Shown here one piece after another: positions 1 to 64,000 of a DNA stretch of 64,000 bases (the stretch's first letter is position 1; each line of letters starts with the position of its first letter). Under the pieces are notes generated by a model that had not been told where the DNA came from, searched no databases, and saw nothing but the letters and a program-made list of their open reading frames with translations. Both the position numbers and the translations under genes were made by a program. The stretch spans positions 1 to 64,000 of the forward strand of contig NZ_BJYJ01000008.1 in assembly GCF_007991455.1 (NCBI RefSeq). Reading direction: 5' to 3'. This stretch comes from Chryseobacterium hagamense. Its GTDB lineage: Bacteria; Bacteroidota; Bacteroidia; Flavobacteriales; Weeksellaceae.

Positions 1-1356
1 ATTGATCGCTCCGTTGGAAGCGCCGTTACAGGCAACATTCGTTACTACCGTAGTTCCGCTTACTGCAGTGGCGGGCTGATTAATGGTAAAGGTCCGAGTG
101 GTCTGGCATCCGGCATTATCCGTTACCGTCACAACATAAGTTCCGGCAGAAAGGCCGGTAGCCGTTGCTGCTGTGCCGCCTACAGGCGACCAGGAATAGG
201 TATAAGGTGCAACACCACCTGAAGGCACGACTGTAGCCGAACCATTGGAACCGCCATTACAGGATACATCCGTTTTGCTTCCTGCCGTGCTGATGCTTAC
301 AACAGTCATTGTAGCAGCAACAGAAGTTGCTGATCCGGCACCTGTTGCCACAGCACGGTACTGGTAACCGTTCATAGCCGCAGTTGCGCCGGTAATCGTC
401 AGCGTATTGGTTGTTACTCCCGAATAAGGAGCGGCATTGGTTAAAGCAATAAATCCGCTGCCTGAATTCTGATACCATTGGTAAGAAGTGGCTCCGGAAG
501 CGCTGACCGTAAAAGTCGTGGTACCTCCCGCACAGATCGTCCGGTTGGCAGGATTGGCTGTAATTACAGGTGTACTGGCAAGAAAAGCACATCCTGAATA
601 TTGTGATCCTGCTGAAGTGCTGAGCGTCCAGTTGCCAGGGGTCATCACTGCCGTTCTGATATTTGCTGTTGTCGAAGTAGGTACTCCGGTACAGTTAAAT
701 TTCCCCGATAGCGGTGAAGTAGTGCCTGTTACAGCTCCCGTATAAAATGCATTGGTTCCTCCGGTAAGGCCGGGAGGCATTAACGAGGCATTAGGACCAT
801 TTGATGATCCAATGTTCCATGCATCGGTTGTCGTATTTGCAGTATAGAAAAAATTAATCCCGGCAATACAGGTCACACCGCCACCGGTTACAATTCCGCT
901 TCCTCCCTGGAAAGCAATGATCTGATCCCCCACGGAGGATAATGTCAAGCCATTGGGAGATGATCCTTCGGTAAGTACTACGGTACCATTTGCGGTAGAC
1001 ACACTGGATGCAGGATTATAGGTATAAGCCGATAAACCCGAAATGTATACCTCCGTACCGGCAGGCAGTGCGGTACCGCTGGTCCAGGTAACCGTAGATT
1101 CTGTGGCCGAAAAGTTCTGCCATACATTATTTCCCTGATAGCCCCGGTCGGTAAAACTTATTTGTGTTGCGCTCGAAATAGGGCTGAGCAAAACAAATGA
1201 AAATACATCTACCGAAGTAGAACTGGAATCGAAGGAGGTAAACGCGATCCCTCCGGGAGAGAGTGTGGTCTGTGCCTGCGCATATCCCAGCAACAACGCT
1301 CCCGTCATGACGACCGTCCTCGCCAGCGTTTTGATTTTAGAATAAAAATTTTTCAT
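1..1356 (-). CDS. T9SS-type secreted protein with Ig-like and SprB repeats (3' end outside window)
   Basis: The frame is open from the ATG at 1356 to the left edge (452 codons), so the C-terminus is missing. Residues 1-28 form a signal peptide (hydrophobic core TGALLLGYAQA). A beta-rich N-terminal domain follows (FTDRGYQGNNVW, then LPAGTEVYISG), then an Ig-like domain (TICAGGTTTFTVSASGATSY, then YQW). One full SprB-type repeat follows (DVSCNGGSNGSATVVPSGG ... GLSAGTYVVTVTDNAGC), and a second begins at the edge. SprB repeats are known from large T9SS-exported adhesins of gliding and non-gliding flavobacteria. The C-terminal sorting domain is presumably beyond the window. The start lies 16 bp after the stop of the formyltransferase gene on the same strand, so it is probably the last known gene of the operon. 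Surface adhesion is inferred, not shown. Confidence 0.85.
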   Translation of the reverse strand, partial: MKNFYSKIKTLARTVVMTGALLLGYAQAQTTLSPGGIAFTSFDSSSTSVDVFSFVLLSPISSATQISFTDRGYQGNNVWQNFSATESTVTWTSGTALPAGTEVYISGLSAYTYNPASSVSTANGTVVLTEGSSPNGLTLSSVGDQIIAFQGGSGIVTGGGVTCIAGINFFYTANTTTDAWNIGSSNGPNASLMPPGLTGGTNAFYTGAVTGTTSPLSGKFNCTGVPTSTTANIRTAVMTPGNWTLSTSAGSQYSGCAFLASTPVITANPANRTICAGGTTTFTVSASGATSYQWYQNSGSGFIALTNAAPYSGVTTNTLTITGATAAMNGYQYRAVATGAGSATSVAATMTVVSISTAGSKTDVSCNGGSNGSATVVPSGGVAPYTYSWSPVGGTAATATGLSAGTYVVTVTDNAGCQTTRTFTINQPATAVSGTTVVTNVACNGASNGAIN

Positions 1357-1372
1357 TGATAATATATTTAGG

Positions 1373-2308
1373 TTATAAATTCATGAACTGTTCGCCCTTT
1401 TTTAGCCCAAAAGCAGATAATTTATACCCGCTCATGAAGCCTTCTTCCGTATAGACGATATCTACTTTCAGATCTGATTGCTGACTGCATCTCACAATCA
1501 ATCCATTTTCCTTATCCAGAGACAATATGGTTCCGGGAAATCCCGTATAATGATTTTTATTGATTACGGTAGCCTCTACTACCCGTATGTTCCACCCGTT
1601 CCATTGGGTATAGGCTCCCTTATTCCACGGATTGCAGGCTCTTACCAATGCTTCGACCGCCTTAGCATCCTGTTTCTCCCAGGAAATACAGACATCGGAA
1701 GCTCCAGGTTTCGGATAATACCGTGCCTGATTTTCGTCTTGTTTTGTTCCTTTATAATAACTTTGTAAAAGATTAAGAAGTTCATTCAGTAAGTTAGCTC
1801 CCAACCATGATAGATGAGTGCATAAGCCACCATGTGTAAGATCTGCAGAAACAGGGATGCTTTTTTTTAGAATAACCGGTCCCTTATCAATACACTTATC
1901 GATAACATGTACGGTAATTCCCGATTGTCCGGCCCCGCTTCTGATGGTTTCAAATACAGGATCCGCTCCCCGCATTTCAGGTAAAAGACCATAGTGGAAG
2001 TTGTAAAAGATTCCCGGATACAATATTAAAATTTCAGAAGAAATCTTCCATGGGAAAGTCATGGTAAAAACAGCATCAGCACCGGAAATATTTATCATTT
2101 CCTTTATCATATCAGAGCTATTTTCTTTGGCCATAATAAATAAAGGGATTCCGGACTGCTTCGAGAGCATCGAACAGAATTCCGTTATTTCAATATTATT
2201 TTCCGGAACTCCTAAAGCACAAAGCCGGCCTGCCATCAATAAAGACTGCAAAGCCGGAAATGCCATCCGGTTGTTACATAAGACTGCTATTTTAAATGGG
2301 TTCGTCAT
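1373..2308 (-). CDS. Fmt-like formyltransferase
   Basis: The protein has 311 aa, the usual length of methionyl-tRNA formyltransferase, and both Fmt domains are visible. The N-terminal hydrolase-like Rossmann domain carries the N-x-H motif and RGADP (NFHYGLLPEMRGADP) and the catalytic-type Asp in VIDKCIDKGPVIL. The C-terminal OB-type domain has ACNPWNKGAYTQW, PGTILS and EGFMSGYKLSAFGLKKGEQF. The family transfers a formyl group from 10-formyl-tetrahydrofolate to an amino group. The start overlaps the stop of the binding-protein gene by four bases (ATGA), so the two are translationally coupled. The setting, between a ligand-binding protein and a secreted adhesin, is not that of housekeeping fmt (usually near def). 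I infer a paralogue acting on a specialised substrate, which could be an amino sugar or a peptide amine. Confidence 0.85.
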   Translation of the reverse strand: MTNPFKIAVLCNNRMAFPALQSLLMAGRLCALGVPENNIEITEFCSMLSKQSGIPLFIMAKENSSDMIKEMINISGADAVFTMTFPWKISSEILILYPGIFYNFHYGLLPEMRGADPVFETIRSGAGQSGITVHVIDKCIDKGPVILKKSIPVSADLTHGGLCTHLSWLGANLLNELLNLLQSYYKGTKQDENQARYYPKPGASDVCISWEKQDAKAVEALVRACNPWNKGAYTQWNGWNIRVVEATVINKNHYTGFPGTILSLDKENGLIVRCSQQSDLKVDIVYTEEGFMSGYKLSAFGLKKGEQFMNL

Positions 2309-3426
2309 GATTCTAAGCAGGCATAAGCATTAAGCCAAGTGTTGGCCTCTACGGTCCGTATATATTCGATATTTCTTTTCAGTCCTTTTCGTTCCGACTC
2401 TATACCGGAAGCTACCTGAATATCCTTTAAAAGACATGTTCCCGTATCTTCATCCTTTGAAACAGTGGTATAGTAAATTTTTGCTTCCGAGAATCTGTTT
2501 TCAGGATTCATAAGCACTTTTCCGCGTGGCGAATTGATGGTCATACTGTCAAACACTGTATTTTCCATTCCTATAAACTGTGCAGCTTCCCATCCCAATA
2601 AAGAAAAAAGATTAGCTTTTCCATCTTTAATGCCATCCATTATATTGACAAAGATTTCATTTTCGGGGATATTTAAATTTCTGGACCAGGCTACTGCCGC
2701 AGTCCATTCATATCCCGGATAAGATATTTTTTCCAGCCAGGTCTCATCTGAAGTAAAACCTGTACCGTATATTTTGCAATAACCTGCCATATCGATGCTC
2801 CCTTCGAAAAAGTCTTTGGCCATATCTCCGCAAAAAGTAGCAAGTACAGCGGTTTCAGGCCTTTTTTCAAGAAATTCGGCAAGAGGTTTTAGTGTAAATT
2901 CCGAACGTTTTAAAGAGGTAATATGGTTAAATACGATTGAACCTCCCTTTTCTTCGGCCGCCGCAGCATATACATAAGCGGGCCGGTATCCGGCGTCATA
3001 AAATGAGCAGGTGAATGCAAAATTCCTGAATCCGTCGTCAATCGCTTTCTGAGTGATCATACGGGTACACAGTCCTCCCTGAAGGGAGATAAACCAGGCA
3101 TTGGAAAGTTTTTCGCTGAACTTAGGAAAATGATAACCGCTGTCCAGAACAATCAGGGTCTTACCCGAAGCTTCAAACAGAGGATGTATGAATTCTGCAG
3201 AGAATGGATTCATATATCCTATGATAATATCGGTTCCTGCCAATAAAAACTGTTCACAATGGTCATAAATCTCTTCATTCTTTGCAGCAATTCCGATTCC
3301 TGCCGAAACAATTTCATGATAACCGTCCAGTCCCATATTTTTAAGGGATTGCCTGAAACCATCCATGATATCGAATGAGATCGATGAATAAATAACAGAC
3401 CGTGGTAAAAGTAAAGCTATTTTCAT
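2305..3426 (-). CDS. Cytoplasmic periplasmic-binding-protein-fold (LivK-like) ligand-binding protein
   Basis: The protein has 373 aa and the alternating pattern of type I periplasmic binding proteins. MKIALLLPRSVIYSS begins the first strand, GTDIIIGYMNPFSAEFIHPL lies in the first lobe, and FSLLGWEAAQFI is typical of the Leu/Ile/Val and amide-binding group. There is no signal peptide or lipobox, so it should stay in the cytoplasm unless exported in an unusual way. This resembles regulatory members such as AmiC rather than transporter subunits, and no ABC permease or ATPase is nearby. It lies 54 bp after the third collar gene and overlaps the formyltransferase by ATGA. A role as a small-molecule sensor, or as a fold reused for enzyme support, is inference only. 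Confidence 0.75.
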   Translation of the reverse strand: MKIALLLPRSVIYSSISFDIMDGFRQSLKNMGLDGYHEIVSAGIGIAAKNEEIYDHCEQFLLAGTDIIIGYMNPFSAEFIHPLFEASGKTLIVLDSGYHFPKFSEKLSNAWFISLQGGLCTRMITQKAIDDGFRNFAFTCSFYDAGYRPAYVYAAAAEEKGGSIVFNHITSLKRSEFTLKPLAEFLEKRPETAVLATFCGDMAKDFFEGSIDMAGYCKIYGTGFTSDETWLEKISYPGYEWTAAVAWSRNLNIPENEIFVNIMDGIKDGKANLFSLLGWEAAQFIGMENTVFDSMTINSPRGKVLMNPENRFSEAKIYYTTVSKDEDTGTCLLKDIQVASGIESERKGLKRNIEYIRTVEANTWLNAYACLES

Positions 3427-3480
3427 ATGGTTGATAAAGTCTCCGGCAAAGATGATTGCCGGAGATCAAATAAATAATTG

Positions 3481-4023
3481 TTAAGATCTTGAAGGGAAAA
3501 TTCCCATCAGACAAATAATATAATTCATCCCTAAATAAGGCTGGCGGATATTGATCGGCTGACTGCCTCCCGATGTGCTTAAAGAAAATGCATTGGATAT
3601 CGGCTTCATCGTACTGTCTGCCTGCTGAGTGGAATACAGTCCGGGCAAAGCAGCCAGCGTATTGCCGGTAGGAGAACCTGTATTACCAGCATCTGAAAAA
3701 GCTTTTATAGAGATGGTCTCCGAGCCCGGTAAATGATTATGCATAGGCATATGCTGTTGGTCACAGGTCACCGTTTCGGTACCTACCATCTGTCCCAGTT
3801 GGAAGGTTTTTGTTCCTACTCCCGTTCCTGTTCCCATAGCAGTTCTTCCTGCAAAATTCGGCAGCATAAAAGTTGTTCTTCCATCACCTCCGTACATAGT
3901 ACCCAGTAGGGCAAATAGTGCCTGATTGGTATTGATCTGTAATGTCTGCCCCTGGCAAAATGCCCAGTTTTTCGGAGCAAAATTTCCGGCAAACATTCTT
4001 ATTTCTGACATGGTTCCTTCCAT
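3481..4023 (-). CDS. Tail-collar domain protein (MdpB-like), third of three
   Basis: The protein has 180 aa and matches the phage tail collar / microcystin-dependent protein family (COG4675, Pfam Tail_collar). It opens with SEIRMFAGNFAPKNWAFCQG, then has ALFALLGTMYGGDGRTTF and LPNFAGRTAMGTGTGVG, and ends with MNYIICLMGIFPSRS. There is no signal peptide. The MEGTM start is preferred because the two paralogues start at the same place. It is 29 bp downstream of the second copy. Chromosomal triplets of this family are widespread outside prophages and their function is not settled; no tail, capsid or integrase genes are present here. Confidence 0.9.
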   Translation of the reverse strand: MEGTMSEIRMFAGNFAPKNWAFCQGQTLQINTNQALFALLGTMYGGDGRTTFMLPNFAGRTAMGTGTGVGTKTFQLGQMVGTETVTCDQQHMPMHNHLPGSETISIKAFSDAGNTGSPTGNTLAALPGLYSTQQADSTMKPISNAFSLSTSGGSQPINIRQPYLGMNYIICLMGIFPSRS

Positions 4024-4052
4024 AATGATAGTTTTTTAGTGTTGATACAGAA

Positions 4053-4592
4053 TTAGTCTCTGGGAGGATAATATCCCTCAAGACAAATGATATAATTGGT
4101 AGCCAGAATTGGCTGTATAATACTGAATGGCAGATTACCGCCCACAACGGATATGGTACCTGTAACGGCTGCCGGAGCAATAGTGGTATCCGGAGCCTGA
4201 GATGAATAGGCACCAGGAAGACCAGCCAATATGTTTCCTGTAGGAGATCCTGAGTCTCCTGCATCTGAGTAACAAGGGAATGTAATGGTTGCTGATGCCG
4301 CATGGCTGTGTGCAGGCATCTGTGCTGAAGTCATCGTAACATTTTCCGTGCCTCCCGTCTGTCCTAAAGTGATGGCAGACAGTCCTGCTCCTTGTCCTGT
4401 ACCTACTGCCACACGGCCTCTAAGGTCAGGTACGGCAAAATTACTTTGTCCGTCACCTCCGAAAGTAGTTCCCAGGATTGAAAATGCTGCGGTAAATTCT
4501 GCTAAACTGTATTTTGTACCATCACAAAAAACCCAGCCTAGCGGAGCAAAATTTCCTCCAAATAATCGGATTTCTCCTATATAACCTTCCAT
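4053..4592 (-). CDS. Tail-collar domain protein (MdpB-like), second of three
   Basis: The protein has 179 aa and is a clear paralogue of its neighbours: GEIRLFGGNFAPLGWVFCDG at the N-terminus, FSILGTTFGGDGQSNFAVPD, then LRGRVAVGTGQGAG, and NYIICLEGYYPPRD at the end. The middle region (residues about 95-150, YSDAGDSGSPTGNILAGLPG) is also shared. It is collinear with the other two collar genes, with 40 bp and 29 bp spacing. The copies have diverged mainly in the segment between the conserved N- and C-terminal blocks, which is what one would expect if they form hetero-oligomers (inference). Confidence 0.9.
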   Translation of the reverse strand: MEGYIGEIRLFGGNFAPLGWVFCDGTKYSLAEFTAAFSILGTTFGGDGQSNFAVPDLRGRVAVGTGQGAGLSAITLGQTGGTENVTMTSAQMPAHSHAASATITFPCYSDAGDSGSPTGNILAGLPGAYSSQAPDTTIAPAAVTGTISVVGGNLPFSIIQPILATNYIICLEGYYPPRD

Positions 4593-4632
4593 AATAATGT
4601 CTTTTTGTTATTAATTTTTATTTTAAATATGA

Positions 4633-5172
4633 TTAGGACCTTTGAGGAAAAACTCCGTATAGGCATACAATGTAATTCATACCCAGAGAAGGCTGGACAA
4701 AAGTGAGCGCATTGCTGTTCCCAGCCGTTCCTATCTGCAATGCCAGGGGCACTGCTTTTGTAGTAGAGTCGCTGCCCTGATCACTGTACATTGAAGGCTT
4801 GGCGGCGAGAATATTATTTGCCGGGGTGCCGGAGTCACCATCATCCGAATAAGCAGGAATGACAACGTTTCCTGATACACTGTGGGTATGTGCCGGTAAA
4901 TTCTGCATTATTAAAGTCACAGAATTGGTCCCGACCATCTCACCCTGTTGGTAATAGGATAGTCCGGGTCCTTGCCCGACTCCGACAGCTGATCTGCCGG
5001 CAAGGTTCGGCAATCCGAAAGTAGTTACGCCATCTCCTCCGTACATAGTTCCGAAGAGTGAGAATAAAGCTGTATTTGACCTGATGGCCAATAAAGCACC
5101 ATTGCAGTATTGCCAGTCTTTGGGAGCAAAGTTTGCGGCAAAAAGTCGGATTTCTCCAATTGTTCCGTCCAT
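4633..5172 (-). CDS. Tail-collar domain protein (MdpB-like), first of three
   Basis: The protein has 179 aa and is the first gene of the minus-strand run that continues to the left edge. Family blocks are GEIRLFAANFAPKDWQYCNG, ALFSLFGTMYGGDGVTTFGL, PNLAGRSAVGVGQGPG and NYIVCLYGVFPQRS. No export signal is visible. The upstream 630 bp without genes would hold the operon promoter; a palindrome at 5425-5437 is the only clear candidate operator. Family membership is secure, but the biological role is unknown. Confidence 0.9.
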   Translation of the reverse strand: MDGTIGEIRLFAANFAPKDWQYCNGALLAIRSNTALFSLFGTMYGGDGVTTFGLPNLAGRSAVGVGQGPGLSYYQQGEMVGTNSVTLIMQNLPAHTHSVSGNVVIPAYSDDGDSGTPANNILAAKPSMYSDQGSDSTTKAVPLALQIGTAGNSNALTFVQPSLGMNYIVCLYGVFPQRS

Positions 5173-5424
5173 AATTTTTGGTTTTAGAATAAAAAATTTA
5201 TTAAAGCTTAATTTATTCAGGAAAAAGGTCAGACAGATTCCTGCTGAATAAATCTTAAGATTTCAGAGATAATTCTTCAATGCAGGATTCATCATAATAC
5301 CGATGGAAAGCCTGCCGGGAACAAATAAGTCACAAAATCGTGAAGTGAAAATTAAAAAAGAAGATGTTTAATGTGGTATTCATGATGATGTAGTTATTTA
5401 TTCAGTTTTTATCTATCGTAGTGA

Positions 5425-5437
5425 CCTGGTAACCAGG
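5425..5437. promoter_or_regulatory. Candidate operator palindrome upstream of the collar operon
   Basis: CCTGGT-A-ACCAGG is a perfect 6-bp inverted repeat with a 1-bp centre. Flanking GTG/CAC extends the symmetry after one bulged base. It sits next to the only matching -7 box in this gap. Regulator unknown. Confidence 0.3.
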
Positions 5438-5744
5438 CACCTCTTTTTTCTTACAAATTTAATTTTATTATTGACATAAAGAGCATTTGTTAAAAAAAAT
5501 TAATTAAAAATTTATTATCTTAATTATTTCTTCATTTTAAACAGGTTATTTGTCAATTTTTTTTCCACGATAAAATTAGGTATTGCGCAGTTACCGTAAG
5601 TACGTATTTTTACTGAATCTGCAATATTTTTTCCGTTCGGGAATGTTTAATCCTTCTGAATGTTCTGTTTCCCGCCTGCTTATCCGGCTGATTTTTTTTG
5701 TGAAACCTTATGAAGCTTATTTTTTTACCGTGAGTTCACGGCAT

Positions 5745-5779
5745 AAAAAAACCGCTTCAGACTTACGTCTAAAGCGGTT
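5745..5779 (-). terminator. dnaK terminator
   Basis: The hairpin AACCGCTT...AAGCGGTT (5750-5757 with 5772-5779, inner AGAC/GTCT) is followed on the minus strand by a T run. It begins 25 bp after the dnaK stop. Confidence 0.85.
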
Positions 5780-5803
5780 CTGTTTCAGCAGGATTATTTA
5801 TCC

Positions 5804-7696
5804 TTATTTCACTTCTTCAAAATCTGCATCCTGAACATCATCAGCACCTCCTGCATTTCCTGCGTTCTGAGCTCCTGCATCAGCACCCGGCTGTTGACCT
5901 GCGGCGTACAGTTCTTCAGAAGCAGCCATCCAGGCAGCATCCAAAGCTTCTGTCTTCGCTTTTACATCATCCGAATTTTTAGCTTCGAAAGCGGTTTTCA
6001 GTTCTCCATGGGCGGCTTCGATGGCTGCTTTTTTGTCTGCAGACAATTTATCACCGAATTCTTTCAGTTGCTTCTCGGTCTGGAAAATCAGTCCGTCTGC
6101 TTTATTGAAGATTTCCACTTCTTCTTTTCTCTTCGCATCCGCTGCAGAGTTTTCCTGAGCTTCTTTTTTCATTCTCTCGATTTCTTCATCGGAAAGACCT
6201 GAAGAAGCCTGGATTTTGATCGATTGCTCTTTACCGGTTCCTTTATCTTTAGCAGATACGCTCAGGATACCGTTGGCATCGATGTCGAAAGTTACTTCGA
6301 TCTGAGGAACGCCTCTTGGTGCCGGTGGAATATCCGTAAGGTCGAATCTACCGATCTCTTTGTTATCGTTGAACATCGGTCTTTCTCCCTGTCCTACTCT
6401 AATGCTTACCGCAGGCTGGTTGTCGGAAGCCGTGGAGAATACTTCAGATTTCTTAGTCGGGATCGTCGTGTTCGCCTCAATTAATTTAGTGAAAACAGAA
6501 CCCATGGTTTCGATCCCCAAAGAAAGCGGGGTAACGTCTAACAGAAGAACGTCTTTTACATCACCCGTAAGTACTCCTCCCTGAATAGCAGCACCGATGG
6601 CTACCACCTCATCCGGGTTAACGCCTTTAGAAGGTTTTTTACCGAAGAATTTTTCAACTTCTTCCTGGATGATCGGGATTCTTGTAGAACCTCCTACCAG
6701 GATTACTTCGTCGATATCGGAAGTAGACAGACCTGCATCTTTCAATGCTTTTGCTACCGGCTCCATTGATCTTCTTACCAGATCAGCAGATAACTGCTCG
6801 AATTTAGCTTTCGTTAATGTTTTTACCAAATGCTTAGGACCCGTCGCCGTAGCAGTAATATAAGGAAGGTTGATTTCAGTCTGCGGAGAAGAAGAAAGCT
6901 CGATTTTTGCTTTTTCAGCCGCTTCTTTCAATCTCTGTAATGCAATGGCATCAGACTTTAAATCCACTCCTTCTTCAGACTTGAACTCGTCAGCCATCCA
7001 GTTGATGATAACGTCATCGAAGTCATCTCCCCCTAAGTGGGTATCCCCGTTGGTAGACAATACTTCAAATACGCCGTCTCCAAGGTCAAGGATCGAGATA
7101 TCGAAGGTACCTCCTCCAAGGTCATATACCGCGATCTTCTGATCTTTGTGGTTTTTATCAAGACCATAAGCCAAAGCAGCTGCCGTAGGCTCATTGATGA
7201 TTCTTTCTACTTTAAGGCCGGCGATTTCACCTGCCTCTTTAGTAGCCTGTCTCTGCGCATCGTTAAAGTAAGCCGGAACTGTAATTACCGCTCTGGTTAC
7301 TTCCTGACCCAGATAATCTTCAGCCGTCTTCTTCATTTTCTGAAGCGTCATCGCGGAGATTTCCTGCGGCGTATATTCTCTGTCGTCGATTTTTACTTTT
7401 ACCGTATCGTTCGGTCCGGATACTACTTTATACGGTACCCTTGTGATTTCGGAAGCATCATCCTTAAAGTGCGTCCCGATAAATCTTTTGATCGAATAAA
7501 CCGTTTTGGTAGGGTTGGTTACCGCCTGTCTTTTGGCAGGATCCCCTACTTTTCTTTCCCCGTCTTCTGTGAAAGCCACGATAGACGGCGTTGTTCTTTT
7601 ACCTTCTGCGTTAGGAATTACAACAGGGTCTTTTCCCTCCATTACAGCAACACAAGAGTTGGTTGTTCCTAAGTCGATTCCAATTATTTTACTCAT
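5804..7696 (-). CDS. dnaK: Chaperone DnaK (Hsp70)
   Basis: The protein has 630 aa from the start [20 protein letters not shown]. An upstream in-frame ATG at 7750 would add 18 residues with no counterpart in the family, so the start at 7696 is chosen. The nucleotide-binding domain shows [17 protein letters not shown] and VGGSTRIP. The linker region is [18 protein letters not shown], followed by the substrate-binding domain and a helical lid. The tail is Ala/Gly/Asp-rich and ends in DADFEEVK, close to the canonical EEVD-like end. It is an ATP-driven cytoplasmic folding chaperone that works with DnaJ and GrpE, neither of which is adjacent. The gene stands alone with its own terminator, and its promoter must lie in the 450 bp shared with ppk. 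Confidence 0.98.
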
Positions 7697-8147
7697 AATA
7701 TTTTTTATTTTTTCTAATTTTAGTTTTAAAATACACTCAGTATTTCTCAATATTTATACCATTCAAAATTTTGTGACAAATTGACATTCCCGTTATATAA
7801 ACTTCGTTTTAAATTCTTTTTTTTCTGAGAACAAATATTTCAGAAACAGGCACTCGAATCAGTTCAAACCTGTTTTAGCCGGACCATGCAGTTTTGTCAC
7901 CCGTACTATTTCACGGAATACTTTTTATTAATATTGTCACTTTTATTTTTCGCTGATCCCTGCAGATTTTCTTTTTTGGTAAAAATATAGCTGGTGCATT
8001 AGGGTTGCAACGATTTTTTTTAATAACTTTAAAAAGTCGCAGTGTTATCGTGCTTACCGGTTACGGTCAGAATTAATTAAAGCTTAATGTAAAAAGGTTT
8101 TTAACGATACCACAAATCTGTATTTTTGATAAATTATAAACTAGAGA
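7697..8147. other. Divergent promoter region of dnaK and ppk
   Basis: This 451-bp AT-rich spacer separates divergently transcribed dnaK and ppk. A match to the flavobacterial -7 element lies at 8121-8128 for ppk. For dnaK only an imperfect box was found (minus strand TCAATTTG near 7780). No gene, repeat or CIRCE element was seen. Confidence 0.5.
8121..8128 (+). promoter_or_regulatory. -7 promoter box of the ppk operon
   Basis: TATTTTTG matches the Bacteroidetes -7 consensus TAnnTTTG and lies 19 bp before the ppk ATG. The -33 TTG is not clearly present. Confidence 0.5.
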
Positions 8148-10220
8148 ATGTCACTACATTTCAATCCGAGAGATATTACCTGGCTGGCCTTTAACGAAAG
8201 GGTATTGCAGGAAGCGATGGACGAAAACGTCCCTTTACATTTAAGAATCCGCTTTTTAGGAATTTTTTCCAATAATCTGGACGAATTTTTCCGGGTACGG
8301 GTTGCCGGATTAAAGCGGGCCATGGATTTTAAGGAGAAAGTAATTGCAGAATCCTTCTATCAGCCGCCTTCCAAGATCCTTCAGAAGATCAATGAAATCG
8401 TGATGAAGCAACAGCAGAATTTCGATAAAACCTGGAAAAAAATCCAGGATGAAATGTCAGAGCAGCACATCTTTATTAAAAATTCCAAAAATTTAACGGC
8501 AAAACAAAAGGAATTTGTACGGAAGTATTTTGATGAAGTGGTGGAATCGAATGTAATCCCGATCCTGCTTCATGAGAATACGCCGATGCCGTATATGAGG
8601 GACAAAAGCCTGTATCTCGGGGTATCAATGAGTAAAAAAGACTGGAAATATTCCAGCAACTATGCCATCATCGAGATCCCTTCGCGTTTCGTGGGAAGGT
8701 TTGTCCTTCTTCCTACCGAAGACCCTGAAGAGAAAAATGTCATGCTATTGGAAGATGTCATTACGTTCAATCTCCCCCATATTTTCTCTTATTTCGGCTA
8801 TGATGAATTTCAGGCCAATGCTTTTAAAGTTACAAAAGATGCCGAGCTGGAACTGGATAATGACATCCGGACCAATTTTGCCGAAAAAATTGAGAAAGGA
8901 CTGAAAAACAGAAGGAAAGGAAAACCTACCCGTTTTGTTTTCGATAAAGATATGGATAAGGCATTGCTTGAAATGCTGATCCGCAAATTGAATTTAACAA
9001 AAAAAGACAGCATCATCCCGGGCGGGAAGATTCATAATTTCAAACATTTTATGGATTTCCCGGATGTCTTTGAAAAATATGAGCGTCCTGTTGAGAGAAC
9101 TTCGTTTACCCATCCTGATTTCGAGCACGGGGAACGGGTAACGGATGTTATTTTAAAGCACGACGTCCTCCTCTCCTTTCCCTATCATAAATACAATCCC
9201 GTGATCGATCTTCTCCGGGAAGCAGCTATGGACCCGGATGTAAAATCAATACAGATCACGGCTTACCGTCTGGCCAGCAGCTCAAAAATCATCAATGCCC
9301 TGATTTACGCAGCCAGAAACGGCAAGGAAGTAACGGTGATGCTGGAACTTCAGGCCCGGTTTGACGAGGAATCCAACCTGGAATGGAAAGAAATGCTGGA
9401 ACCGGAAGGCATTACGGTACTGATCGGGCTTCCGGGAAAAAAGGTACATGCCAAATTATGTGTCATCAAGAAAAGATCCCATAATAAAACCATCCAGTAC
9501 GGTTTTGTGAGTACCGGAAACTTTAATGAAAAAACCGCAAGGATCTATGGCGATCATTTGGTGATGACTTCAGACCGGGGCATCATGGCAGACATCAACA
9601 AGGTATTCAATGTGCTGAAAAAGCCGAAGGACGATTATCTGCCTGTTCTGAAAACCTGTAAAAACCTTCTGGTCTGTCCGCAGTTCATGCGCGAAAAGAT
9701 CGTTCATCATATCGATAAGGAAATCGAAGAAGCTAAAGCCGGAAGACGTGCCGAAATGATCATCAAAGCCAATTCCGTAAGCGACCGGGCCCTGATTGAA
9801 AAGCTGTACGAAGCGGCGGATGCCGGCGTCATAATCAGCATGATCGTAAGAGGGATCTACTGCGCAGTAAACCAGAAAGAATTTAAAGAAAAAATAAAAG
9901 GCATCAGCATTGTAGACGAATATCTGGAGCATGCCCGGGTGATGTATTTCTATAATAAAGGAGCTGAGGATATGTATATCTCTTCTGCAGACTGGATGAC
10001 CAGAAACCTGGATTACCGGATTGAAGCTGCCGCTAAAATCACCGATAAGAACCTGAAAAAAGAACTGAAAGATATTCTTGATATTCAGTTGAAAGATAAT
10101 GTAAAAGCCCGTATTTTAGATAAAAAACTGAGCAACGAATATATCCATAATCATCAGGAGGAATGCCGTTCTCAGCTTGAAACCTATCGATATTTAAAAG
10201 CCAAAACGAAAAAGAAATGA
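8148..10220 (+). CDS. ppk1: Polyphosphate kinase 1
   Basis: The protein has 690 aa, the normal PPK1 length. The N-terminal domain begins with PRDITWLAFNERVLQEA and the motif FSNNLDEFFRVRVAG. The phosphorylated histidine of the family is at about residue 434 in GKKVHAKLCVIKK, and the second conserved His is in DEYLEHARVMYF. The enzyme polymerises the gamma-phosphate of ATP into inorganic polyphosphate in the cytoplasm or at the membrane. Its stop overlaps the start of the exopolyphosphatase gene (ATGA), so synthesis and breakdown are coupled in one operon, ending at the hairpin at 11118. Confidence 0.97.
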   Translation: MSLHFNPRDITWLAFNERVLQEAMDENVPLHLRIRFLGIFSNNLDEFFRVRVAGLKRAMDFKEKVIAESFYQPPSKILQKINEIVMKQQQNFDKTWKKIQDEMSEQHIFIKNSKNLTAKQKEFVRKYFDEVVESNVIPILLHENTPMPYMRDKSLYLGVSMSKKDWKYSSNYAIIEIPSRFVGRFVLLPTEDPEEKNVMLLEDVITFNLPHIFSYFGYDEFQANAFKVTKDAELELDNDIRTNFAEKIEKGLKNRRKGKPTRFVFDKDMDKALLEMLIRKLNLTKKDSIIPGGKIHNFKHFMDFPDVFEKYERPVERTSFTHPDFEHGERVTDVILKHDVLLSFPYHKYNPVIDLLREAAMDPDVKSIQITAYRLASSSKIINALIYAARNGKEVTVMLELQARFDEESNLEWKEMLEPEGITVLIGLPGKKVHAKLCVIKKRSHNKTIQYGFVSTGNFNEKTARIYGDHLVMTSDRGIMADINKVFNVLKKPKDDYLPVLKTCKNLLVCPQFMREKIVHHIDKEIEEAKAGRRAEMIIKANSVSDRALIEKLYEAADAGVIISMIVRGIYCAVNQKEFKEKIKGISIVDEYLEHARVMYFYNKGAEDMYISSADWMTRNLDYRIEAAAKITDKNLKKELKDILDIQLKDNVKARILDKKLSNEYIHNHQEECRSQLETYRYLKAKTKKK

Positions 10221-11101
10221 AGATTGCAGCTATAGATATAGGAAGTAATGCAGCCCGACTGTTAATCAACGAAGTTAAAATCAACAATAAAAAGCCCGAA
10301 TTCATCAAGCTGAACCTGCTGAGAATTCCCTTACGTTTGGGAATGGATGTTTTCACACTCGGAAAGATCGGTGGCGAAAGAGAAAAAATGGTGATCGATT
10401 CCATGAAAATTTTCAGCGACCTGATGAAGATCTATAAAGTGGAACATTACAGGGCCTGTGCCACCAGTGCCATGCGGGATGCGGTGAACGGTCAGCAGAT
10501 CATCGATGAAGTGAAAAGGACTTCCGGAATCAACATTGAAATTATTTCGGGAGATGAAGAAGCCGGACTGGTTTTTGAAAACCATGTCGCAGAGGGTCTC
10601 GATAATGAATTCGCCTATCTGTACATCGATGTTGGCGGCGGTTCCACAGAGCTGACCTTCTATGAAAACGGAGAGATGATCTATGAAAAATCCTTTAATA
10701 TCGGAACCATCCGTCTGCTGAACAACCTGGTGACTCCTGATAACTGGAAGGACATGAAGGAAGAGATCCGGAAAAACATCAACAGCAAAAAACCAATCGT
10801 GGCCATCGGATCGGGCGGAAACATCAATAAGGTGTTCTCCATGAGCAAAACCAAAGACGGCAAGCCGATGTCCCTTACCCATCTTAAGAAAGTCTATAAA
10901 GAGTTCGACGATCTTTCGGTGGACGAAAGAATGACGAAATACAACCTCCGTGAAGACCGCGCCGACGTTCTGGTGCATGCACTGAAGGTTTTCAACAACG
11001 TCATGTCCTGGTCGGAAATCAACCGGATCTTTGTCCCTAAAATCTCTGTGGCAGATGGGCTGATCCATAACATTTACAGCAAACTTCAGGATAAGAAGTA
11101 A
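10217..11101 (+). CDS. ppx: Ppx/GppA-family exopolyphosphatase
   Basis: The protein has 294 aa. It has the ASKHA-fold phosphate loops IAAIDIGSNAARLLI at the N-terminus and LYIDVGGGSTELTFYENG at about residues 136-153, plus RACATSAMRDAVNG and ISGDEEAG, all typical of Ppx/GppA. It is much shorter than E. coli Ppx because it lacks the C-terminal HD-type domain, as is common in Bacteroidetes. It hydrolyses terminal phosphates of polyphosphate; pppGpp hydrolysis is an alternative activity that sequence alone cannot exclude. It is translationally coupled to ppk1. Confidence 0.92.
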   Translation: MKIAAIDIGSNAARLLINEVKINNKKPEFIKLNLLRIPLRLGMDVFTLGKIGGEREKMVIDSMKIFSDLMKIYKVEHYRACATSAMRDAVNGQQIIDEVKRTSGINIEIISGDEEAGLVFENHVAEGLDNEFAYLYIDVGGGSTELTFYENGEMIYEKSFNIGTIRLLNNLVTPDNWKDMKEEIRKNINSKKPIVAIGSGGNINKVFSMSKTKDGKPMSLTHLKKVYKEFDDLSVDERMTKYNLREDRADVLVHALKVFNNVMSWSEINRIFVPKISVADGLIHNIYSKLQDKK

Positions 11102-11117
11102 TGGTTAAACGTATTTT

Positions 11118-11150
11118 AAACCGGCCGAACTCAATCGGCCGGTTTTCTTT
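11118..11150 (+). terminator. Terminator of ppk-ppx operon
   Basis: Stem AAACCGGCCGA (11118-11128) pairs with TCGGCCGGTTT (11135-11145) over a 6-nt loop, followed by TCTTTT. Confidence 0.9.
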
Positions 11151-11453
11151 TGGATAAAAGGGAACTGTAAATGGTGAATTTACCTTTTGGTACATAGTGA
11201 ATATTTGATATACTGCTGATTTTTAAAACACAGAGATGGTCATCCTTTTAGGAATCTAAACCGATCTTTCCATGCTGAGATCACTGCGGGATAGAGAAAG
11301 CAGACGCAAAACAGTTTGATTATTCATTCATTGGCTTTTGACAATTGACTCGAAGAAACTGACCATTCACCTTTCTACAAATCTGTATAATTTTTGATAC
11401 CCTATAAAGTAAAAGTATCTTTCAGAACGTCAGTACTATTAATAATAAACAAA
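11151..11453. other. Gene-free spacer with a degraded intergenic repeat
   Basis: At 11238-11285 there is a weak relative of the repeat seen at 36452 and 47431 (GTCATCC..TTAGGAATCTAAAC....TTTCCATGCTGAGATC). A near match to the -7 box (TATAATTTTTG, 11388-11398) precedes the next gene. Nothing else was recognised. Confidence 0.4.
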
Positions 11454-12107
11454 ATGAACCCAATTAAAATAATTCTTACCGGATCGACGGGAATGGTCGG
11501 AGAAGGCGTCCTGATGGAATGCCTTGACAATCCGAACATTTCCGAAATACTGAGTGTGAGCCGCAGGCCTTCCGGAAAAAAGCACGCCAAACTGAAAGAA
11601 TATCTTGTTTCCGACTTTCTGAAAATAGATCTGGATGATAAAAAACTCAAAGGATACGATGCCGTTTTTTTCTGTGCCGGAATCAGCAGCATGGGAATGA
11701 GTGAAGAAGAATATACCGGAATTACGTACGACACCACCCTTCATTTTGCAAAAGCGGTATTCCGCCAGAACCCGGGGATGGTATTCAACTATGTTTCAGG
11801 AGTCTATACGGATAAAACCGAGAGCGGGAAAATAATGTGGGCCCGGGTAAAAGGCAGAACAGAAAATGCCCTCAGAAAACTTGGATTCAGGGCGGTCTAC
11901 AATTTCAGGCCGGGATTTATGAAGCCCGCGGAAGGCCAGGCAAATGTAAAATGGTTCTTTAAACCATTTATTTGGATTTTTCCTGTTGTATTCCCTTCAA
12001 AATCATTAACTTTACAGGAAATGGGTATCGCGATGATCAATGCGGTACTGAAAGGATACCCGACCTCAACATTAGAAATCAAGGACATCAAAAATTTAGC
12101 GCTATGA
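11454..12107 (+). CDS. NAD(P)-binding Rossmann-fold (epimerase/dehydratase-like) protein
   Basis: The protein has 217 aa from MNPIKIILTGSTGMVGEG. The Gly-rich dinucleotide-binding motif (TGSTGMVGEG) is at residues 9-18, right after the first beta strand. An in-frame ATG 60 bp upstream is rejected because it places 20 non-conserved residues before the Rossmann strand. YDAVFFCAGISSMGMSEEEY and FRPGFMKPAEG fit the atypical short-chain dehydrogenase group. The Tyr-x3-Lys dyad of active SDRs is not obvious, so it may be a binding or regulatory member. It overlaps the next small gene by ATGA. The substrate is unknown. Confidence 0.8.
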   Translation: MNPIKIILTGSTGMVGEGVLMECLDNPNISEILSVSRRPSGKKHAKLKEYLVSDFLKIDLDDKKLKGYDAVFFCAGISSMGMSEEEYTGITYDTTLHFAKAVFRQNPGMVFNYVSGVYTDKTESGKIMWARVKGRTENALRKLGFRAVYNFRPGFMKPAEGQANVKWFFKPFIWIFPVVFPSKSLTLQEMGIAMINAVLKGYPTSTLEIKDIKNLAL

Positions 12108-12259
12108 AAGGAATGTTAAAACGAATTTTTTTAGTTGCGTTTATTTTATTGGTCCTGACTGCCATTTCAGGGTTTTTCTACATGCAGAAGCATCCGCTGG
12201 AAGGGAATAATAAATTAACGGGAAAAAATCTACATTTTTCGGGTCAGGTCTCTAAATAA
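12104..12259 (+). CDS. 51-residue membrane-anchored protein, possibly a truncated hydrolase N-terminus
   Basis: This short frame is coupled to the preceding gene by ATGA. It has a Lys/Arg-flanked membrane segment (RIFLVAFILLVLTAISGFFY, residues 7-26) followed by MQKHPLEGN and a short polar tail. The segment resembles the start of membrane-anchored metallo-beta-lactamase-fold hydrolases of this group, in which a phrase like FMxxHPxFGxLPSG follows the anchor. That memory-based likeness suggests a truncated relic, but a genuine small membrane protein is equally possible. No continuation of a hydrolase is seen in the 190 bp downstream. Confidence 0.5.
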   Translation: MKGMLKRIFLVAFILLVLTAISGFFYMQKHPLEGNNKLTGKNLHFSGQVSK

Positions 12260-12449
12260 AATACATTTTTACAGCAAATATAAATCGTTGTCTCTGATAA
12301 CGATCTGCATATTCCATGAAAGAATGATCTTGATTTGATTTGACTTTACATCTATTTCTATTCTCTTTTTATTAATCATTTATTAAAATTTGCTTAAAAA
12401 GTTTGCAAAACGAAAGCTTCATTTTTGCATTAATTTAAAGTAAGTAAAA

Positions 12450-15400
12450 ATGATTAACAACTACTTGTTAAAAACTTCTGTTGCAGCCGCATTCCTCATT
12501 CAGGGATCGGTTTTCGGGCAGACTTCGCTGATTCATTACTGGAATTTTAATAACAATGCCTCTTCAGCGGCCATTACCGCTCCTTCTTCCACTGTAACGG
12601 GCGGATCGATGACTGCCGTTGCCAACGGAACCACAGACATTGATTTTGCCGGAGGAACGGGACAGAATTTCAGCGTTCAGAATTTAAATGCGAGAAACGG
12701 AGATGCTTCCGGCACCCATCTGAGATACAACAACCCGATCAACGGCAGCCTCCAGTTCAATCTTCCTACCACGGGATATAGTAATGTGGTGGTAAAATTT
12801 ACAACCCGGAGATCAGGATCGGGAGCCGGCACCCAGACCTGGAAATATTCTACCGACGGGACTACCTTTGTCACCTATCAGACCGTCACTCCGCTTGATG
12901 CGGATCCACAGCTGGTTACCTTTGATTTTTCAGGTGTTTCAGGTGTTTCCAATAACCCGAATTTCAAGCTGAAGGTTGAATTTGCAGCCGGCAGCGGCGG
13001 TACGGTGGGAAACAACCGTTTCGATAACTTTACGGTAGATGCGACACCGGCAAATACGGCAGACACCACGCCTCCAACCGTTACCTACGTTCCTTCAAAC
13101 AACACCAATAATGCTTCCACAACTGTAAATCCTACTATTTCCTTTAATGAAAACGTACGGTTAACAGACAATTCCGCCATCACTGATTCCAATGCACAAA
13201 TGCTTGTGGATTTCCGTCTCGGAAGTGCTTCGGGCTCACCAATTCCCTTCACCACTACTTTTGCCAACAATAAAATCACGGTAATTCCTACTTCCGGAAT
13301 GGTTCCGAACCAGACGTACTACCTGGCATTAAAGCCGAATATGGTGGAAGATGCCAGTGACAACGCGGTAACGGGAACAACGTCATCAATTTTTACAACA
13401 GCAGGAACGTCCGTTTCACTGGATAAAAATTTTATTAAGGTCAATGAAAACGCAGGAACACTGGCTTTCAAAATAAATATTGCCAATCCTTCCAATGCAA
13501 CGGTAAACCTGGTGGTAAAACCGGCTCCTTTCAGCACGGCGGACAGCTCAGACTTTACTCTAGCCAACCAAACCATTACCCTGACGCCTTCCACGACCAG
13601 CTATACGGTAAATATCCCGATTATTGATGATACGTCAGAAGAACAGCAGTCGGAATATTTTGTGGTAAGCCTTGAAAACCCGACAGGTACTACCATCTCC
13701 GGAGACAATAATGCCACCGTTTATATTGTGGATAACGATAAGCCGGCACCGGTTCCCAGCCAGCAGATCAGCCTGAATTACATCGGCAGTTTCGATCCTT
13801 CCGGAACCAATACCAGCTCCACGGAAATCGTGGTTCACGACCCGGCAACCCAGCGGCTGTTTACCATCAGTTCCGTTACTGACGTTTTCGATATCATTAA
13901 CTTCAGCAATCCGAACCAGCTGTCTGTTGTGAACACCATCAATATGGCACCCTACGGCGGAATTACCAGCATTGCCGTAAAAAACGGAATCATCGCCGCT
14001 GCTTCCCCTAACACCAACCCGCAGCAGAACGGATCGGTGGTTTTTTTCGACATCAACGGAAACTTCCTGAAGCAGGTAACCGTAGGCGCATTGCCGGATA
14101 TGATTACTTTTTCACCGGACGGCACCAAAGTAATGACGGCCAATGAAGGGGAACCGAATGACACTTATACGGTAGACCCTGAAGGAACTGTCAGCATTAT
14201 CGATATTTCGGGAGGTATTACCAATCTTACCCAAAATAACGTGACCACGCTCAACTTTAATGCCTTTGATTCACAGGTAGCCGCTCTTACCGCTACAGGT
14301 TTACGAAAGGTAAGAACCAACAATACTTTATCTCAGGATCTGGAACCGGAATACATTACCATCAGTGCAGACAGCCAGAAGGCATGGGTAACCCTGCAGG
14401 AAAACAATGCCGTAGCCGAAGTGAATCTGGCTACGAAGACCATCGCCGGAATCTGGGGACTGGGCAAGAAAGACATGAGCATTCCTGGGAACGGGTTTGA
14501 CGCTTCAGACAACAACGGCGAGATCTTAATCGCCAACTGGCCGGTAAAAGCCTATTACACACCGGATGCAGTACAGAACTATAAGATTGGAAATACCAAT
14601 TACATCGTAACGGCAAACGAAGGAGATGAAAAAGATCTTTCAGGCTTTAGCGAAAGAACCACAGTAGGCGCAGGTACCTACACGCTGGATCCTGCATTAT
14701 TCCCTCAGGCTTCGGTTTTAAAAGCATCCTATAACCTGGGAAGATTCAGGGTATCCAATGCCACCGGAAATACGGACGGCGATGCGGATTTTGAAGAAAT
14801 GGCTGCTTTGGGAGCCCGCTCCTTCTCCATTTTCAATGCCGATACCCGGCAGATCGTTTATGACAGCGGAGACCGTTTCGAGAGGTATATTGCCGCCAAC
14901 CATCCTTTGATTTTCAATGCCGATAACGAATCCAATACCGTGAAAAGCAGAAGCCGTGCAAAAGGCCCGGAACCGGAAGGCATCGCTTTAGGAAACATCA
15001 ACGGCCAGACCTATGCTTTCATTACCCTGGAAAGAACGGGCGGTGTAATGGTGTATAATATTACCGATCCTAGCAATCCTACATTTACGGATTACAAACA
15101 CTCTCGAATGACTTCAGCCTATGGCGGCGACAACGGCCCTGAAGGAATCACTTATATTGCACCGGGCAACACCACGACCGGAAAAGGATATGTAATCGTA
15201 GCTAATGAAATCAGCGGTACTTTGTCTATGTATGAGGTAACCGGTGCCGGAACCCTGGCTGCCGGTGAGGTAAAAGCCGAAAAGTCGACCTTTAATATTT
15301 TCCCGAACCCTGTAAACAAAGGAAATACCCTGTATTTCAACAGAATGCAGGATTACGAATTATACGATATGTCCGGAAAATTAATAAATAGGGAGAAGAA

Positions 15401-15491
15401 TGCCTTAACCGTTGATACTTCAAAACTTTCTACCGGGGTTTACCTGGTAAAAACATCTGAAGGACAGGTAAAACGAGTGATTATCAAATAG
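12450..15491 (+). CDS. Secreted choice-of-anchor I family protein with T9SS sorting domain
   Basis: The protein has 1013 aa. A signal peptide (about residues 1-24, AAFLIQGSVFG) precedes a beta-sandwich domain with LIHYWNFNNNASSAAI. A Big_5/SwmA-like domain follows (TPPTVTYVPSNNTNNAS, about 210-320), then a Calx-beta-like domain (about 330-435), then a long choice-of-anchor I beta-propeller (about 440-920). Propeller motifs include LPDMITFSPDGTKVMTANEG, DLEPEYITIS and PEGIALGNINGQTYAFITLE. The last 65 residues form a type A T9SS sorting domain (FNIFPNPVNKGNTLYF ... LSTGVYLVKTSEGQVKRVIIK), so it should be exported and anchored or released at the surface. Family members are sometimes annotated as alkaline phosphatase-like, but no catalytic residues can be assigned. 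It is single-gene, with a terminator at 15516. Confidence 0.92.
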   Translation: MINNYLLKTSVAAAFLIQGSVFGQTSLIHYWNFNNNASSAAITAPSSTVTGGSMTAVANGTTDIDFAGGTGQNFSVQNLNARNGDASGTHLRYNNPINGSLQFNLPTTGYSNVVVKFTTRRSGSGAGTQTWKYSTDGTTFVTYQTVTPLDADPQLVTFDFSGVSGVSNNPNFKLKVEFAAGSGGTVGNNRFDNFTVDATPANTADTTPPTVTYVPSNNTNNASTTVNPTISFNENVRLTDNSAITDSNAQMLVDFRLGSASGSPIPFTTTFANNKITVIPTSGMVPNQTYYLALKPNMVEDASDNAVTGTTSSIFTTAGTSVSLDKNFIKVNENAGTLAFKINIANPSNATVNLVVKPAPFSTADSSDFTLANQTITLTPSTTSYTVNIPIIDDTSEEQQSEYFVVSLENPTGTTISGDNNATVYIVDNDKPAPVPSQQISLNYIGSFDPSGTNTSSTEIVVHDPATQRLFTISSVTDVFDIINFSNPNQLSVVNTINMAPYGGITSIAVKNGIIAAASPNTNPQQNGSVVFFDINGNFLKQVTVGALPDMITFSPDGTKVMTANEGEPNDTYTVDPEGTVSIIDISGGITNLTQNNVTTLNFNAFDSQVAALTATGLRKVRTNNTLSQDLEPEYITISADSQKAWVTLQENNAVAEVNLATKTIAGIWGLGKKDMSIPGNGFDASDNNGEILIANWPVKAYYTPDAVQNYKIGNTNYIVTANEGDEKDLSGFSERTTVGAGTYTLDPALFPQASVLKASYNLGRFRVSNATGNTDGDADFEEMAALGARSFSIFNADTRQIVYDSGDRFERYIAANHPLIFNADNESNTVKSRSRAKGPEPEGIALGNINGQTYAFITLERTGGVMVYNITDPSNPTFTDYKHSRMTSAYGGDNGPEGITYIAPGNTTTGKGYVIVANEISGTLSMYEVTGAGTLAAGEVKAEKSTFNIFPNPVNKGNTLYFNRMQDYELYDMSGKLINREKNALTVDTSKLSTGVYLVKTSEGQVKRVIIK

Positions 15492-15515
15492 AATATATTA
15501 TTTAGTTGATTGAAT

Positions 15516-15545
15516 AAGTCCCGGTCTCTTTCCGGGGCTTTTTTT
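15516..15545 (+). terminator. Terminator after the choice-of-anchor I gene
   Basis: Stem AAGTCCCGG (15516-15524) pairs with CCGGGGCTT (15532-15540), followed by a T run. Confidence 0.85.
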
Positions 15546-15585
15546 ATTGGCTGAATTAATTTATTTTTATCTTTTTAAAACAGCC

Positions 15586-16413
15586 ATGAAAGATCAGCTC
15601 GAAGACATTATCCTTCAGGTTCACCGTAAAGAAAAACGGAACCTTTTTACTTTTTTAACCGGTGCCGGAATTTCATCCGACAGCGGGATCCCGACCTACC
15701 GCGGAACCGACGGTATCTGGGTAAAAGGGACGCAGTTCCATAAGCCGGAAGAGTTCGGAACATTAAAATATTTTAAACAGTATCCAGAAGAAGTCTGGCA
15801 GTATGCTTTATTCAGGAAGAAAATGTTTGAAACGGCCATGCCTAACCAGAGTCATCTTGAACTGTCAGAAATCGAGAGTATACTGAAGGACCGTTTTCAC
15901 CTCATTACCCAGAATATCGATAACCTTCACCGCCGTGCCGGCAATACAAGGCTGTATGAAATTCATGGAAACAACCGTGAAATCAAATGCTCCAACGGCT
16001 GCAAAGGCATTGTGTCCCTACCCGAAGAGATTACAGGAAAGGATATTGATGAAGACCTTACCCTGAAAGATACGGAACTGCTTACCTGCCCGGACTGCGG
16101 ACACCGGATGCGGCCGAATATCCTTTGGTTTGATGAATATTATGACGAAAAAACGAATAAAAAGTTCAGCGCGTTAAAGGTTGCGAAAAACAGCGGCGTC
16201 CTTTTTGTTATCGGGACCTCCGGTGCCACCAACCTCCCGCTGGCCATCGCTGAAACGACGTTGAAGTACGGAGGATACTTGGTGGATATTAATACCGAAG
16301 ACAACCATTTTACGGAACTGATTAAAAATAAAAAGAATAAGCTGATCATTCGTAAAAAATCAACCGAAGCATTAGCGGTGATCAAAGCGATTATTAAAAA
16401 TTTAAACCTATAG
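15586..16413 (+). CDS. SIR2-family NAD-dependent protein deacylase (sirtuin)
   Basis: The protein has 275 aa from the start MKDQLEDIILQ at 15586. The upstream in-frame start at 15547 would put 13 extra residues inside the preceding terminator. NAD-binding GAGISSDSGIPTYRG is at residues 26-40, TQNIDNLH at 108-115 and the catalytic His in YEIHGNN at 127. The structural zinc cysteines are C135-x3-C139 and C168-x2-C171. This is a full-length sirtuin domain without an added effector domain, so it is more likely a metabolic deacetylase or desuccinylase than a defence protein. The catalytic core is intact. A disrupted small gene begins 1 bp after its stop. Confidence 0.93.
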   Translation: MKDQLEDIILQVHRKEKRNLFTFLTGAGISSDSGIPTYRGTDGIWVKGTQFHKPEEFGTLKYFKQYPEEVWQYALFRKKMFETAMPNQSHLELSEIESILKDRFHLITQNIDNLHRRAGNTRLYEIHGNNREIKCSNGCKGIVSLPEEITGKDIDEDLTLKDTELLTCPDCGHRMRPNILWFDEYYDEKTNKKFSALKVAKNSGVLFVIGTSGATNLPLAIAETTLKYGGYLVDINTEDNHFTELIKNKKNKLIIRKKSTEALAVIKAIIKNLNL

Positions 16414-16414
16414 G

Positions 16415-16999
16415 ATGTTCGCATTTTCATTGGATACCGGAAAAGAAACTGATATAATTACTTTTATTGAGGATGTTAAAAATCTGGAAAGCAATAAAAC
16501 CAATCCGGGGTATCGTAAAATAACGTGAATTTGAGGTACAAACCGTAATATAAAGGCTGGAAGAGGGAAGCCGGAAGCCGGAAGTTTCTCTTCTCAGACA
16601 CAGGATCAAAGGTCCTGATCATCAAACTGAATAGGTTATCGCTTTATCAGAGGAGTTCTTATTCAATCCTGAATAACCGGCTTTTTCTAATCAGGGACAG
16701 ATTTTTCTTATTTTAAAGTCCTGAAAGGACGACTTAGTACAGGATAGGATAAAATCCTGTCGTAAGCATAAACCGTGTATTTGTTCCTGCACGATGAGTA
16801 TTAATCAAAATCCTGACTGAATCAGTCTCATTTTTATTTTTAAATAATATGCTGAATATGATATTGATACGGTCGAATTCACGTTAAAATAAGATTAATA
16901 CATGTTCATCAGAAAGAAAAATTGACTGATAAAATCGAAAAGGCCGTTAAAAATTATGAAAACCAAGGTTTTATCCATCTGCTGGATAATAATAACTAA
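16415..16999 (+). pseudogene. Small gene (about 71 codons) split by a MITE-like insertion
   Basis: An ATG 1 bp after the sirtuin stop opens MFAFSLDTGKETDIITFIED and so on; it reads 36 codons to TAAAATA (16516-16522), where the repeat element begins and soon introduces a TGA. On the far side of the element, after the second TAAAATA (16885-16891), the same phase continues RLIHVHQKEKLTDKIEKAVK ... FIHLLDNNN to TAA at 16997. Removing the element plus one direct repeat gives one uninterrupted 71-residue acidic/basic helical frame. The protein family is not recognised. The joined frame need not be the whole ancestral gene, but the restoration of phase argues strongly for insertion into coding DNA. 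Confidence 0.65.
16523..16884. mobile_element. MITE-like repeat element, copy A (362 bp)
   Basis: The element begins ACGTGAATTTGA and ends TCGAATTCACGT, i.e. terminal inverted repeats matching at 11 of 12 positions, and is flanked by 7-bp direct repeats TAAAATA. The interior has no long coding frame and is rich in small hairpins: ACAGGAT...ATCCTGT near 16740-16760, GACTGAATCAGTC near 16813, and AAGTCCTGAAAGGAC near 16717. Shared blocks with copies B and C include GGAAGAGGGATGCCG-like, AGGATCAAAG.TCCTGAT.ATCA and AAAATCCTGACTGAAT. It is non-autonomous; the mobilising transposase is not in the window. Confidence 0.75.
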
Positions 17000-17073
17000 T
17001 CATTACGTCCACCTTTATAAGCAACCTTAAAATCAGTAAATCCGACAAAAGCGGCCTGATCCTGAATGGATAG

Positions 17074-17496
17074 GTGTGGTTCAAACCTAAAGGATTTCAT
17101 AAAGTCTTCAAAATGTTTATCAACAATGAAGTTACGGAGAAGAATACCTGGAAAAAACTGCATTGTGATGAATTGCAGGGTTGGCTTGTTTTTGCAGGAT
17201 GCATTGTAAAACCCCGCCCGGACCGCGAAAACCTCGTAATCAGCATTGACGGAAATAACTTCCACAATCTAGATGGTTTTTACTGCACCCTTGGTGAGGA
17301 AATAAACGGAATCGGAGGATACTTCGGCAGGCAGCTGTATGCTTTATACGATTGCTTAAGAGGCGATTTCGGAGTAAAATCAATCCCAGAAATTACTTGA
17401 CATCATCACCAGCGCAGTAGAAAGCTTTTAAAAACAGATTTAAAAAAAATAATAGGTCTGTTTGAAGAATTTGGTATTTCTGTGATTTTAAAGTAA
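17074..17496 (+). pseudogene. Barstar-like immunity gene interrupted by an in-frame TGA
   Basis: The frame (GTG at 17074, or ATG at 17113) encodes WKKLHCDELQGWLVFAGCIV and then a barstar core: VISIDGNNFHNLDGFYCTLG, EEINGIGGYFGRQLYALYD, CLRGDFGVKSIPEIT. A TGA follows at 17398-17400 exactly where barstar-family proteins have a conserved Trp (TGG). After it, the same frame goes on HHHQRSRKLLKTDLKKIIGL and FEEFGISVILK to a TAA at 17494, matching the family's C-terminal helix and last strand. One TGG-to-TGA change therefore inactivates an otherwise whole gene. Barstar homologues inhibit barnase-like RNases; no RNase gene is visible beside it. Confidence 0.8.
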
Positions 17497-17499
17497 AAG

Positions 17500-17520
17500 A
17501 CCCGGTAAAATTTACCGGGT
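17500..17520. terminator. Bidirectional terminator between the barstar relic and the response regulator
   Basis: ACCCGGTAAA and TTTACCGGGT form a symmetric hairpin between converging genes, with a T-rich stretch on the plus side (TATTTTTAA) and a weaker one on the minus side. Confidence 0.8.
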
Positions 17521-17525
17521 TATTT

Positions 17526-18140
17526 TTAATGCATATCATCATAAATCCTTACCAGGTCCACAATATTCTTCACCTGCAGCTTTTCGAATATTTTCTTTTT
17601 ATAGGTGCTGATCGTCGACATTTTAAGATTTAAGCTGTTGGAAATTTCGATATTCCCGTTGCCTTCCGCAAGAAGTTTAAATATCTGAAGTTCTCTCTTT
17701 GAAAGCCTGTCTACGGAGTGACTGTCTGCTGATTGCATGACCAGTTTTTTCATCATGTCTACGGTATAATAATAGCCTTCTTCAAAAACAGCACTGATCG
17801 CGGTAAGAATCTCCTCTTCCGATGCCATTTTATTGAGGTAACCGGCAGCACCTTCTTCCACATACTGGATGCCTACATTTTCATCATATGTTGAAAAGAT
17901 CAGGATTTTAAGCTGCTTCTGCTTTTTTTTAAGTTCTTTGATCATGGCTTTGAAAATACTCTGCGGTATATCAATATCAATAATAAGGAGGTCATAGGCC
18001 CTCTTGGAAACTTTTTCTCTGGTTTCGGTATAAGTTTCCGCAAAATCGATTTCACAGGAATATGGAAGTTTGGTTTCGATTACAAGAGCAGTACCTGTTC
18101 TTACAACATAATGGCCGTCAGCAATAAGTATATTTTTCAT
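17526..18140 (-). CDS. LuxR/NarL-type response regulator (orphan)
   Basis: The protein has 204 aa: an N-terminal receiver (about 1-125) and a C-terminal LuxR-type HTH (about 140-202, LSKRELQIFKLLAEGNGNIE ... TYKKKIFEKLQVKN). The phospho-acceptor is probably D55 in YDLLIIDIDIP, with Pro four residues on as in NarL. The acidic pocket is incomplete: the usual Asp-Asp pair after strand 1 reads D8-G9 (ILIADGH). The conserved Thr/Ser and Lys regions are present (ILIFSTYD, GYLNKM). No histidine kinase is adjacent, so its partner is elsewhere. It should act as a cytoplasmic DNA-binding regulator, and 660 bp of non-coding DNA upstream leaves room for complex control. Confidence 0.9.
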   Translation of the reverse strand: MKNILIADGHYVVRTGTALVIETKLPYSCEIDFAETYTETREKVSKRAYDLLIIDIDIPQSIFKAMIKELKKKQKQLKILIFSTYDENVGIQYVEEGAAGYLNKMASEEEILTAISAVFEEGYYYTVDMMKKLVMQSADSHSVDRLSKRELQIFKLLAEGNGNIEISNSLNLKMSTISTYKKKIFEKLQVKNIVDLVRIYDDMH

Positions 18141-18747
18141 AGTCTAGTTTTTCTCAATAAGATATTCTGTAAAAATGGTTTCCCGCTATGTAGAAAACCA
18201 TTCTTAATTTTATTTACATTTGCATAACAAGTAGCAGACCAAATACCTCATTCTCTATTACAATTATTTATGTGTTTCAGAAGGATTGTCGTATTATCTA
18301 CAGCATTTCTAATCAAAAACTTTCTTTTTTTTAAATAAAAAACCGAAAATATCAGATATTAAAAATGAAATAAAAGTCTATAAAAGCTTTTGTCTATTAA
18401 AGGCTGTAAATAATCTTCAACAAAAATAATACATAAAATACTCACCTGGATGTAGAATTATTACTATGAAAATTTCATAATTTTTTTTCACATTTGTTAA
18501 AAACCGCAAAAAAACAGATGAAAAATCTACTTTAAAAAAAAACTACAGTTAAAATTTACCAGGCCTGAACAATTGCATTTGTCCTGAAAAGCATGGGCAT
18601 ACCCGATTTTACATTTACCGGCACAGTTTTCCTTATCTGATGTATTTTATATAGCTCTGCATTCTTTGCCGGAAGCGGGGTATATCATAAAGAATCCGGA
18701 CAGTCCTTTAAGTTTGAAACCATCTATAATTTCAGGAAAAGTTCCAG
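18141..18747. other. AT-rich gene-free stretch
   Basis: About 600 bp of very AT-rich DNA upstream of the response regulator. The less AT-rich part at 18560-18745 has short open stretches (for example LPEAGYIIKNPDS, plus strand), but stops and phase changes prevent assignment to a family. No repeat or RNA gene was recognised. Confidence 0.4.
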
Positions 18748-18777
18748 CAAAAAAAAGACAGATCAAAAAGATCTGTC
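18748..18777 (-). terminator. Terminator of the mrp-nfu operon
   Basis: GACAGATC (18757-18764) pairs with GATCTGTC (18770-18777). The A run at 18748-18756 is a T run on the minus strand. Confidence 0.88.
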
Positions 18778-18801
18778 TGGGAATATATTTTCTGTAAAGG
18801 T

Positions 18802-19050
18802 CTACTCTACGCTTACGACCCTTTCGATTTCAGGGGCGTGCTGCTTGATGGTATTCTCCACCCCCAGCTTCAGGGTTGAAAAATTCAGGGAGCATCCGGA
18901 GCAGTTCCCCAAGAGCTTTACGTACACCAGGTTGTCCTTTACATCGATCAGCTCGATATCGCCACCGTCCTTGTTCAGGAACGGCCTGATGCTTTCCAGG
19001 GCTTCCATCACTCTCGTTACGGTATCTTCGTGTGCTATATTTGTTTCCAT
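18802..19050 (-). CDS. NifU C-terminal domain (Nfu-type) Fe-S carrier
   Basis: The protein has 82 aa, a stand-alone Nfu domain. RPFLNKDGGDIELIDVKDN is the conserved first half, and GNCSGCSLNFSTLKLGVE carries the CxxC pair that binds a shared [4Fe-4S] cluster between two subunits. It starts 40 bp after the Mrp/ApbC-type ATPase on the same strand. Together they suggest an iron-sulfur cluster carrier step that supplies target apoproteins. The short length means there is no A-type or NifU N-terminal scaffold. Confidence 0.95.
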   Translation of the reverse strand: METNIAHEDTVTRVMEALESIRPFLNKDGGDIELIDVKDNLVYVKLLGNCSGCSLNFSTLKLGVENTIKQHAPEIERVVSVE

Positions 19051-19090
19051 ATTTTTCAGTTCAATTCGGTTTTCAAAGGGGAAGGATGGA

Positions 19091-20197
19091 TTATTTTGCT
19101 TTTGGCGAGCATCCTGCCATTGTTGTAATTTTTACAGCTTCCGTCGGCGGAAGGTTTTTATTTCTTTCGACCAGGCTTTCTATCATCTGACGAGCCGTTT
19201 CGGTATAGATTTCTGCGATTTTGGAATTTTCCTGCAAAGCTGCCGGTCTTCCGACATCCCCTGCTTCACGGATGCTCTGGATCAATGGAATTTCACCCAA
19301 TACCGGAATACCAAGGTCATCTGCCAGATACTGGGCTCCCTGTTGCCCGAAAATATAATATTTGTTTTCCGGCAGTTCTTCCGGGGTAAAATAGGCCATA
19401 TTCTCAATAAGGCCCAATACCGGAATATTAATACTTTCCATCTGGAACATAGCGATTCCCTTTCTTACGTCGGCTAAAGCTACATGCTGAGGCGTACTTA
19501 CGATCACTGCACCGGTTACCGGCACCTCCTGAATGATGGATAAGTGGATATCTCCCGTTCCCGGCGGAAGATCAATCAGTAAAAAATCAAGCTCACCCCA
19601 TGCCGCATCACGGATCATCTGGTTCAATGCTTTGGAAGCCATCGGGCCTCTCCACACGACTGCCTGGTTAGCTCCTGAGAAATAACCGATCGAAAGCATT
19701 TTCACCCCATAATTCTCAACGGGCTTCATCAGGCTTTTTCCGTTCACTTCTACAGAGATCGGCTTTTCCCCTTCCGTGTCGAACATGGTTGGAACAGACG
19801 GACCATAGATATCGGCATCCAGCAATCCTACTTTAAATCCCATTTTGGCTAAAGTAACCGCCATGTTGGCCGCAACCGTAGATTTTCCAACCCCTCCTTT
19901 ACCGGAAGCAATGGCGATAATATTCTGAATCCCGGGGATCTGCTTCCCTTTGATCTGACTCTGCTGGATTTCACTCGGTTCCGGAGAAACGATCTTTAAC
20001 TTAAGATTCACTTCTTCCCCGAATTCACTGGCAAAAGCCTGCTTCATGGCGGCTTCCAGTTTTTTCTTTTCGTGCATGGCCGGAGAGTGCGCCGTCATGT
20101 CTATATATACGTCAGCGCCCATGATCTGCAGGTTGTTCACCAAATCATCAACTTCTATTTCCCTGAGGAAATCCTGAACCTTTTCTTTCGTCAACAT
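19091..20197 (-). CDS. Mrp/NBP35-family Fe-S cluster carrier ATPase
   Basis: The protein has 368 aa. An N-terminal MIP18-like (DUF59) region (about 1-75) is followed by a P-loop of the deviant Walker type (IASGKGGVGKSTVAANMA, residues 97-114) and LLDADIYGPSVPTMF. Proteins of this family carry [4Fe-4S] clusters on a CxxC pair near the C-terminus. Here the corresponding stretch reads ENMAYFTPEELPENKYYIFG without the CxxC; a single Cys remains in TMAGCSPKAK at the end. That replacement is, to my knowledge, shared by Bacteroidetes homologues and may indicate another way of holding the cluster. The downstream nfu gene may provide the cysteines. Confidence 0.93.
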   Translation of the reverse strand: MLTKEKVQDFLREIEVDDLVNNLQIMGADVYIDMTAHSPAMHEKKKLEAAMKQAFASEFGEEVNLKLKIVSPEPSEIQQSQIKGKQIPGIQNIIAIASGKGGVGKSTVAANMAVTLAKMGFKVGLLDADIYGPSVPTMFDTEGEKPISVEVNGKSLMKPVENYGVKMLSIGYFSGANQAVVWRGPMASKALNQMIRDAAWGELDFLLIDLPPGTGDIHLSIIQEVPVTGAVIVSTPQHVALADVRKGIAMFQMESINIPVLGLIENMAYFTPEELPENKYYIFGQQGAQYLADDLGIPVLGEIPLIQSIREAGDVGRPAALQENSKIAEIYTETARQMIESLVERNKNLPPTEAVKITTMAGCSPKAK

Positions 20198-20216
20198 AAA
20201 CTAAATAAATTGTTTA

Positions 20217-20224
20217 CAAATTTA
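20217..20224 (-). promoter_or_regulatory. -7 promoter box of mrp-nfu
   Basis: Minus-strand TAAATTTG matches TAnnTTTG, 19 bp before the mrp start. No -33 element at the usual distance. Confidence 0.4.
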
Positions 20225-20273
20225 CGTAATTTTTAGCTATTTAGAATAAGTAAAAGGACTGATAGATATTTTC

Positions 20274-20304
20274 TTTTGTGAAAACGAATTTTATAGTACT
20301 TTAG
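20274..20304 (+). promoter_or_regulatory. Promoter of the GH92 gene
   Basis: TTTTG (20274-20278) is followed after 18 bp by TACTTTAG (20297-20304), one mismatch from the flavobacterial -7 consensus, 20 bp before the ATG. Confidence 0.45.
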
Positions 20305-20324
20305 GGGAATTTTAATTTCTATTT

Positions 20325-23135
20325 ATGAAAAGAGTATTCCTCATTCTTTTTGGGATGGTTGCCCATAGTCTGTTCTCACAGAATTATTCGCAGTATGTAA
20401 ACCCGTTTATCGGGACGGGTGGCCACGGACATACCTTTCCGGGAGCCATTGTGCCTTTCGGAATGGTACAGCTTTCTCCCGATACGAGGATCGACGGAAG
20501 CTGGGACGGCTGCAGCGGTTACCACTACTCCGATTCCGTGATCTACGGATTTTCCCATACCCACCTCAACGGAACGGGTGTTTCGGATTACGGCGATATC
20601 ATGCTGATGCCAACGATGGGAAAACCGGGACTGACTCCGAAAGAATATTCATCCTCATTTTCACATAAAAACGAAAAAGCTTCTGCTGGATTTTATTCCG
20701 TAAAACTGGATAAGCATAATATTGATGTCCGTTTAACTACAACCAAAAGAGTCGGTTACCACGAATACACTTTTAATAATGCGGGAACTGCCAATATTAT
20801 TATAGACCTGAATCACAGGGATAAATTATTAGAGGGTGAAGTAAAAATTATCGATGACAAAACCATCGAAGTTTTCCGCAGAAGTGAGGCCTGGGCTACA
20901 AACCAATACATCTACGCCAGAATTGAGTTTTCAAAACCTTTGAAAATTTCAAAAGTACGAAGAGCTGGGAAAAGCACAGACCGGAGTGAAGCAATATTTG
21001 ACGGAAACGAAATAGCTTTAGCTTTTTCAGCCAATGTAAAGAAAGGAGAAAAAATCAGTGTAAAAGTGGCCATTTCACCGACAGGCTACGAAGGCGCCGG
21101 AAAAAATATGCTGGCAGAAGGAATCTCCAACGATTTCGAGTCGGTAAGAAAACAGGCTGTGGCCGACTGGAATAAAGAATTGTCTAAAATCGAAATTAAA
21201 TCTTCCGATAAAGATAAACTCACCGTCTTTTATACGGCGATGTATCACGTGTTCACCCAGCCGAATATCAATATGGATGTCGACGGGAAATACCGGGGCC
21301 GCGATAATAAATTTTATATGGCTAAGGATTTCGGTTACTATTCGGTGTTCTCGCTTTGGGATACTTTCCGGGGGGCGCATCCTTTAATGACTTTGATTGA
21401 CCGTAAAAGAACGGCCGATTTTATTAATACGTTTATCAAACAATACGAACAGGGCGGAAAGCTGCCGGTATGGGAACTCGCTTCCAACGAAACCGAGTGT
21501 ATGATCGGGTACCATTCGGTTTCCGTGATTGCCGATGCCATGGCCAAAGGAATTACCGGGTTCGATTATGAAAAAGCTTTTGAAGCCTCCAAGCATTCGG
21601 CCATGCTGGATATTTTCGGTCTGAATGCCTATAAACAGAACAATTTCATCAGCATCGACGATGAGCACGAGAGCGTTTCCAAAACCGTGGAATATGCATA
21701 CGACGACTGGTGCATCGCCCAGATGGCTAAAATTTTAGGCAAAAAAGAAGATTACCGGTATTTCATGAAGCGTTCCCAGAACTGGAAGAACCTGTACAAC
21801 CCGAAAAACGGATTCATGCAGCCGAGAAAAAACGGAAACTGGTATGAGCCTTTCGAACCCAGAGAAGTAAACAACAATTACACGGAAGGAAATTCGTGGC
21901 ACTACTCCTACTCCGTTCAGCAGGATATTCCGGGACTGATTGCCGCCCATGGCGGGAAGGAAAAATTCGAGCAGTTCATTGATGCTATTTTTGCCGCACC
22001 GGATAAGACCACCGGCCGCGAGCAGGTAGATATCACCGGACTGATCGGGCAGTATGCCCAGGGGAATGAGCCGAGCCATCACATCGCTTATCTGTACAAC
22101 TATGTGGGAAAACCGGAAAAAACGGATGCTAAAATAAAATTCATCCTGGATAACTATTATAAAAATGCACCGGACGGGCTGATCGGAAATGAAGACTGCG
22201 GCCAGATGAGTGCCTGGTATATTTTAAGCGCGATGGGAATTTATGCCGTGACTCCCGGATTACCCGAATGGCAGACGACTAAGCCTTACTTTGATGAGGT
22301 TAAAATTCATCTGGAAAACGGAACGACCAGAACCATCACAAAAAATACGGGGAGAGAAGAACTGAAAAAGTTAGGTTTTGAAAATGCAAAATCTTTCAAA
22401 GATTTTAAGTATGATGAACTCACGGCTTCTCCGGTAATCGCTGCAGCCAGAATTTTTGACCTTAATACCAAAGTGGAAATCACCGCACTGAATCCTGAGG
22501 ACAAAATTTATTACATGACCCTGGATGAAGGTGATGCCAACGTAAGAAAAACATTTACCGCCTACAAAGGTCCGTTTACGATCATGAAAACAACCCAGGT
22601 TTCTGCTTATGCGGAAAGAAACGGTGAGAAAAGTTCCGTGGTGACCGCCAGCTTCAACAGAAGACCGAATAACTGGGACATCACGGTAAATTCAACCCCT
22701 ACTCCACAGTATACGGCCAGCGGAAAGCTTTCTTTAATTGACGGCATCAACGGAGATGCCAACTGGAGGAAAGGCGAATGGCTGGGCTACCAGGGACAGA
22801 CCTTTGAAGCGGTAATTGATATGAAATCGCCTCAGGAGATTACCCATCTTTCCTCCACTTACCTGCAGGACAGCCGTGCATGGATTTTAATGCCAAAGAA
22901 AGTGGAATATTATGTTTCCAACAACGGGAAAGATTTCATTCTGCTGAAAACCGTAGACAATACTCTGGATCCGAAAGATGAAACGCCTCAGTTAAAAGAT
23001 TTCTCCACCGATGTGTTACCGGCGCAGGCCCGTTATGTAAAAGTGAAAGCCTACCATTTCGGCAAACTTCCGGCATGGCACCAGGGAGCAGGCGGTGATG
23101 CTTACATCTTTATTGATGAGATTTCTGTGAAATAA
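20325..23135 (+). CDS. GH92-family alpha-mannosidase with C-terminal discoidin-like domain
   Basis: The protein has 936 aa with a signal peptide (MKRVFLILFGMVAHSLFSQ). GH92 signatures follow at once: VNPFIGTGGHGHTFPGAIVP, FGMVQLSPDTR, GYHYSDSVIYGFSHTHLNGT. The catalytic (alpha/alpha)6 barrel contains FSLWDTFRGAHPLMTL, GNSWHYSYSVQQDIPGL, GNEPSHHIAYLYNY and GNEDCGQMSAWYILSAMG. The C-terminal 140 residues resemble an F5/8 type C sugar-binding domain (VEYYVSNNGKDF, ARYVKVKAYHFG). GH92 enzymes are Ca-dependent exo-alpha-mannosidases, mostly alpha-1,2, that trim N-glycans or mannans; the exact linkage cannot be read here. No SusCD pair is adjacent, so it is not in a classical polysaccharide utilisation locus. 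Own promoter and terminator. Confidence 0.95.
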   Translation: MKRVFLILFGMVAHSLFSQNYSQYVNPFIGTGGHGHTFPGAIVPFGMVQLSPDTRIDGSWDGCSGYHYSDSVIYGFSHTHLNGTGVSDYGDIMLMPTMGKPGLTPKEYSSSFSHKNEKASAGFYSVKLDKHNIDVRLTTTKRVGYHEYTFNNAGTANIIIDLNHRDKLLEGEVKIIDDKTIEVFRRSEAWATNQYIYARIEFSKPLKISKVRRAGKSTDRSEAIFDGNEIALAFSANVKKGEKISVKVAISPTGYEGAGKNMLAEGISNDFESVRKQAVADWNKELSKIEIKSSDKDKLTVFYTAMYHVFTQPNINMDVDGKYRGRDNKFYMAKDFGYYSVFSLWDTFRGAHPLMTLIDRKRTADFINTFIKQYEQGGKLPVWELASNETECMIGYHSVSVIADAMAKGITGFDYEKAFEASKHSAMLDIFGLNAYKQNNFISIDDEHESVSKTVEYAYDDWCIAQMAKILGKKEDYRYFMKRSQNWKNLYNPKNGFMQPRKNGNWYEPFEPREVNNNYTEGNSWHYSYSVQQDIPGLIAAHGGKEKFEQFIDAIFAAPDKTTGREQVDITGLIGQYAQGNEPSHHIAYLYNYVGKPEKTDAKIKFILDNYYKNAPDGLIGNEDCGQMSAWYILSAMGIYAVTPGLPEWQTTKPYFDEVKIHLENGTTRTITKNTGREELKKLGFENAKSFKDFKYDELTASPVIAAARIFDLNTKVEITALNPEDKIYYMTLDEGDANVRKTFTAYKGPFTIMKTTQVSAYAERNGEKSSVVTASFNRRPNNWDITVNSTPTPQYTASGKLSLIDGINGDANWRKGEWLGYQGQTFEAVIDMKSPQEITHLSSTYLQDSRAWILMPKKVEYYVSNNGKDFILLKTVDNTLDPKDETPQLKDFSTDVLPAQARYVKVKAYHFGKLPAWHQGAGGDAYIFIDEISVK

Positions 23136-23157
23136 TCTGATTTTACAATGATAAAAT

Positions 23158-23188
23158 AACCCTCCGGCATTGCCGGAGGGTTTTGTTT
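23158..23188 (+). terminator. Terminator of the GH92 gene
   Basis: AACCCTCCGGCA (23158-23169) pairs with TGCCGGAGGGTT (23171-23182), followed by TTGTTTTG. Confidence 0.9.
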
Positions 23189-23303
23189 TGTACAGTTTGG
23201 TGATTTCACTCTTTCAGGACTCTTTATATTTATTTCGACTTATACATCAGGCTGCACTTGATGCTGTTGACCGCGCCCTTTCAGCTCTTTATCCGGTTTC
23301 GCA

Positions 23304-24026
23304 TTAATTTTCAATCACCATCTTTTCCGCCCAGTTCAGCCCGGCCGGCAATTCCCTTTCGGAAAATTCGATGTGGATGACCCTTCTTCTGTTGCCGTTG
23401 GTGGTTCGGTTGGAAGCATGCAGGATCAGGGGCTTCATGATCATGATTCCACCTTTTTCAACGGGGCAGATTTCTTCGGTTTCCTTAGACCAATCGATGG
23501 TCTCGGGCCGGTAAATTCCTTTGGCATGGGATCCGGGAACCACTTTCAGGGCACCGTTGTTTTCATCTGTGTCATCAAGATGGATCCGGATGGTGTATAT
23601 GTTTTCCAAAATATCCAAAGGTGGCTGAACGGCAAACCGGCTCTGCCTGGCAGTCCAGGGGCCGAATCCTTCCATTGGCTTTTTCTGGTCTACCGAAATA
23701 GTCAGGTCCTGATGATAGGCTACGTACCAGTTGGAGGTTTCAGGCTTATCAAAGTAAATGCTTTTCACCACAAAATACCGGTCCCCGAACCTCTCTCTGA
23801 TCACCGTTTTCATCTTTTCATTAAAAATCAGATCCCGCAGTCCGGGAATTTCCTTTAAAAACTGCCGGATGGCAAACAGGTCTTCCGATTTCCTGAAGGT
23901 TTCCTTTGAAGAATCCGTATTTCGGATTACCTCACTGATTCTTTGAATTTCATTATCGGAGAAGATCCGGTTGATGACGGTGAAGCCATTTTCCGCAATC
24001 GTATTTTTATGGTATTGTGAATTCAC
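23304..24026 (-). CDS. Phytanoyl-CoA dioxygenase (PhyH) family protein
   Basis: The protein has 240 aa with the Fe(II)/2-oxoglutarate oxygenase triad: H105-x-D107 in YHQDLTI and H203 in LILHASNRT. An Arg cluster for 2-oxoglutarate (NRRRVIHIEF) lies about ten residues on. VVPGSHAKG is also typical of PhyH. The substrate is unknown; bacterial members hydroxylate small metabolites as often as lipids. It is the last gene of a three-gene minus-strand unit, 6 bp after the SecD-head protein. Confidence 0.9.
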   Translation of the reverse strand: MNSQYHKNTIAENGFTVINRIFSDNEIQRISEVIRNTDSSKETFRKSEDLFAIRQFLKEIPGLRDLIFNEKMKTVIRERFGDRYFVVKSIYFDKPETSNWYVAYHQDLTISVDQKKPMEGFGPWTARQSRFAVQPPLDILENIYTIRIHLDDTDENNGALKVVPGSHAKGIYRPETIDWSKETEEICPVEKGGIMIMKPLILHASNRTTNGNRRRVIHIEFSERELPAGLNWAEKMVIEN

Positions 24027-24032
24027 TGGATT

Positions 24033-24491
24033 TTATTTACTCAGGTCCGATGTCCCGTTATTTTTTGCCAAACTGATGATTTCATCAATTTCCGCCTCCG
24101 TAAAATTCCCGCTGATCTGAACTTTCCCATCCGGAATCGGGTTGATAACGAGCGGTGCGGAAATTAATTTTCCATTCAGCACAATGGCAATAGGCTTAGC
24201 AATATTTTTCCTGGTTAATTTTTTAAATTTCTTTGCACCGGCTTCTGTAAGTACAATGTCAATAACATACAGATCAAGTTCGTTTTTATGCTTTTTTACG
24301 GATGAAATTTCTTTTGTTGAAATTCCGGCGTTGGGCGACAACTTCAGATCTTTTAGCCCGGTCTTCTGCGAATCATAATCAATAACCTCGTAAAATCCGG
24401 GTTCCCTGTCGGTGAGTACCGGTTCTTCTCTTGCCTGGGCCAATAAATTCACAGACATGAAAAGAACCACTATTTTAAATAATGCTTTCAT
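24033..24491 (-). CDS. Exported stand-alone SecD P1-head-like domain protein
   Basis: The protein has 152 aa with a signal peptide (MKALFKIVVLFMSVNLLAQA). The rest matches only the periplasmic P1 head of SecD: IVLTEAGAKKFKKLTRKNIA, KPIAIVLNGKLISAPLVINP and VQISGNFTEAEIDEIISLAK. In SecD this region sits between transmembrane helices and helps preproteins leave the Sec channel; here it is cut free and secreted to the periplasm. It lies between the symporter (5 bp gap) and PhyH (6 bp gap). Its role is not known; a substrate-binding or chaperone-like use is a guess. Confidence 0.85.
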   Translation of the reverse strand: MKALFKIVVLFMSVNLLAQAREEPVLTDREPGFYEVIDYDSQKTGLKDLKLSPNAGISTKEISSVKKHKNELDLYVIDIVLTEAGAKKFKKLTRKNIAKPIAIVLNGKLISAPLVINPIPDGKVQISGNFTEAEIDEIISLAKNNGTSDLSK

Positions 24492-24496
24492 GAGAT

Positions 24497-25747
24497 TTAT
24501 AAGTTTCCGCCGTGGTTATCCAGCTGGCCTTCCCATTTGGAAACGGCTGAGGTAGCCAGGGCATTCCCCAACACATTGGTCATGCTTCTTCCCATATCGC
24601 AGAAATGGTCGATCGGCAGGATCAGGGCAATCCCTTCCGGCGGAATTCCGAACATGGAACAGGTAGCTACGATGATTACCAGGGAAGCTCTCGGTACACC
24701 GGCAATTCCTTTGGACGTCAGCATCAGTACCAGAAGCATCGTGATCTGCTGTCCGAGGGTCATCTCAATCCCGTAGATCTGGGCGATGAAAATCGAAGCA
24801 AAAGTCATATACATCATGCTCCCGTCAAGATTAAAAGAATAACCCAGCGGTAAAATGAAAGATACGACCCGGTTATTGCATCCGAATCGCTCCAGCTCTT
24901 CCACGAGTTTCGGGAAAACCGCCTCGGAACTGGTTGTGGAAAAAGCAATCAGTAAAGGTTCTTTAATTCTTCTCAGCAATTCAAAAAGGCGGTTGCCTAA
25001 AATCATGTAGCCGACCAACAACAGGACGAGCCAGAGAATGCCTAAGGCAAAGAAGAAATCCCTCAGATAGATCGCATAGACTTTAAATATCTCAAAGCCG
25101 TTGGTGGCAACGACTGCGGCAATGGCCCCCAAAACACCCAGCGGTGCAAACCACATGATGTAACCGACCATTTTAAGGATTCCGTGTGCTACGATATCAA
25201 ATAATTTAATGACCGGCTGAGAATACTCTTCCCCCATATTGGCCAGGGCAATCCCGAACATAATGGAAAACACGACGATCTGCAGTACCTCATTGGTGGC
25301 AAATGCTTCAAATATACTTTTAGGAATAATATGCTTGACAAAATCTTCCAGGGAAAACCCTTTGCTGGTTTTCAGCAGTTCTTCGGCAGAGGCTGCATCC
25401 TGGATCGGAAGCTTGGTCACATGGCCGGGCTCCAGCCAGTTGACGAGCATCAGACCGATGAAAAGGGAAATCAGGGAAGCGGAGATGAACCACAGCATGG
25501 CTTTTGTGCCTACCCTTCCGATCATCTTGATATCGCTCATTTTGGCGATCCCCACTACCAGCGTGGTAAACACCAACGGGGCAATGATCATCTGGACCAG
25601 GCGGATGAAAACCGTTCCTAAAAGTTTGATGTTCCTGGAAAAAGATTCCGCGCTTTCCGGATAGCTTACATGTACCAGTCCGCCGATTCCGACGCCCAGA
25701 ACAAGCGCGATAATAATGGCAATAAACAGTTTATTTTGTCCTTTCAT
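24497..25747 (-). CDS. Dicarboxylate/amino acid:cation symporter (DAACS family)
   Basis: The protein has 416 aa and about eight membrane segments plus two re-entrant loops, as in GltPh/GltP. Key motifs are the serine-rich hairpin AFSTTSSEAVFPKLVEE and the TM7 signature SFNLDGSMMYMTFASIFIAQ. The last region shows GVPRASLVIIVATCSMFGIP and DHFCDMGRSMTNVLGNALA. It imports glutamate, aspartate or C4-dicarboxylates with Na+ or H+; the DHFCDMGR...N pattern fits the C-terminal substrate site, but amino acid versus dicarboxylate cannot be decided. It is the first gene of the unit with the SecD-head and PhyH genes. Confidence 0.94.
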   Translation of the reverse strand: MKGQNKLFIAIIIALVLGVGIGGLVHVSYPESAESFSRNIKLLGTVFIRLVQMIIAPLVFTTLVVGIAKMSDIKMIGRVGTKAMLWFISASLISLFIGLMLVNWLEPGHVTKLPIQDAASAEELLKTSKGFSLEDFVKHIIPKSIFEAFATNEVLQIVVFSIMFGIALANMGEEYSQPVIKLFDIVAHGILKMVGYIMWFAPLGVLGAIAAVVATNGFEIFKVYAIYLRDFFFALGILWLVLLLVGYMILGNRLFELLRRIKEPLLIAFSTTSSEAVFPKLVEELERFGCNNRVVSFILPLGYSFNLDGSMMYMTFASIFIAQIYGIEMTLGQQITMLLVLMLTSKGIAGVPRASLVIIVATCSMFGIPPEGIALILPIDHFCDMGRSMTNVLGNALATSAVSKWEGQLDNHGGNL

Positions 25748-25766
25748 ATCAATAATTCAAGTTTGG

Positions 25767-25774
25767 CAAATATA
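25767..25774 (-). promoter_or_regulatory. -7 promoter box of the symporter operon
   Basis: Minus-strand TATATTTG matches TAnnTTTG, 19 bp before the symporter start; no good -33. Confidence 0.4.
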
Positions 25775-25793
25775 ATATTTTTACAATTGGTTT

Positions 25794-26309
25794 CTATTTA
25801 CTCTCAGCACTATCTTTTTTCTCAAAGGTATCGTACAGCCATAATCTTACTTCACCTTCCAATGACTGCGGTTTTTCATCAGGGTTAAAGGGTTTTATTC
25901 CTCCGCGGTCTGTCACATCCTGAGAATAGTTTCTTTTTCTGAAAATCCTTTCTCTGTTTTTATCGGCTACCAGAATGAAAACCGTAATGATACCCGATAT
26001 CAAAACAATCACCACAACTGTATTCTTCCAGGTAAATTCAAAACCGTTCTCCTGAAAACCTCTCTTTTTTAAGCATAAATAATTAATGATCAAAACAATA
26101 ATCATCCACAAAAATAGATAGAGGGGCGGAATGACGGTATCGTTATAACCGTTCAGCTCCAATATTCCCTTTATCGTAAATGAAACCAGGACCATTATCA
26201 GAGAGATGATCAGAGACGTTTTGTACAGCAACTTCCGCTTATCGTCCTTTTTATTTACCCTCTTCAAAAGTCCGTAAACCGAGAAAGCCACATAATTATA
26301 TATCTTCAT
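25794..26309 (-). CDS. Hypothetical membrane protein
   Basis: The protein has 171 aa from MKIYNYVAFSVYGLLKRVNK. An in-frame ATG 90 bp upstream is not favoured, because those residues look non-coding and end at this Met. Three hydrophobic segments are visible: TSLIISLIMVLVSFTI, PLYLFLWMIIVLIINYL and TVVVIVLISGIITVFILVAD. They are followed by a charged C-terminal domain of about 60 residues (EGEVRLWLYDTFEKKDSAES). No family recognised. It is a single gene, read toward the symporter's promoter region. Confidence 0.6.
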   Translation of the reverse strand: MKIYNYVAFSVYGLLKRVNKKDDKRKLLYKTSLIISLIMVLVSFTIKGILELNGYNDTVIPPLYLFLWMIIVLIINYLCLKKRGFQENGFEFTWKNTVVVIVLISGIITVFILVADKNRERIFRKRNYSQDVTDRGGIKPFNPDEKPQSLEGEVRLWLYDTFEKKDSAESK

Positions 26310-26581
26310 TTTAATCCTGAATATCCGGCAAAAATGAATATTTTTTTCTTTAAATACGACAAACATTTCCAAAGTAATGATTTTTCCCTCGTTATTCAAA
26401 AGATGGTGCTGTTATCCAATTCATTATCCATCAGATTAATCCCGCACGCGTCCTTTCTTAAAAACACCTTTTCTCCATAAAAAACTGAATGAAAATTTAT
26501 ATAAAAAAATTGTTGACTTTTGCATTTTGGTACACATTTTACTGTTATCTTTAACTGTATTAACATTAAAAATATACAACT

Positions 26582-27076
26582 ATGAAAAAATCAATCGCTA
26601 TGGCTGCACTGGCTATCGCTGTATCTTTCGGATCTGTTTCCTGTAAGAAAAAAGTTTCCGATGCCGATCTTCAGACCCAGGCTACGACGGTCGTGGTATC
26701 CAATCCGAATGCTTCGGTAGAAGTAAAAGACGGTGTGGCCCACCTGAGCGGAACTTTCGAAACCCAGGAAGCCAAGGATGCTATGATCAAACAACTGAAG
26801 GCTATCAACGGGGTAAAAGAAGTAATGGATATGGCGACTGTAGCACCTGTTGCAACCGCTGCCCCTGCTATTGAAACACAATCTGCCGTTGCACCTGAAG
26901 TACAGCAAAAAGTACAGGATGCTGTAAAAGACATTCCGGGAGTAAAGGTGGAAGTGATCAACGGAGAGCTTACGCTTACCGGAAACATTTCTTCTTCTGA
27001 TGCCAGAAAAGTAAAAGAATCGGTAGATGCTTTGAAAGTAGGAAAAGTAAATTACAATTACACCGTAAAAAAATAA
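26582..27076 (+). CDS. Lipoprotein with two BON domains
   Basis: The protein has 164 aa. The lipobox FGSVSC places a lipid-anchored Cys at residue 21, followed by KKKV. Two BON repeats are visible: residues about 24-83 (ASVEVKDGVAHLSGTFETQE...INGVKEV) and about 105-160 (VKVEVINGELTLTGNISSSD...VDALKVGKVNYN). An Ala/Pro/Thr linker joins them (VAPVATAAPAIETQSAVAPE). BON proteins such as OsmY bind membrane surfaces and protect envelopes under stress. The gene is 6 bp from the next one, which continues the BON theme. A T-rich promoter region lies upstream (TATCTTTA, 26546-26553). Confidence 0.88.
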   Translation: MKKSIAMAALAIAVSFGSVSCKKKVSDADLQTQATTVVVSNPNASVEVKDGVAHLSGTFETQEAKDAMIKQLKAINGVKEVMDMATVAPVATAAPAIETQSAVAPEVQQKVQDAVKDIPGVKVEVINGELTLTGNISSSDARKVKESVDALKVGKVNYNYTVKK

Positions 27077-27082
27077 TCAGTC

Positions 27083-27502
27083 ATGAGTACATTACAGGAT
27101 AAATATTCAAATGTAGTTTCTGCGGCCCAGTCTGCAGGAATTTCCAATCTCCAGGTTCAGGAACAGGACGGAATTCTTTACGTTTCAGGACATGCTTCCA
27201 ACACGGCTGCCAAAGATGCCGTATGGAATGCTTTAGGCGCCATCGACTCTACCTATTCCGCTTCGGATATCAATATTGACGTACAGGTAGCCGGTCTTTC
27301 TGCAGGAACTTCCCTGACCGTGGCCACCGATGAATCCAACCTTAACATCAGACAGGAGCCTTCTACGGAAGCCGCCGTTGTAGGAAAGGTGACAAAAGGT
27401 TCTTCATTAACCCTGATCGAGCAGACCTCCGACGACTGGTGGAAAGTAAAAACCGATGACGGACAGGAAGGATATGCTTATTCAAGATATCTGAAAGCTT
27501 AA
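27083..27502 (+). CDS. BON-like plus SH3b domain protein without signal peptide
   Basis: The protein has 139 aa. Residues about 1-72 look like a diverged BON domain (NLQVQEQDGILYVSGHASNT...). Residues about 76-139 form a bacterial SH3 domain (NLNIRQEPSTEAAVVGKVTK, then WWKVKTDDGQEGYAYSRYL). No signal peptide or lipobox is seen, which is odd for an SH3b protein since these usually bind cell-wall material. It is co-transcribed with the BON lipoprotein. Either it acts in the cytoplasm, like YgaU-type BON-LysM proteins of related pairs, or it leaves by a non-Sec route. Confidence 0.82.
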   Translation: MSTLQDKYSNVVSAAQSAGISNLQVQEQDGILYVSGHASNTAAKDAVWNALGAIDSTYSASDINIDVQVAGLSAGTSLTVATDESNLNIRQEPSTEAAVVGKVTKGSSLTLIEQTSDDWWKVKTDDGQEGYAYSRYLKA

Positions 27503-27525
27503 TCTAAATCTGATTTCAATACAAG

Positions 27526-27558
27526 AAACATCTCTTTTTTAAGAGGTGTTTTTATTTT
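27526..27558 (+). terminator. Terminator of the BON gene pair
   Basis: AAACATCTCTT (27526-27536) pairs with AAGAGGTGTTT (27541-27551, one wobble), followed by a T run. Confidence 0.85.
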
Positions 27559-27626
27559 TTATGGAAACTTAACAATTCCAGGAATTTTTCTGCGAAAACA
27601 TTAACGCTATTTAACGCTGAGTGCTC

Positions 27627-27656
27627 TTTGTTTCGGATATTTTTTATATAATTTTG
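27627..27656 (+). promoter_or_regulatory. Flavobacterial promoter of the first barrel protein
   Basis: TTTG at 27627-27630, 18 bp, then TAATTTTG at 27649-27656: a full -33/-7 match. The ATG lies 24 bp downstream. Confidence 0.65.
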
Positions 27657-27680
27657 CGGCACTGATAATCATACAAACTC

Positions 27681-30452
27681 ATGGGAAAACGCTTATTGCT
27701 GCTGGTTTTATTACTGAATATTCTGATGCTGAATGCCCAGAAACTAAGCATCAACGGAAAAGTTCTGAACTTTGAAAAAAAGCCCGTTGAAAATGCCACC
27801 ATTTATCTTCTGAAACAGAAAGATTCCTCCATCATCAATTACACCTCGACCAACAGGGAAGGAAACTTTTCCCTGAAAACGGATGAAGTTTCCGAGCCGA
27901 GCATTTTGAAAGTAGATGCCGAAAAATTAATCTCCTATTCCAGGAATTTTGAAGCTATCGGACAGTCTGTTGCCTTAGGGGAGCTTGAGCTTGAAAGAAA
28001 TTCGGTTGCCAATATTCAGGAAGTGAAGCTGACGGCTTCACCGGTTAAGATAAAAAAAGACACCATTGAATTCAATGCTTCTTCAATCAAGGTGCGTCCG
28101 GACAGTAAAATCGAGGAATTGCTGAAGCAGATTCCCGGTGTGCAGATGGATAACGACGGCAAAATAACCATCAACGGAAAAGAAGTCGACCAGATTACCA
28201 TCAACGGAAAACCGTTCTTTGATAAAAACGGAAAAATCGCCTTGCAAAACCTTCCGGCCGACATCATTAAAAACATCCAGTTTACGACGACCAAAACCAA
28301 AGAGGAAGAATTAAGCGGAAAAACCTCGAAATCCAATAATGCCACCATCAATTTCAATATCGATGAAAAGAAAAACAAAGGACTCATTTCCAGGCTTACG
28401 CTTGGCTACGGCTCAGATAAGCGGTATGAGGGCAGCGGCCTGCTGAGCTATTTTAAAAACGATACCAAGATCAGCGTACTGGCAGCTTCCAACAACATCA
28501 ATTCCCAGGGATTTTCGAGCGATGAGGTTTTCGACAGCATGGGGCGCGGGAGGAATTCCTGGCTGATGCAGGGCGGTTCCGTAGTCACCAGCGGAGGATC
28601 TACCTATTATGTATCCGGCGGAAACAATGCCAAAGGCATCCAGAAATCCACCACCATCGGGTTCAACTACAGCGATAAATTCGGAAAGGATGTAGACCTG
28701 GATAACGTAAGCCTCATCCATATCAACAATAACCTGGAGACACGATCGAAAGTTTCAAGGACCACCCTGCTTCCGGATTATACTTTGAAAACCAATTCAG
28801 AAAGCAACGGCGGCAACGATTCAAGGCAGTACAATGTTGATGTTTCCGCGAGGATCCGCCTGGATTCCTTAACGAGCATTTATTTTTCACCTGCTTTTTC
28901 CAGAAATGAGATCCGCAGCTTCAGCACGTCCGATGCTGCTACTTTCCGGGACAGCGACCTGCTGAATACCAGCAACAGCAACACCAATACGGATTCCGAA
29001 AACAATTCTTTTAATCCCAACATTTATTTCTCGAAAAAATTCCATAAAAAAGGAAGGGAAATGAATGTGAATATGAGCAGCAGCATTTCCGAAAACAAAG
29101 AAAACCTGCTGAACCGTTCAGAAAACATCTTCTACTCGGGAGCCCAGCCGAATGACAACCGGAACCAGCATTCCCTGAAGAAAAACAGGAACGACAATTA
29201 CCGCTTCAGAACCGGCTATACCGAACCGGTCTCCGACTCTGCCAACATAAGCCTGAGCCTGAGCTACAATGCGACCGCGATGAACAATATGCGGAATGTA
29301 AACGATTTCGACACCGCTATCCGGCAGTATTCCGACTACAACGAGGTTCTGTCCAACAGCATGAACCAGAAGATCAACGAGATCTCCCCAGAATTGTCTT
29401 TTGAAATCAATAAAAAGAAAATCAGTGCCTGGGGTTCGGTTAGAGCCGATTTTTCAGACATGAAGGTCAATTCCCGTTTCAGTAACCAGGATTACGGGCT
29501 GCAGAAAAATTTTGTTCTTCCAAACTATAATATGGGAATGAACTACGAATTTTCCCAAAATAAAAGACTGAGCCTTTACAACTTCGCCGATTTCAGCATT
29601 CCTACGGCCGAACAGCTTACTCCGTACCTCGACGTCATCAACCCGTTTATCGCCTACCGGGGAAATCCGGACCTTAAAAATACATGGACAAGCTCAACCT
29701 ATCTGTATTTCAACAATTTCAATATGGTAAAGAACATCAATTATTTCCTGAATGCCGGCTTTACCTACAAAAACAATGACATCATCAATTATGCGGTTTT
29801 CGATGGAAGCGGAAGACAGCTGGTAACATACGCCAACATAAGCGGCAACAAGCATTTTAACTTCGGGGGAAACTTCAGCAAAACCTTCAAGTGGAAGGAA
29901 AACAAGCTGACGATCAATCCGAAATTCAATTCCATGTATGGATTCAGCAAAGGGTTTATCAACGGGCAGGAATTCAGCAGCAGCTATTACAGTTTCAATC
30001 CGGGACTGAACTTTACCTATGAAATCAAGGAAAAGCTTACGGTAAAACCGTCTTACAGTTTAAGCTATAATTTTTCTAAGTACAGAAACTACAGCATCGA
30101 CGAGGTGAATACCAGTAATCAGGTCCTGAAACTGGAGCTTACCAACTATGTCTTCAAGAGCAGGCTGATCTTAGGAAACGATCTGGAATACAATACCAAC
30201 ACCAACATCGCTCCGGGCTTTAAAAGGGATTTTTATTTCTGGAATACCAGCGTCGGTTATTCTTTCTTCAATAAGCAGCTCACGGCGAAAGTAAAAGTTT
30301 ATGATGTCCTGAACCAGAACCAGAGCGTAAGGAGAACGATTTCCAATACTTTCTTTGAAGACCGCGACGACCTGATCCTGAAACGCTACGTGATGTTCTC
30401 CCTTACGATGAAGCTCAACAAATTTGCACGCAACAAAACACAGACCCCATAG
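27681..30452 (+). CDS. TonB-receptor-like outer-membrane barrel protein (OMP_b-brl_3), paralogue 1
   Basis: The protein has 923 aa with a signal peptide (MGKRLLLLVLLLNILMLNAQ). A carboxypeptidase-regulatory-like domain follows (KLSINGKVLNFEKKPVENAT, about 20-95), then a plug-like region (IEELLKQIPGVQMDNDGKIT ... DIIKNIQFTTTKTKEEEL). The remaining 650 residues look like outer-membrane beta strands, with alternating aromatic and Asn/Ser-rich segments, ending in MFSLTMKLNKFARNKTQTP. There is no TonB box that I can identify, and no SusD partner. Function in uptake or export is not assignable. Close paralogue of the next gene, from which a terminator separates it. Confidence 0.85.
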   Translation: MGKRLLLLVLLLNILMLNAQKLSINGKVLNFEKKPVENATIYLLKQKDSSIINYTSTNREGNFSLKTDEVSEPSILKVDAEKLISYSRNFEAIGQSVALGELELERNSVANIQEVKLTASPVKIKKDTIEFNASSIKVRPDSKIEELLKQIPGVQMDNDGKITINGKEVDQITINGKPFFDKNGKIALQNLPADIIKNIQFTTTKTKEEELSGKTSKSNNATINFNIDEKKNKGLISRLTLGYGSDKRYEGSGLLSYFKNDTKISVLAASNNINSQGFSSDEVFDSMGRGRNSWLMQGGSVVTSGGSTYYVSGGNNAKGIQKSTTIGFNYSDKFGKDVDLDNVSLIHINNNLETRSKVSRTTLLPDYTLKTNSESNGGNDSRQYNVDVSARIRLDSLTSIYFSPAFSRNEIRSFSTSDAATFRDSDLLNTSNSNTNTDSENNSFNPNIYFSKKFHKKGREMNVNMSSSISENKENLLNRSENIFYSGAQPNDNRNQHSLKKNRNDNYRFRTGYTEPVSDSANISLSLSYNATAMNNMRNVNDFDTAIRQYSDYNEVLSNSMNQKINEISPELSFEINKKKISAWGSVRADFSDMKVNSRFSNQDYGLQKNFVLPNYNMGMNYEFSQNKRLSLYNFADFSIPTAEQLTPYLDVINPFIAYRGNPDLKNTWTSSTYLYFNNFNMVKNINYFLNAGFTYKNNDIINYAVFDGSGRQLVTYANISGNKHFNFGGNFSKTFKWKENKLTINPKFNSMYGFSKGFINGQEFSSSYYSFNPGLNFTYEIKEKLTVKPSYSLSYNFSKYRNYSIDEVNTSNQVLKLELTNYVFKSRLILGNDLEYNTNTNIAPGFKRDFYFWNTSVGYSFFNKQLTAKVKVYDVLNQNQSVRRTISNTFFEDRDDLILKRYVMFSLTMKLNKFARNKTQTP

Positions 30453-30475
30453 ATTTAAAATTATTTTAAATTGCG

Positions 30476-30501
30476 ACATCCCTTCCGAGGGATGTTTTTT
30501 T
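30476..30501 (+). terminator. Terminator between the barrel paralogues
   Basis: ACATCCC (30476-30482) pairs with GGGATGT (30489-30495), followed by a T run. Confidence 0.85.
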
Positions 30502-30530
30502 ATATTTTAGCACGTTCAAAAGATGACCTT

Positions 30531-33242
30531 ATGAAGAAGATGCTCTGGCTGTTGCTGTTTTCACTTCCTTTTTTAATGCTGAACGCACAAAAGCTCAGCC
30601 TTGACGGGAAGGTGATGGATTTTGGAAAAAAACCGCTGGAAAATGCCACCGTTTATCTTTTAAAGCAAAAAGATTCGTCCATCATCAATTATACCTCAAC
30701 CAGTAAAGAAGGAAAATTTTCATTAAAGACAGATGAGCTTAAAGAACCTTCCTTATTGAAAGTAGATGCAGAGAAATTTATTTCCTATTCCAGAATATTC
30801 GATAAAATTAATCAATCCGTTGATATCGGGACCATCGAACTGGATAAAAACAAGGTAACCGACATTGAGGAAGTGAAAATTACCGTCTCTCCCATTAAAA
30901 TTAAAAAAGACACCATTGAATTCAATGCCGCCGCAATAAAAGTGCGTCCCGACAGCAGCATCGAAGAGCTCCTGAAAAACATCAGCGGTGTGGAGATCGA
31001 CAGCGACGGAAAAATCACGGCCAACGGAAAGCAGGTGGACCAGATCATGATCAACGGCAAGCCTTTCTTCGATAAGGACGGCAAAATTGCCTTAAAGAAC
31101 ATTCCCGCCGATATCATTAAAAACATCCAGTTTACTACGACCAAAACAAAGGAAGAAGAGCTCACCGGAAAACCACCGAAATCGGAGAATACGACCATCA
31201 ATTTCACCATTGACGATAAGAAAAACAAAGGTTTCCTTTCAAGGCTTACCGCCGGCTATGGTTCCGACAAAAGATATGATGGCAGCGGATTCCTGAGCTA
31301 TTTTAAAGATAAAAGGAAAATCAGCCTCGTGCTGTCTTCCAATAACATCAATGCGCGGGGCGATGCCGGCAGCGGGGGCGGTTCGCGGAACTCACAGACC
31401 GGAAGCAGTGGGCAGGGAATCCGGAAATCCTCCACCACCGGCCTGAATTATACGGATCAGCTGAGCAGGGAAGCCGATTTGGATGCTATCGGACTTACCC
31501 GCACGGAAACCGACCTTCAGACCGCATCGAAAATTTCGAAAACAACCTTCCTGCCGGATTACAGGCTGAAAACCAACTCCGAAAGCCAGGCCGAGAACAA
31601 TACGGAACAGTACAATTTCAACGCATCCGTCAAAATAAAGCCCGATACGCTGAGCACAATTTATTTTTCCCCCGCCTTTTTCCGTTCGGCAACCACGAAT
31701 ATCGGCACTTCGAAATCGGCCACCTTCAGGGATGAAATGCTGCTGAACGAAAGTACATCTTCGGTGCGTTCGGATTCGGAAAGCCATTCCTTTACCCCGA
31801 ACATCCAGTATTCAAGAAAATTCAGCAAGAAAGGACGGTCTTTTTATTCAAGCCTAAATACTTCGATTACTGAAAATAAAAACACAGGGCTTACCAATTC
31901 ACAGACTTTTTTTTATGAGAACGGGGTGGAAGCTCCGGAAAAAAGAGACCTTAGGAACCAGCTGGCCCAAAACAAATCGCAGAATAACAATTACAGCTTC
32001 AATGCAAAATATACGGAGCCGGTTTCCGATTCACTGGATATCAATTTCGGTGTCAATTACAATTCAGCCAATACCTTCAATGAAAGGGTTGTGAATGATT
32101 TTGATCCGGCGACCGGGCAATATTCGAACTACAACCTGCCGTTATCCAACAGCTCGGATCAGAAAAACAACCAGCTTTCGCCCCAGGTAACGATTGAGCT
32201 TAACAAGCAGAAGTACAATTTCTGGGCTTCGGCCAATGTGGATTTTACCGACCTTAAGTACAGCTCGCTTTTCAATGGTCAGCGGTATGAGCTTCAGAGA
32301 AGCTTCATCCTCCCCGATTACAACGCCGGGCTGCAGTACAAAATTTCACAGAATTCAAGGTTGAACATCTACAACTCCGCCAGCTTTACCATTCCTGCTG
32401 CCGAACGCCTCATTCCCTATATCGACGAATCGAATCCACTGGTGACCTTCCAGGGGAATCCCGATCTAAAGAATGCCTGGAACAACCGTACGAGCCTTTA
32501 TTTCAGTAATTTCAATGTACCGAAAAACATCAATTATTACGTCAACCTGTCTTTCACCTACAACAGCAACGATACCACCAGCTTTTCTTATTATGATGAT
32601 TCCGGGAAACAGTTCGTCACTTACACCAACATCAGCGGGAACAAGAGTGCGAATGTCGGAAGCGGCTTCAGTAAAACGTTTAAATGGAACGGCCAGAAAC
32701 TAACCGTGAGCCCGAAAGCCGGCCTGAGTTACCGCTATAACCGCGGCTTCGTCAACGGCCGGATGTACACCGGGAACTCGTATATCTTTAATCCGGGGAT
32801 CAGCCTGATATACGATAAAAAGGATAAGATCAATATCAAACCTTCCTATACCATAAACTATTCATTTTCAAACTATAAAAACTACAGTGTCGGAAGCATC
32901 AGAAATACTTACCAGAACTTTTCACTGGAGCTCACCAATTATTTCCTCAACACCAACCTGATCCTTGAAAATGATTTCGAATACAACACCAGCTCCAATA
33001 TCGCCCCGGGTTTCAAAAGGGATTTCTACTTCCTGAATTCCGCCATCGGCTATTCTTTCTACAAAAAACAGCTGACAGCAAAAGTAAAAGTCTATGATGT
33101 ATTAAACCAGAACCAGAGCGTGAGAAGAAACATTAACGCCACTTATGTGGAAGACCGGGAAGACCTGATCCTCAGAAGATACATTATGTTTTATTTAACA
33201 CTGAAACTGAATAAATTTACAAGTACAAGTAAGAAAAAGTAA
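30531..33242 (+). CDS. TonB-receptor-like outer-membrane barrel protein (OMP_b-brl_3), paralogue 2
   Basis: The protein has 903 aa from MKKMLWLLLFSLPFLMLNAQ; an in-frame ATG at 30471 lies inside the preceding terminator and is rejected. It has the same architecture as its neighbour: LSLDGKVMDFGKKPLENATV, the plug-like VDQIMINGKPFFDKDGKIAL, then the barrel. Large parts are alike at both ends (KDSSIINYTSTSKEG, KVKVYDVLNQNQSVRRNI), while the region around residues 260-300 differs: paralogue 1 carries an extra Gly/Ser stretch of about 20 residues. The pattern points to a tandem duplication followed by loop divergence. Ligands are unknown. Confidence 0.85.
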   Translation: MKKMLWLLLFSLPFLMLNAQKLSLDGKVMDFGKKPLENATVYLLKQKDSSIINYTSTSKEGKFSLKTDELKEPSLLKVDAEKFISYSRIFDKINQSVDIGTIELDKNKVTDIEEVKITVSPIKIKKDTIEFNAAAIKVRPDSSIEELLKNISGVEIDSDGKITANGKQVDQIMINGKPFFDKDGKIALKNIPADIIKNIQFTTTKTKEEELTGKPPKSENTTINFTIDDKKNKGFLSRLTAGYGSDKRYDGSGFLSYFKDKRKISLVLSSNNINARGDAGSGGGSRNSQTGSSGQGIRKSSTTGLNYTDQLSREADLDAIGLTRTETDLQTASKISKTTFLPDYRLKTNSESQAENNTEQYNFNASVKIKPDTLSTIYFSPAFFRSATTNIGTSKSATFRDEMLLNESTSSVRSDSESHSFTPNIQYSRKFSKKGRSFYSSLNTSITENKNTGLTNSQTFFYENGVEAPEKRDLRNQLAQNKSQNNNYSFNAKYTEPVSDSLDINFGVNYNSANTFNERVVNDFDPATGQYSNYNLPLSNSSDQKNNQLSPQVTIELNKQKYNFWASANVDFTDLKYSSLFNGQRYELQRSFILPDYNAGLQYKISQNSRLNIYNSASFTIPAAERLIPYIDESNPLVTFQGNPDLKNAWNNRTSLYFSNFNVPKNINYYVNLSFTYNSNDTTSFSYYDDSGKQFVTYTNISGNKSANVGSGFSKTFKWNGQKLTVSPKAGLSYRYNRGFVNGRMYTGNSYIFNPGISLIYDKKDKINIKPSYTINYSFSNYKNYSVGSIRNTYQNFSLELTNYFLNTNLILENDFEYNTSSNIAPGFKRDFYFLNSAIGYSFYKKQLTAKVKVYDVLNQNQSVRRNINATYVEDREDLILRRYIMFYLTLKLNKFTSTSKKK

Positions 33243-33405
33243 TTCACATAATTATGCTCAAAACCTTTTAATTCCGATCAATTATATTCTTAATTATTTA
33301 AAGGATTAAATTAAAAAAAATTAAAACACCATTTGGTGTATTAAAAAAATTTAATAATATTGTCATCAGATTGCAATTTAAAAATAACTTTTAAATTAAA
33401 AAACT

Positions 33406-33837
33406 ATGAAAAAAATTCTATTAACTGCGATGATCGGCTTTGCAGGATTAGTAACTGCAAACACTACTGGGTTTACTTCAAACTTTTCTAAAACTTTAGA
33501 GTCAAAGAGTGTAAACTTCTTTAAGAAGATTAAAATTGATGAATACATTACTGACACAAATGGAACTTCATGGCATATCTATGGTTGGATAGATGTTTCA
33601 GTAGGTTGGTCTGGTCCTAAAATTAATCACTATGATATTCACATGGTAGGCGGTGGACACCACTATCATTTCCAAGGAAAAATAATGCAGGAACAGGGAG
33701 CAAATGGAGATATTAAAAATACAATTGACGGTACTTTAACAGATGATGAAAAGGGTACTAAAATAGAAATTGATAATAATCTTCAAAATGTATTGTACCA
33801 ACTAAATGACAATGTAATCAAAAATAACCCGGAATAA
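33406..33837 (+). CDS. Small secreted protein of unknown family
   Basis: The protein has 143 aa and a signal peptide (MKKILLTAMIGFAGLVTANT). A central block rich in Gly, His and Trp follows (WHIYGWIDVSVGWSGPKINH, HMVGGGHHYHFQGK), with an acidic C-terminal part (NTIDGTLTDDEKGTKIEID). The His cluster could bind metal, but no motif supports it firmly. The gene is clearly more AT-rich than the barrel genes before it, with many AAT/AAA/ATT codons, suggesting separate origin. It is followed by a hairpin and by a second small secreted protein. Confidence 0.6.
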   Translation: MKKILLTAMIGFAGLVTANTTGFTSNFSKTLESKSVNFFKKIKIDEYITDTNGTSWHIYGWIDVSVGWSGPKINHYDIHMVGGGHHYHFQGKIMQEQGANGDIKNTIDGTLTDDEKGTKIEIDNNLQNVLYQLNDNVIKNNPE

Positions 33838-33843
33838 ATAATA

Positions 33844-33870
33844 ATTAGCGAGAACAATATTCTCGCTAAT
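33844..33870 (+). terminator. Hairpin between the two small secreted genes
   Basis: ATTAGCGAGAA (33844-33854) pairs with TTCTCGCTAAT (33860-33870). Only a weak T stretch follows, so it may be a partial terminator or mRNA stabiliser. Confidence 0.6.
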
Positions 33871-33885
33871 TTAAATATTATAGGT

Positions 33886-34266
33886 ATGAAAAAATATATT
33901 ATCCTATCAGCAGTACTTATTTGCTTTTCATTTGCTGAATTCCAGAAAAATAATTTTACCGGAAACTGGAATCTGGTTGACTCTTATAATATAGAACAAA
34001 TTAATTTCAAGAATCTGGCATTGCATGAGATGGTTAAGAAAAAAATAGTTGAGCAGAAAAGCCAGATTATTTTTTCAGACGAGGAGATTATGATCAAACA
34101 AAACGAGGTTGTTACTGATAAAAGTAAAATCAAAGATTTGAAAAAAATCACTAATGACAGCATTGTTTTTAAATTTGACGATCACACCGCTTCATTTAAA
34201 CTGAAAAATGAGAAAAGCGGAATAATCACAGTTGATAAAACCGCTGTATTTTTAGTTGAAAAATAA
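33886..34266 (+). CDS. Small secreted lipocalin-like protein
   Basis: The protein has 126 aa with a signal peptide (MKKYIILSAVLICFSFAEF). FTGNWNLVDS just after it is the typical first strand of lipocalin-like domains, and the later alternation (IIFSDEEIMIKQNEVV, DSIVFKFDDHTASFKL, SGIITVDKTAVFLVEK) fits a small beta-barrel. It is highly Lys- and Ile-rich and AT-rich like its neighbour. The lipocalin label rests on pattern only. It may bind a small ligand or inhibit an enzyme; nothing further can be said. Confidence 0.55.
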   Translation: MKKYIILSAVLICFSFAEFQKNNFTGNWNLVDSYNIEQINFKNLALHEMVKKKIVEQKSQIIFSDEEIMIKQNEVVTDKSKIKDLKKITNDSIVFKFDDHTASFKLKNEKSGIITVDKTAVFLVEK

Positions 34267-34295
34267 TAATTCACTTTATCTGTTTAAATTCTAAA

Positions 34296-34330
34296 GGTCC
34301 GTTTCATCAATTATGAAACGGACTTTTCTT
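34296..34330 (+). terminator. Terminator of the AT-rich gene pair
   Basis: AGGTCCGTTTCAT and ATGAAACGGACTT form a 13-bp stem (34296-34323, one G-T pair), followed by TTCTTG. Confidence 0.85.
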
Positions 34331-34492
34331 GTATCATCCCTCAAATAATCGGATGAACTGTTTCTGTAGATTTGTAAGTGGCCAATCATCCATATTACAA
34401 ATACATGCATAACAGAATTTTTATTATTTAAATCTAAACATCCATTTAACGGAAAGCAATTTATGATTAAATTAGCATGAAATTTTTAGACA

Positions 34493-36349
34493 ATGAAGAG
34501 ACATTTTTCCATGTGGCTTTCTTTCCTGTTTGTTTTGGCGATGGCACAGAATAAGCAGTCCGATACCTTTGTAAAGGACAATTTTATCAAGAAGGAAATC
34601 TATATTCCGATGCGTGACGGAGTCAAGCTTTTTACTTCGGTATATATTCCAAAGGATATTTCCGGAAAAAACAAATACCCGTTCCTGATGCAGCGGACCT
34701 GCTACAGCGTGGCGCCGTACGGTGAAAACGAATACCGCACCAGGCTGGGCCCCAATCCGTTTCTGATGAACGATAAATACATTTTCGTCTACCAGGATGT
34801 CCGCGGAAGGTATATGAGCGAAGGAACCTTCACCAATATGACGCCGCAGGTGGACCATAAAACGAAAAAAGATGTGGACGAAAGCACCGATACCTACGAT
34901 ACCATCGACTGGCTGGTGAAAAATATCAAAGACAACAACGGAAAAGCAGGCCAATACGGAACTTCGTATCCCGGATTTTACACGGCGGTAGGGGTACTTG
35001 CCCAGCACCCGGCTTTGGTAGCTTCTTCACCCCAGGCCCCGATCTCTGATTTCTGGAACGACGATTTCCTGCACAACGGAAAGATTATGCTGGGCTACTT
35101 CCGGACGTTCCCGGTTTTTGGCGTTCAGAAAACCAAGCCTGAGAATAAAGCGTGGTACAATGATTCCATGATTAAAGCCACTTCTGAAGACGGGCTGAAA
35201 TTCTACCGCGATATGGGAACTTTAAAGGAAGGTTATGAGAAATATTACAGGAATAATTTCTTCATGACCGAAATTATGAACCATCCCAACTACGATGCGT
35301 TCTGGCAGAAAAGAAGTCTGCTGCCGCACCTTAAGAATGTGAATCATGCCGTAATGACCGTGGGCGGCTGGTTTGATGCAGAAGACCTTTCCGGACCGCT
35401 GAACATCTACAAGACCATCGAAAAAACAAGCCCGAAAGCGAAAAATACGATTGTGATGGGACCTTTCTCCCACGGTGCCTGGGCTTACGAGCAGGGAAAA
35501 CATTTCCACAACCAGATCTATTTCGGCGACAGTATTGCGACCTACTACCAGAAGAACTTAGAGACGAAATTCTTTAACCATTACCTGAAAGGAAACACAA
35601 AACAGGATGCGGGTCTGCCGGAAGCCATGATGTATGACACCGGCGCAAAGCAATGGAGGGAATTTACCTCCTATCCGCCGAAAGAAGCTAAAAAAGTAAA
35701 CTTCTACCTGTCCGATAATACCCTGAAAAACTCAGCCGGAACAGGTTTCTCGGAATATTACAGCGATCCCAACAATCCGGTCTTGAGCTCTGATAATTTA
35801 AAGGACTTCAACGGCTTTACCCCGAGAAATTATATGTCGGAAGACCAGCGGTTCGCCGAAGGAAGACCTGATGTACTGACCTTTACTACCGATATCCTGA
35901 CGGAAGACCTGACGCTGGCCGGTGAAATTATGGCTAAACTGAATATTGCCTCCTCCTCTACTGATGCCGATTTTGCGGTGAAATTAATCGATGTTTATCC
36001 CGAAGACTTCAAACCTGTTGAAAAGAAAGACGGCGTGATCTACGGAAACTACCACCAGATGGTACGAAGCGAGATGATGCCAGCAAGGTTCCGGAATTCA
36101 CGGGAGAAAGCGGAAGCCCTGATCCCGAATCAGAAAACCGCTGTGAATTTCAGGCTGCAGGATGTGGTACATACCTTTAAAAAAGGACATAAGATCCAGA
36201 TCCAGATTTCTTCCACCTGGTTTCCGTTGTTCGCCATCAATCCCCAAAAATTCATGGACAATCCGAATTTTGCAACGAAAGAGGATTACACGAAAGCCTT
36301 TATCAAGGTATTTGATGACAGTGCGATAGAAGTGGAAGTTTTGAAATAA
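34493..36349 (+). CDS. CocE/NonD-family (S15) secreted hydrolase
   Basis: The protein has 618 aa with a signal peptide (MKRHFSMWLSFLFVLAMAQ). The alpha/beta-hydrolase core shows IPMRDGVKLFTSVYIPKD, VYQDVRGRYMSEG and the nucleophile motif GQYGTSYPGFYTAVG (Ser in G-x-S-x-x-G). The Asp and His regions are ADAEDLSGPL-like (GWFDAEDLSG) and MGPFSHGAW. The C-terminal jelly-roll domain is typical of X-Pro dipeptidyl-peptidase, cocaine esterase and glutaryl-7-ACA acylase relatives. It cleaves an ester or amide in the periplasm or outside; substrate undecided. Single gene with terminator at 36352. Confidence 0.93.
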   Translation: MKRHFSMWLSFLFVLAMAQNKQSDTFVKDNFIKKEIYIPMRDGVKLFTSVYIPKDISGKNKYPFLMQRTCYSVAPYGENEYRTRLGPNPFLMNDKYIFVYQDVRGRYMSEGTFTNMTPQVDHKTKKDVDESTDTYDTIDWLVKNIKDNNGKAGQYGTSYPGFYTAVGVLAQHPALVASSPQAPISDFWNDDFLHNGKIMLGYFRTFPVFGVQKTKPENKAWYNDSMIKATSEDGLKFYRDMGTLKEGYEKYYRNNFFMTEIMNHPNYDAFWQKRSLLPHLKNVNHAVMTVGGWFDAEDLSGPLNIYKTIEKTSPKAKNTIVMGPFSHGAWAYEQGKHFHNQIYFGDSIATYYQKNLETKFFNHYLKGNTKQDAGLPEAMMYDTGAKQWREFTSYPPKEAKKVNFYLSDNTLKNSAGTGFSEYYSDPNNPVLSSDNLKDFNGFTPRNYMSEDQRFAEGRPDVLTFTTDILTEDLTLAGEIMAKLNIASSSTDADFAVKLIDVYPEDFKPVEKKDGVIYGNYHQMVRSEMMPARFRNSREKAEALIPNQKTAVNFRLQDVVHTFKKGHKIQIQISSTWFPLFAINPQKFMDNPNFATKEDYTKAFIKVFDDSAIEVEVLK

Positions 36350-36351
36350 AC

Positions 36352-36392
36352 AAAAAAAGGTAGCTGAGGTTCTCAAAGCTATCTTTTTTTTT
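36352..36392 (+). terminator. Terminator of the CocE-type gene
   Basis: AAAAAAAGGTAGCT and AGCTATCTTTTTTT flank a small inner hairpin GAG-GTT-CTC and end in a T run. Confidence 0.8.
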
Positions 36393-37060
36393 GTCTCCCA
36401 CAGATTTTGCATATAATTCTGTTTCTCTTCATGATTCATTGATTTCCACATCGCTTGTCATCCTGCAGGAATCTAGACATAGTACCAGAGAATTGTATGG
36501 AAAGACTCATAACAAGATCCTCTTGTGATAAAAATTTTCCACAGATCTTCACAGATTTTCACAGATCATGCACTTTATTTTATCACATAAGTCACCCAGA
36601 ATATTTGAATTGCCTGAAAATATTTTAGAACACATGAGATTAAAAATCAAAGATTTTTAAAACTTTGGAGTTAATGATGAACGCAGAGTTCAGGGAGAAA
36701 ATGTACTTACTTCACGCAGAAAGTTTCACAAAGCCGTTTCACTTATAGAAGCGCACTGAGGTTAGAGCCGCTTAGATAAGCGGGAGATACCGTTCTTTTC
36801 AACGAAGGACATAAAAATCTCTGATTTTTAAAAAACTTCTGTGTGTTCTCTTCAGCGTAAAGTATTTAACTTTATTCTGCGGTATGAATATCTTTTGAGC
36901 CTTTTGTGGTTAAATTTTTTTCTGATTATTTGGGGCACAAAGATATACGGATTTTCACTGATAAGCACGTGGGTGGCTTCAACTCAGCTCAGCTACCGGA
37001 AAAAATTAAATCTTATGGATCTCATGTGTTAAAAACTTTTGCACCTTCTGTGGTTAAAAA
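36393..37060. other. Gene-free stretch of degraded interspersed repeats
   Basis: No gene is supported. It is a patchwork of sequences typical of flavobacterial intergenic debris: a CATCCTGCAGGAATCT-type repeat (36452-36509), repeated CACAGAT(C/T)TTCACAGA units (36538-36568), and phrases like TTCTGTGTGTTCTC and CCTTTTGTGGTTAAA, the last twice (36900 and 37047). Confidence 0.5.
36452..36509 (+). repeat. Interspersed repeat, family 3, plus copy
   Basis: It begins CGCTTGTCATCCTGCAGG. It closely matches the reverse complement of 47431-47486 over about 55 bp (CGCTTGTCRTCCYGYAGG, RATCTARACATAGTAYYAGA, then GTATGGAA). A weaker relative lies at 11238-11285. Confidence 0.75.
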
Positions 37061-37672
37061 TTACTCCGCAATCGTCCGGAATGTCAGGTTGACCCTGGGG
37101 GATTTTACCTTGATGGTGGTGGGCAGCCGGTGCAGCCAATGATCCTGGGTGATCCCTTTCATCACCAGCAGGCTTCCGTTTTCGAGAAATACCTCTGCTT
37201 TTTCGTTTTCCGTTTTATGTTTGAACAGGAACTTTCTTTCGGCACCGAACGTTAAGGAAGCAATCGCCCCGTGTTTTTTCAGGTCTTTTTCGGCATCGCT
37301 GTGATAGGCCATTCCTTCACTGCCGTCTTGATAGAGGTTCAGCAGGCAGGAATTATAGGTTTCTCCCGTCACTTCTTCACATTTCTTTTTCAGTTCCAGC
37401 AGTTCCGGCGTCCAGGGTTTTGCATGTTTTGTCCGTTTGGAATACGTGTATTCAAAAGGCTGATCCCCGAACCAGGCCACTTTCCTTTTGGTGATAATCA
37501 GTTTTCCGAAAATAACCGCTTCATCATTTTCCCACGGAATCCGGTTGAATAAATAATCGTAATAAAAATCCGATCTTTCCTGCGTAAAAATTTTTCCGTA
37601 ATAATGAACGGTTCCGTCTTTGGGAAGCAGGTTCACAGGATTTTCAGATGAATCTTCGAATAAGTTAAGCAT
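37061..37672 (-). CDS. alkB: AlkB-type 2-oxoglutarate/Fe(II) dioxygenase (DNA/RNA alkylation repair)
   Basis: The protein has 203 aa. The iron ligands are H-x-D in GMAYHSDAEKDL and the His in DHWLHRLP, with the 2-oxoglutarate Arg in SPRVNLTFR at the end. SLTFGAERKFLFKH and LNLYQDGSEGMAYH are AlkB-family phrases. The length and RVNLTFR ending resemble the ALKBH2/3-like bacterial branch. It oxidatively removes 1-methyladenine and 3-methylcytosine. The AraC-Ogt fusion lies 495 bp upstream on the same strand, separated by repeat copy B, so a shared adaptive function is plausible although co-transcription is not shown. Confidence 0.94.
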   Translation of the reverse strand: MLNLFEDSSENPVNLLPKDGTVHYYGKIFTQERSDFYYDYLFNRIPWENDEAVIFGKLIITKRKVAWFGDQPFEYTYSKRTKHAKPWTPELLELKKKCEEVTGETYNSCLLNLYQDGSEGMAYHSDAEKDLKKHGAIASLTFGAERKFLFKHKTENEKAEVFLENGSLLVMKGITQDHWLHRLPTTIKVKSPRVNLTFRTIAE

Positions 37673-38167
37673 AAAAGTTTAAGGTTTAATGTTTTAAGTT
37701 CTTTTCAGAAAGATACTTTAAAGTAACGTAAGCTTGATATAGAAATGTGATCGTAAGGCCGGAAGAGGGATGCCGAATACCTTAATGATCAAACTGAATC
37801 TTTTCTCATAGACTTGGTTTTATTTTTTAACTCAATAAACGACTCAACGCAAACTAGAAAGGCAAAATTTACATTGTTTTAAAGTCCCGAAGGGATTTCC
37901 ATAGGATAGAATCCTGTCAGAATCTTGAATCATTTATTCATTCTTACAGGAAGATTTCCACTTAAAATCCTGACTGAATTAACATTAAATTTTATTTTTT
38001 AATTAATTAAACAACTGAATATAAAACATATAAAACTGAATTCATGTTAAAATACAATAAATAAGTTCAGATTACACCGAAGTAGAGTTCTACCTAAAAT
38101 GATTTTAATCAAAATTCATTTTTAAAAGCTATTTAAACGGTTGTATTTATTCGTGCAAAAATTTGTG
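37673..38167. other. Gene-free spacer occupied largely by MITE-like copy B
   Basis: Most of the spacer is the repeat at 37726-38047. The remainder is AT-rich DNA with no recognised gene or promoter; the alkB promoter may lie in 37673-37725. Confidence 0.5.
37726..38047. mobile_element. MITE-like repeat element, copy B (about 322 bp)
   Basis: It starts ACGTAAGCTTGA and ends CTGAATTCATGT, a degraded version of the copy A termini. It is flanked by TAAAGTA (left) and TAAAATA (right). Shared internal blocks with copy A are GGAAGAGGGATGCCG, AATGATCAAACTGAAT, TTAAAGTCCCGAAGGGA, GGATAGAATCCTGTC and AAAATCCTGACTGAAT, all in the same order. Confidence 0.7.
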
Positions 38168-39025
38168 CTATTTGTGTTTAAAATCAGCATAAACCCTGGA
38201 ACTCTCCCATCCGATCATCAGTTGCTTTCTTTCGGTTCCCCACATATAGCCCCCGATTTTACCGGAAGACTGGATTACGCGGTGGCAGGGAATCAGGAAA
38301 GCGACCGGATTGCTCCCGATGGCGGTTCCCACCGCTCTAGACGCTTTGGTATGTCCGATCTGCCCGGCCAACTGACCGTAAGTGGAAAGCTTTCCCATTG
38401 GAATTGTGAGCAGGCTCTCCCAGACCTTCAGCTGGAAATCCGTGCCTTTCAGATGGAGCTTGATGGTCTTCAGTTCGGACCAGTCTTTACTGAAAATCGA
38501 CAAGGCATTTTTCTGAAAATCATCCTGTTTTTCAAAAAAAGAAGCATTGGGAAATTTAGCCTGTAAATCTCCCAATGCTTTGGTTTTATCGTTCTCAAAA
38601 GCCAGGTAACAGATCCCTTTTTCCGTGGAGGCTGCAATCACATTTCCGAAAGGACTCCCGGAAAAGCTGTAACTGATTCTAAGGCTTTTTCCTCCGTTTT
38701 TATATTCTGCCGGAGACATCCCTTCGATTTTCACAAACAGGTCGTGCAACCGGCTCGTGCTCGAAAGTCCCGTCTCGTAAGCCGTATCAAACAAACTCGC
38801 TTTCTCTTCCTTCAGTAAGCTTTTTGCATGCTCAAGACTGATGAACTGCAAAAATTTCTTCGGGCTGGTTCCCGCCCAGTCGGAAAACATCTTCTGAAAA
38901 TGGGCCGGACTCAAACTGATTTCTTCCGCCACTTCCTCCAAACCCGGCTGAAGCCTGAAATTGCTCCGGATATAGTCTATCGCTTTGGCAATTCTTTCGT
39001 AATCGATCTGATTTTGTGTGGACAT
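38168..39025 (-). CDS. AraC-HTH / methylated-DNA-cysteine S-methyltransferase fusion (Ada-like)
   Basis: The protein has 285 aa. Residues about 10-107 form an AraC-type HTH (LQPGLEEVAEEISLSPAHFQ ... SRLHDLFVKIEGMSPAEYKN). Residues about 115-280 form the Ogt domain with the active-site Cys in NPVAFLIPCHRVIQSSG and the DNA-binding stretch TPMGKLSTYGQLA-like (TIPMGKLSTYGQLAGQIG). The N-terminal zinc-Cys phosphotriester domain of E. coli Ada is absent, so it senses and repairs O6-methylguanine but not phosphotriesters. It transfers the alkyl group to its own Cys (suicide enzyme) and probably regulates repair genes, alkB being the nearest candidate. Confidence 0.93.
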   Translation of the reverse strand: MSTQNQIDYERIAKAIDYIRSNFRLQPGLEEVAEEISLSPAHFQKMFSDWAGTSPKKFLQFISLEHAKSLLKEEKASLFDTAYETGLSSTSRLHDLFVKIEGMSPAEYKNGGKSLRISYSFSGSPFGNVIAASTEKGICYLAFENDKTKALGDLQAKFPNASFFEKQDDFQKNALSIFSKDWSELKTIKLHLKGTDFQLKVWESLLTIPMGKLSTYGQLAGQIGHTKASRAVGTAIGSNPVAFLIPCHRVIQSSGKIGGYMWGTERKQLMIGWESSRVYADFKHK

Positions 39026-39092
39026 ATACGTTTATTTTACCTCACAAATTTCCGAAGAACGGGCGGCAGAAAAAATCCGTTTCCTGCGGAAT

Positions 39093-39950
39093 TTAGTTGT
39101 TGTTATAGATATGGTAGTACGCCAGCATTTTGTAATACAGCTTCGCCGCTAAAAACGCACTTGGCTTAGCCATCGGAGAATCCATCAGTTCCACAATATC
39201 AAATGCCACCACGTTGCATTTTTCAAATACTTTTCTCAGGAGTTCCAGTGTCGGGTACCACTGCAAACCGCCCGGCTCCGGAGTTCCCGTTGACGGACAA
39301 AGCGAAGGGTCGAAAGCATCAAGGTCGATGGTGATGTACACATTTCCTGAAACTTTCTCCAATACGTCATTGACCCAGTTTTCGTTGTTGGCAATTTCAT
39401 GGGCAAAGAATACCCTTCCTTCCGGCAGGTACTGCGCTTCTTCAGCATCCATGGAACGGATTCCCACCTGCACCAGGTTGTGCTTCTGACTGGCCTCAAA
39501 AACCGCACACGCATGGTTGGACGTAGAACCGTGGAATTCCGGACGGAGATCGGTATGCGCATCCAGCTGAAGAACGGTTAAGTTCTCAAACTTCTCCCCT
39601 ACCGCACGGATCGAACCGATGGAAACGGAATGCTCACCCCCGAAAAGCGTGAATAATTTCCCTTCATTATCCAGCAATTCTTTTGTCTTTTGGTAAACGG
39701 CTTCCGTCATGGCTTCCGGTGTTGAATTTTCAGAAATCTCTCCGGCTAAATATACTCCTTCCAGGTAAGGTTCCGTCTGTGTTTCGATGTCGTAAAGTTC
39801 CATGTTTTCGGAAGCATCCAGGAACAGTTCCGGACCTTTGTCGGCCCCTTTCCCCCAGGTTGAGGTCCCGTCGTAAGGAACGGTAACCAGCATTACTTTC
39901 GAATTTTCCAATGATGCATTTTCTTCAGGAATTCCTGCGTATGTCTTCAT
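39093..39950 (-). CDS. speB: Agmatinase-like ureohydrolase
   Basis: The protein has 285 aa from MKTYAGIPEENASLE; an in-frame ATG 30 bp upstream is less likely, since the -7 box at 39978 would leave it almost without a leader. The binuclear Mn site is complete: LFGGEHSVS, LQLDAHTDLR and ITIDLDAFDPSLCPSTGTPE. Together with the arginine decarboxylase at 43475 it gives the route arginine - agmatine - putrescine + urea. The GTPEPGG segment is found in agmatinases and formimidoylglutamases alike; context favours agmatinase. Single gene. Confidence 0.93.
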   Translation of the reverse strand: MKTYAGIPEENASLENSKVMLVTVPYDGTSTWGKGADKGPELFLDASENMELYDIETQTEPYLEGVYLAGEISENSTPEAMTEAVYQKTKELLDNEGKLFTLFGGEHSVSIGSIRAVGEKFENLTVLQLDAHTDLRPEFHGSTSNHACAVFEASQKHNLVQVGIRSMDAEEAQYLPEGRVFFAHEIANNENWVNDVLEKVSGNVYITIDLDAFDPSLCPSTGTPEPGGLQWYPTLELLRKVFEKCNVVAFDIVELMDSPMAKPSAFLAAKLYYKMLAYYHIYNNN

Positions 39951-39977
39951 GTTTCGTGTAGAATTAAATGATTTCGG

Positions 39978-39985
39978 CAAAGATA
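39978..39985 (-). promoter_or_regulatory. -7 promoter box of the agmatinase gene
   Basis: Minus-strand TATCTTTG matches TAnnTTTG, 27 bp before the chosen start and only about 0 bp from the alternative one, which supports the shorter protein. Confidence 0.45.
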
Positions 39986-40032
39986 CGAAGAAGTTTGGAG
40001 ATGGGTAATCGATAATAAGCGATGAGTTAGTT

Positions 40033-40080
40033 TTAATGGTTAATGGTTAATGGTTAATGGTTAATGGTTAATGGTTAATG
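40033..40080. repeat. Tandem repeat (TTAATGG)n, nearly 7 copies
   Basis: A perfect 7-bp unit TTAATGG is repeated without errors over 48 bp in the spacer before the DUF2089 operon. The uniform units suggest recent slippage. Confidence 0.95.
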
Positions 40081-40120
40081 AAGATAAACAAAAGAGTGCT
40101 CAATTGGATATTATTTTAAT

Positions 40121-40152
40121 TTTATTAAAATTAAATTTAACTTTATTAAAAT
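40121..40152 (+). promoter_or_regulatory. Direct repeat, candidate operator of the DUF2089 operon
   Basis: TTTATTAAAAT occurs at 40121-40131 and again at 40142-40152, exactly 21 bp apart, i.e. on the same face of the helix, just upstream of the -7 box at 40159. This is suited to dimer or tandem binding, possibly autoregulation by the first gene product. Confidence 0.4.
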
Positions 40153-40158
40153 AATTTT

Positions 40159-40166
40159 TACTTTTG
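40159..40166 (+). promoter_or_regulatory. -7 promoter box of the DUF2089 operon
   Basis: TACTTTTG is a full match to TAnnTTTG, 15 bp before the chosen ATG. Confidence 0.55.
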
Positions 40167-40181
40167 TATAAATTATCAGCG

Positions 40182-40448
40182 ATGAAACTTCCTATAGTCT
40201 GTCCAAGTTGTGAATCGGCTCTGCAGGTCAGCCAGATGAAATGCAGCCATTGTGAAACGACGGTTAACGGCAATTATGAGCTTCCTTTGTACCTGCAGCT
40301 GGGCCGTGAAGAGCAGGAATTTATTTTGAATTTCTTCCTGTCAAGCGGCAGCATCAAAGAGATGGCGAAGCAGGCGGGGCTCTCCTATCCTACCATGCGG
40401 AATAAAATGGATGACCTGATCACGAAAATTGAAACCCTTAAAAAATAA
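40182..40448 (+). CDS. DUF2089-like zinc-ribbon / HTH regulator
   Basis: The protein has 88 aa from MKLPIVCPSCESALQ at 40182; an upstream ATG at 40164 overlaps the -7 box and is rejected. An N-terminal zinc ribbon has two Cys pairs (CPSC and CSHC), and the C-terminal half is a helix-turn-helix (SGSIKEMAKQAGLSYPTMRN). This matches the DUF2089 family (COG3877), small regulators usually next to membrane-protein genes they control. It lies 3 bp before a YIP1-like gene. Direct repeats upstream may be its operator. Confidence 0.85.
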   Translation: MKLPIVCPSCESALQVSQMKCSHCETTVNGNYELPLYLQLGREEQEFILNFFLSSGSIKEMAKQAGLSYPTMRNKMDDLITKIETLKK

Positions 40449-40451
40449 CCC

Positions 40452-41027
40452 ATGAACTGGAAACTCCTCTTTAACCCTTTCGGAATTTACAGCGAAAAGC
40501 AGCTTCTGGTATCCGGTATCCTGATCACCCTGGCAGGCTCTTTCGTAGGCTCTCTTTTTAATGTCACCTTTGACGGCGTCCTGGATGTACACCAGTACGA
40601 AACCGATTTTTTAACGGGGCTGAAAGAAAACGGCATAAATATAGCCTGTATTTTTCTTGTGCTTTTCATCCTGGGCAAACTGATCAACCGGAAGACAAGG
40701 GCAGTTGATATTCTTAACACCTCCATGGTGTCCCGGTTCCCGCAGTACATCAGTGCGCTGATCACTGCCCTGCCCGTACTGAAAAAAGTAGAAGATGAAA
40801 TCATCAGCCACCAGGGTGACCTTCAGCATCTGAACTTTCAATCTCTGGATCTTATGCTGCTTTTTATCATCAGCATACTGTTGCTTGCCCTTACGGCTTA
40901 TTATATTACCCTTTTGGTGAATGGTTTCAGAACTTCCGTCAATGCCAAAAAGTGGCCGCATTTTGCAGGTTTTGCTGTTGCCCTGATCATTGCTGAAATT
41001 CTTTCCAAACTTTTAATATCCCTATAA
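40452..41027 (+). CDS. YIP1-like integral membrane protein
   Basis: The protein has 191 aa with four to five hydrophobic segments: QLLVSGILITLAGSFVGSLF, INIACIFLVLFILGKLI, YISALITALPVL, LLFIISILLLALTAYYITLL and FAGFAVALIIAEILSKL. MNWKLLFNPFGIYSE at the start resembles the opening of YIP1-family proteins. Placement between the DUF2089 regulator (3 bp gap) and the exported hydrolase (3 bp gap) indicates a three-gene operon. Function unknown. Confidence 0.7.
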   Translation: MNWKLLFNPFGIYSEKQLLVSGILITLAGSFVGSLFNVTFDGVLDVHQYETDFLTGLKENGINIACIFLVLFILGKLINRKTRAVDILNTSMVSRFPQYISALITALPVLKKVEDEIISHQGDLQHLNFQSLDLMLLFIISILLLALTAYYITLLVNGFRTSVNAKKWPHFAGFAVALIIAEILSKLLISL

Positions 41028-41030
41028 TCC

Positions 41031-42395
41031 ATGAAAACAAAGACCGTATTTGTACTTGCTGCCCTTTTATTCTTCTCTTTTCTTCAGGCACAGACCATCG
41101 AAGGGTCCTGGAAAGGCGAACTTGAATTCCAGGGCATGAAACTTCCCCTCATTTTAAACATCAAAAAGAACGGAAGCCTTTACTCTTCCACCATGGACAG
41201 TCCGAAACAGGGAGCCAAAGATATTCCCGTCGATAAAACGGATTTTGTGAACAATGAGCTTTCCTTTGAACAGAAAATGCTGGGTGCCAATTATAAAGGA
41301 AAACTGGCCAACGGAAAAATCGAAGGAACTTTTTCCCAGAACGGGATGCAGCTGCCGCTGACCTTTACTCCAAATACAGGAAACAGATCAGCCCTTAACC
41401 GTCCGCAGACCCCGAAACCACCGTTTGCTTATTATACCGAAGACGTTACCTTCCAAAATCCGGCAGACAAAAACACCTTGGCCGGAACCATCGCCCAGCC
41501 TGAAAACTTTGATAAAAACAGACCGATTTTGGTCCTGATCACAGGTTCCGGAATCCAGAACCGGGATGAGGAACTTTTCGAGCATAAACCTTTTGCCGTG
41601 ATCGCCGATAATTTCGCAAAGAAAGGAATCGCCACTTTACGGATTGACGACCGCGGCACCGGCGGTTCTTCAAAAGGAACGGCAAACGACACCTCCTATA
41701 ATTTTGCTACGGACATCAACACGGCAGTTGAATATCTCGTTTCCAAAGGGTATAAAAACATCGGGCTGCTCGGACATTCGGAAGGCGGAATGATTGCGCC
41801 GGTGGTAGCCACCATGAACAAGAATGTAAAATTCCTGGTACTGATGGCAGCTCCCGGAACACCGATCGATCAGCTGCTGATCCAACAAAATGAGCGGGCC
41901 GCAAAACTGATGGGGCAGAGTGATGATCAGATCAGTCAAAGCAAAAAAGCCAATTCCGAGATTTACCGTTTTATCAAGAACTATTCCGGAAACGATTATG
42001 AAAAAGACCTTCAGCAGTTTTTAACCAAAAATTTTGCAGGCCAGATGAACGAAACGGCCGTTCAGAATATTCAGCAACAGACTTCCGGTGCATGGTTCCG
42101 GTATTTCATCAAATTTAATCCGGACCTCTACCTCTCGAAAGTGAAAATACCGGTGCTCGCCCTCAACGGAAGCCTGGATTTCCAGGTTCCTTCGAAAGAA
42201 AACCTGCAGGCCATCAGCCAATCCCTGAAAAAAGCCGGTAATCCTGACTTTAAGACGCAGGAGCTGTCCGGCCTCAACCATCTTTTCCAGGAAGCCAAGA
42301 CCGGAGCCTTTACCGAATATGCGGAAATCGAACAGACGATCTCCCCTGTTGCGCTGGATAACATAAGCGGCTGGATCCTGGAAATGCAAAAGTAA
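41031..42395 (+). CDS. Exported alpha/beta-hydrolase
   Basis: The protein has 454 aa with a signal peptide (MKTKTVFVLAALLFFSFLQA). Residues about 22-120 form a beta-rich DUF3887-like or lipocalin-like front (IEGSWKGELEFQGMKLPLIL). The hydrolase fold follows: oxyanion region LVLITGSGIQNRDEE, IDDRGTGGSSKG, the nucleophile elbow IGLLGHSEGGMIAPV, the Asp region VLALNGSLDFQVP and the His in ELSGLNHLFQEAKTG. This is a complete Ser-Asp-His triad, so it is probably a periplasmic esterase or acyl hydrolase. Last gene of the DUF2089 operon. Confidence 0.9.
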   Translation: MKTKTVFVLAALLFFSFLQAQTIEGSWKGELEFQGMKLPLILNIKKNGSLYSSTMDSPKQGAKDIPVDKTDFVNNELSFEQKMLGANYKGKLANGKIEGTFSQNGMQLPLTFTPNTGNRSALNRPQTPKPPFAYYTEDVTFQNPADKNTLAGTIAQPENFDKNRPILVLITGSGIQNRDEELFEHKPFAVIADNFAKKGIATLRIDDRGTGGSSKGTANDTSYNFATDINTAVEYLVSKGYKNIGLLGHSEGGMIAPVVATMNKNVKFLVLMAAPGTPIDQLLIQQNERAAKLMGQSDDQISQSKKANSEIYRFIKNYSGNDYEKDLQQFLTKNFAGQMNETAVQNIQQQTSGAWFRYFIKFNPDLYLSKVKIPVLALNGSLDFQVPSKENLQAISQSLKKAGNPDFKTQELSGLNHLFQEAKTGAFTEYAEIEQTISPVALDNISGWILEMQK

Positions 42396-42454
42396 TAGCA
42401 GAATGCTTTCGGTAATTCTGAAAGGTTTAGTATTTTAGTAAAAAAAATTCAGAT

Positions 42455-43117
42455 ATGCCTTTAAAAGCTGTGCTGTTCGATATGGATGGCGTGATTGTGG
42501 ATACGGAACCGCTGCACAGAAAAGCCTATTTCAAAACTTTCAACGATCTGGGAATCGATGTCTCCGAAGATTTATACACTTCGTTCACAGGCGCTTCCAC
42601 GAAAAGGGTCTGCGACACACTCATTGAGACCTTCAACCTGAAGCAGACCTTTGAAGAAATTGCGGAAACCAAGAGAAATTACTTTAAAGAATATTTCTAC
42701 CATGACGGGGATTTCGACCTCATCACTGGCGTGAAAGATCTGATCCTGCATTATTACGACAACGGCATCAAACTGATCCTGGCCTCTTCCGCAACGATGA
42801 CCACCATCAATATGGTTTTTGAAAAGTTTGAGCTGGAACCGTATTTCATGGGTAAAATCAGCGGGGCCGACCTGAAGGAATCCAAGCCGCATCCCGAAGT
42901 TTTCCTGCTGGCCGCCGGAATGGCCGGGGAACCTGTGGAGAACTGCATGGTGATCGAAGATTCCACCAACGGCATCCTGGCTGCACACCGGGCGGAAATT
43001 TTCTGCGCTGCGTACCGGAGCGCGCATTCCAAAAACCAGGATTATACCCTGGCCGACACGGTAGTTTCCGATTATTCGGATCTGGAGATTGATAAAATTT
43101 CGCAGTATTTCGACTAA
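42455..43117 (+). CDS. HAD-superfamily phosphatase (beta-phosphoglucomutase-like)
   Basis: The protein has 220 aa with all HAD motifs: motif I FDMDGVIVDTEPLH (nucleophile D9, acid D11), motif II LILASSATM, motif III Lys in LKESKPHPEVF, and motif IV VIEDSTNGILAA. The helical C1 cap between motifs I and II fits the PGMB/phosphatase group. It could be a sugar-phosphate phosphatase or a phosphoglucomutase. The stop codon abuts the terminal inverted repeat of the element at 43118. Confidence 0.9.
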   Translation: MPLKAVLFDMDGVIVDTEPLHRKAYFKTFNDLGIDVSEDLYTSFTGASTKRVCDTLIETFNLKQTFEEIAETKRNYFKEYFYHDGDFDLITGVKDLILHYYDNGIKLILASSATMTTINMVFEKFELEPYFMGKISGADLKESKPHPEVFLLAAGMAGEPVENCMVIEDSTNGILAAHRAEIFCAAYRSAHSKNQDYTLADTVVSDYSDLEIDKISQYFD

Positions 43118-43324
43118 GAGCCTGTTTAAATTTACCTTTTATATTTTAACATTAAGAATTTAAGGCATTTTAGCTTAAAAAATCAATATGTCGGTTGCCC
43201 GGCAATATTCAATTAAGTCAATTGAAATCATCGTATTAAAGTGAAGAATAAACAAAGTTTATTTAATTCAGAAAATTAAGAGAAATGACGGAAAGTTTGA
43301 TGAATTAAAATTTTAAACAGGCTC
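43118..43324. mobile_element. 207-bp MITE-like element with GAGCCTGTTTAA termini
   Basis: The left end GAGCCTGTTTAAATTT (43118-43133) is the inverse of the right end AAATTTTAAACAGGCTC (43308-43324), differing by one inserted base. The interior is AT-rich with no coding frame. No target duplication is evident. The left end touches the stop codon of the HAD gene. It is not related to copies A-C. Confidence 0.65.
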
Positions 43325-43360
43325 CAAACCTTATCGGTTTTGAACTCCACAAAATAAAAC

Positions 43361-43385
43361 AGGCTGTCCAAAATCTGGACAGCCT
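43361..43385 (-). terminator. Terminator downstream of arginine decarboxylase
   Basis: AGGCTGTCCA pairs with TGGACAGCCT. The minus-strand continuation is GTTTTATTTTG. It could also serve the plus-strand HAD gene. Confidence 0.75.
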
Positions 43386-43393
43386 CTTGTATA

Positions 43394-43459
43394 AGTTTTG
43401 GCTAAAGCCGAATTGAATTTTCGGTTTTAAAAACGGATTAAAGTCCGTTTCTATTGATA
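43394..43459. repeat. Double-hairpin interspersed repeat, copy 1
   Basis: TTTTGGCTAAAGCCG, a loop, then ACGGATTAAAGTCCGTTTCT: two adjacent short stem-loops. The same layout recurs at 46045-46105. It sits directly behind a minus-strand stop codon. Confidence 0.7.
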
Positions 43460-43474
43460 CCTAAGATCAGATTC

Positions 43475-44869
43475 TTACTGATATCCTAAGATTTTGAGTA
43501 TATCTTCCGGTTCCTGTTTTTCGCGGAAAATCTCATACTGGAGGTCACCGTTTTCATCTTTCTGGATCAGGATGTGTCTCGGCTGAGGCATCAGGCAATG
43601 GTGCACTCCGCCATAACCGCCGATCATTTCCTGATACGCGCCGGTATGGAAAAACCCGATGTACAAAGGCTTGGTATCGCTGAAAACAGGAAGGTAAATG
43701 GCGTTCGTATGCTGCTCGGAATTGTAATAATCATCCGAATCGCAGGTCAGTCCGCCCAGGAAAACCCTCTCATAGGTATCTTCCCAACGGTTCAGGGGAA
43801 GCATGATGAAGTGCCTGGAAATCGCCCAGGTATCGGGAAGCGTCGTCATGAAAGAAGAATCGATCATATTCCACTTTTCCCTGTCGTTCTGGCGTTTCTG
43901 GGAAATAATCTTGTAAATGTTTGCACCGCTCTCTCCTACGGTGAAACTTCCGAATTCGGTATAGATATTCGGTTCCTCCACCCCTTCTTCTTCACAGAAT
44001 TTTTTGATCTGGGAAACAATTTCCTCCACCATGTACTGGTAATCGTAATCGAACTGCAAAGAGGTTTTGATCGGGAATCCTCCGCCGATGTTCAGTGAAT
44101 TTACTTCCGGAGCAATCTTCTTCAGACGGGCATAAACCCGGAGACACTTATACAATTCGTTCCAGTAGTAAGCCGTATCCTTGATCCCGGTGTTGATGAA
44201 GAAATGGAGCATCTTCAGCCTTGCATTCGGGTGCTCGGCAATTTTCTGGCTGTAATACGGGATGATGTCCTTATACCCGATTCCTAACCTTGAGGTATAA
44301 AACTCGAATTTCGGTTCTTCCTCGGAAGCGATCCGGATTCCGATATCAAAAGTGGTATCGATGCTTTCCGTCAGCTTGTCCAGCTCGCGGTAATTGTCCA
44401 GGATCGGCGTAATGTTCTCGAAACCGCTGTTGATCATTTCTGAGATTTTCGCCAGGTAATCATCTGTTTTGAAACCGTTGCAGATGACTTCGATATCTTT
44501 CGTTACTTTCCCTTCGGTATAAAGCGATTTCACGATATCCATATCATACGCTGAAGAAGTTTCTATAGAGATATCGTTTTTCAGTGCCTCTTCAAGTACA
44601 AATTTGAAATGACTTGATTTCGTGCAGTAGCAATACGTGTAATTCTTCTTATATTCGGTTTTCTCAAACGCTTCCTTAAACCAGCTCTTCGCCTTCTGGA
44701 TGTTCTGAGAAATTCTCGGCAGGTAGCTGATCTTTAGCGGCGTGCCGAATTTTTCCACTACGTCCATCAACGGGATGTCGTGGAACAACAAATTGTTCTC
44801 AGAAACATTGAATTCCTCCGTAGGGAAATACAACGTCTGATCAATAAGTTCCGAGTACTTTATTTTCAT
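43475..44869 (-). CDS. speA: Arginine decarboxylase (PLP-dependent, alanine-racemase fold)
   Basis: The protein has 464 aa, shorter than E. coli SpeA (about 658) but usual for Bacteroidetes. The PLP lysine is in YTYCYCTKSSHFKFVLEEAL. The barrel continues with ISIETSSAYDMDIVKSLYTE and EVNSLNIGGGFPIKTSLQFD (glycine-rich phosphate loop). The C-terminal substrate region is VFLGGLTCDSDDYYN, with Cys-Asp of the active site. FHTGAYQEMIGGYGGVHHCL also fits. Reaction: arginine to agmatine + CO2, feeding the agmatinase at 39093. Diaminopimelate or carboxynorspermidine decarboxylase are related alternatives, but the length and C-terminal motif favour arginine decarboxylase. Confidence 0.9.
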   Translation of the reverse strand: MKIKYSELIDQTLYFPTEEFNVSENNLLFHDIPLMDVVEKFGTPLKISYLPRISQNIQKAKSWFKEAFEKTEYKKNYTYCYCTKSSHFKFVLEEALKNDISIETSSAYDMDIVKSLYTEGKVTKDIEVICNGFKTDDYLAKISEMINSGFENITPILDNYRELDKLTESIDTTFDIGIRIASEEEPKFEFYTSRLGIGYKDIIPYYSQKIAEHPNARLKMLHFFINTGIKDTAYYWNELYKCLRVYARLKKIAPEVNSLNIGGGFPIKTSLQFDYDYQYMVEEIVSQIKKFCEEEGVEEPNIYTEFGSFTVGESGANIYKIISQKRQNDREKWNMIDSSFMTTLPDTWAISRHFIMLPLNRWEDTYERVFLGGLTCDSDDYYNSEQHTNAIYLPVFSDTKPLYIGFFHTGAYQEMIGGYGGVHHCLMPQPRHILIQKDENGDLQYEIFREKQEPEDILKILGYQ

Positions 44870-44979
44870 TTCTAAACAAGTGAATTAAGAATGCAAAATT
44901 GCTAAAAAAGTTTGGTTTTTGAACGTTAAAATTATTATAAATTTTGAACAGTTTCATCATCGAAAAAGACCTTTAATTA

Positions 44980-45855
44980 TCAATCTGTAAACTTCCGGAT
45001 GTATTCTTCCCTTTTCTCTTCAGATATTCCCAGTACCTCTTGAACATATCGGTCGGTTGAGCCGTATTCCTTATGGATTTCATTAAAAGCGGCATCCAGA
45101 TAAGCCCGCTCCACCCAGCTCAGTTTTTCCAGTACGCCGATGTCCAGTTTAGGATAAATGAAATGGAAACTCCTGGCCAGCCTGAGACGCTTGTCCACCA
45201 GCTTTTGCCTGTAATTGTTTGATAAGAGATAATCGTTAACAATGGTTTCCTGATCGAATCTGAGTACCGTAAGAACCAGTGCCGTAATAATTCCCGTCCG
45301 GTCTTTCCCGGCTGTGCAGTGGTATAAAACCGGCGTATCGGATTCCAGAATTTCAGTAACGATTTTCCGGATGACTTCAGGATGTTCCGTCACATAATTC
45401 CTGTAAAAATCCAGCATCCTTTTTTCGGCATCGTCACCCTTTACTTTCCCTTTCAGCACCAGTTTCCTGGCCTGGTCCAGCTGGTCGCCTTCATCCTCAA
45501 ATGCCGACTCATTTTTATAGACGATCCCTTCAGGAAGATGGTCCGGCTTCCGGGCGATTTCCTTTGAATTCCGAAGGTCGATGATTTCCCGTATTCCCAG
45601 ATTTTCCACAGTCTCGAAATACCTGCTTTCCAGTTTAAAAAGATGGCCGCTTCTGTATAACCTTCCTTCTTTTAATGTTTTTCCTTCCCTGTTCTTGATA
45701 TTTCCGACCGGCCGGAAGTTGTAGACTTTTTTAATATCCATTTCCGGTAATGCTGGCATTTTTCCGTATTCCGGTGCGGAAAGAGATGGTGTTCTGCAGG
45801 AGAAAGCACTGATGAATACAAGCAGGAGGAAAGGTATTTTTAATAGGGATTTCAT
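44980..45855 (-). CDS. Lipoprotein tyrosine phosphatase (Y_phosphatase3 type)
   Basis: The protein has 291 aa. The lipobox LVFISAFSC places the lipidated Cys at residue 20. The active-site loop is VLYHCTAGKDRTGIITAL (C-x5-R), and the general acid region EIIDLRNSKEIARKPDHLP is typical of the MptpB-like family (PF13350). It should dephosphorylate phosphotyrosine or phosphoinositide-like substrates in the periplasm or on the surface. Single gene. Confidence 0.92.
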   Translation of the reverse strand: MKSLLKIPFLLLVFISAFSCRTPSLSAPEYGKMPALPEMDIKKVYNFRPVGNIKNREGKTLKEGRLYRSGHLFKLESRYFETVENLGIREIIDLRNSKEIARKPDHLPEGIVYKNESAFEDEGDQLDQARKLVLKGKVKGDDAEKRMLDFYRNYVTEHPEVIRKIVTEILESDTPVLYHCTAGKDRTGIITALVLTVLRFDQETIVNDYLLSNNYRQKLVDKRLRLARSFHFIYPKLDIGVLEKLSWVERAYLDAAFNEIHKEYGSTDRYVQEVLGISEEKREEYIRKFTD

Positions 45856-46044
45856 ATTTATTTAACTATGGATTTCCGCAGATGGTTGCGGGTATTAAGG
45901 TTTGGATAAATGGGCTTGAATTTTTAACGCAATGGTTCGCAAGGATTCTTTACAATATTGAGTATATTTTTCGTTCGAAGGCGTTTCACTCAGCAAATGA
46001 GCATAAGTTCATAATTTTATGGATAAATGAGTTGTGAGTATTCA

Positions 46045-46105
46045 GGTTTTGGTTAAAGCCGATGCTGCTTTATTTTGTATAAACGGCCTAAGGCCCGTTC
46101 TTACC
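46045..46105. repeat. Double-hairpin interspersed repeat, copy 2
   Basis: GGTTTTGGTTAAAGCCGATG then AACGGCCTAAGGCCCGTTCTTA: the same two-hairpin layout as 43394-43459, again ending within a few bases of a minus-strand stop codon. Confidence 0.7.
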
Positions 46106-46109
46106 AATA

Positions 46110-46739
46110 TTACAAATAATTTTTCCCGATGAAAATCAGCAGATCGCCTTTTTCGTATTCGATGGAAACCGCATCTTCTACTGCGAAATTCCGGGTTCCT
46201 ATTTGGGAAGTAATGCTTAAATTTCCCTTAGTCAGCGGCCAGTTCAGTCCATGGGTTGTAATATTTTCAGCAGAAGGAAAAGGATACAGGGAAATCATTT
46301 TATGTTTTACATTTCGGATCGTGAAATTTCCCGGGATAAAATAATATTCAGAAAATTCGTCGTAAAATTTAATATCGAGCCGGTCTCTGTATCCGAAAGC
46401 CACGGTGAGGTTTCCTAAAAAATGATCCTGTTCGCCCCCGCTTCCGCCCAGCACATCGATCTTTCGAAAATTCCTTTCTTCGATAATCTCCAGTGCTTTC
46501 CGGAAATCGGTTTTATCCTGATCCGGGGTGTAAATGAATTTCTCTTCATAGATCCCATTTTCTTTTCCCGGATGCGAATCGAAATCACCGGAAATAAAGT
46601 CCAGCCTGTCCAATGGAAAACCCAGTTTTTTCAGATAATGAAAGGCCCCGTCAGTACAGGCAATCAGGCCATATTGTTCAGGATCAGGGAAAGAGGCCGG
46701 GGCATCTCCGTTGATGAAAAGCAATACTTTATCTTTCAT
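46110..46739 (-). CDS. Thiamine diphosphokinase
   Basis: The protein has 209 aa from MKDKVLLFINGD; the in-frame ATG at 46799 would overlap the preceding gene by 71 bp and is rejected. TPK motifs are present: ACTDGAFHYL, ISGDFDSHPG, the metal/ATP motif TPDQDKTDFRKALEII, and VLGGSGGEQDHFLGNL. The C-terminal beta domain ends IEYEKGDLLIFIGKNYL. It transfers pyrophosphate from ATP to thiamine, giving thiamine diphosphate directly. It overlaps the end of the adenosyltransferase gene by 11 bp, so the two cofactor genes form an operon. Confidence 0.93.
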   Translation of the reverse strand: MKDKVLLFINGDAPASFPDPEQYGLIACTDGAFHYLKKLGFPLDRLDFISGDFDSHPGKENGIYEEKFIYTPDQDKTDFRKALEIIEERNFRKIDVLGGSGGEQDHFLGNLTVAFGYRDRLDIKFYDEFSEYYFIPGNFTIRNVKHKMISLYPFPSAENITTHGLNWPLTKGNLSITSQIGTRNFAVEDAVSIEYEKGDLLIFIGKNYL

Positions 46740-47298
46740 TCGGGTTCCAGTATTCTTCAGTTTCGTTATTGATTTTTGAAATGTATCTGGCCAGCACAAA
46801 CAGGTAATCCGAAAGCCGGTTCAGGTATTTAATCAGCTCCGGGCGGACCTCTTCAGACTCATTTAAGAATACCAATGAGCGTTCTGCCCTTCTGCAGATC
46901 GTCCGGGCTGCATGCAGGAAAGTAGCTGCCTTTCCGCCTCCCGGAAGAATAAAATACTGCAGCGGTTCCACCTTTTCGTCAAAAGCATCCATCCAGTGTT
47001 CCAGATCTTCAATTTCAACCTCTGAAATCACCAGCGGCAGCCTGGATTTCCCGTTTGCGAGCATCAGTTTGTCAACCGGAGTCGCCGCTTCGGAACCCAC
47101 GGTAAATAAATCGAACTGGATCTTTTTTAATTGTCTTAAAACTTCTTCATCTTCAATATGGCTTTTGGCAATCCCGATGAATGAATTCAGCTCATCGATA
47201 TTCCCGTAACTGTCTACTCTTGCGCTGGCTTTTGAAACTCTTGTTCCCCCGTAAAGGGCGGTCTGTCCCTTATCCCCTGTTTTCGTATAAATTTTCAT
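46729..47298 (-). CDS. PduO-type cob(I)yrinic acid a,c-diamide adenosyltransferase
   Basis: The protein has 189 aa. The ATP-binding N-terminus KIYTKTGDKGQTALYGGTRV and the helical-bundle motifs VDSYGNIDELNSFIG, ARTICRRAERSLVFL and YLNRLSDYLFVLARY are all conserved. It adds the 5'-deoxyadenosyl group of ATP to cob(I)alamin. No other cobalamin gene and no B12 riboswitch is seen upstream, so it probably supports salvage for adenosylcobalamin enzymes elsewhere. Confidence 0.95.
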   Translation of the reverse strand: MKIYTKTGDKGQTALYGGTRVSKASARVDSYGNIDELNSFIGIAKSHIEDEEVLRQLKKIQFDLFTVGSEAATPVDKLMLANGKSRLPLVISEVEIEDLEHWMDAFDEKVEPLQYFILPGGGKAATFLHAARTICRRAERSLVFLNESEEVRPELIKYLNRLSDYLFVLARYISKINNETEEYWNPNER

Positions 47299-47430
47299 AA
47301 TACGAAATTACTTTATTAAACCAAAGGCGGCAAATTTTGGAAAGAAGTTTTGATGATGGTACCTTATGGTTGAACACAGAGTTTGTCATTGACTATGTCT
47401 AACCTTTGATTTCCTTCGGAATACCGACGC

Positions 47431-47486
47431 GAATCTTCCATGCTTTTCTCTAATACTATGTTTAGATCCCTACGGGACGACAAGCG
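47431..47486 (-). repeat. Interspersed repeat, family 3, minus copy
   Basis: Its reverse complement opens CGCTTGTCGTCCCGTAGG and aligns with 36452-36509 along its length. Confidence 0.75.
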
Positions 47487-47702
47487 AAGCGGAAACTAAT
47501 TAAAGATTAAAAGAATATGCAAAATCTGCGTGAGATAAAAGATGACCGGTCCCCTGGAGGCCGGCCACTTTCAAATTATTTATCTACCTAACATTGCTTA
47601 AGTATGGTTATTTAACGGGAAAATGACTATAATTATTTTAAAGAATTAAAAATAATTTTATCCCGAAAATCCTACTGACAAGCTGTTGTCATTATCCTGT
47701 TT

Positions 47703-47710
47703 TACCTTTG
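47703..47710 (+). promoter_or_regulatory. -7 promoter box of the DinB-family gene
   Basis: TACCTTTG is a full TAnnTTTG match, 30 bp before the ATG. A TTG at 47686-47688 is closer than the usual -33 spacing. Confidence 0.5.
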
Positions 47711-47740
47711 TATCAATCAAAATAAACCATATTGAAAATT

Positions 47741-48241
47741 ATGACAACAACAGCAACGAACACGAAACAATTCATCACCGCCGGACAGATTTTAGAACAC
47801 TGGCAGGGACACCGCAACCTGACGAGAAGAGTTATTGATGCATTCCCCGAAAAGGAACTTTTCGAATTTTCAATCGGCGGCATGCGGCCATTTGCCAGGC
47901 TGGCGGTCGAACTGATCAGCATTGCCGGACCCGGAACCAAGGGAATCGTAGAAAGCAGGATGGAGGCTTACGACCATGAAAAATTTAATCCCAAAACCAA
48001 AGAGGAGCTGCTGAAAAGATGGGATGAGGAGACGGAAACCATCAACCGGTATTTCGCCCAAATCTCAGAAGAGCGTTTTCAGGAAAGCTTCAACCTGTTC
48101 GGACAGTATGAGTTCCCGGTGTACCAGAACATTTTATATTTTATTGATAATGAAGTGCATCACCGCGGACAGGGCTATACATACCTGAGAGCTTTAGGCA
48201 TCGAGCCGCCATTCTTCTGGGAGCGTTTTCCGGTGCTGTAA
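47741..48241 (+). CDS. DinB-family metal-binding protein
   Basis: The protein has 166 aa from the ATG at 47741; a TTG three codons upstream is the only alternative. A four-helix bundle is suggested, with the DinB metal histidines at WQGHRNLTRR (helix 1) and DNEVHHRGQGYTYLRALGIE (last helix), plus GGMRPFARLAVELIS. DinB proteins act as bacillithiol-S-transferases or related thiol enzymes in Gram-positives; here the partner thiol is unknown. The function as a DNA-damage protein is historical, not demonstrated. Confidence 0.9.
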   Translation: MTTTATNTKQFITAGQILEHWQGHRNLTRRVIDAFPEKELFEFSIGGMRPFARLAVELISIAGPGTKGIVESRMEAYDHEKFNPKTKEELLKRWDEETETINRYFAQISEERFQESFNLFGQYEFPVYQNILYFIDNEVHHRGQGYTYLRALGIEPPFFWERFPVL

Positions 48242-48288
48242 CAAGGGCAATACAAACAGCTGATCATCTAACCAAAGTCATTTAAATA

Positions 48289-48325
48289 CAAAAGCTTCCA
48301 GGAATCCTGAAAGCTTTTGTCATTT
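48289..48325. terminator. Bidirectional terminator between DinB and Ntn-hydrolase genes
   Basis: CAAAAGCTTCCAGGA and TCCTGAAAGCTTTTG make a 15-bp stem with one mismatch, followed by CATTTTTTAA on the plus side, between converging genes. Confidence 0.85.
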
Positions 48326-48326
48326 T

Positions 48327-49424
48327 TTAACCCGGAAGAATATTTTTAAAGAACCTGATGATATTCTCTTTCAGCTTCGTAAAGGTTTCCGAAGTCCCGA
48401 AATCTTTGTTATCATAACCGATGGGAAAACCTTTTTCCACATATTCGTTATTTTTCCGTAAAGTAAGCACTTCAAAGTTTTTATTGACTTCACCAAGGCT
48501 TTCCGTGTGGATGTCCAGGAATTTTACCGGTGATCGGACGGAGAAATCCAGCTTTTTCAGGTCGATGGTTTTGATCTCTTTCTTAAGATCGGAGCGGAAC
48601 GATAAATTCATTTTCTTAAGATCGATCACGGTCTGCCACTCACCGGCATGAACGGAATTCAGGACATTCCAGGCATAAGCCACCGGCTTCTGGTCGTACT
48701 GATAATTTTTCAGCATGTAATAGGCACGATTGTACCGGTCTTCCCATTTTCCCTGTTGGGTAAAATCAAACTTTTCATTTCCTCCCAGAAAATCAAATTT
48801 CTCAACGTTCGCAAGATCCTTTTCATATCGGTTATTACAGAGAAGGGGCATCGGCATTTCCTTATCGGTCAATACTTTATATTTCCCATTCAGCAAAGCA
48901 ATCGTTGCCGTATTTCCCTGTGCGTCGCTTAAGAAGAAATGGCTGCCTGCCGCGTTCGGCCACCAGTCGATATTCGGACCGGAATTCAGGTGATCCACCA
49001 CTTCTTTTACCGATCGGTAATGGTCCAGCTGATACTGGATCCACTGGGCCCAGAACATATCGGGTTGTGAAGGATGTTTTACCTTGGACGTTTCTTCAAG
49101 ATAAAGCTCCACCAGAAACAGCCCTTTTTCGTTGACGCCATAGCAAGGGAAATCGTATCCCAGCAGGTTGAACGTCACCGACCCATACTTTGATTTCCAC
49201 TGTTTTTCATATCCCGACTGATCGGTCGTGAGGTTTTCCCAGCTGATGTTCCTTTTCAGGATATCCCGTTTGTTCACGACAATCATTCCGGGCATGGTTT
49301 TCCAGTTTTCATTAAAACCGACCACACAATACCCTTTCCCTTTCAGCAGAAATGCCGAACAGGCTGAAACCGCCGTTGAGCACATCATAGCACCGATTAA
49401 AAACAAACGCGTCCAAAACTTCAT
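48327..49424 (-). CDS. Secreted Ntn-type amide hydrolase (choloylglycine hydrolase-like)
   Basis: The protein has 365 aa. A signal peptide (MKFWTRLFLIGAMMCSTAVSA) ends immediately before CSAFLLKGKG, so the Cys at residue 22 becomes the N-terminal nucleophile after export, as in penicillin V acylases and bile salt hydrolases. VVGFNENWKTMPGMIVVNKR, CYGVNEKGLFLVELYL and CNNRYE also match that family. The Cys cannot be a lipobox Cys with certainty (VSAC), so lipidation is an alternative. It would cleave a linear amide, with N-acyl homoserine lactones and acyl amino acids as candidates. Confidence 0.88.
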   Translation of the reverse strand: MKFWTRLFLIGAMMCSTAVSACSAFLLKGKGYCVVGFNENWKTMPGMIVVNKRDILKRNISWENLTTDQSGYEKQWKSKYGSVTFNLLGYDFPCYGVNEKGLFLVELYLEETSKVKHPSQPDMFWAQWIQYQLDHYRSVKEVVDHLNSGPNIDWWPNAAGSHFFLSDAQGNTATIALLNGKYKVLTDKEMPMPLLCNNRYEKDLANVEKFDFLGGNEKFDFTQQGKWEDRYNRAYYMLKNYQYDQKPVAYAWNVLNSVHAGEWQTVIDLKKMNLSFRSDLKKEIKTIDLKKLDFSVRSPVKFLDIHTESLGEVNKNFEVLTLRKNNEYVEKGFPIGYDNKDFGTSETFTKLKENIIRFFKNILPG

Positions 49425-49453
49425 AATCTTTTATATAAATGGTTAAATTATTT

Positions 49454-50404
49454 TCAGTATTTCTTTAAAATATTTTTAATTAAATCCCGTAGGCTGTCTT
49501 TCAGGAATTCCGGTTCCAGTACTTCCGCATAATCGGCAAAGGTCACCAGCCAGCGCGGGAATCCTTCTGTGATCCATTCGGTTTCGAAGATCAGCTCGTA
49601 TCCGTCTTCCCGCTCGATCTCTTCTACCAGTCCGTAATATTTTTTGGAATTGACCAGATGGCCGATGATCCTCTTTTCTACCAGGAGCCTGACCCTGGTT
49701 TTATTCCCGTTCGGAGCCTGGCGGTAATCGTTGATCTGCCCGTATTCCTGTAAAAAAGGATTCTGGGTTTTAAAAATCTTAAGGATCCGGTCTACCCGGA
49801 ACTGGCGGAAATCATTCCGCAACGTACAGAAAGCCATGATGTACCAGTAATTGAACTCGAAGAAGACGCCCACCACTTCAATGGTCCTCGTCGAAACCCT
49901 GGCGTCTACGGTTTCGTATTCCAGGGTCAGCTGTTTTTTCTCGGCAATGCTTTCGAGGATGATCGGGATGATGTTCCGGATCTTATCTTCTGTTTTGGGA
50001 TGATAATTAAAAACGTCAATCTGTTTTTCAATATTCTCAATCAGGTTTTTATCCGAATATTTCAGCACGGAACGTACCTTTTCCATCGCATTCCGGTAAT
50101 GCTGACCCAGACTTTCATGCAGGAACTTCTGCATCAGTTTTTCTGCCGTAATAAAACTCAAAACTTCTTCTTTCGTAAACATTACCGGCGGAAGTTTGTA
50201 TCCATCCATCAGGGAATAGCCGCTTCCGGCTTCTCCGATAATGGGAATCCCTGCATTTTCCAGGGTCTTTACATCGCGGTAAATCGTCCGGACGCTCACC
50301 TCGAATTTTTTGGCCAGATCCTGCGCCCGCACCACAGGCTTCGATTGCAACTGCGTCAGAATGGCGGTCACCCGGTCGAGTTTCTTAAGGTAATGGTCGT
50401 TCAT
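49454..50404 (-). CDS. YafY-type HTH/WYL transcriptional regulator
   Basis: The protein has 316 aa. The N-terminal winged HTH (AILTQLQSKPVVRAQDLAKK ... SVRTIYRDVKTLENAGIPII) is followed by a WYL domain (about 140-225) with FFEFNYWYIMAFCTLRNDFR and FRVDRILKI, then a C-terminal extension (WCX-like). WYL domains sense nucleic acids or ligands. YafY regulators are often linked to DinB-type proteins in Bacteroidetes and Firmicutes; one lies 1.2 kb away here on the opposite strand. Confidence 0.93.
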   Translation of the reverse strand: MNDHYLKKLDRVTAILTQLQSKPVVRAQDLAKKFEVSVRTIYRDVKTLENAGIPIIGEAGSGYSLMDGYKLPPVMFTKEEVLSFITAEKLMQKFLHESLGQHYRNAMEKVRSVLKYSDKNLIENIEKQIDVFNYHPKTEDKIRNIIPIILESIAEKKQLTLEYETVDARVSTRTIEVVGVFFEFNYWYIMAFCTLRNDFRQFRVDRILKIFKTQNPFLQEYGQINDYRQAPNGNKTRVRLLVEKRIIGHLVNSKKYYGLVEEIEREDGYELIFETEWITEGFPRWLVTFADYAEVLEPEFLKDSLRDLIKNILKKY

Positions 50405-50542
50405 TTTTTATGAATGATGCTTGATAAGTGATAAGTTATAAGTCATAAATGATGAGTGATGAGTGATCAGCAATGAGCAATGACCTGTAAACGAATGCAC
50501 TATAATCATTAAACTGATCCATTATCACATTTTTTCTATTAA

Positions 50543-50610
50543 TCCATCGTTCCATTGTTCCATCGTTCCATTAATTCACTGATAAACTGTTACATTGTTA
50601 CATTGTTACA
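50543..50610. repeat. Two adjacent 8-bp tandem repeats
   Basis: TCCATCGT/TCCATTGT units repeat almost four times at 50543-50572. TGTTACAT repeats nearly three times at 50588-50610. A further mixed run of GATAAGT/GATGAGT units precedes them at 50419-50475. All lie between the WYL and ABC exporter genes; no coding. Confidence 0.85.
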
Positions 50611-50621
50611 CTAATTTACTG

Positions 50622-52427
50622 TTACATTTTCAGGCTATTTACCAATTTATCCAGGTTTAAACTTCTTGCGGAGGCATCAAAGATTTCACGGTAGGTCCCG
50701 TTGATCTGCACCAGTTCGTCATGGGTCCCGTTTTCCACGACCCTGCCTTTTTTCATTACATAAATGGTATCCGCATCCAGGATCTGCGACAGCGAATGCG
50801 AAATAATGATTACCGTCCGGCCTTCTTTGATCGCATCCAGGGAATTTTTGATCTGTTCCGTAGCAATGGCGTCAAGGCTTGCCGTAGGCTCATCCAGGAA
50901 AATAATCGGCGGATCTTTCAGAAACAGCCGGGCAATGGCGATTCTCTGCTGCTGTCCACCGGAAAGCTGGGTGGCATCGTGCCGGTAGCCGTCCGGCAGC
51001 TCCAGGATCTGCTCGTGAAGATACGCTTTTTTGGCGGCTTCCTCGATTTCTTCAAAAGAGGCGTTCATATTCCCGTAGCGGATGTTGTCTTCAATGCTTC
51101 CCTGGAAAATATGGTTTTTCTGAAGGACCAGACCAAGGTCGTTCCGGAGAAAGGTATTATCATATTCATTTAAATTCACATGATCCAGCAGGATTTCCCC
51201 GGAATCCGGGAGGTAAAATTTACACAGCAGATTGATGACGGTGGATTTCCCGGCACCGCTCAGCCCAACCAGCGCCGTTGTTTTCCCGTTTTCGATGGTC
51301 ATGGAAACGTTATGCAGAGCCTGTGTCCCGTTCGGATAAGTAAAATTGATATTTTTTAATTCAAAGTTCCCTTTGATTTCTTTTTCAACGAAATTTCCGT
51401 TCTGTTCTTTCTCATCGTCTGCGTTTAAAATATCAAAATAGCCTTCCGCATAGATCATTGCATCGTTCATATCATCATAAATCCTGTGCAGCTGGCGGAT
51501 CGGTGCCGAAACATTGTTGAACAGCATGATGTGGAGCATAATGGCCCCGATGGTCATCTGCTGATCCAGTACCAGATAGACCGTCAGCAGGATGATCAAA
51601 ACCACGCCGAACTGTTCGATAAAGGTTTTCAGCCCGTCATAGATAAAATTCGTTTTCCGGGTGAACATCTGGCTCTCCATCAGCTGCATCTGGAGGTCGT
51701 ACTGCTTTTTGCCTTCAAATTTTTCACGGACAAAACTTTTGATCACCATAATGGAATTGATCAGGTTCAATAATCCGGAGGTCTTCTGTTCACGCTGGTT
51801 CCTTAGCGTTCTTCGTACCCCGCTGAGCTTTTTCGCCTGCAGGGAGCTCACATAGAAATAGATCGGGACAATGATCGTGGAAACAAGCCCTACGTAGACA
51901 TTCTGAAGATACATAATGATCAGGGCAATAACGGAATTGGAGAACAGCGGCAACATATCGATAAAAAAATTCTGCACCAGCCGGGTCAGGCTTTCGATAC
52001 CACGGTCGATCCGGATCTGCAGCTTTCCCGACCCGTGGTCCTCATCATTGAAGTAAGCCACGCGGTAGGTCAGGATTTTATCGATCGCCGATTGTGCCAA
52101 CACGGAACTGACATTGATCCTGATTTTCTCACCATAAAATTTCTGACCGAAATTGATGAAGATGTTCAATAGTTCCTTTCCCAGTAAAATAACGGAGATG
52201 ATCACGAGTACATGAATACCTTGCGACATCGGATGCGGCAGATGCGTCAGCTTCGTTACCTCGTCTACCGTATATTTCAGTACCAATGGGTTTACCTGAG
52301 CAGCAAGGGCCCCTAGAAAAGTCAGAAACAATGTTCCGTAAATCATCAGCCGGTAGGGTCTGATGAAAGGAACCAATTGCTTATAAATCCCGTATAAAGT
52401 AAGGGTCCGGTTGAAAGGTTTTGCCAT
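50622..52427 (-). CDS. ABC exporter, fused membrane and ATPase domains (MsbA-like)
   Basis: The protein has 601 aa. Six membrane helices occupy about residues 20-320 (LMIYGTLFLTFLGALAA, IIVPIYFYVSSLQAKK, FGVVLIILLTVYLVLDQ). The nucleotide-binding domain has Walker A in VGLSGAGKSTVINLLCKF, the signature LSGGQQQRIAIARLFL, Walker B PPIIFLDEPTASLDA and the H-loop IISHSLSQILDAD. As a half-transporter it works as a homodimer; substrates of close relatives are lipid A-core, lipids or drugs. It is 89 bp upstream-to-downstream from lptB on the same strand, which fits an envelope theme, but MsbA identity is unproven. Confidence 0.93.
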   Translation of the reverse strand: MAKPFNRTLTLYGIYKQLVPFIRPYRLMIYGTLFLTFLGALAAQVNPLVLKYTVDEVTKLTHLPHPMSQGIHVLVIISVILLGKELLNIFINFGQKFYGEKIRINVSSVLAQSAIDKILTYRVAYFNDEDHGSGKLQIRIDRGIESLTRLVQNFFIDMLPLFSNSVIALIIMYLQNVYVGLVSTIIVPIYFYVSSLQAKKLSGVRRTLRNQREQKTSGLLNLINSIMVIKSFVREKFEGKKQYDLQMQLMESQMFTRKTNFIYDGLKTFIEQFGVVLIILLTVYLVLDQQMTIGAIMLHIMLFNNVSAPIRQLHRIYDDMNDAMIYAEGYFDILNADDEKEQNGNFVEKEIKGNFELKNINFTYPNGTQALHNVSMTIENGKTTALVGLSGAGKSTVINLLCKFYLPDSGEILLDHVNLNEYDNTFLRNDLGLVLQKNHIFQGSIEDNIRYGNMNASFEEIEEAAKKAYLHEQILELPDGYRHDATQLSGGQQQRIAIARLFLKDPPIIFLDEPTASLDAIATEQIKNSLDAIKEGRTVIIISHSLSQILDADTIYVMKKGRVVENGTHDELVQINGTYREIFDASARSLNLDKLVNSLKM

Positions 52428-52515
52428 AGAAAATGATTTTAACGAAAAAACGTACCGTTTTGCAGAGAAAAGGTACGTTTTATTCTATTTTTAAGCAATA
52501 GTTATGCTCCGAATT

Positions 52516-53577
52516 TTAATTTTCAAACAGATACGTGGTGAGGTAATGCAGTTCCGGCCTGCCTGCCGCTTTGGATTCTGCTTTCGCGTCTTCCAGAGAA
52601 TAAAGGGAATTGATTTCCTTTTTCTGGAACACAAAAGCGTTGTTGGCATTTTTATCCACAACTTCGTTAAAGATGTGTTCGATTTCAGAATTTGCCAGCG
52701 ATGCAAAGCTGATGTCTTCAAAACCGTACATCAATCGCAGGTCGTCAAACTGTGCAAAGTTTTCATCTACAATATTCTGCAGCTGGGTCTTGGACTCAAA
52801 ATTCCCTGCCCAGATGTTGTAGGCATAGCTTTTTTTATTCGGTTTATCGAAGATACTCTGGTAGACGAAATTTTCTCCAAGATAGGCCTCCCTTACCTGC
52901 GGATCGTTGGCCAGCTCTTCCGGAAGTCCTTCTTTCAGGATCCTTCCTTCAAACATGATGTAGGTTTTATTGGTAATCGCCAGCGTCTGCTGAACATTGT
53001 GGTCGGTAATCAGGATGCCGATGTTTTTATCGGTAAGGCTTCTGACGATCTTCTGAATATCTTCCACGGCGATCGGGTCTACCCCGGCAAAAGGCTCATC
53101 AAGAAGAATAAAACTCGGGTCGGTAGCCAGACACCTTGCAATTTCGGTTCTCCTTCTTTCCCCCCCGGACAAAAGGTCTCCGCGGTTTTTACGGACGTGC
53201 TGCAAAGAGAATTCTTCGATCAGCTCATCGCATTTCATCTGCTGCTCGCGCTTTGAAAGTTTCGTCAGCTGTAAGACGCCCATGATGTTTTCTTCCACCG
53301 AAAGCTTTCGGAATACAGAGGCTTCCTGTGCAAGGTAGCCGATGCCCTTCTGCGCCCTGCGGTACATGGCATCGGTCGTAATTTCCTGCTTGTCGAGAAA
53401 AATCTTCCCTGAGGTCGGCTTAACCAATCCCACAATCATATAAAAGGATGTGGTTTTCCCGGCACCGTTCGGCCCGAGCAATCCTACAATCTCTCCCTGC
53501 TGAACCTGTACAGAAACGCCTTTTACTACCTTTTTAGGACCGTATTCTTTGATTAAGTTTTCTCCGCGTAAAATCAT
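52516..53577 (-). CDS. lptB: LPS export ATPase LptB with an extra C-terminal domain
   Basis: The protein has 353 aa. Residues 1-238 are a normal LptB: Walker A GLLGPNGAGKTTSFYMI (33-49), signature DLLSGGERRRTEIARCL (134-150), Walker B FILLDEPFAGVDPIA (156-170), H-loop TDHNVQQT (191-198), and the characteristic end NDPQVREAYLGENF. LptB is usually about 240 residues; here about 115 more follow, acidic and helical in look (LQNIVDENFAQFDDLRLMYG, then FEDISFASLANSEIEHIFN), ending LHYLTTYLFEN, with no family recognised. The ATPase powers LptB2FGC, which pulls LPS from the inner membrane. A -7 box 6 bp before the ATG implies a leaderless transcript. Confidence 0.95.
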   Translation of the reverse strand: MILRGENLIKEYGPKKVVKGVSVQVQQGEIVGLLGPNGAGKTTSFYMIVGLVKPTSGKIFLDKQEITTDAMYRRAQKGIGYLAQEASVFRKLSVEENIMGVLQLTKLSKREQQMKCDELIEEFSLQHVRKNRGDLLSGGERRRTEIARCLATDPSFILLDEPFAGVDPIAVEDIQKIVRSLTDKNIGILITDHNVQQTLAITNKTYIMFEGRILKEGLPEELANDPQVREAYLGENFVYQSIFDKPNKKSYAYNIWAGNFESKTQLQNIVDENFAQFDDLRLMYGFEDISFASLANSEIEHIFNEVVDKNANNAFVFQKKEINSLYSLEDAKAESKAAGRPELHYLTTYLFEN

Positions 53578-53582
53578 AAGGG

Positions 53583-53590
53583 CAAAGATA
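53583..53590 (-). promoter_or_regulatory. -7 promoter box of lptB
   Basis: Minus-strand TATCTTTG matches TAnnTTTG and lies only 5 bp before the ATG, predicting transcription to begin at or beside the start codon. Confidence 0.4.
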
Positions 53591-53743
53591 AAGTTTTTTT
53601 GAATTGGATATTCAAGATTAAAAACCGGAATACAAAGTTTATGATATTTTAATACCGTCTTTTCATCTTAATTTGCAGGATTTTTTTGCCGTCAGCAAAA
53701 CATTTTTAATTAAATTTAAATCCGGAACCAACACTTTATTCCT

Positions 53744-54472
53744 ATGGAAAACAATCAGCAGCTCACTGAACTTCTTGCCCTGGATCTCGGGGTGAGCATC
53801 ATCAACCGAAGGCCTTATGCCAAAGAAGTATTCAGATGGCAGGATATGGACCTGCTTCCGCACTCTTCCACCGATACCCTCCTTTGCGAAATTTACGAAT
53901 GGAACGGCAGAAACTGGCGGACGACGAACAACAACCTGATCGGATATCTTTTTCCGGGAGACCAACTGGGAACCGTTAAAAACCAGCTGATGGCGGTACA
54001 GAAATTCCCGGCATTGATCCCGGATTTTGAATTTACGAAAGACAACATGGCCGAATTCGGTCTTTCTCTACCTTCCCTCTTCAACATCGGAATCCGGGGC
54101 GATATCAACAGTGCCAAAGATTTTTCGGTGAAGGTGAACGGTGTCACAAAATCCAGGATCACGAATATCGATTCTCCCGGTATTGAAATTTTAAGGAAAT
54201 ATTCGGAATTTACCCAGAATGAATCCAGGTCGTACCGGAGAAATATTAAGTTTAATTTTCTGAGCACATCGCTTTTCTATGCGGACAGTGTGGAAATTAA
54301 CCTAGAAAAAGAAGCCGGTGTGAATCTCGAGGTCAGCTTCCAGACCCAGAATGTTGAGGTCCAGGCCCATATAAATACCGATACGAAGAAAAATTTCACC
54401 TTAAAATATACCGGGAACCAGGCCCCCTTTGCCGCGAAATTTACCAAAGGGAAAGAATTCAATATCATGTAA
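53744..54472 (+). CDS. Unknown soluble protein, beta-rich
   Basis: The protein has 242 aa without signal peptide or membrane segments. No family recognised. The N-terminal part contains LALDLGVSIINRRPYAKEVF, a Trp-rich stretch (WQDMDLLP, YEWNGRNWRTTNNN) and IGYLFPGDQL. The C-terminal half alternates polar and hydrophobic residues as in an elongated beta-sheet (YADSVEINLEKEAGVNLEVS, VEVQAHINTDTKKNFTLKYT). It is well coded, with composition like its neighbours, and stands alone between lptB (divergent) and hemB (convergent). An effector, a stress protein or a pore-type protein are all open. Confidence 0.7.
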   Translation: MENNQQLTELLALDLGVSIINRRPYAKEVFRWQDMDLLPHSSTDTLLCEIYEWNGRNWRTTNNNLIGYLFPGDQLGTVKNQLMAVQKFPALIPDFEFTKDNMAEFGLSLPSLFNIGIRGDINSAKDFSVKVNGVTKSRITNIDSPGIEILRKYSEFTQNESRSYRRNIKFNFLSTSLFYADSVEINLEKEAGVNLEVSFQTQNVEVQAHINTDTKKNFTLKYTGNQAPFAAKFTKGKEFNIM

Positions 54473-54558
54473 AAGTTAAAAGTTATAAATCATGAGTTAT
54501 AGATAACAACAATTCAGCAGTTACTTATGACTCATGATTTTTAACTCATAATTCAATT

Positions 54559-55572
<1,014 letters not shown>

Positions 55573-55578
55573 TTAATA

Positions 55579-55586
55579 CAAATTTA
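55579..55586 (-). promoter_or_regulatory. -7 promoter box of hemB
   Basis: Minus-strand TAAATTTG matches TAnnTTTG, 30 bp before the chosen start. Confidence 0.4.
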
Positions 55587-55668
55587 CTACAACTAATATA
55601 AAAAACTATTGCACAGCATTGTAGAATTAATTAGATTTGTTCAAATATTCCTAAGAAATTATAATTTG

Positions 55669-56019
55669 ATGAGAAAACTTTTACTTTTGTTAATCTTTTT
55701 GGCCGGTTTTGTTGGATTTTCCAACAATATGAAGGCGCAAATAAAAGAGCCGGCTGCATTTTCCCAGAAAGCTGATGACGGGGTGCTGGTGGCTTATCCC
55801 AATCCTGCCAAGGACTTCCTTATCATGAAGGCGAAAGACCAGAATCTGAAGATCAAAAATGTGATCTTTTATTCCATTCTGGGAACCCAGGTCGCCAATT
55901 ATTCGGTAAACATGAATTCCGGCGAGATCAATATTGAAAAATTAAAGCCCGGTAAATACCTGATCCGGTATATTTTGAGTGACAATACAATGAAGGTCAC
56001 GCAAATTGTAAAACAATAA
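55669..56019 (+). CDS. Small exported protein consisting mainly of a T9SS type A sorting domain
   Basis: The protein has 116 aa from MRKLLLLLIFLAGFVGFSNN. An in-frame ATG at 55609 is rejected because it puts 20 polar residues before an excellent signal peptide. After about 15 mature residues the sorting domain starts: VLVAYPNPAKDFLIMKAKDQ, then FYSILGTQVANYSVN and IEKLKPGKYLIRYILSDNTM. There is thus almost no cargo: it is a free CTD. Such mini-proteins could be T9SS components, decoys or remnants. Terminator immediately after. Confidence 0.85.
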   Translation: MRKLLLLLIFLAGFVGFSNNMKAQIKEPAAFSQKADDGVLVAYPNPAKDFLIMKAKDQNLKIKNVIFYSILGTQVANYSVNMNSGEINIEKLKPGKYLIRYILSDNTMKVTQIVKQ

Positions 56020-56023
56020 ATTA

Positions 56024-56050
56024 AATCCTGATAATCATCAGGATTTTTTC
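56024..56050 (+). terminator. Terminator of the small T9SS gene
   Basis: AATCCTGAT (56024-56032) pairs with ATCAGGATT (56037-56045), followed by TTTTTC. Confidence 0.88.
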
Positions 56051-56111
56051 TTTTAGCTTAATTATTCCGTAACTTTCGGAACATTTTTATACTAATTATA
56101 AAAACAAGTTA

Positions 56112-57023
56112 ATGCTAAAAGCTGAACACGTAAGAAAGACTTATAACGCAGGCAAAAAGGTAGCTTTGGATGATTTCAGCATTCATGTTCCGAAAGGCAG
56201 CATCTATGGCCTTCTTGGTCCGAACGGAGCCGGAAAAACCTCCTTTATCCGCATTATCAATCAGATTACCCAGGCGGACTCCGGAGAAATCCGGATCAAC
56301 GGACAAAACCTTAATCCCGACCACATCAAAGACATCGGCTATATGCCCGAAGAGCGGGGTCTCTATAAAAACATGACTGTCGGCGACCAGCTTCTTTACT
56401 TCGGTGAGCTGAAAGGCATGAAGAAGAACGATGCTTTGCAGGAAGCTAAAAAATGGTTCGACAAGCTTCATATCGACCAATGGTGGAAAAAGAAACTGTC
56501 TGAACTTTCCAAGGGAATGGCCCAAAAAATCCAGTTCGTGGTAACGGTTCTACACAGGCCGCATCTTCTGATCCTGGACGAACCGTTTTCCGGTTTTGAT
56601 CCTGTGAATGCCAATCTGATCAAAGACCAGATCATCGATCTGAAAAACAACGGGACCACCATTATCCTATCCACCCACCGGATGGAAAGTGTGGAGGAAA
56701 TGTGTGATTACGTGGCATTGATCAATAACTCTAAAAAAATCATTGACGGGCGGGTTTTCGATGTTCGTGAAAAATTCAAGAAAAATATTTTCGGGATTAC
56801 CTTGTCTGATGTGGATGCTTCGCAGCTGGAAGCTTTCCGGAACCGGTATGAGATTTTCAACTTTACGGATGAGAACAATCTTCTTTCTTTCGATCTAAGA
56901 AACGAAGCCGACCAGAACCGTATTCTGCTGGACCTGGTGAATGTAGGTAAAGTACGGTCATTCGACGAGAAAATCCCGAGCATGAATGAAGTTTTTATTA
57001 ATGCGGTAAGCAACAATTCTTAA
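56112..57023 (+). CDS. ABC transporter ATP-binding protein (NatA-like)
   Basis: The protein has 303 aa. Walker A is YGLLGPNGAGKTSFIRII (32-49), the signature is degenerate ELSKGMAQKIQFV instead of LSGGQ, Walker B HLLILDEPFSGFDPVNA and H-loop ILSTHRMESVEEMC. The C-terminal 90 residues form the extra domain typical of NatA/ABC-2 ATPases. KGMAQK is the common form of the signature in that group. It begins the operon with the permease 2 bp downstream and energises it. Confidence 0.93.
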   Translation: MLKAEHVRKTYNAGKKVALDDFSIHVPKGSIYGLLGPNGAGKTSFIRIINQITQADSGEIRINGQNLNPDHIKDIGYMPEERGLYKNMTVGDQLLYFGELKGMKKNDALQEAKKWFDKLHIDQWWKKKLSELSKGMAQKIQFVVTVLHRPHLLILDEPFSGFDPVNANLIKDQIIDLKNNGTTIILSTHRMESVEEMCDYVALINNSKKIIDGRVFDVREKFKKNIFGITLSDVDASQLEAFRNRYEIFNFTDENNLLSFDLRNEADQNRILLDLVNVGKVRSFDEKIPSMNEVFINAVSNNS

Positions 57024-57025
57024 AG

Positions 57026-58336
57026 ATGAATCATATTTTTTTAATTACGAAAAGGGAATTTCTTACGCAGGTGAAGAAAAAATCCTTCGTTATACTGACA
57101 CTGCTGGCGCCCCTCTTACTCATCGGTTTCGGAAGCGTCATCGGGCTGATGTTCAAGGCAAATGAGTCACACAGCATTATCGAAGTGGTAGATAAGAACG
57201 GGCTGTTTAAAAACCACCTGAAATCTACGGACAAACTCGATTATGTTTTTGTACCTGCCGCAGATGAGAAGGCCAAAGTGAATACCCTGAAAAACAATGA
57301 ATCGCTGGATGGGATCCTGATTCTTCCGGAACTGCAGAATGGGAATTATGAACAGCTTTTAAACAATACAAGGCTGGTGATCAACAATAAAATCGGATTT
57401 GATACGAAGCAGAAGATCGTTTCGGATATTAATGAAGTGATTAAGAAAGAAAAGATCAAAAAACTGGGCATTGCAGAAAGCCAGCTGGATAACCTGGACA
57501 AAGCTTTTACTTTAAAAACCATTAATGTTTCCGAGAACAACAAAGAAGATTCGGATCTTGCTTTCGGGGTAAAGAGCGTGCTGAGCATGCTGCTGATGTA
57601 TGTCACTTTTATGTTCATCATCATTTATGGGGTACGTGTGATGAGAAGCGTACTGGAGGAAAAAAACAACCGCGTTGTGGAAATCATCATTTCTTCGGTA
57701 AAACCTTTCGAGCTGATGATGGGAAAAATCCTTGGGGTAACAATGGTTGCGCTTACACAGTTTGTGGTCTGGATCACGATGTCCGTCGTCGGGGCTTTGG
57801 TGCTGAATACCGGATTTTCATCGATCCCGAAAAATATCCCGGGCGGTAGTGAGACTATGATGAGCAAATTCGATATCCTGCAGATGGGAACCCAGATTTC
57901 CCATAGCCTGCTGGAACTGAATTTCCCGCTGATCATCTTCGTATTTATTGTGTTTTTCTTATTAGGTTACATTTTTTACAGCTCCATTTATGCCGCGATC
58001 GGCTCTGCCGTGGATAACGAAACCGAAACCCAGCAGTTTACTTTATTTGCCATTTTACCTTTAATGGTGGGCATGTACGGCAGTTTTACATTTATGAACA
58101 ATCCGGACGGTCCTCTAGGCTTCTGGCTTTCCATTATACCGTTTACTTCGCCGGTGGCCATGATCGCAAGAATTCCTTACGGGGTTCCGGCCTGGCAGAT
58201 TGCCCTTTCGATCGTGCTGCTTTTGGGAACGACGATTTTCATGATTTTCCTGGCGGGCAAAATTTACAGGGTAGGTATTTTAATGTATGGAAACAAAGCG
58301 ACGTTAAAGGAGATCTGGAAATGGATTAAGGGATAA
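57026..58336 (+). CDS. ABC-2 type permease (NatB-like)
   Basis: The protein has 436 aa. A first membrane helix (SFVILTLLAPLLLIGFGSVI) is followed by a large extracytoplasmic domain (about 45-185, VVDKNGLFKNHLKS...). Five further helices follow (LSMLLMYVTFMFIIIYGVRV, VTMVALTQFVVWITMSVVGA, FPLIIFVFIVFFLLGYIFY, LFAILPLMVGMYGSF, ALSIVLLLGTTIFMIFLA). EEKNNRVVEIIISSVKPFEL is the NatB/YhaP coupling-helix motif. With the preceding ATPase it should form an exporter of Na+ or of a small amphipathic substrate; the substrate is not predictable. Confidence 0.93.
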   Translation: MNHIFLITKREFLTQVKKKSFVILTLLAPLLLIGFGSVIGLMFKANESHSIIEVVDKNGLFKNHLKSTDKLDYVFVPAADEKAKVNTLKNNESLDGILILPELQNGNYEQLLNNTRLVINNKIGFDTKQKIVSDINEVIKKEKIKKLGIAESQLDNLDKAFTLKTINVSENNKEDSDLAFGVKSVLSMLLMYVTFMFIIIYGVRVMRSVLEEKNNRVVEIIISSVKPFELMMGKILGVTMVALTQFVVWITMSVVGALVLNTGFSSIPKNIPGGSETMMSKFDILQMGTQISHSLLELNFPLIIFVFIVFFLLGYIFYSSIYAAIGSAVDNETETQQFTLFAILPLMVGMYGSFTFMNNPDGPLGFWLSIIPFTSPVAMIARIPYGVPAWQIALSIVLLLGTTIFMIFLAGKIYRVGILMYGNKATLKEIWKWIKG

Positions 58337-58363
58337 AAGTATTGGTTCTTATCCTTTATATTA

Positions 58364-58559
58364 TTATGAAGCCTGATGAAAAGCTGGAAGAGGGATGCCG
58401 GATGCGGGAAATTTCTCCTTTCAAAAACAGGATCAAAGTCCTGATGATCAGACCAGTCTTTTGTCATTCGATCTGAGCGTATTCTTATAAAATCCGGATT
58501 GAATGAGCCTTTATTATTTTTCAATTAAGGAAACAGTTGACCATAAGTCGAATTCACAT
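58364..58559. mobile_element. MITE-like repeat element, copy C (about 195 bp, internally deleted)
   Basis: The right end TCGAATTCACAT equals that of copy A except for one base. The left end is degraded. Shared blocks are AAGCTGGAAGAGGGATGCCG, ACAGGATCAAAGTCCTGATG and ATCAGACC. The middle part of copies A and B (AAAGTCC...ATCCTGTC) is missing. Confidence 0.6.
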
Positions 58560-58566
58560 TGATATT

Positions 58567-58605
58567 AAATAAAACAAAAGGCTGCTCCTTGCAGGGGCAG
58601 CCTTT
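58567..58605 (-). terminator. Terminator of the porin-like gene
   Basis: AAAGGCTGCTCC (58577-58588) pairs with GGGGCAGCCTTT (58594-58605, one wobble). An A-rich run at 58567-58579 gives T-rich sequence on the minus strand. Confidence 0.85.
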
Positions 58606-58630
58606 ATGATGTTTCAATCTGAAAGAATTT

Positions 58631-59299
58631 TTAGTTGAAGATGTAGCTTAAGGTTACACTGAGAACCTGCTCAGACTTTGCTTTGGTACTTCCTTTCGGT
58701 TCTTTATCCAATCCCGGATAGGTATTGCTGAGTCCGAAATCATATCTGGCAGCCAGTTCGAGCTGTCTTTTGTAGCTGTATCCTACGCCTATTCCCAATC
58801 CAAAGTTAAATTTGCTGGCCTTTCCGTTGACGTCCGGATATGCCGGATCTTTAAAATCCGGGTCATAATAAGGTCTTAAAACCGGTGCGTTCTTTACATT
58901 CTGGCTCATTAAAAAATTGAATCTCGGACCCACCATTCCAAAGAATTCAGATTCTGCTTCAGAAAAATATCCTTTAAAATAAATCGGCACACTAAGGTAA
59001 TTGTTGGCATAAACCGCATTATAGCCGTCTACTCCTTTTGCGTTTTTATCCTTACCGGTTTCCCCTGCTCCGTAATAGGTAATTTCCGGCTGCAAGAAAA
59101 ACTGGTTTTCGGAACCTATCGGGACTAAAGCCAGTACCCCGCCCTGAAATCCGAATCTCGGTCCTGAAGGATTATGCGCATTCTTTACCCCGGAATAGTT
59201 GCCCCCGGCAATGATTCCGAATCTTGTACTGCTGAAATCGATCTGAGCAAAAGACATAGCGGAAAAAGCCATTGCCGAGGCTAATAAAAATTTTTTCAT
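58631..59299 (-). CDS. Porin-family outer-membrane beta-barrel protein
   Basis: The protein has 222 aa. The signal peptide (MKKFLLASAMAFSAMSFAQ) is followed by an eight-strand-like barrel: RFGIIAGGNYSGVKNAHN, FFLQPEITYYGAGE, YLSVPIYFKGYF, FNFGLGIGVGYSY, LAARYDFGLSN, ending in VLSVTLSYIFN with a C-terminal aromatic, as needed for BamA insertion. This matches OMP_b-brl_2 (PF13568). Probably a structural or adhesive small barrel; no pore function can be shown. It lies 16 bp after sucD on the same strand and may be co-transcribed. Confidence 0.88.
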   Translation of the reverse strand: MKKFLLASAMAFSAMSFAQIDFSSTRFGIIAGGNYSGVKNAHNPSGPRFGFQGGVLALVPIGSENQFFLQPEITYYGAGETGKDKNAKGVDGYNAVYANNYLSVPIYFKGYFSEAESEFFGMVGPRFNFLMSQNVKNAPVLRPYYDPDFKDPAYPDVNGKASKFNFGLGIGVGYSYKRQLELAARYDFGLSNTYPGLDKEPKGSTKAKSEQVLSVTLSYIFN

Positions 59300-59315
59300 G
59301 TTGTATGTTTTTAAA

Positions 59316-60188
59316 TTATGCTAGAATTTTTGCAACGGTAGCACCGATGTCAGCAGGGGAATCCACTACATTGATTCCGTTCTCTCTCATGATTTCCATT
59401 TTAGCCTGCGCCGTATCTTCGGCACCTCCTACGATGGCACCTGCGTGACCCATGGTTCTTCCTTTAGGAGCGGTTTGTCCTGCGATGAAGCCTACAACCG
59501 GTTTTGTAGAACCGCTGGCTTTGTACCATCTTGCCGCTTCCGCCTCAAGACCACCACCGATTTCTCCGATCATGACTACGGCTTCCGTTTCAGGATCGTT
59601 GATGAATAATTCCAAAGCTTCTCTTGTGGTAGTACCGATGATCGGGTCTCCACCGATACCGATGGCTGTAGAAACACCGAAGCCGGCTTTTACTACCTGA
59701 TCAGCAGCTTCATAGGTAAGGGTACCTGATTTGGAAACGATTCCCACTTTTCCTTTTTTGAAAACGAAACCTGGCATGATTCCAATTTTAGCTTCTTCCG
59801 AAGTAATGATTCCCGGACAGTTCGGACCGATCAGTCTGCAGTCTTTGTTAGAGATATACGATTTTACTTTAACCATATCCGCTACAGGAATTCCTTCCGT
59901 AATACATACGATTACTTTGATCCCGGCTTCTGCAGCTTCCATGATGGCGTCCGCAGCAAATGCAGGCGGTACGAAGATGATGCTTACATTGGCTCCCGCT
60001 TTTTCCACCGCATCTGCCACGGTATTGAATACCGGCTTCCCAAGGTGCTCGCTGCCTCCTTTTCCAGGAGTAACCCCACCTACTACGTTGGTTCCGTATT
60101 CGATCATCTGGCCCGCATGGAAAGTACCTTCGTTCCCTGTAAATCCTTGTACAATTACTTTAGAATCTTTGTTTACTAAAATTGACAT
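59316..60188 (-). CDS. sucD: Succinyl-CoA ligase alpha subunit
   Basis: The protein has 290 aa. CoA binding: [20 protein letters not shown] and [50 protein letters not shown]; the phosphohistidine is in [18 protein letters not shown]. It converts succinyl-CoA to succinate with formation of ATP or GTP in the TCA cycle, as a heterodimer with SucC. sucC is not adjacent, as is common in Flavobacteriales. Confidence 0.97.
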
Positions 60189-60549
60189 TTTATTATAATT
60201 TTAATTTATTTATTATTTTTAATAAGGTTCACAAATTTACTTATTTTTCTTTGATTACCATATCGCAAAGCCGAAAAGATAAAGACAAAAGAAAAATCTT
60301 CCATTATCTGGCATTTGGCGTTGTTTGAACTATGTTAAACCATCATACTCAATATGTATTAATGCCGCTTTATGATTTCGGCTTGCCACTTTTGTCGTGA
60401 GTATCTTCTATTTTATTATATAGTTGGAAAGTATTAAACTTATCTTGATCACTTATCATTATGCTTATAAAAAATATAACTGAATTTAGCTGCTTACCAG
60501 AATATCAGTGTTCCTTCTTCAATTCCATTTTTGGTAGGTTAAACCTATT
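60189..60549. other. AT-rich gene-free stretch upstream of sucD
   Basis: It holds the sucD -7 box. The remainder is AT-rich with no family recognised. Confidence 0.4.
60232..60239 (-). promoter_or_regulatory. -7 promoter box of sucD
   Basis: Minus-strand TAAATTTG matches TAnnTTTG, 43 bp before the ATG. Confidence 0.4.
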
Positions 60550-60925
60550 TTATATATAAGAACCGGTAAGATATATTTTATTATTTTGCCCTGAAATAAA
60601 ACCGAACTGATATGTTTGATTTGCTTTACCTGCTAAACCTTCTGCTGTTTTTTGATATTTAATAAAAACCTTCCCATCTGCTAATCTTTCTTTACTAAGT
60701 AAATACTAATTGTAAATTTTGCCCATATTACTGGTTTCCGTATAAATAACAGGATCATTTTTTCTGCTTAGAGAGATTCATAGTCCTGAATATAATCATC
60801 TATAAAATATTTCCATTGGAAATTGAACTGATATTCTCCTTATTTGAGGACTTTATTTCATTGATTAAATGCAAATCCCTTTTTTCAAACTGATATAGTA
60901 TTCTGTCTTTTTGTTCTTTACGAAG
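60550..60925 (-). pseudogene. Decayed gene downstream of the effector-immunity pair
   Basis: Three open blocks in different phases read like one protein: LRKEQKDRILYQFEKRDLHL (from 60925), GEYQFNFQWKYFIDDYIQDY (from 60839), and DPVIYTETSNMGKIYN (from 60756). The last is followed by a TAG and then YLLSKERLADGKVFIKYQ ... NNKIYLTGSYI to the TAA at 60550. At least one frameshift and one nonsense change are needed. Protein family not recognised; the position suggests an old immunity or toxin-tip gene displaced by the present pair. Confidence 0.5.
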
Positions 60926-61104
60926 GTGCAGCCCTTATATTCACTTTATGTCTATCTTAAATTAAGGTTTCAAGCTATTTTCTACAATGGGGCAGTATTC
61001 TTTTATGACAGTTTCTCAAATTTTTAGACCTGTCAAAATTCATTTCTATTAATAACTGTTTTTATAAAAGATCTTTTAACAAAAACAAATTCTCTTTATA
61101 AATG
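60926..61104. other. AT-rich spacer between the decayed gene and the immunity candidate
   Basis: No terminator, promoter box or coding frame could be made out. Confidence 0.4.
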
Positions 61105-61695
61105 TTATTTTACTTTTATTATAGTCATCCCTATAATCCCATTATGAGGTGGCGACGTTAGTAGACTATAAATTAAGTAATTCTTATTATTCTTAGATAA
61201 TGCAAACAATGGTGACAGAGAATTATTGCTTCCTGCTACAACTCTTTTTGTATAAAATTCTATCGAGTCCTTAGATGCAGTAGCAAGGATCCCACCGATA
61301 AATTCCTGGTAATTATCATTTTTTTTATATCTTTTGCCATCACTATCCTCAAGCCAACTTTTAAAAATACAGCTGTCCGGCTTAATTAAAATCAATTGAG
61401 ACAAAGATGTGGATTCTCTTCCCCAACCATCCAATTGATCTTCTTGCTTTAATATATAAGTACCCTTCCATTGCTCAAATAAAGAATTTGAAATAAATTC
61501 TTCATTTTTCTCCGTATAATCTATGGTGTCTGAAGCAATTTTTTCAGTCTGCACTCTATCAAGAATACGATTTGGGTTTGTGATATTTAAAGAATTGGCA
61601 TTTGCCCTTTTATAATCATTTTCTTTTTGTTTACAGGAAATCATTAAAATGGATAGGAAAAATTTCGTTAAAAATAATTTTGTTTTATTTTTCAT
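61105..61695 (-). CDS. Lipoprotein, candidate immunity protein of the adjacent effector
   Basis: The protein has 196 aa from MKNKTKLFLTKFFLSILMISC. The lipobox LMISC predicts lipidation of the Cys and periplasmic display. A longer in-frame start at 61734 would overlap the effector gene by 38 bp and lacks an N-terminal signal. The mature part contains FEQWKGTYILKQEDQLDGWG and later NNKNYLIYSLLTSPPHNGII, which resembles DUF5991-type lipoproteins (tentative). It starts 1 bp after the stop of a peptidoglycan-hydrolase effector. Immunity to such effectors must act in the periplasm, which fits. Direct evidence is absent. Confidence 0.65.
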   Translation of the reverse strand: MKNKTKLFLTKFFLSILMISCKQKENDYKRANANSLNITNPNRILDRVQTEKIASDTIDYTEKNEEFISNSLFEQWKGTYILKQEDQLDGWGRESTSLSQLILIKPDSCIFKSWLEDSDGKRYKKNDNYQEFIGGILATASKDSIEFYTKRVVAGSNNSLSPLFALSKNNKNYLIYSLLTSPPHNGIIGMTIIKVK

Positions 61696-61696
61696 G

Positions 61697-63919
61697 TTAT
61701 CTCTTATATATATGTTTAATTCTTGACTCTTCATCCTGATCTTTCGTATTATAGGAATTAAGTTTTACAAATCTTGCAGGATTGGTTCTTACTGATTCTC
61801 CATGTCCATAAGCATTTAACACAGTAGTGATTTCCAAATGTAAATGCGGTGCTTTACCTCCACTTGCAATTGAGCCTGAAACTCCCGCATAACCTAAAAT
61901 AGTTCCTGCATCTATTTCTTTTTTGCGATTGGCATCACCTTCAGTAATTAAAGTACTGTCTAAATGCATATAAACAAAATAAACATCATCTGTTTCTTTA
62001 AGATCTATTCCTCTTAGCTCATCCTTGAATTGATTCGTATAATTTACTTTTTTTTCTTGCTCTAATAAATCTTTTACATTTTGTATTTTTATCTTGATTA
62101 TCCAGCCTGCACTATCAGAATATTTGACTTCGCATACATTACCTCTTAAACAAGAATATACTTTATCTTTTCCTGGCATTGCAAAAAAATCGAAACCTGA
62201 ATGGTATTTTTTTGAGCCATCGGGATTTCTTCGACACCATCCATAGGTCCCACTAGAAGGCTTTATAAGTCCTCCATAATTATATTTTGTTAATCTGGGA
62301 TTATCAACTGGATCGTGCCATATTGTCGTAAAGCTTTCCGTACTATTTATTTTTTTCTTTTGACATGAAAAAGCAAATTCCTTATTAGTTTCGCCTTTTT
62401 TATACCATTCTTCTATTTCATTGGCAATCTCCCATACATAGGTTTTGCCATCCTCCCTTTTTTCTTTATGGAAAACAGGGTTTGCTACATAGCCTTTTTT
62501 TCTAACCCACTTGGTATTCTTAATCACATTACCTTGAGAATTATGATCTAATATCAAATTCTTATCAAATACTACATGGCTTCTTTGATTTCCTTTTCCA
62601 CAGTCAACAGGCATTAAAATCGCCAGATAAAAATCGGCAAGTGTATTTAATTTTCCTTTGAAGGGCTCCAGATAATATTCTACATAAGTAAGCTGCTCAA
62701 ATCTGGACATCTTTTTCATATTACCATTTATTCCTGCAGAAATATTGGTCTTTTTTCTTTTATTAATATTTGTTGCCGCCACATCTCCAATCTGTATCAA
62801 ACCTGTATAACCGCGACTATTAACAATTTTCGGATCAAAGGTTCCTTTGGTTTCTAAAGCCACTGCCGATGTCAGATAATCCGGTTTACAGCCTAATCTA
62901 TTTGCTATTTCTATAATTTTTTTTCGTTCCTGACAGCTAAAATATTTTCCCCAATATAAATTGTTTGCTTTACAAAAACAGGTATTATTTTCATGACCTT
63001 CCACCATACTCACACTCTTACCCTCCTTCCTCTGCACGACCGGTTTTCTGTTTTTCTCTATGGTTCCCCGGGTTTCCTGCCAGTCCCAAAGTTCTTTGAT
63101 GCCATCTGAAAATTTTTCCAGCAGTCCTCTTTCTTCTTTTTTTGAAGCCGGTTTACCGGAGGCCGGAGAACCTTTTGGTTTTGAGATTTGGGCGGAAGCT
63201 GGTTTGGAAGGTGGTGTTTTACGGGGGATCTCGAAAATCAGCGGGTTCTTTATTTCGACATTGCAGGAAGCCTGCTTTTGATGGAAGTAATGTTCAGCCG
63301 TGACGTAAAATTCAAGCGCTCGCGGATCAATTTCTCCGTCCAGTGCTTTTTTAACCAATGCCTTGCTAAGCATAAAACTGACGCAGGCAGTGCCATCCCT
63401 TTGTACAAGAGCTTCTTTACGGTCGATGACAAGATTGGATGCATGATGACCGGGACCGGCGGCATCATCTTCCCACAGGGTGAACAGGATTTTTTTGCCA
63501 ACCAAGCCTACACTGTGCGCCTGTGCAATCAGCCGGTCCGTGAAACTGAACCTGTTTCCGGGAGAAGAATCAATATGGAGTAAATCCACTTTGGTGATTT
63601 TGGGCCGGTTCGCTTGTTTCGGACGGATTTCCAGCGTGGTGGGCCCGCTGCCTTCCGGATGATAAAGATAAGCTTCGAGCCGGTACGTATGCTTTGAGGA
63701 GACTTCCCCGAAGGTAAAAGTTCCTGAACCTTTTTTCCGGATTCCCGTGGCCGTAAATTTTCCGTCCGGACGTTTTTTAAAGAGTTCCCAGATGACCCCG
63801 GACGGGTCGCGTAATTGTACAGGTGTGGCAGGATACCATTCTTCAATGGTATATTCAGAAGCCGTGCCTACTTCAGGAGCAGGGTTTCCGGCGATTTTCG
63901 AAACGCCTCTTTTTGACAT
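61697..63919 (-). CDS. Modular effector with lysozyme-like and M23 peptidase domains
   Basis: The protein has 740 aa without signal peptide. Residues 1-230 are a beta-rich head (MSKRGVSKIAGNPAPEVG, WYPATPVQLRDPSGVIWELF, KKGSGTFTFGEVSSKHTYRL). Residues 231-300 are a Pro/Lys/Ser linker. Residues about 330-450 look like a lytic-transglycosylase/lysozyme fold, with candidate catalytic E356 in SAVALETKGTFDPKIVNSRG, then YTGLIQIG. Residues about 545-715 are an M23 endopeptidase: H573 and D577 in YHSGFDFFAMPG, H650s in VYMHLDS, and H-x-H in PHLHLEI (692-694). Both would cut peptidoglycan. Base composition falls sharply near residue 308 (about 62995): the head is GC-rich, the enzymatic part AT-rich, as in toxins with exchangeable tips. 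A contractile-system effector is inferred; a phage or T9SS-independent lysin is the alternative. Confidence 0.85.
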   Translation of the reverse strand: MSKRGVSKIAGNPAPEVGTASEYTIEEWYPATPVQLRDPSGVIWELFKKRPDGKFTATGIRKKGSGTFTFGEVSSKHTYRLEAYLYHPEGSGPTTLEIRPKQANRPKITKVDLLHIDSSPGNRFSFTDRLIAQAHSVGLVGKKILFTLWEDDAAGPGHHASNLVIDRKEALVQRDGTACVSFMLSKALVKKALDGEIDPRALEFYVTAEHYFHQKQASCNVEIKNPLIFEIPRKTPPSKPASAQISKPKGSPASGKPASKKEERGLLEKFSDGIKELWDWQETRGTIEKNRKPVVQRKEGKSVSMVEGHENNTCFCKANNLYWGKYFSCQERKKIIEIANRLGCKPDYLTSAVALETKGTFDPKIVNSRGYTGLIQIGDVAATNINKRKKTNISAGINGNMKKMSRFEQLTYVEYYLEPFKGKLNTLADFYLAILMPVDCGKGNQRSHVVFDKNLILDHNSQGNVIKNTKWVRKKGYVANPVFHKEKREDGKTYVWEIANEIEEWYKKGETNKEFAFSCQKKKINSTESFTTIWHDPVDNPRLTKYNYGGLIKPSSGTYGWCRRNPDGSKKYHSGFDFFAMPGKDKVYSCLRGNVCEVKYSDSAGWIIKIKIQNVKDLLEQEKKVNYTNQFKDELRGIDLKETDDVYFVYMHLDSTLITEGDANRKKEIDAGTILGYAGVSGSIASGGKAPHLHLEITTVLNAYGHGESVRTNPARFVKLNSYNTKDQDEESRIKHIYKR

Positions 63920-63941
63920 GATCCATGCATTTGTGTTGTTT

Positions 63942-63972
63942 CAAATGTATGAAATAATTCAAAATGCAAAAA
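63942..63972 (-). promoter_or_regulatory. Promoter of the effector gene
   Basis: Minus strand: TTTTTG (63967-63972), 17 bp, then TACATTTG (63942-63949), a full flavobacterial -33/-7 match, 22 bp before the start codon. Confidence 0.6.
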
Positions 63973-64000
63973 GTTTTTATCCCTAATCATTCAAAAATTT

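Follow-up and report, generated by a model that had tools for sequence, protein, structure and literature searches.

The window, a stretch of 64,000 nucleotides of the Chryseobacterium hagamense genome, contains a sirtuin gene whose stop codon (16411-16413) is followed by an ATG at 16415. The frame opened by this ATG is interrupted after codon 36 by a 362-bp element bounded by terminal inverted repeats (TIRs) and flanked by the 7-mer TAAAATA. Direct re-reading of the sequence at 16415-16999 agreed with the initial annotation, including the 11 matching positions out of 12 between the TIRs and the presence of TAAAATA on both sides of 16523-16884. As had also been described, the two flanks join in phase into an ORF that starts 1 bp after the sirtuin stop, and taking out the element with one TAAAATA leaves this frame open for 71 codons. 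The relevant features of the window are as follows.

16415-17496, plus strand: pseudogene of a 237-codon barstar-domain gene, delineated by alignment to the intact genes of the congeners G136 (locus L031, 1501-2214) and G172, by codon-position counts and by Pfam
16516-16522, no strand: left target-site duplication, TAAAATA
16523-16884, plus strand: non-autonomous element of the miniature inverted-repeat type (MITE), 362 bp, aligned end to end with about 41 separate copies in the same genome
16523-16534, plus strand: left TIR, ACGTGAATTTGA, 11/12 identical to the right end
16711-16764, plus strand: embedded two-hairpin repeat, also found alone and dispersed in many congeners
16873-16884, minus strand: right TIR, ACGTGAATTCGA (reverse complement), the exact family motif
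16885-16891, no strand: right target-site duplication, TAAAATA
37726-38047, plus strand: copy B, a 322-bp member of the same family, flanked by TAAAGTA and TAAAATA

The interrupted gene had been regarded as a small one whose frame is restored by excision of the element. The joined 71-residue peptide does have homologues: 50 of 172 congeners possess one that lacks the element (best E value 4e-31, 76% identity), and the matches run straight over the junction. In these congeners the homologue is nearly always a single open frame, typically of about 237 codons, and the 71-codon ORF corresponds to just its first third. Its stop is the product of a 1-base frameshift near position 16995, and two premature stops follow at 17071-17073 and 17398-17400, such that the gene of the window carries three lesions besides the MITE. 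The frame is thus reopened for 71 codons by removal of the element, as proposed, but because of the frameshift and the two premature stops excision would not restore the gene, and the notion of a small gene is not supported. The Barstar domain (PF01337) was recognised in the C-terminal part of an intact relative (residues 152-229, E value 9e-12, 45.3 bits) and in the fragment of the window at 17074-17400 (E value 1.2e-5, 25.6 bits), both scores being above the curated cut-off of 23.4 bits. The differences between the window and G136 number 29, 27 and 103 at codon positions 1, 2 and 3, respectively. As most changes affect third positions, constraint on the gene lasted through most of the divergence, until fairly recently.

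The closest relative, G136, provides the empty site with an uninterrupted ORF that the initial annotation recommended looking for, albeit in another species of the genus. The order of its genes is the same as in the window, namely the sirtuin gene, the 237-codon gene and, on the other strand, a LuxR-type response regulator gene, with neither the element nor a second copy of TAAAATA. With the element and one TAAAATA set aside, the nucleotide alignment between the window and G136 is gapless at the junction, and similarity is continuous to position 17496. Both outcomes that the initial annotation had named as refuting its reading are thereby contradicted, as congeners are free of the element here and the joined peptide has homologues. 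At a second locus, the copy L007 (contig 11), which lies at the 3' end of an ORF of approximately 280 codons, is absent from the orthologous places in G157, G125, G146 and G154, where the matches to the left and right flanks are adjacent or at most about 25 bp apart. All these empty sites come from other species of the genus, none of them from strains of the same species.

The element belongs to an abundant family. In the genome of C. hagamense (4.67 Mb, 102 contigs), 46 BLAST matches to it represent approximately 41 distinct copies, the others being 72-89% identical to that of the window. The left TIR of the latter has 0-3 mismatches in most other copies. The end motif TAACGTGAATTCGA occurs at 233 sites with at most two mismatches, as compared with 22 sites for the reversed control, and a partial list comprises about 100 elements with common ends. 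Forty stretches sampled at TIR sites yielded more TIR-bounded elements of roughly 190-377 bp, flanked by duplications of the same type. Of 320 Weeksellaceae genomes, 10 contain the 19-bp end, all of them within the genus, and a scan of a contig database added two more Chryseobacterium records and no others. The copies are old, with a median pairwise identity of 78% and 97% for the best pair. Copy B in the window is about 70% identical to the element across the matched part. A third copy, C, at 58379-58556 of the window, is shorter or eroded, with an internal match, the right end TTCACAT and an unrecognisable left end. In another copy (L003, 1469-1864), the first 30 bp or so are tandemly repeated with TAATATA at the internal junction, possibly as a result of nested insertion or slippage.

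Most copies other than that of the window sit between genes. When the flanks of 26 copies were joined by script, the copy of the window alone was found to split a gene near its start. Most of the others either lack a frame across the junction or have a short one, of 65 codons at most; at the single locus with a longer crossing frame, L007, the insertion meets only the last few codons.

To evaluate the flanking 7-mer, the copies were oriented, their ends located and their flanks compared. The ends could be read in 33 copies. In 13 of these, the two flanks are identical over 6-8 bp, with lengths of 7 or 8 bp in eight cases, whereas re-pairing the flanks among copies in 20,000 trials gave a mean of 1.4 and a maximum of 7 such cases, and a mean of 0.64 for 7 or more bp. 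The duplications vary from copy to copy, with TAAAATA, TATTTTA, TAATATA, TAGATTTA, TAAATATA and TAATTA among them, and nearly all have TA at the start and TA at the end. The initial annotation cautioned that, since the right flank of copy B is also TAAAATA, the 7-mer might reflect a target preference or be part of the element. The preference is real, as the targets follow a TA-N2-4-TA rule. Nevertheless, copy B represents an insertion of its own, with duplicated flanks that differ at one position (TAAAGTA/TAAAATA), and other copies have other 6-8-mers at their borders, so the 7-mer is neither part of the element nor the consequence of target preference alone. TAAAATA is a true duplication at a preferred TA-N2-4-TA target. 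With 362 bp, within the 50-1000 bp range of MITEs, no transposase gene (the overlapping ORFs do not exceed 60 aa), TIRs common to the copies, target-site duplications and empty sites in relatives, the element has the hallmarks of a MITE, and the early view that a mobile family of this type has inserted into a gene is borne out.

Which enzyme moves this family? In the genome search for full-length elements with the same termini and a transposase, as advocated in the initial annotation, no autonomous version with a transposase between matching TIRs was flagged, either in the 40 stretches at TIR sites or among the ORFs beside 14 unpaired ends. An ORF for an IS982-family transposase was later located within one of these 40 stretches, with one recognisable end only, and full IS982-family elements were found in congeners. 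The genome has one ORF of this family without stop codons (L091, 7104-8018, minus strand; PF13612, E value 1.3e-70). It contains the D, D and E residues on which seven full-length relatives all agree. Read inward, its right end is AAGTGAGTTCGA, which abuts TAAGTTA within a MITE copy. We searched for the left end and recognised none, which means that this copy may no longer be able to move itself. A weaker PF01609 match on contig 4, also considered as a mover, has no matching ends. The surroundings of the IS982 ORF (L091, 5048-8110, on contig 2 of G000), where it adjoins a duplicated MITE end, include a short ORF (6065-6280) that encodes a GG-type leader and another ORF (6520-6813) that contains cysteine; taken as a group, these ORFs resemble a peptide-modification locus.

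Full IS982-family elements of 1028-1034 bp are present in G146, G055, G035, G133, G142 and G100, with the ends ACGTGAGTTCGA (G146) or ACCTGAGTTCGR. Their flanks are TAATTA, TAAGATA, TAATTA, TAATTTA, TAAATTA and TAAATA, and thus the target duplication of the MITE is of the same TA-N2-4-TA type as that of IS982 in the genus. At two IS982 loci (L152 and L162), the flanking repeats fall outside this rule. One end of the MITE copies L007, L024, L029 and L062 is identical to the IS end of G146 over 12 bp, and over 14 bp in L029, the matches between MITE and IS982 ends extending over 11-14 bp altogether. The interior of the MITE has no significant match in the interior of the G146 element (best E value 0.085), and the internal sequence in common that would be expected of a MITE arisen from IS982 by internal deletion was not found beyond the ends. 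On the basis of these sequence comparisons, mobilisation by IS982 is well supported by the common ends, which lend no support to descent from it.

We therefore favour, as very probable on the basis of sequence, a scenario in which a non-autonomous MITE with IS982-type ends and target rule was moved in trans by an IS982-family transposase into a barstar-like gene that has since decayed. The transposase would bind the ends of the MITE, cut it out or copy it, and join it to an A+T-rich TA...TA site, where the staggered cut would be left as a 7-bp repeat. Here, the element would have landed after codon 36 of the barstar-domain gene downstream of the sirtuin gene. Alternatively, a transposase of another family, now lost, might have mobilised the same MITE structure, with the likeness to IS982 due to convergence or chance. 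The missing left end of the resident IS982 copy, the unrelated interiors and the situation in G157, with many MITEs and no IS982 match, would fit such a history, although in that genome the helper may have been lost or be missing from the draft. We nevertheless regard it as unlikely, as 11-14 end bases agree and several IS982 elements generate the same unusual duplication of variable length at TA-N2-4-TA. Among other candidate movers, ISL3-type transposases are absent from the genome, and its single IS1595-type locus is devoid of MITE-like ends.

The other explanations concern the role of the element. That it is not mobile but has been domesticated as an intergenic RNA or as a regulatory repeat might be argued from the strong folding of its plus strand (z score of -5.9 for the single sequence) and from the intergenic bias of the copies. 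The consensus structure over 29 copies is negligible (-2.25 kcal/mol), though, the Rfam search of the window gave no match, and the empty site and flank statistics are clear signatures of insertion, all of which make this idea very improbable. The probability that the element acts as a reversible switch, with precise excision turning the downstream gene on again, is close to nil. Removal with one copy of the duplication does open the frame for 71 codons, but that frame runs into the frameshift inside a 237-codon gene with two more stops, and the other copies are mostly intergenic.

IS982 elements have ends that start with 5'-AC and direct repeats of variable length (PMC7335449). These features are shared by the Chryseobacterium element, and the IS982 members of the genus share the TA-N2-4-TA duplication with the MITE and nearly match it in the 12-bp end. 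An IS982 insertion sequence is about 1 kb long and carries a transposase gene (PMC7335449), whereas the element of the window encodes none. In Cardinium, MITECca01 and MITECca02 are known derivatives of the IS982-family ISCca4 (PMC9769881). They too are short TIR elements without transposase, with IS982-type ends, a high copy number and a mostly intergenic location, and they are lineage-specific and coexist with IS982 in the same genome (PMC9769881). They differ in size (about 240 bp, as compared with 320-375 bp in Chryseobacterium), in the class of their host and in having kept subterminal IS982 sequence (PMC9769881), whereas in the Chryseobacterium family, for which target duplications and empty sites are documented, identity is limited to at most about 14 bp at the ends. 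We found no earlier report of this family in Chryseobacterium in the part of the literature that was covered. As IS982-type MITEs are already known as a kind, what is new is the likely mover of the Chryseobacterium family, as suggested by the common ends. A likely helper transposase and a target rule can now be named for a repeat family that numbers about 100 elements in a single Chryseobacterium genome. For the annotation of this genus, such elements can be masked and the ORFs that they split treated as pseudogenes. The present case also illustrates that a small 'ORF' obtained by joining flanks can be a mere part of a longer, decayed gene.

The interior of the element holds a unit of 42-46 bp (AGTCCYGAARGGACG...GGATAGGATRAAATCCTATC or AGTCCYGAARGGACGRYYTA...AGGATAGGATRAAATCCTATC), at element positions 191-239, with two hairpins. 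Of 59 genomes of the genus, 33 gave matches to it, with up to 20 in one congener and none for the control, and it also occurs in genomes that lack the MITE end. Among 33 distinct repeats taken from loci of other genomes, the closing pair is C-G (16 cases) or T-A (15 cases), and nearly all pairs are kept. The MITE may have taken up what is otherwise an independent, dispersed repeat. We would propose only tentatively, and with the balance tipped somewhat against it, that the element is a composite, in which IS982-type ends have captured a genus-wide two-hairpin repeat with its own means of spreading or functioning, two unrelated small repeats thereby travelling as one. A repeat module within a MITE is also a feature of BrickBuilt in Porphyromonas gingivalis, another member of the Bacteroidota, whose TIRs resemble those of ISPg1/ISPg9 and whose inner module is a 23-nt minisatellite (PMC4596501) instead of a dispersed two-hairpin repeat. 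A GC-rich stretch of the element, GGCTGGAAGAGGGAAGCCGGA (element positions 24-67, window 16546-16589), also stands alone in many congeners.

Follow-up and report, generated by a model that had tools for sequence, protein, structure and literature searches.

What kind of gene once stood at positions 17074-17496 of the forward strand, and how was it lost? Within the 64,000-nucleotide stretch of DNA analysed here (henceforth referred to as the window), these positions form one frame on the plus strand that is interrupted by a sole TGA at 17398-17400, and a preliminary description, made from the letters alone, took the frame for a barstar-like immunity gene killed by a single TGG-to-TGA change. 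To begin with the frame itself, its translation with the TGA read as X matches Pfam Barstar (PF01337) with an E-value of 3.2e-8 and 33.9 bits, and the portion 5' of the TGA alone still scores 25.6 bits (E 1.2e-5). As both scores exceed the curated Pfam cut-off of 23.4 bits, the barstar similarity of the frame is real and not a matter of chance. A genome-wide Pfam search placed the barstar domain at 17236-17472 (plus strand, 34.2 bits), while neither NCBIfam nor PADLOC returned a match for the window frame or for two intact members of the family to which it belongs. The TGA is real and falls on the invariant Trp of that family, which is present in 45 of the 45 intact members aligned. The view that this is a barstar-family frame, that it is dead and that its stop replaces a conserved Trp is thereby borne out. 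We are, however, highly confident that a different history applies than the one first proposed: positions 17074-17496 are the 3' half of a multiply broken pseudogene, which derives from an orphan, recurrently lost barstar-domain gene.

The parent gene was recognised from its relatives. A 127-aa query, running from the ATG at 17113 to the end of the frame with X at the stop, found matches in 56 of 173 genomes of the genus (the source genome included), and most of these contain an open frame of ~235-300 aa. The nearest copy, S8, comes from a metagenome-assembled Weeksellaceae genome (G136), is intact, encodes 237 aa and is 81% identical; the other named records with the gene are eleven Chryseobacterium and one Tenacibaculum. 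The family has a common architecture of ~237 aa, in which an N-terminal half with no Pfam match is followed by the barstar domain, and four intact relatives score 40.9-46 bits against Pfam Barstar (E 9e-12 for the S8 protein). Beyond the genus the family is scarce: among 320 genomes at the family level near full-length copies were found in two (G239 and G193), and an order-level search of 395 genomes gave 12 matching genomes at an E-value of 1e-10 or better, namely eleven from the genus and G239. A literature search for barstar in Chryseobacterium returned nothing relevant and, although we do not claim that the family is unpublished, it is a little-described orphan barstar-domain family.

The window contains considerably more of this gene than the frame that drew attention to it. 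A sirtuin (SIR2) gene lies directly upstream at 15547-16413 (plus strand; Pfam SIR2, E 9.2e-36), and the ATG of the family gene is found at 16415, the sirtuin stop ending one base earlier. From there the family profile matches in three pieces, with 16415-16534 corresponding to profile positions 1-39, 16883-17005 to positions 33-73 and 16996-17493 to positions 71-236. Together with the alignment to S8, these matches delimit a 5' fragment at 16415-16521 (plus strand), from the start codon to an insertion, and a 3' fragment at 16891-17496 (plus strand), which continues through the TAA of the family frame. The insertion itself, at 16522-16885, is a MITE-like element of 364 bp that ends in inverted repeats of 10 bp (AACGTGAATT) and is flanked by a 5-bp target duplication, AAAAT, at 16517-16521 on the left and 16886-16890 on the right. 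The element has 46 matches in its own genome, 41 of them with an E-value below 1e-50; short A/T-rich target duplications flank several of the genomic copies of this repeat family. Further into the gene, one base has been deleted relative to S8 at 16994-16999 (the exact base being ambiguous), and the frame so shifted runs into a TAA. An in-frame TAG follows at 17071-17073, at a variable position of the family, and the GTG at 17074 is simply the next codon, situated in the middle of the gene and a start only in the list of open reading frames. On the far side, a LuxR-type response regulator (17526-18140, minus strand; Pfam Response_reg and GerE) forms the convergent flank. The intact S8 gene starts 3 bases past its sirtuin stop and ends near a convergent response regulator, and the family gene lies between the same genes in S8 as in the window.

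Overall, the window copy carries at least four lesions (the MITE-like insertion, the one-base deletion, the TAG and the TGA), as called against S8 from one assembly of one strain; with the nearest intact copy at 81% protein identity, the reference by which the one-base deletion and the TAG are recognised is a rather remote one. What is seen here, several disabling lesions relative to an orthologue at the same place, is the pattern by which a pseudogene is recognised. The proposal of a single killing substitution therefore falls, and the neighbouring 'MITE-disrupted gene', which had been described as a separate casualty, turns out to be the 5' portion of this very gene, so that the two earlier readings merge into one gene. 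Nor does the locus lie in a decaying island, as had been suggested, for both flanking frames, sirtuin and response regulator, are open, and members of the family usually occupy this slot between conserved genes. Whichever of the lesions came first would have abolished function, and the others would then have accumulated without constraint.

Simpler histories of the frame fare poorly against these observations. A free-standing barstar gene, starting from the GTG at 17074 or the ATG at 17113 and killed by one recent TGA, would agree with a frame that is open but for this codon and that scores above the Pfam cut-off, but in each of the genus's 42 intact loci the start lies ~110 codons farther upstream, an N-terminal fragment persists in the window and a TAG precedes the GTG, and we consider such a gene very unlikely. 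It is highly improbable that the TGA is an error of sequencing or assembly and conceals a gene that is truly intact: a single base could be wrong, yet the one-base correction would leave in place the frameshift, the second stop and a 364-bp insertion that belongs to a genomic repeat family and has its target duplication. The earlier expectation that a G at 17400 would restore an intact gene fails for the same reason, in that the other lesions remain. Read-through or recoding of the stop to yield a functional product is scarcely credible, even though the barstar similarity carries on 3' of the TGA, since the gene contains two different stop codons, with a frameshift and the 364-bp insertion upstream, and a reassignment of TGA would be of no help with these.

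The multiply broken pseudogene nevertheless appears to be young in one respect. The third codon position accounts for a share of 0.65 of the differences between the window copy and S8, compared with 0.51-0.56 between S8 and three functional relatives, and when the changes were polarised with one outgroup, 31 silent and 23 protein-changing codons fell on the window branch and 17 silent and 12 protein-changing codons on the S8 branch. As the codon-position bias has been retained and relaxation is undetected, most of the divergence predates the loss. Measured against the separation from the nearest intact copy, inactivation was thus fairly recent, although it was not a single step. Of the 'very recent loss' proposed earlier, the recency finds support in a bias that is still of the functional type, whereas the single step does not stand. 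Drift alone would not be expected to repair the substitution pattern, but exact dating of the loss is beyond what this pattern can give.

Is such loss peculiar to the window? Besides the window copy, the gene is intact in 42 of 55 genus loci, where 'intact' denotes that one frame covers 97% or more of a family query, and is not intact in 13, one of which (L091) is marginal at 96% and differs at its C-terminus. Of the 117 genomes without a match, 40 were picked, non-randomly, down a list ordered by similarity of the 1013-aa gene found upstream; 39 of them contain no remnant and one (G003) retains a short C-terminal piece. In 33 of the 40 the slot was fully spanned, the retrieved 8.3 kb containing both the 1013-aa gene and NFU, and a remnant was present in none of the 33. 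In the four no-match genomes that are nearest to the window by the 1013-aa gene, the gap between the sirtuin and response-regulator matches amounts to only ~33-91 bases. When the loci were placed on a tree built from MRP, a flanking gene, the labels broken and intact required at least 12 changes among the gene-carrying rows, and at least 30 changes were required once absence was added as a third state; these counts come from a quick search over the 77 of 96 loci with a full-length MRP gene, in which gain and loss are not distinguishable. We conclude that the family gene is recurrently lost; its complete absence may reflect deletion or may be ancestral.

The surroundings of the gene bear on what the intact copies might do. 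A homologue of the 1013-aa upstream gene is present inside the fetched region at 54 of the 55 other loci. Where a family frame is present (51 loci), the closest gene on the upstream side is a DUF3060 gene at 20, the 1013-aa gene at 17, the sirtuin at 7, a HEAT-repeat gene at 5 and another gene at 2, and the nearest downstream neighbour is NFU at 21, Band_7 at 13, a response regulator at 6, neighbour cluster c10 at 6, cluster c13 at 3 and another gene at 2. No adjacent toxin family was recognised in the Pfam-scanned neighbour clusters, which comprise all except c0, c13, c22, c27, c77 and c83, and within the same scope no barnase-type RNase gene, for which the preliminary description had advised looking in relatives, was recognised beside the family gene either. 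In PMC3482391, HEAT-repeat and ankyrin genes are counted among the immunity classes; the HEAT neighbour at five loci and an ankyrin neighbour in Tenacibaculum are therefore weak hints of immunity. In that Tenacibaculum relative (L043:3872-7162), the small genes include one ankyrin-repeat and one DUF6896 gene, an arrangement that resembles a mixed immunity array.

The distribution of nucleases was also compared with that of the family. Matches to PF00545, the barnase-type RNase, occur in 66 of 173 genus genomes, and were found in 19 of the 55 family-matching genomes (own genome excluded) and 47 of the 117 non-matching ones, which indicates no association; all of these counts are lower bounds, as the search missed the RNase of the source genome itself. 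That RNase lies on contig 20 (G000:C20:54078-54754; L129, L131), where an open Ribonuclease frame stands beside an open canonical barstar frame, and because it has a barstar of its own, the window gene is not the immunity gene of this RNase. The term 'immunity gene' used at the outset is accordingly unproven, with no toxin gene recognised beside the relatives' copies and a separate barstar for the genome's own RNase. A separate observation concerns genome G156 (L240:685-3557), in which an 849-aa RHS-like frame with a terminal barnase-type domain is followed by a 107-aa frame that has no match in Pfam; when family proteins were compared by tblastn with this RHS region and with one region of G118, nothing fell under an E-value of 0.29.

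We considered two kinds of role for the intact copies. They would most likely be orphan protective proteins against an incoming toxin, a role that would fit a solo gene with a patchy presence and frequent loss. Alternatively, the intact family may serve as a housekeeping RNase inhibitor or as a partner of the upstream sirtuin, unrelated to defence or immunity. That the gene stands alone in a conserved slot of the chromosome, and that it starts 1 base (window) or 3 bases (S8) after the sirtuin stop, speak for this; but only 7 of the 51 loci with a family frame have a sirtuin as their closest gene upstream, and many species lack the gene or carry it broken, which is at odds with housekeeping. 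We regard this alternative as possible, though on the unlikely side.

A more specific version of the orphan protective role was suggested by the N-terminal half. In four members this half has no Pfam match above the cut-off, TssD included. The predicted model of residues 1-106 (L031:4671-4988) is confident (mean pLDDT 86), and as a predicted fold it is like Hcp/TssD (PF17642), with a best Z of 8.4 to the Hcp of Bacteroides fragilis (77 residues, rmsd 2.6), a value close to the structure tool's stated background of 7 to 8, and a Z of 7.5 to Hcp1 of Flavobacterium johnsoniae. By title, 45 of the 50 structure matches listed are T6SS, phage-tail or contractile-injection proteins. Foldseek with residues 1-106 gave no E-value of 0.001 or below, and hhalign against 31 TssD sequences gave a P of 0.84, which does not surpass unrelated controls and therefore lends no support from sequence. 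Linkage to T6SS is uninformative, TssD being found in all 24 genus genomes (own genome included) among the 39 searched. The Hcp likeness, which comes from a predicted model, is thus a lead. It is rather doubtful, if conceivable, that the family is an Hcp- or tail-tube-like domain fused to a barstar-like inhibitor, which stays at one chromosomal slot, acts as solo protection against nuclease effectors of T6SS or comparable systems and is lost repeatedly where no matching weapon is nearby; if this were true, the window would capture one such loss in mid-course.

Overall, the interest of the locus lies in the family and its pattern of loss and not in the TGA, the window copy being a case of ordinary decay. 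The genus offers a small natural series, in which the same slot holds an intact gene, a broken one or none, and this series could be used to ask what retains or removes orphan inhibitor genes.

Compared with known systems, the family resembles Bacillus barstar (PDB 1a19, 1brs) in its C-terminal sequence (phmmer E 5.9e-5, profile E ~1e-6). The AlphaFold model of S8, in which residues 161-187 are under a pLDDT of 50, aligns to barstar at a Z of ~6 (rmsd 2.9, 72 residues). In the barstar residue numbering, which agrees with the phmmer alignment, the positions aligned to D39, C40 and W53 are conserved in 44, 44 and 45 of the 45 members, respectively. D35 and D39 are the barnase-contact acids of barstar. 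In contrast to D39, where Asp is the rule, just 3 of 45 members have Asp at the position that corresponds to D35, which argues against a barnase-like partner and points to another; barstar contact residues vary with the partner. The comparison suggests a barstar-like protein with a different partner, the intact copies of which would act like barstar in covering a nuclease active site. Unlike barstar, the family has an extra N-terminal part of ~150 residues, and unlike barnase-barstar pairs, it has no recognised RNase gene adjoining it, the window copy being broken besides. The contig-20 barstar of the same genome shares the barstar domain with it but is a short single-domain protein adjacent to an RNase. 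From orphan immunity and polyimmunity loci (PMC3482391, PMC12247911) the Chryseobacterium-group gene differs in that it stands solo in a fixed slot and not in an array, and in that its protection is putative; it resembles them in having an immunity-type domain without an adjacent toxin and a patchy distribution, and genes for ankyrin repeats and a DUF lie close to its Tenacibaculum relative.
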